From NCBI GenBank assembly GCA_937877295.1, contig CALFIV010000301.1, positions 1 through 11,679 of the forward strand: DNA of 11,679 nt, read 5' to 3'. The position numbers and the translations under genes were made by a program. This DNA is from an uncultured Clostridia bacterium. Lineage in GTDB: Bacteria; Bacillota_A; Clostridia; Christensenellales; CAG-138. Shown here in pieces: positions 1-11,679 of the stretch. Numbering within the stretch: the stretch's first letter is position 1; each line of letters opens with the position of its first letter. The notes under the pieces were generated by a model. That model was not told where the DNA came from. It saw only the letters and a list, made by a program, of their open reading frames with translations, and made no database searches.

Positions 1-1
1 C

Positions 2-148
2 GCAGTACGGGAAATGCGCTACTACACACAGGCGCGTCACTACGCTTTCTCTGACTATGCAAAACGGCTACAGCGCGAGAAATTACGGCAGGAGAGAGTC
101 GGAAATCAGCAGAAACCGCGCAAGAAGCGTTATGAGCCGGAACGGTGA
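2..148 (+). CDS. C-terminal fragment of an unrecognised basic protein (5' end outside window)
   Basis: An open frame enters from the left edge and gives 48 residues before a TGA at 146-148. The visible tail is rich in Arg, Lys, Gln and Tyr and ends in a Lys/Arg cluster (KPRKKRYEPER), with a likely helical stretch before it (DYAKRLQREKLRQERV). Such tails occur on nucleic-acid-binding proteins, including relaxases, recombinases and replication proteins of mobile elements, but no diagnostic motif is present and I do not recognise the family. It converges on the exporter operon. Its reality is supported by the open frame up to the edge and by a hairpin right at the stop codon, but a chance frame cannot be excluded from 48 residues. 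Confidence 0.45.
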   Translation, partial: AVREMRYYTQARHYAFSDYAKRLQREKLRQERVGNQQKPRKKRYEPER

Positions 149-160
149 TCCCGTTTCGGC
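136..160 (+). terminator. Hairpin with the stop codon in its loop; possible weak terminator
   Basis: GCCGGAACGG (136-145) pairs with CCGTTTCGGC (151-160) over 10 bp with one G-T wobble, leaving the 5-base loop TGATC, which contains the TGA of the upstream frame. There is no clean U-tract directly after it, only a T-rich stretch further on. A second small hairpin, GAATG(163-167)/CATTC(172-176), follows. It could be a weak terminator or an mRNA 3'-end stabiliser. Confidence 0.4.
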
Positions 161-377
161 TCGAATGCGCTCATTCTGCTTGATTATCTATGGTAATTTC
201 CCATATTCAACGCAAACGCCTCATGGACGTAAAACACAGTGAATTTATTCTTGCGAGTGGCGGCCAATCATCTTCATGCTAATATTTCTACTGTTGACAT
301 TTCTCCGCAGCCCCAAATCCATAGGCATCTGTAAATCCGACATCTCCCGGTTTCGAAACACTCACAACCGGGGAACG
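149..377. other. Intergenic region between convergent genes
   Basis: These 229 bases separate the left-edge gene from the end of the exporter operon. I see no convincing coding frame; the short + strand frames here lack a ribosome binding site and have no family features. The region holds the hairpin at the stop codon of the left gene, a small hairpin at 163-176, and the hairpin downstream of the operon at 346-372. Confidence 0.5.
346..372 (-). terminator. Hairpin downstream of the exporter operon; possible terminator
   Basis: CCCGGTT (346-352) and AACCGGG (366-372) form a perfect 7-bp stem with a 13-base loop, six bases beyond the TAG of the large adaptor gene on the - strand. On that strand the stem is followed by AGATGTCGGATTT rather than a strong U-tract. 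It is well placed to end the operon transcript but is a weak intrinsic terminator by sequence. Confidence 0.35.
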
Positions 378-3011
378 CTATTGTTCGGTCGTGTAGTAAA
401 CAGAGTCTGCATAGCGGTAAAAGAAAGTATCGCCCTCAGAAAGGCCCGAAACGATCTCCGCGTTCTTTTCGTCAGAGACACCGGTCATAAGAGAAACAGG
501 ATCCAATAGCGCATCGGTCTCCGGATCATATCCACGATATACAACGACCGTGTTACCGGTCTCATAAAGCGCGGCAATCGGTATCAGCAGGGCGTTCTCA
601 TGCGTCTCTCCTGAAAAAGCAACGGTTCCATTCATACCGGGTAGCATAGATTCGGTTCGTGCAACGGTGACCGTGACTGTATATTTCGTGTTGCCTCCAC
701 TGTTGTTGCCCTCAAGGTCGATCTTTGTGACTGTTCCCGTAAAATGTATGCCGGCAAGGGCATCCAGATACAGGGACGTGTTTTGTCCAACCGATATGGA
801 GAGGATATCCAACTCATCGACGGTAACGGAAAGCATCATCGTTTGTTGCGGCGTGACGGAAAGCAGCGTCTTCTCCGCAATTTGATAGGTCGGCGCCTCT
901 GTCGCCTTGGCACTGTTGCCTTTTCCGGAGGGGATGTTGACACTTCCGCCCGAACCATGTCCGCTGCTGGGGTCAGAACTTTCGCCGGAGGGAGACGGTG
1001 TAGAATGCCCGTCGCTCGGATGAGCGCTTGCCTGCGGTGTTTCGGAAGGATTCAGCACGGGTGTCGGCGTCGGGGTGGGAGTGGGCGTAGGCGTCGGAGC
1101 GGCGCTGGGATAGCAGACGACCCATATAAGAGCTTCGGTTTCATCAAAAGCAAAGACCAGAAGGTCTCCGGCAGCGATAGATGAGGCAGGCATTGTTCCC
1201 CACGAGCCCGTGTAAGAATAAATCGGAACTGAGGATGCAATCGTATAGGTTCCCGGCATACTCATGTCCGCACTTGCGATGAAAGAAACATCCGTATAGT
1301 CAGAGACCGTCACAGCGCCGGCTGATATATTTAGTGAAAGCGTTCCTTCCACGTTGTCAGTTACCTGCCCCACATAATGCATATAGTCCGACGGCTCGGC
1401 ATCGACAGGCGAGGTTGAAAGCAACCGTATCATCGGCTCGGTTCCAAGCATCGCGGAAACCTCCCGATAAGGAATCTCCTCCGAAATACCGGAGACGACG
1501 CCGTCTATAGGAGCGAGGATGACTTCATTTTGATACAATTCAAACAGGGTCTTCAGCTCTGCCTCGTATTCGGCGCGTCGCTCCAGAAGTGTACGGTAAT
1601 TTGCAGTATCCGACGCATCGGAAAGTCCGATGAGAACCGTCCCCGAAACGACGACTGTGCCTTCCTCGCGGTAGATTCGTGTCACTGTGCCGAGATAGTG
1701 CGTCACATTCAAAGGACGGTGAACAAACAAAGAACCGCTGCCGCAAAACGTGCCGTTCTCATCGGAAACCGAAACGACTTCCCCGATCGGATAATTCCGG
1801 TCGGGAATGGAAACGATCACGCTGTCCTCTGAAAGATCGGTGATTTCGCCGAGAACGACCGTTCCGTCCGGCAGTGTCACATATAAAATACCATCAATCG
1901 AAGGCACATTCTCTGTGGCGATTTCAACAGACATCCGCCCATCGAGCGATATAAGAAGCAGGCTGCCGTATTCCGCCATCACATCGGAGGCGTCGTCTCC
2001 AACTTTTGCATAAATGTGCTTTACCGTTCCGGATGCGGCGGCAGTCAGCGTTATTTTGCCTACGGCATCATGCGCCTTCTGTAATTGTGCGTCGATCGAC
2101 GCGATCGCCTCCTCCGTATCCGAAATGGCAACCATAACGGAGGTCCTGTCAACTTTAGCGACGATCTGCCCTTCGGAAACGGTTTCACCATTTTGCACGC
2201 AAACTGCGGAAAGCGCGACCGAGGCAGGCAGTGTCACCGTTTCTGCTTCCTGCTCAGAAAGGTATCCCGCGGTGATTAGAGATTCGGTTATAGCACCCTT
2301 CTCGACTGTTCCGGAAAGCACCTCAACCTTTGCAACCGCCTCATTATTGGTCGATTCTGTCGAATCGGCGGGAAAAAGTATCGCTACGAGGACAAGTGCG
2401 GCAATCAGAAGAAGAATCGCAGGCCATACTGCTGTTTTTCCCTGCAACGGAACGGAATTATCGCCTGAATTTTCCGCCTGCATTGCCATAAGCTTTCGAC
2501 TTTTTCTCGTCAGAAAGATCAGACGGAAAATGCAAAGCGCGATCGCGACCGCCGATCCGATCAAAAACCACAGCCAGTATTGGCGCAGAAACAGTACAGC
2601 GCTCCACAGCCATGCAGGAAGAAACGATTGAAGGAACGATGCATTACCCTTATCCGTCGGTTGCTGCGCGTCGTCACCGATCGTATTGTCGATCCTGCCG
2701 TCAGGGCGCCGTGTTTCATCATCGGAAACGGAGAAATCGTTTTCGGGTCGTATCGAGTGCAAACTGCCGTCCGGCGCGGAAAAACTGAATTCACCTTCCG
2801 GCATGATCATATCGGATGCATCTTTCGACATATCGGGAATGCCCTCTTTGTTCGGGAATGTATGCCCGCCCTTTTCTTGTATCCGATCCGACGAATTAAT
2901 GCTCTGTATGACCACGCTTTCCTGTACAAGAAAAAAGACCGCAAGAGCAATGGCAAGCGTCAAAGAAAAGAGAATCAACAATAGGGAAAACAGAATCTTT
3001 TTTACTTTCAT
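378..3011 (-). CDS. Large three-TM membrane-fusion (adaptor) protein of the ABC exporter, 877 aa
   Basis: This is the last gene of the operon and encodes an HlyD/YknX-like adaptor that would link the permease to the cell exterior. The start at 3011 is chosen because GGATGAGGAGG lies just before it and the product then opens with MKVKK plus a membrane helix (about 6-30). It begins 10 bases after the permease stop. Layout: TM1; a polar loop of about 110 residues; TM2 (about 137-167); TM3 (about 195-213); a first lipoyl-like half (about 255-290, with NGETVSEGQIVAKV); an adaptor core; a second lipoyl half (about 497-510, LAPIDGVVSG); an extra beta-rich stretch (about 540-635); a (PT)6 and Ser/Gly/Pro linker (637-706); then a beta-barrel and membrane-proximal region (710-870). 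GSGSLFVHRPLNVTHYLGTV (424-443) matches a segment of the smaller adaptor, so the two are paralogues. Usual adaptors have about 350-560 residues and one N-terminal anchor, so this one is enlarged. The substrate is unknown. Confidence 0.85.
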   Translation of the reverse strand: MKVKKILFSLLLILFSLTLAIALAVFFLVQESVVIQSINSSDRIQEKGGHTFPNKEGIPDMSKDASDMIMPEGEFSFSAPDGSLHSIRPENDFSVSDDETRRPDGRIDNTIGDDAQQPTDKGNASFLQSFLPAWLWSAVLFLRQYWLWFLIGSAVAIALCIFRLIFLTRKSRKLMAMQAENSGDNSVPLQGKTAVWPAILLLIAALVLVAILFPADSTESTNNEAVAKVEVLSGTVEKGAITESLITAGYLSEQEAETVTLPASVALSAVCVQNGETVSEGQIVAKVDRTSVMVAISDTEEAIASIDAQLQKAHDAVGKITLTAAASGTVKHIYAKVGDDASDVMAEYGSLLLISLDGRMSVEIATENVPSIDGILYVTLPDGTVVLGEITDLSEDSVIVSIPDRNYPIGEVVSVSDENGTFCGSGSLFVHRPLNVTHYLGTVTRIYREEGTVVVSGTVLIGLSDASDTANYRTLLERRAEYEAELKTLFELYQNEVILAPIDGVVSGISEEIPYREVSAMLGTEPMIRLLSTSPVDAEPSDYMHYVGQVTDNVEGTLSLNISAGAVTVSDYTDVSFIASADMSMPGTYTIASSVPIYSYTGSWGTMPASSIAAGDLLVFAFDETEALIWVVCYPSAAPTPTPTPTPTPTPVLNPSETPQASAHPSDGHSTPSPSGESSDPSSGHGSGGSVNIPSGKGNSAKATEAPTYQIAEKTLLSVTPQQTMMLSVTVDELDILSISVGQNTSLYLDALAGIHFTGTVTKIDLEGNNSGGNTKYTVTVTVARTESMLPGMNGTVAFSGETHENALLIPIAALYETGNTVVVYRGYDPETDALLDPVSLMTGVSDEKNAEIVSGLSEGDTFFYRYADSVYYTTEQ
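1062..1097 (-). repeat. (Pro-Thr)6-coding repeat within the large adaptor gene
   Basis: Six consecutive Pro-Thr dipeptides (residues 639-650 of the 877-aa adaptor) are encoded by 36 bases in which synonymous codons vary (CCG/CCT/CCC/CCA with ACG/ACC/ACT/ACA). The variation argues that the dipeptide is selected, rather than the repeat being recent slippage. With the following Ser/Gly/Pro-rich stretch it forms a flexible extracytoplasmic linker. Confidence 0.85.
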
Positions 3012-3021
3012 AGTGTCCTCC

Positions 3022-4212
3022 TCATCCGCCGTAATGCAGTGCATCAATCGGCGCCATGCGTGCGGCTTTGTTCGCCGGATACAACCCGAACACAATCCCG
3101 ATCAGGAAGCAGAAACCAACTGCAATCAGAACTATATCGCCGGACATCTTAAAAGTCAGATCAATGCCGGACACGACCGTTGTGATGAGCTGCAGTACGC
3201 CCCAGGAGCCAAAGATCCCTATTGCGCACCCAAGCATACAAATTACAACGGCTTCGACCAAAAACTGCAGAAGGATCACGCTACGGCTTGCGCCGATCGC
3301 CTTTCTAATGCCGATCTCGCGTGTACGTTCCGTCACGGTAACGAGCATGATGTTCATGATGCCGATCCCTCCGACAACCAGTGAAATCGCAGCAATTCCG
3401 CCGAGCAGAACGGCAAGAACCGACGTGACAGAATTCATGGTGCTTTCCAATGCATTCTGAGAAGAGATCGAAAACGCATCGTCGTCTTTGTCGAGCCGTT
3501 CCAGCAGCAACTCCTCCATGCGCGCTTTGGCGGTGTCCGTTGTGACATCGTCCGCTGCAGAAAGATAGAATGTTGTAATTTCAGATGTCACGGTCGTACT
3601 GATGCGAATCAGCGAGGTGTACGGAATGTATGCAATCAGTGATCCGCTTCGAAACGGACTTGTCAAAGAGCTATCGTTGTCCTCAAGTACGCCGACAACC
3701 GAGAACCGATAACCATTCAGAGAGACGTCCTCACCGACGCAATCGGCGTATCCGAAAAGCTCGGTTGCCGCCGTTTCGTTCAGTACACATACGAATGAAT
3801 GATTATTGACGTCGACTGTCTTCAGAAATCTCCCTACGAGAACCGTCAGCTTTTGGATGTCCGCATACGGCGCGGTCGTGCCGTATACGGTCATCGTTGT
3901 GCTGTTTGCACCGTATTTTGCCGTGATGCTCTCGCTGACAGCAGGCGCAATCAAACCGAGTTCAGGTTCATCCATCCAGCCGGACAAGTCTTCTATTGCG
4001 GTCGGATCTCCTTTATTGTCCGTGATGCGTACCGTCATCATATCGGAACCAAGCGACGCGATTCGCTCCTGCACATTGCCCGTTGCGCCGTTGACCAGAC
4101 TGACCAGGATTACCAGCGCCATCACACCGATGATGATGCCGAGCATTGTTAAAAACGCGCGCATCTTATTGCCGGAGATTGATTTGATTGCCATGCGGAC
4201 GGATTGGATCAT
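3022..4212 (-). CDS. MacB/FtsX-type ABC exporter permease, 396 aa (YknZ-like)
   Basis: This is the membrane subunit of a MacB-type exporter. It has an N-terminal helix at about 18-42 (MRAFLTMLGIIIGVMALVIL), a large extracytoplasmic MacB-type domain (about 45-260), then three C-terminal helices (about 263-290, 312-340 and 357-380). Family hallmarks are GGIGIMNIMLVTVTERTREI and IGIRKAIGASR after TM2, and GLYPANKAARMAPIDAL at the end. The length matches B. subtilis YknZ and the MacB permease half without its fused ATPase. The start ATG overlaps the ATPase stop codon by 4 bp (ATGA), so the two are translationally coupled. MacB-type proteins usually act as mechanotransmission pumps together with an adaptor, exporting peptides, toxins or lipid-like compounds, or protecting against them; here adaptor genes lie on both sides of the ATPase-permease pair. 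No broken or missing segment is visible. Confidence 0.93.
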   Translation of the reverse strand: MIQSVRMAIKSISGNKMRAFLTMLGIIIGVMALVILVSLVNGATGNVQERIASLGSDMMTVRITDNKGDPTAIEDLSGWMDEPELGLIAPAVSESITAKYGANSTTMTVYGTTAPYADIQKLTVLVGRFLKTVDVNNHSFVCVLNETAATELFGYADCVGEDVSLNGYRFSVVGVLEDNDSSLTSPFRSGSLIAYIPYTSLIRISTTVTSEITTFYLSAADDVTTDTAKARMEELLLERLDKDDDAFSISSQNALESTMNSVTSVLAVLLGGIAAISLVVGGIGIMNIMLVTVTERTREIGIRKAIGASRSVILLQFLVEAVVICMLGCAIGIFGSWGVLQLITTVVSGIDLTFKMSGDIVLIAVGFCFLIGIVFGLYPANKAARMAPIDALHYGG

Positions 4213-4880
4213 ACGCCCACCTCCGATACACGACCATCCAGAATGTGAATCGATCGGTCCGCCTGCATCGCTACATTCGGATCGTGGGTAATCAGTACGA
4301 TGGTATTTCCTGCCTCATGCAACTCATGAAAAATGTCCATGATCTCCTGCCCTGTGTGAGAATCGAGATTCCCCGTCGGTTCATCCGCAAGAATCAGAGA
4401 GGGCTGCGCCGCAATCGCCCTTGCGATCGCCACGCGCTGCTGCTGTCCGCCGGAAAGCTCGCTCGGCAGATGATGGATGCGGCTCAAAAGCTGTACCCGT
4501 TCCAACGCTTCGGTTGCGCGACGTTTGCGCTCTGACTTTTTCACTCGCTGATAAATCAGTGGCAGCTCAACATTTTCGTACGCCGTGAGTTGGGGAATCA
4601 GGTTGAAGCTCTGAAAGACAAACCCGATCTTTCGGCTGCGAACTTTTGCCAACTCATTTTCGGTATAATCCTCAATGGGCGTTCCATCAAGCAGATATTC
4701 TCCGCTGTCTGCCATGTCCAGACAGCCGATGATATTCATCATCGTGGATTTCCCGCTGCCCGATGGACCGATGATGCTGACAAACTCCCCTGCCCTGATT
4801 TCAAGCGACGCACGATCCAGCGCCTTCACGATCTCATCGCCGATGCAGTAGGTTTTGGAGACATCCTTTAATACAATCAT
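4209..4880 (-). CDS. ABC transporter ATP-binding protein, 223 aa (YknY/MacB/LolD class)
   Basis: This is the cytoplasmic nucleotide-binding subunit that powers the adjacent permease. All ATPase motifs are present: Walker [10 protein letters not shown] (38-46), Q-loop Q90 in VFQSFNL, signature LSGGQQQR (142-149), Walker B LILADEP (162-168) followed by TGNLD, and the switch histidine H199 in LITHD. The [20 protein letters not shown] stretch is typical of the MacB/LolD/YknY subfamily. The ATG lies three bases after the stop of the first adaptor gene, and no strong Shine-Dalgarno is seen, so translation probably depends on coupling from the upstream gene. The 3' end overlaps the permease start by 4 bp. 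The length is normal for the family and an active ATPase is expected. Confidence 0.96.
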
Positions 4881-4883
4881 CGC

Positions 4884-6560
4884 TCAATCACCGCTGTTTC
4901 CATGCTTTCTGCCGCTTCCGCTGTCTCCGCCGGAAGGACGGCTGCCGCCTTCGGAGGGCCGATTGCCGTCGAAATTACCGCCCGGGTTGGGCATGCCTCC
5001 GGAATCGCCCTGATCCGGTCTGTTACCGCTATTCCCGCCGAAACTGTTCATGAAATTCGAGAAATCGCTCTGATCTTCTTCAACATAGTATATGGTATCG
5101 CCTTCGTTCAGCCCGCTGATAATCTCCACATATCCGCCGCCGGACAGTCCGGTCTTAACTTCAACCATGCCGGACAGTTCGCCGGTTGTTTCATCCGCAG
5201 AGGTATAAACATATGCCGTGTCCCGCGTTTTAGTAACCGCTTTTTCAGAAACAATCAGCGCATTGTCCACGCCTTCGATCCGGATTGAAACCGTTGCGTT
5301 CATATTCGGATACATCTTTTCTGTACGATCCAATGTGACTTCGACGGCATAGGTCGTCACGCCGTTACTGCTTGTGCCGGCCTTTTCAATTGCAGTTACC
5401 TCACCGGTAAAGGCATCCTCTCCGATGGATGAAATCACGATGCTTGCCTCCTGCCCAACTGAGACGGCAAGGATGTCCGATTCGTCCACCGCAGCGGAAA
5501 CGATCATGTTTTCCTGCGGAACGATCTCCGCAAGCGTCCATTCGTCACTCTCGTTTTCCGCATTCTCCGTTTCTGTCAGCGTCTGGATTTTTCCGGATAC
5601 AGGCGCATAGATCGCGCCGACTTTATACAGCCGGATAAGCGCATTATACTCTTCTTCAAGCAAGGCGCGCTGCGTCAGCAGCGTCTCATAGTTTGCGGTA
5701 AAGACAGTATCCTTCAAGGTCAAAAGAATCGTTTTGACATTTACAATTCGGTTTTCCGCTGCATTGACACGGCTGATTGTTCCCGCATATCCGGTGATCG
5801 AAAGTGGCTGATGAATGTACAAAACGCCCGATCCGAGCTCGATTCCGTCCGTATCCTTCGCCGTTGCCGAATCGCCGACGATCGTTTTATCGTCCGTAAT
5901 TAAAACGGTTGCGATATCATCCTCTGCCGATTCAACAAACCCAGCATATTCGATTCCATCGGACAGTGAAGCAGTCACCGTGTCTCCCGCAACAAGCGAT
6001 CCGGCAGGAATATCGAAAGCAAGATAGCCGTCCAACGACAGGACCATGAGCGCGTTATGTGCATACATGACCGACAAAACAGAATCTCCTTCCATACAGT
6101 AGATCTCCTTTACGCGACCTTTTACCGTCGACCGGATATAGGTGTCGACCGTGTCCTTTGCCGCGTCTGAAATCTGGCTGTCCAGATCGTCCAGCGTTTC
6201 CTGCAATGCGTTGATCGCTGTCAGAACCGACGGCATGTGCACGTTTGCAATTCGATCACCTTCCTGAATCGTATCGCCCACCTCGAAGCGGATTGCCTGC
6301 ACCGCAACGCCGCTCGGTACGCAAACGGCAGTTGCGTCCTGCTGTGACAGCACGCCGCTGCCGGAGATTGTTGTGCTGATGCTTCCGCGCGTTACGATTG
6401 CGGTTTGAATCTCGGTTGTGTTCTTTTGCCCGTATGTCTCTGACACCCGTTCCCGTAAAATTTTTACCGTGATTGCTCCAGCGACAATCAGCACGGCAAG
6501 GATGATCAGTACCGTAACGAGTACCTTGCGCCCGCGCTTGTTGCGTTTGGATTTTGCCAT
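4884..6560 (-). CDS. Membrane-fusion (adaptor) protein of the ABC exporter, 558 aa, YknX-like with Gly-rich tail
   Basis: This HlyD-family adaptor is the first transporter gene. The start at 6560 is supported by AAAGGAG nine bases upstream and by a product that begins with a basic MAKSKRNKRGRK followed by one membrane helix (about 12-34). The extracytoplasmic part has a first lipoyl-like half (about 80-108, with VGDTIQEGDRIANV), a short helical segment (about 112-135), a barrel-like core, a second helical/lipoyl part (about 290-326, YAPVSGKI), and a beta-barrel (about 350-430, with AAVDESDILAVSVGQEA). A membrane-proximal domain ends near 495. The last 50 residues (505-558) are a Gly/Asn/Ser/Asp/Pro low-complexity tail (for example PNPGGNFDGNRPSEGG). 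It shares GSGVLYIHQPLSITGYAG with the larger adaptor, which indicates duplication. It is a single-membrane exporter adaptor with no outer-membrane partner in the window. Confidence 0.92.
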   Translation of the reverse strand: MAKSKRNKRGRKVLVTVLIILAVLIVAGAITVKILRERVSETYGQKNTTEIQTAIVTRGSISTTISGSGVLSQQDATAVCVPSGVAVQAIRFEVGDTIQEGDRIANVHMPSVLTAINALQETLDDLDSQISDAAKDTVDTYIRSTVKGRVKEIYCMEGDSVLSVMYAHNALMVLSLDGYLAFDIPAGSLVAGDTVTASLSDGIEYAGFVESAEDDIATVLITDDKTIVGDSATAKDTDGIELGSGVLYIHQPLSITGYAGTISRVNAAENRIVNVKTILLTLKDTVFTANYETLLTQRALLEEEYNALIRLYKVGAIYAPVSGKIQTLTETENAENESDEWTLAEIVPQENMIVSAAVDESDILAVSVGQEASIVISSIGEDAFTGEVTAIEKAGTSSNGVTTYAVEVTLDRTEKMYPNMNATVSIRIEGVDNALIVSEKAVTKTRDTAYVYTSADETTGELSGMVEVKTGLSGGGYVEIISGLNEGDTIYYVEEDQSDFSNFMNSFGGNSGNRPDQGDSGGMPNPGGNFDGNRPSEGGSRPSGGDSGSGRKHGNSGD

Positions 6561-6580
6561 TCTTGTTCTCCTTTCGGTTT

Positions 6581-6633
6581 CAAAAAAGATGATTTTTTGC
6601 AATGCCTCCGACAAGCCTTGCGGCTGAAGAGGC
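6581..6633 (-). promoter_or_regulatory. Two adjacent inverted repeats in the leader of the first adaptor gene
   Basis: The 83-base gap between the response regulator and the adaptor is the only sizeable gap in the operon. On the - strand it holds a GC-rich two-part stem, GCCTC/GAGGC outer (6604-6608 with 6629-6633) and AGCC/GGCT inner (6614-6617 with 6622-6625). An AT hairpin follows, CAAAAAA/TTTTTTG (6581-6587 with 6593-6599), just before the AAAGGAG ribosome binding site. It could be a partial terminator, an mRNA processing or stability element, or a translational control structure. I see no clear promoter here. Confidence 0.4.
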
Positions 6634-6643
6634 AACCGTCGCA

Positions 6644-7318
6644 TCAAGCCGATAATGTATGCAGGCAAAAGTGATCCGATACGGGCTCGGTGATGATTAG
6701 TTCCGCCCCGATCACAGACAGTTTTCTCATCAGATATGCAATATATAGTCGCAGAGTATCCATTTGCGCGGACGGTTCATTGTTCCAGATATCGAAAAGC
6801 AATTTTTCGGCCGACAGGGGGCGCCCAAGCTGAGACATAAACGCGTACAGCAGTAAAAATTCTTTGTTAGACAAATAAAGGGTGCTTCGTGCAGTAACAG
6901 AAAAAAGAGCGGGATCAAGTATGACGTTTGCGACATGTAATTCTTGATAATTCGGCGCGGAAGCCCTTCGCGCCAACGCACGAATACGTGCTAGCAGCTC
7001 CTTATAGTCAAACGGCTTCGACAGATAATCGTCTGCGCCAGAATCAAGACCAATAATTTTATCTTCGGTTTCGGATTTTGCCGTCAGCAACAGAACAGGC
7101 GTTTCGATATGCCGCTCTCTCAGCGCTTTTAAGGCGGCAATCCCGTCTACATGTGGCATCATAATATCCATGACAATACAGTCATAACTGTCATGCCGCA
7201 GGCATTCCAGTGCTTCCGCGCCGTCAAATGCAGAAGTCACTTCATACTCAGCGCGTCGCAGCAAATAACAGACCGCACGGTTTAATTCAATTGAATCTTC
7301 TACAAAAAGGATTTTCAT
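6644..7318 (-). CDS. OmpR-family response regulator, 224 aa, with no partner kinase in the window
   Basis: This is a two-domain transcription factor. The receiver domain (1-118) carries the full phosphorylation set: E7/D8, phosphoacceptor D51 in VMDIMMP, T79 and K101 in LSKPFDY. The DNA-binding domain (about 125-222) is winged-helix of the OmpR type, with LSNKEFLLLYAFMSQLGRPL and LLFDIWNN. Its end is divergent: the usual recognition-helix pattern of the vDvhIsrLRrKi type reads DTLRLYIAYLMRKLS, and the conserved terminal TVRGvGY strand is absent (EPVSDHFCLHTLSA). The start ATG overlaps the stop of the alarmone synthetase gene (ATGA), with GGAGAGGAG upstream. No histidine kinase gene is present on either side, so the phosphodonor must be encoded elsewhere or the regulator works without one. 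It probably controls its own operon, which is inferred from position only. Confidence 0.94.
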   Translation of the reverse strand: MKILFVEDSIELNRAVCYLLRRAEYEVTSAFDGAEALECLRHDSYDCIVMDIMMPHVDGIAALKALRERHIETPVLLLTAKSETEDKIIGLDSGADDYLSKPFDYKELLARIRALARRASAPNYQELHVANVILDPALFSVTARSTLYLSNKEFLLLYAFMSQLGRPLSAEKLLFDIWNNEPSAQMDTLRLYIAYLMRKLSVIGAELIITEPVSDHFCLHTLSA

Positions 7319-7917
7319 CCATTCATCTCCTCTCCCTGCAGCATACTGTATATCGTTTGCAGTGTCATATCCGTGGATGCAAGCTCGTCAGCGCAACGTT
7401 TCAGCTCATTCATCAGCAGCTTCTCGTTTTGAGGAAGCAATTTCTTATATCGTATCTGATGCTCAAGAGCTGCCCACGTATCCATGGATATGGTTCTGAT
7501 CTGTACTTCAGCATAATATTCTCCGTTATACAGAATCATATGATAGCTGCGATACCCATTTGGCTTTACATTACGAATATAGTCCTTTTCCCGGATTACT
7601 GCTATCCCGTCAAGCCCGGCAATATAGTTGCGCATACGGTATACATCATCTAAAAACGGACAGATAACGCGTAAACCGATTGCGTCCGTAATTTCGTGCA
7701 ATGCGCTCTCTTTTGTCTCCGGTAAACCAAGACGCCGACATTTTTCTCGCATACTGTCCTCGGATTTGATACGGCATTTGAGGTGCTCGACTGGGTTCAT
7801 ACCGGTTCTCTGCTCCATCTGTACGGAATATGTCTTGATTCTTTCCGCAAGCACATGCATATATTCCTGCATCACAGCGATATCATTTCCGTATAGCTCT
7901 TCGTTGGTTCGCACCAT
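7315..7917 (-). CDS. Small alarmone (p)ppGpp synthetase, RelQ/YjbM-like, 200 aa
   Basis: This is a single-domain RelA/SpoT synthetase that transfers pyrophosphate from ATP to GDP/GTP. The start at 7917 follows GGGAGG closely; an upstream in-frame ATG (7974) lacks such a site. Motifs include HLKCRIKSEDSMREK (45-59, matching the family pattern RxKSxxSxxxK), DAIGLRV (78-84), the nucleotide-binding stretch KPNGYRSYH (118-126), and catalytic AEVQIRT (136-142) followed by ISMDTWAALEHQIRYK (143-158). There is no HD hydrolase, TGS or ACT domain, and the length is close to that of RelQ, so it should make but not destroy alarmone. All residues I would expect in an active enzyme are present. It is the promoter-proximal gene of the operon and overlaps the regulator by 4 bp, so synthetase and regulator are probably made together. 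Assignment to RelQ rather than RelP is by motif resemblance only. Confidence 0.93.
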   Translation of the reverse strand: MVRTNEELYGNDIAVMQEYMHVLAERIKTYSVQMEQRTGMNPVEHLKCRIKSEDSMREKCRRLGLPETKESALHEITDAIGLRVICPFLDDVYRMRNYIAGLDGIAVIREKDYIRNVKPNGYRSYHMILYNGEYYAEVQIRTISMDTWAALEHQIRYKKLLPQNEKLLMNELKRCADELASTDMTLQTIYSMLQGEEMNG

Positions 7918-7948
7918 TGCAAATCCTCCCAATTTCAGTAATAACAGG

Positions 7949-7961
7949 ATTGCGAAGCAAT
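7949..7961 (-). promoter_or_regulatory. Perfect inverted repeat in the 5' leader of the synthetase operon
   Basis: ATTGC-GAA-GCAAT is a perfect 5-bp dyad with a 3-base centre, about 32 bases upstream of the synthetase start. If the promoter at 7985-8012 is used, it falls in the untranslated leader, where it could be a small RNA hairpin or a DNA operator. Confidence 0.35.
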
Positions 7962-7984
7962 AATCTGTCAGCAATAAATCTATT

Positions 7985-8012
7985 ATTTTACCTATACACT
8001 ATATCGGTTTAA
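7985..8012 (-). promoter_or_regulatory. Candidate promoter of the synthetase-exporter operon with an imperfect dyad in its spacer
   Basis: On the - strand, TTAAAC (8012-8007) and TAAAAT (7990-7985) are separated by 16 bp, a plausible sigma-A promoter about 70 bases before the synthetase start. The spacer and box edges contain the imperfect 19-bp palindrome ACCgATAtAgTgTATaGGT (7990-8008), with ACC/GGT ends and ATA/TAT inner arms. This is where a repressor or the operon's own regulator could bind. The -35 box is weak. Confidence 0.4.
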
Positions 8013-8092
8013 CCTTAGAAGAACTTTAACTATTTCTGGAAAATTGCTGCCTGGGCATTTCCGCTTTTTAAAATCATTAAAACCGGACTTAT

Positions 8093-8104
8093 TTAGAGTT
8101 AGAC
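8093..8104 (+). promoter_or_regulatory. Tandem hexamers TTAGAG-TTAGAC in the shared upstream region
   Basis: Two adjacent near-identical hexamers (TTAGAG, TTAGAC) lie in the region between the divergent synthetase operon and the 90-aa gene. OmpR-type regulators often bind direct repeats, so this is a candidate site, but such short repeats arise easily by chance. TTAGAG could also serve as a poor -35 box with TATTAC 17 bp further on. Confidence 0.2.
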
Positions 8105-8163
8105 TAAGTTTGCTCTATTACCTTAATAATAGATGGGGATTCCTATCGGAAAGAAGATACAGT

Positions 8164-8436
8164 ATGTTCGATAAGCTGAAGAAAAAACTGTTTTGGGAAG
8201 TAACGGAAGATGCGACAACCGATCAGGAAACGATGGGAACGGAATCCAAGGAGCAACGTCCACAGCCACCGCAAGGCAGACCACCACAGGGGGAACCGCC
8301 GAAAGGCAATCCCTCGATGGGAAGCCCCCTGCAAGGCGAGCCGCCAAAGGGTAAGCCTCCTATGGGAGAACCGCCACAGGGTGAGTCGTCGACGGAAACA
8401 AACAAGAATCCTACCGATAACTCAACCGAAGCGTGA
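8164..8436 (+). CDS. Small Pro/Gly-rich pentapeptide-repeat protein, 90 aa, function unknown
   Basis: I do not recognise a family. The start at 8164 gives MFDKLKKKLFWEVTED, a short amphipathic, Lys-rich N-terminus that might bind a membrane or partner. An acidic/polar stretch follows (17-34), then eight in-register pentapeptides of the form PP(Q/K/M)Gx (35-74), then a polar Thr/Asn/Ser tail ending DNSTEA. There is no signal peptide, membrane helix or cysteine. The ribosome binding site is modest (GGAAAGAAG about 7 bases upstream). The frame stays open upstream to a TTG at 8044, but that segment looks non-coding. The gene is divergent from the alarmone synthetase operon and followed by a probable terminator. 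Low complexity makes the call moderately secure; the protein might be a flexible linker or scaffold. Confidence 0.6.
   Translation: MFDKLKKKLFWEVTEDATTDQETMGTESKEQRPQPPQGRPPQGEPPKGNPSMGSPLQGEPPKGKPPMGEPPQGESSTETNKNPTDNSTEA
8266..8385 (+). repeat. Eight 15-bp units encoding PPxGx pentapeptides
   Basis: The units read PPQGR, PPQGE, PPKGN, PSMGS, PLQGE, PPKGK, PPMGE and PPQGE, all in register without interruption. At the DNA level the copies differ at many silent positions, so the array is old and constrained at the protein level, although copy number could still vary between strains. Confidence 0.88.
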
Positions 8437-8481
8437 TTTGTTGAATTACTACGAAACGATCAATCACTTTGCAAAAGGAAT

Positions 8482-8530
8482 CAAACAACAGTTAGGTGTC
8501 TATCAGCGCCTGACTGTTTGTTGTGTTCCG
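8482..8530 (+). terminator. Probable intrinsic terminator of the 90-aa gene
   Basis: AACAGTTAGGTG (8487-8498) pairs with CGCCTGACTGTT (8507-8518) over 12 bp with two G-T wobbles and an 8-base loop. It is followed by TGTTGTGTT, a U-rich tail. It lies about 50 bases after the stop codon of the repeat protein. Confidence 0.6.
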
Positions 8531-8650
8531 AATCCCCGCCATAGGATTGCTTTAATTCTCTACAGCACTATTCGTTTATTTACGGTTTGTTTTTAGCAGT
8601 TGACTATAGAAATTCAAAAAGTCTAAAAGCCCCTTGACAAATAGAACCTT

Positions 8651-8703
8651 CTGCCTCCCTTTACGGCAGTCTGGCAGCGTGTCAAAAGGTTTTTTGACAC
8701 GCT
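8651..8703. repeat. Two tandem inverted repeats, possible intergenic repeat element
   Basis: CTGCC (8651-8655) pairs with GGCAG (8665-8669). Then AGCGTGTCAAAA (8676-8687) and TTTTGACACGCT (8692-8703) form a perfect 12-bp stem with loop GGTT. The second stem is too long and perfect to be chance. Being intergenic and palindromic, it may be a bidirectional terminator for the two flanking genes, or a member of a dispersed repeat family. Confidence 0.6.
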
Positions 8704-8705
8704 CG

Positions 8706-8731
8706 GAGGGTGCGCGAGTACCCTCTGTTTT
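8706..8731 (+). terminator. Rho-independent terminator, + strand orientation
   Basis: GAGGGT (8706-8711) and ACCCTC (8720-8725) enclose an 8-base loop and are followed by TGTTTTTAT on the + strand. On the opposite strand the same stem follows the LOG gene's stop codon but lacks a U-tract. It would stop rightward readthrough into the LOG gene's antisense strand. Confidence 0.6.
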
Positions 8732-9264
8732 TATGCGTTCAGAATGGAAACGATCTCTTCGAGGTTTTTTGCAAAGCGGATGCCGCGCTGCTTTTCGGGC
8801 GTGCAGAGCTCCTTTTCGAGCATCTCTTGAAGCAGGATGCGCATGCCCGTATAGTAGCCGTTGAGATCATAGAGGATGCACGGCGCGTCGAGGTGACCCA
8901 AAGCGACCTTACTCATGATCTCGGCGATCTCCTCGAGCGTGCCGGTGCCGCCGGGGAACGCGATAAAAGCGTCGCCCAGCTCGATCATCTTTGCCTTGCG
9001 CTCGCTCATATCCTTTGTGACGATCAGCTCGTCGATCGCGTCGTACACAAAGCCCGCATCGACAAAGAACTGCGGTTCAACGCCGATCACGCGGCCGCCG
9101 GTTTTGAGCACGCTCTGAGCAAGCTCGCCCATCAGGCCGCATTTGGATCCGCCGTAGACGAGTGTGTGCCCGTGACTGCCGATCCATGCGCCGAGTTCGC
9201 GTACCGCATCCGTCAAGACCGGATCGTTGCCGGGCGTCGCGCCGAGATATACCGTAATGTTCAT
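8731..9264 (-). CDS. LOG-family (TIGR00730, lysine decarboxylase-like) nucleotide-processing protein, 177 aa
   Basis: This is a Rossmann-fold protein of the LOG family, whose characterised members are phosphoribohydrolases that release a base from nucleoside 5'-monophosphates (cytokinin-activating enzymes in plants and some bacteria). Visible family motifs are YGGSKCGLMG (37-46), MSERKAKM (86-93, including the conserved Arg-Lys), and the signature PGGTGTLEE (104-112) with its catalytic Glu. The start at 9264 is fixed by GGAGG seven bases upstream; longer in-frame starts would overlap the promoter. The length fits the family (about 180-195). It is monocistronic and divergent from the SDR/SPFH pair. 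The older name lysine decarboxylase is misleading. The physiological substrate in this organism is unknown. Confidence 0.93.
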   Translation of the reverse strand: MNITVYLGATPGNDPVLTDAVRELGAWIGSHGHTLVYGGSKCGLMGELAQSVLKTGGRVIGVEPQFFVDAGFVYDAIDELIVTKDMSERKAKMIELGDAFIAFPGGTGTLEEIAEIMSKVALGHLDAPCILYDLNGYYTGMRILLQEMLEKELCTPEKQRGIRFAKNLEEIVSILNA

Positions 9265-9287
9265 AAATTCCTCCGTCATTTTCTCCC

Positions 9288-9316
9288 ATTGTAATGCGTA
9301 ATTCGGGAATTGTAAA
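9288..9316 (-). promoter_or_regulatory. Sigma-A promoter of the LOG-family gene
   Basis: On the - strand, TTTACA (9316-9311) and TACAAT (9293-9288) are separated by exactly 17 bp, close to consensus. The -10 box ends 23 bases before the start codon. The -35 box overlaps that of the opposing promoter. Confidence 0.8.
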
Positions 9317-9338
9317 GCGGCGGAGACTTTGTTATAAT
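9310..9338 (+). promoter_or_regulatory. Sigma-A promoter of the SDR-SPFH operon
   Basis: TTGTAA (9310-9315) and a consensus TATAAT (9333-9338) are separated by 17 bp, 27 bases before the SDR start codon. The -35 box shares five bases with the -35 box of the LOG gene promoter on the other strand. Confidence 0.85.
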
Positions 9339-9365
9339 AAATTATCACAACACAAGGAGAACGAT

Positions 9366-10127
9366 ATGAGGATCGCAGTCATCACCGGAGCGTCGTCCGG
9401 TATGGGCAGAGAATTTGCAAAGGCGGTCGACCGCGCGTATGCGCTCGACGAGATCTGGTTGATCGCACGCAGAAAGGAACGGCTTCTGGCGCTTGCGGGC
9501 GAATGCAGGACGCCGATCCGCGCGCTGGATTGGGACTTGTCCGCACCCGAAAGCCTCAATGCCTATCGCGAGCTTCTCGCTGCCGAACAGCCGGAGATTC
9601 AAATCCTCATCAACGCCGCGGGCTACGGTGTGTTCTGTACGTTTTCCGAAGGCGATCCCGAAAACCAGCTCGGCATTGTGGACCTCAACGACCGTGCGCT
9701 GACGGCGATGTGTTCCCTTTCGCTTCCGTACATCAAGGCGGGCGGCGAGATCGTCAACCTCGGTTCGAATTCGAGCTGGCAGCCCGTGCCGTACATGGCG
9801 GTCTACGCAGCGAGCAAGGCATACGTATTGAGCTTCAGCCGCGCTTTGGGGCGCGAGCTGAAAACCCGCGGCATACATGTGCTGTGCGTTTGCCCGGGCT
9901 GGATCAAAACCGAATTCATGGACCGCGCGGTGCATGACGACACGATCACCTATTACGATCGCTGGTACACGGCGGAGCAGGTTGTGGAGCGTGCCATGAA
10001 GGATCTCAAAAAGCGCAGGTCGGTGTCGATTCTCGGTTTCCCGGTTCGCATGCAGGTGCGGCTGGTCAAGCTTCTGCCGGTCAGCTGGGTGATGAACACC
10101 TGGTGCAAGCAGCAAAAGAAGGCGTAA
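9366..10127 (+). CDS. Short-chain dehydrogenase/reductase (SDR), 253 aa
   Basis: This is a classical SDR oxidoreductase, predicted to be NAD(P)-dependent and cytoplasmic. The start at 9366 has AAGGAG seven bases upstream and opens directly with MRIAVITGASSGMG. Motifs are the cofactor loop TGASSGMG (7-14), ARR at 34-36 (an Arg after strand 2, which often favours NADPH), the NAAG strand (83-86), catalytic Ser around 134-137 (GSNSS), catalytic Tyr147/Lys151 in YAASK, and PGWIKTEF (177-184). The C-terminus (about 215-250) is basic and hydrophobic (VRMQVRLVKLLPVSWVM) and may contact membrane or substrate. Length is normal. Its stop is two bases from the start of the SPFH gene, so the pair is co-transcribed from the promoter at 9310-9338. 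The substrate cannot be predicted. Confidence 0.94.
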   Translation: MRIAVITGASSGMGREFAKAVDRAYALDEIWLIARRKERLLALAGECRTPIRALDWDLSAPESLNAYRELLAAEQPEIQILINAAGYGVFCTFSEGDPENQLGIVDLNDRALTAMCSLSLPYIKAGGEIVNLGSNSSWQPVPYMAVYAASKAYVLSFSRALGRELKTRGIHVLCVCPGWIKTEFMDRAVHDDTITYYDRWYTAEQVVERAMKDLKKRRSVSILGFPVRMQVRLVKLLPVSWVMNTWCKQQKKA

Positions 10128-10129
10128 CC

Positions 10130-11014
10130 ATGGGGATCGTTCGAGCGATTTTGACCTCTGCGGATTCGGTTCTGCAGGAGCAATGGCGGGAATTCTTCTA
10201 TTGCGAGTCCATGAGCAGCGAAACGCTGATGGCATGCGGCAAAAAGCGCACCGGCGAACGCAGTACGAACACGAACCCGGACGATCACATCATCACCAAC
10301 GGATCAATCCTCTCGATCGCCGACGGACAGTCCGCGATCGTCGTTTCACGGGGCAAGGTAATCGACGTCTGTTCAGAGCCCGGCGAGCATCTCTTTGAAG
10401 ATGCGAATCGCCCGGGCGGCATCGGCGGATTTGTGAAGGATGTCTGGACGCGCGTCGGCTTCGGCGGCGTGCAGCCGATCGTTCATCGCATCTATTATGT
10501 AAATACCAAGGAATGCACGGGCGTCCGCTTTGATACGCCCGCGCCGATTCCGCTGTGCGTCAGGGATGCGAAGCTCGGCGCGGACCTCGACCTTTGTGTA
10601 CAGGCGGGCGGCGTCTATTCCTATCGCGTCAAGGACCCTGTGCGGCTGTATCGCAATGTCATGGGGAACATGAAGGACAACTACACCCGCCACGATCTCA
10701 ACCTCTTTGTGACGATGCTGCTGCTTTCCGTTCTTCCCGAAGCGCTTGCCGAACTGACGGACGGAGGCATTCGCCCGTACGAGCTTCCGCTGCATACCAA
10801 AGCGCTCGGTGACGCCGTGATTGCAAAAAGCGCGGAAACGCTTCTCTTAAGCTACGGATTGGAGTTTGTGTCAATTGCGTTCGACACGCTGATCGTCACC
10901 GATCTCGGGACGCTGCAAAGCGCGCAGCATGCCGCGATCAACCGCGATCCCGCCATGGCTGCGGCAGCATTGACAGACGCGGCAGCGATTGCCTCGCAGA
11001 ATCTGAAACAGTAA
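10130..11014 (+). CDS. SPFH-domain (virion core/YdjI-like) protein, 294 aa
   Basis: This resembles the bacterial SPFH proteins annotated as virion core protein-like or YdjI-like, which assemble on membranes and are linked to envelope stress. The first 35 residues include GIVRAILTSADSVLQEQWREFF, typical of the family. Then come DHIITNGSILSIADGQSAIV (52-71), a pattern of an SPFH start, GEHLFE (85-90), and the SPFH core to about 255. The last 40 residues are Ala-rich (AAAALTDAAAIASQNLKQ). I see no transmembrane helix and no C-terminal Cys-rich zinc ribbon, which many relatives carry, so this is a short form. The start at 10130 has AGAAGG upstream and lies two bases after the SDR stop. A strong terminator follows the stop codon, which argues that the 3' end is genuine. 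Confidence 0.85.
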   Translation: MGIVRAILTSADSVLQEQWREFFYCESMSSETLMACGKKRTGERSTNTNPDDHIITNGSILSIADGQSAIVVSRGKVIDVCSEPGEHLFEDANRPGGIGGFVKDVWTRVGFGGVQPIVHRIYYVNTKECTGVRFDTPAPIPLCVRDAKLGADLDLCVQAGGVYSYRVKDPVRLYRNVMGNMKDNYTRHDLNLFVTMLLLSVLPEALAELTDGGIRPYELPLHTKALGDAVIAKSAETLLLSYGLEFVSIAFDTLIVTDLGTLQSAQHAAINRDPAMAAAALTDAAAIASQNLKQ

Positions 11015-11020
11015 TGCAAA

Positions 11021-11070
11021 AAGCCGTTCGGAAACTCGAAAGAGAATCCGAACGGCTTGTTTGTTCTTTT
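11021..11070. terminator. Strong bidirectional intrinsic terminator between the SPFH gene and tyrS
   Basis: AAGCCGTTCGGA (11021-11032) and TCCGAACGGCTT (11047-11058) form a perfect 12-bp stem with a 14-base loop. Rightward transcription meets GTTTGTTCTTTT after the stem. Leftward transcription meets TTTTTGCAT, in which part of the T-run comes from the stem foot. It serves the two convergent genes. Confidence 0.85.
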
Positions 11071-11074
11071 CGGA

Positions 11075-11679
11075 TCAGAGCGTGAAGCGCATATAAGTCT
11101 TCTTGCCCTTGCGGATCTTGACGCCGTCTGAAAGCTGCGCCTCGGTGATGTTCATCCATGTGTCGCCGACGCGTGCGCCGTCGAGCTGGATCGAGCCCTG
11201 CTCAATCAGCGTCCGGATCTTGCCCTTGGACTTTTCGATGCCGCCCAGAAGCAGCATGTCGACGATGTTGATTTTGCCGTCCGTCAGAGCGCCTGCGGGA
11301 ACGGTCGTCTGCGGCATATTCGCATTGTCGCCGCTGCCGGAAAACAGCGCGCGCGCCGCATTCTGCGCCTTCTCGGCTTCTTCCTCGCCGTGCACCAGGC
11401 GGGTCAGCTCGAACGCCAGAAGCTCCTTCTTCTCGTTGATGCGGCTTGCGTCCCAATGCTCGATCTCTTCGATCTCCTCGATCGGAATGAAGGTCAGCAT
11501 GCGGATGCATTTCATCACGTCCGCGTCGTCGACGTTGCGCCAGTACTGATAGAACTCAAACGGCGAGGTCTTGTTCGGATCGAGCCAGACGGCGTTGCCC
11601 GCGGTCTTGCCCATCTTGTTGCCGTTGGAGTCGGTCAGCAGCGTGATGGTCATGGCGTAAGCGTCCCTGCCCAGCTTGC
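11075..11679 (-). CDS. tyrS: Tyrosyl-tRNA synthetase, C-terminal part (5' end outside window)
   Basis: The frame is open to the right edge and continues beyond it, and the visible 201 residues end at TAA-side FTL. They include the class I signature loop written KMGKT (family KMSKS) in DSNGNKMGKTAGNAVWLDP, followed by TSPFEFYQYWRNVDDADV and IPIEEI, which are characteristic of bacterial TyrS. An S4 RNA-binding domain (IVDMLLLGGIEKSKGKIRTL and QLDGARVGDTWMNI) completes the end. The enzyme charges tRNA-Tyr in the cytoplasm. The Met at 11653 is internal, since coding sequence (KLGRDAYA) precedes it. The catalytic HIGH motif and Rossmann start lie outside the window. No T-box leader can be seen because the 5' side is missing. 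Confidence 0.96.
   Translation of the reverse strand, partial: KLGRDAYAMTITLLTDSNGNKMGKTAGNAVWLDPNKTSPFEFYQYWRNVDDADVMKCIRMLTFIPIEEIEEIEHWDASRINEKKELLAFELTRLVHGEEEAEKAQNAARALFSGSGDNANMPQTTVPAGALTDGKINIVDMLLLGGIEKSKGKIRTLIEQGSIQLDGARVGDTWMNITEAQLSDGVKIRKGKKTYMRFTL

Follow-up and report, generated by a model that had tools for sequence, protein, structure and literature searches.

Results

Six minus-strand genes for an alarmone synthetase, a response regulator and a two-adaptor exporter

The window (the whole 11,679-nt stretch of DNA analysed here) contains a run of six open reading frames on the minus strand between positions 378 and 7917, in the order small alarmone synthetase (SAS), response regulator (RR), adaptor 1, ATPase, permease, and adaptor 2. 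The coordinates of the genes are those of the best start chosen for each frame:

7918–8163, no strand assigned: SAS upstream region, which a divergent frame of 90 aa shares; direct repeat of 7 bases with period 11, weak
7315–7917, minus: SAS, 200 aa (Pfam RelA_SpoT, 1.7e-29)
7315–7318, minus: 4-base ATGA in which the SAS stop and the RR start overlap (sequence)
6644–7318, minus: OmpR-type RR, 224 aa, without an adjoining kinase (Pfam Response_reg and Trans_reg_C)
6561–6643, minus: gap of about 82 bases separating RR from adaptor 1; inside it, at 6578, the DNA match to the nearest relatives stops (blastn)
4884–6560, minus: adaptor 1, HlyD/MacA-like, 558 aa (Pfam HlyD_3, 1.4e-12)
4209–4880, minus: ABC ATPase of the MacB/LolD kind, 223 aa (Pfam ABC_tran, 2.7e-34)
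4209–4212, minus: 4-base ATGA overlap of ATPase and permease (sequence)
3022–4212, minus: MacB-type permease, 396 aa (Pfam MacB_PCD, 1.8e-37, and FtsX)
378–3011, minus: adaptor 2, 877 aa (Pfam HlyD_3)

The Pfam scan, in which adaptor 1 was represented by frame 4884–6668 and adaptor 2 by frame 378–3095, detected the expected domains in all six gene products. The run, its parts as named, and the ATGA overlaps at SAS/RR and ATPase/permease agree with the original prediction, as does the description of the run as one probable operon with no convincing internal terminator: terminator-like sites occur across the window at chance level (15, versus 12.7 in shuffles), and the RR/adaptor 1 gap folds no better than shuffled sequence (z −0.66). 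Promoter-like sites likewise occur at chance level (10, versus 10.4 in shuffles), also within the SAS and RR genes (7368–7340 and 7185–7158); for the minus strand, none is listed at 6560–6700, which is a weak test. Ribosome sites are clear and purine-rich for five of the six genes and weak for the ATPase, and an Rfam scan gave no match. GC3 is 0.46–0.49 in SAS and RR, 0.55–0.61 in the exporter genes, and 0.70–0.85 in the flanking genes.

Synthetase and response regulator

The SAS appears, judged by score, to be nearer to RelP/YwaC than to RelQ/YjbM. Specifically, it matches the PDB sequences of YwaC and YjbM at 110 and 81 bits, and a profile comparison gives 148 bits on the YwaC/6ewz side and 117 bits on the YjbM/RelQ side, where we take PDB 6ewz to be S. 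aureus RelP. Because the bit scores favour YwaC/6ewz, the "RelQ-like" of the original prediction is not the better label. Residues D78, G81, R83, E137, Q139, and R141 are invariant in an alignment of 18 sequences that includes the window SAS.

The RR carries E7, D8, D51, T79, and K101, presumably the receiver residues, and a Pfam scan of ten window proteins revealed no kinase domain, in keeping with the prediction of a kinase-less regulator. Trees favour a kinship of the window RR with SAS-linked regulators: it groups with P0190 (100/100) and next with the RR of L025 (97/85), inside the SAS-linked regulators, and a forced grouping with exporter-linked RRs was not rejected in two tests (p-AU 0.0575 and 0.209). 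The cluster of the RR is listed with two contigs, which is a hint only.

Exporter genes

The permease matches PDB MacB at 2.7e-60, and the ATPase scores 264 bits against NCBIfam MacB, under that model's cut-off of 966. Adaptor 1 is 75% identical to adaptor 1 of the nearest-relative locus L247. Of 8000 candidates scored in a search with adaptor 2, 68 matched, and 36 of these matches are 786–958 aa long. The predicted model of adaptor 2 (pLDDT 64.5) matches MacA/AcrA/Spr0693 and serves for fold class only because its confidence is low; the layout in this weak model comprises long N-terminal helices (2–28, 146–181, and 196–212), and the protein also holds Pro/Gly-rich stretches and the adaptor domain.

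The SAS-RR and exporter modules in other genomes

A survey of SAS loci, taken as the 80 best of a genome scan, reveals that an RR adjoins the SAS in 78 of the 80 and that a histidine kinase is the next gene in 73 of 75 testable loci, with clostridial examples at L006 and L012. SAS-RR loci without a kinase as next gene include, besides the window, L017 and L180–L184. Past the kinase no common gene is found: a same-strand gene is in reach at 37 of the 75 loci, and the largest similarity group has four members. A common RR box was sought in 73 SAS upstream regions with 7-base units at 14 spacings, 28 tests in all; repeats of period 11 (31, versus 19.4 in shuffles) and period 21 (32, versus 20.0) are just the top two spacings, and the box is therefore not convincing.

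The two-adaptor, four-gene cassette is complete in 32 of 44 exporter loci, where the local regulators include an adjoining RR-kinase pair (nine loci, including a weak match at L134) or an HxlR-like gene (six loci). The neighbourhood check that had been proposed speaks against a conserved system. Adaptors or permease occur at 0 of the 80 SAS loci (some represented by pieces of only 3–5 kb), and a SAS lies inside the exporter operon at 0 of the 44 exporter loci (within the reach of the pieces, a few of which are cut near adaptor 1). The family with the closest exporters has the exporter in 14 of 103 genomes, a SAS (cut-off E 1e-15) in 14 of 103, and both in none. In the order of G267, the best match for TyrS, the exporter is found in 0 of 28. 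The linkage of SAS-RR with the exporter is seen in one contig; the sister lineage comprises P0003 (80%) and P0190 (73%).

Searches of viral contigs gave two distant loci for the SAS (43% and 45%) and no match for the RR or adaptor 2; plasmid and phage records (42 and 29) contained SAS matches only, all below 60% identity.

A breakpoint upstream of adaptor 1

The nearest relatives, loci L246 and L247 (genomes G919 and G924), have all four exporter genes in an identical order, with permease identities of 90–91%; G919 is the nearest (permease 91%; TyrS, at the end of the window, 84%). Both loci carry a divergent RR-kinase pair in place of SAS-RR, with an RR 37% identical to that of the window. 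Blastn matches to these relatives span 371–2673 and 2915–6578. The similarity breaks at 6578, 18 bases before the start of adaptor 1 and just upstream of its ribosome site, and the roughly 290 bases of intergenic sequence that separate RR and adaptor in the relatives, likely the exporter promoter, are absent from the window. SAS-RR therefore occupies the slot that holds the RR-kinase pair and likely exporter promoter in the relatives. Since the similarity ends at 6578 and the intergenic region is gone, support is gained for the view that the exporter may now depend on the SAS-RR promoter.

The order of the genes, the breakpoint at 6578, and the finding that the two modules are distributed separately are direct observations. 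SAS-RR and the four-gene exporter are two independent modules joined in the window; each belongs to a known type, and their joining looks local to this lineage.

Discussion

Comparison with known systems

In S. mutans, the SAS-RR-kinase operon relPRS lies near the ABC exporter operon rcrRPQ, and an excerpt of PMC4963387 reports cross-regulation, a caveat to the original remark that a characterised system with this composition is not known. The window resembles relPRS in that SAS and RR adjoin in one probable operon with exporter genes nearby, the synthetase is by score of the RelP class, and the RR follows directly with the overlap at 7315–7318; it differs in having no kinase domain, and we therefore describe the module as a kinase-less relPRS variant and not as a member. 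Whereas rcrRPQ comprises a MarR-like repressor and two fused ABC exporters, the window has neither by Pfam, and its exporter is of the MacB type with two adaptors. Two genes separate relPRS from rcrRPQ in S. mutans, whereas the window exporter continues the same gene run.

The predicted MacB_PCD-FtsX permease, separate ATPase, and MacA-like adaptor liken the exporter to MacAB, YknXYZ, and Spr0693; YknZ and Spr0693, which appear in PDB titles among the matches, are presumably exporters of this type. The window differs from these systems in having two adaptors, the second of which has 877 aa and is extended at its N terminus, and in having a SAS-RR pair in the regulator slot. The G919 and G924 cassettes share the exporter but have the divergent RR-kinase pair, and the clostridial SAS-RR(-kinase) loci share SAS followed by RR, without such an exporter behind the RR. 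In toxSAS systems an antitoxin gene lies beside a toxic synthetase; the gene beside the window synthetase is an RR. Bce-type detoxification modules combine a BceS-like kinase with BceAB, whereas the window has no kinase and its permease is of the MacB type.

Interpretation

We favour, with a probability of roughly 0.58, the reading that a kinase-less relPRS-type module fronts the two-adaptor exporter in the regulator/promoter slot of the relatives and that stress induces both via one transcript. All six genes would be transcribed together from a promoter upstream of 7917, which the RR would activate; the phosphate on the RR may come from a different kinase in the cell or from acetyl phosphate. 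Under envelope or peptide-antibiotic stress, synthetase and exporter would rise together, and (p)ppGpp would slow growth while the pump clears the agent. According to an excerpt of PMC10117726, two-component systems that respond to cell-wall stress control RelP/SasA-type genes in S. aureus and B. subtilis.

A less probable reading, though one to be taken seriously, is a swap of regulator only, in which this RR has taken over the exporter and the synthetase, travelling with its RR as a passenger, has no special link to export. The local regulators of other exporters differ greatly (RR-kinase pair 9/44, HxlR-like 6), and because SAS and RR are paired in 78 of 80 loci, selection could have acted on either one. 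Against a passenger role, the window SAS retains the invariant positions; it also heads the probable transcript, so that any production of the pump would bring production of the synthetase with it. We consider it unlikely that the locus is a hard-wired alarmone-efflux operon, in which an RR that has lost its kinase and has an altered DNA-binding part, placed in the promoter slot of the exporter, would link (p)ppGpp synthesis to pumping through a single transcript and would respond not to a partner kinase but to another signal, perhaps metabolic state or the exporter itself.

Somewhat more doubtful still is that the modules are chance neighbours, the exporter having its own promoter and the common direction being meaningless. 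The gap of about 82 bases between RR and adaptor 1 and the lack of conserved linkage fit this explanation, but the missing intergenic region and, as a weak test, the lack of a listed promoter-like site at 6560–6700 argue against it. An assembly artefact, that is, a contig fusing pieces of different genomes, would account for linkage in one contig and for the differing GC3 of SAS/RR, exporter, and flanking genes; it is very improbable, since both window ends point to the G919 lineage (TyrS 84%, permease 91%) and two wrong joins would therefore be needed. In addition, the SAS-RR pair is bounded at both ends between genes, and the two contigs of the RR cluster give a hint, and only a hint, in the same direction.

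If the coupling in the favoured reading is real, the window offers a natural case of one promoter switching growth arrest and efflux, in which the share of alarmone in antibiotic tolerance would be testable without pleiotropic mutants. More generally, the sampled closest relatives of the window synthetase usually lie in an SAS-RR-kinase arrangement, which extends the S. mutans design; many such loci are now available for asking what the kinase senses, and the SAS-RR loci that lack a kinase provide a natural experiment.

Minor observations

An ABC gene pair upstream of the SAS in Pseudobutyrivibrio (L061 only) was considered as a parallel to RcrPQ and ruled out as CydDC-like; a small gene without a Pfam match follows the pair. 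In line with an envelope setting of the favoured reading, HtrA-like genes adjoin two SAS loci (L025 and L266) and two exporter loci (L246 and L100).

A contiguous six-gene run

Frame calling on the window confirmed six minus-strand frames, correctly placed, which are listed with their best starts and Pfam matches.

Minus-strand genes of the window
7315-7917, −, small alarmone synthetase (SAS); RelA_SpoT
6644-7318, −, OmpR-type response regulator (RR); Response_reg and Trans_reg_C
4884-6560, −, adaptor 1; HlyD_3 (longer frame 4884-6668 scanned)
4209-4880, −, ATPase; ABC_tran
3022-4212, −, MacB-type permease; MacB_PCD and FtsX
378-3011, −, adaptor 2; HlyD_3 (longer frame 378-3095 scanned)

Both 4-base ATGA overlaps are present, and ribosome sites are clear in five of the genes, that of the ATPase being weak. 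Frames, Pfam matches and sequence thus bear out the original prediction as to the six-gene run, its order and its overlaps. Promoter and terminator scans of the window gave counts no better than chance, and a folding check found no structure in the gap between RR and adaptor 1. Across the window (1-11679), GC3 is 0.70-0.85 in flanking genes; it drops to 0.55-0.61 for the exporter and to 0.46-0.49 for SAS and RR, which is compatible with acquired DNA. A 90-aa frame with PPxGxPPKG-like repeats (8164-8436, +) is divergent from SAS, the upstream region being common to both, and has no clear relative in the compared loci (best tblastn E 0.11).

SAS-RR-kinase is the usual unit in the sampled SAS loci

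In a sequence search, the best PDB matches of the SAS are YwaC and 6ewz (110 bits), the latter of which we take to be S. aureus RelP, against 81 bits for YjbM/RelQ; an 18-sequence SAS profile gives the same preference (148 vs 117 bits), and the score against the NCBIfam YjbM model, 108 bits, is below its curated cut-off of 320. A protein database search gave 4840 relatives; one of the 120 listed reaches 80% identity, and the rest do not exceed 65%. A tree that took in 63 of 94 rows groups the SAS with those of L006, L008, L012, L015, L025, L030, L073 and L080 (nine rows in all, SH-aLRT 92). SAS matches also occur in 29 phage records, and a distant SAS lies on a viral contig (L001, 5088-5762). 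One 295-aa SAS (P0002) carries a 44-residue stretch three times in tandem, which may be real or an assembly fault.

A genome scan returned 328 SAS relatives, of which the best 80 were examined, a sample that leans to close relatives. The SAS-RR-kinase arrangement is the usual unit in these loci, because an RR adjoins SAS on the same strand in 78/80 and, in the 75 loci testable, the gene after RR has HisKA in 73 and HATPase_c in 71. The two misses are L007, with no RR found near SAS, and L009, with an RR and apparent kinase on the opposite strand, convergent to SAS. SAS and RR overlap by four bases in 18 of the 78. The two loci of the 75 with no kinase directly after RR are L017, where a leucyl-tRNA synthetase gene comes next, and L025, where the first RR is succeeded by a second and then by genes for a kinase-like protein and an HtrA-like protease. 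Window-like adaptors or permease were found in none of the 80 (phmmer 1e-8), on pieces of 3 to 20 kb, of which the short ones cannot exclude an exporter farther off. In seven Pseudobutyrivibrio loci (L026, L035, L047, L061, L062, L079, L082), two ABC genes and a small lipoprotein-like gene lie just upstream of SAS-RR-kinase; in L061, the one locus run, the ABC genes are CydDC-like.

In the G324 family, SAS occurs in 37/115 genomes (threshold 1e-20). Among the 16 best-scoring loci, a kinase is present in 11 (L170-L179, L099) and absent from five (L180-L184), the L183 piece ending 353 bases past RR. In these five, the SAS-RR pair sits behind a pseudouridine synthase gene, with a convergent DUF2298 gene at its other end; these identities come from the domains of L182, and the piece for L183 is short. 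The five genomes also have the exporter, on other contigs.

The SAS-RR and exporter modules do not travel together

Adaptor 2 has 68 matches among 8000 candidates scored, 36 of them of 786-958 aa. Genome searches with an adaptor 2 alignment as query (threshold 1e-60, or 1e-100 for the G639 family; the groups overlap) found it in 5/391 genomes of one class, 18/115 of the G324 family, 22/188 of the order containing that family, 0/28 of another order, 12/297 of the order to which G226, which has a good TyrS match, belongs, and 14/103 of the closest family, that of G639. Thirteen SAS-locus genomes gave weak matches only (4/13, best 2.6e-35). The adaptor-ATPase-permease-adaptor order is present in 32/44 exporter loci (one per genome), the permease being unseen on two pieces and some pieces ending near the first adaptor.

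Regulators beside the cassette are variable. Nine loci have an RR-kinase pair there (L098, L100, L132, L134, L198, L199, L200, L246, L247), the matches in L134 being weak, and six have an HxlR-like gene (L126-L130, L137), as judged by Pfam in L127 and by resemblance in the rest. In L127-L129 and L137, a less similar RR-kinase pair also lies 1-2 kb past adaptor 2. Only L099, of the 44 pieces, has SAS, its SAS-RR-kinase unit lying ~4.9 kb from the exporter on the opposite strand. Separately, adaptor 1 of G657 (L217, 10715-12394) is interrupted by an in-frame TAG.

Ten G324-family genomes have both exporter and SAS, close together in G171 alone and on separate contigs in the other nine. In the G639 family, exporter and SAS each occur in 14/103 genomes with zero overlap; 13 of these SAS score 136-168 bits, G934's alone reaching 223. 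In the order of G226, one (G644) of 12 exporter-bearing genomes has SAS matches, among them a SAS-RR-kinase unit on a contig other than the exporter's. These being draft genomes, absence is weak evidence for each and less weak for all jointly. SAS-RR and exporter are thus distributed separately, and the reading of the run as a conserved system fails: as far as the pieces reach, window-like adaptors or permease occur in 0 of the best 80 of 328 SAS loci and SAS is in the operon in 0 of the 44 exporter loci, and no genome of the G639 family has both.

Similarity to the nearest relatives ends ahead of adaptor 1

The nearest relatives of the window exporter are L246 (G919) and L247 (G924), with identities of 90-91% for the permease, 91% for the ATPase, 75% for adaptor 1, and 68-69% for adaptor 2. 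The TyrS fragment at the other window end shares 84% identity with its G919 counterpart and at most 68% with those of nine other matching genomes; G924 has no TyrS match. Blastn similarity covers 371-2673 (73%) and 2915-6578 (78%), ending 18 bases ahead of the adaptor 1 start, and beyond this breakpoint there is a single 34-base match, within RR. In the window, the SAS-RR pair therefore stands in place of the relatives' intergenic region, which is missing. In L246 and L247, an RR-kinase pair is divergent from the exporter, its RR being 37% identical to the window RR. Beside the exporters of somewhat more distant relatives (L216-L218, L240, L242-L245, L248) there is no RR and no SAS, so either arrangement may be the older.

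A quick tree of 72 of 103 collected RRs places the window RR on a long branch among SAS-linked RRs, in a set of 57 rows (SH-aLRT 98); exporter-linked RRs do not form one group there, because that of L134 stands apart on a very long branch. Smaller, careful trees omitted L134's RR. In a 50-row tree, the window RR pairs with P0190, a database protein 73% identical to it (100/100), and L025 joins them (97/85) within a 16-row group (100/99). In a 44-row tree, the second RR of L025 falls with eight exporter-linked RRs in a separate group (100/98). Forcing the window RR together with exporter-linked RRs is not rejected (p-AU 0.0575 with 50 rows, 0.209 with 44). The window RR has diverged from the SAS-linked RRs: against 77 of them it averages 57.6% identity over the receiver and 32.6% over the DNA-binding part, vs 69.8% and 47.6% among themselves. 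It retains the phospho-acceptor Asp; in it and in P0190, the DNA-binding part has an altered GERGGSF-like end.

Proposed mechanism and relation to known systems

Both parts are known in kind. Specifically, S. mutans relPRS is comparable to the SAS-RR-kinase unit of the sampled loci; one report describes relPRS close to rcrRPQ, with RcrR binding the relP promoter in vitro (PMC4963387). Joining a SAS-RR pair to a MacB-type exporter in one operon appears to be a new variation, a judgement made because our literature search, with most subscription papers outside its reach, found no paper on it; the consulted part of a paper on RSH families (PMC3153485) has nothing on the SAS-RR-exporter gene order.

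Alongside the observed gene order, similarity breakpoint and separate distribution of the modules, we propose that a single transcript from upstream of 7917 would cover SAS through adaptor 2, and that the exporter may have been taken over by the SAS-RR promoter. The RR would act as an activator, receiving phosphate from another kinase or acetyl phosphate. The exporter would act like the YknXYZ or Spr0693 systems. Synthetase output would be governed by expression level, as in RelP/SasA under VraRS and WalKR (PMC10117726).

HtrA-like protease genes
L025, 9980-14582, beside SAS locus; NCBIfam run
L266, 2379-4376, beside SAS locus; similarity to that of L100
L246, 690-2090, beside exporter locus; similarity to that of L100
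L100, 13269-14510, beside exporter locus; NCBIfam run

L266 shows no RR between its SAS and the HtrA-like gene. Because such genes adjoin both SAS loci (L025, L266) and exporter loci (L246, L100), their placement suggests an envelope-stress setting.
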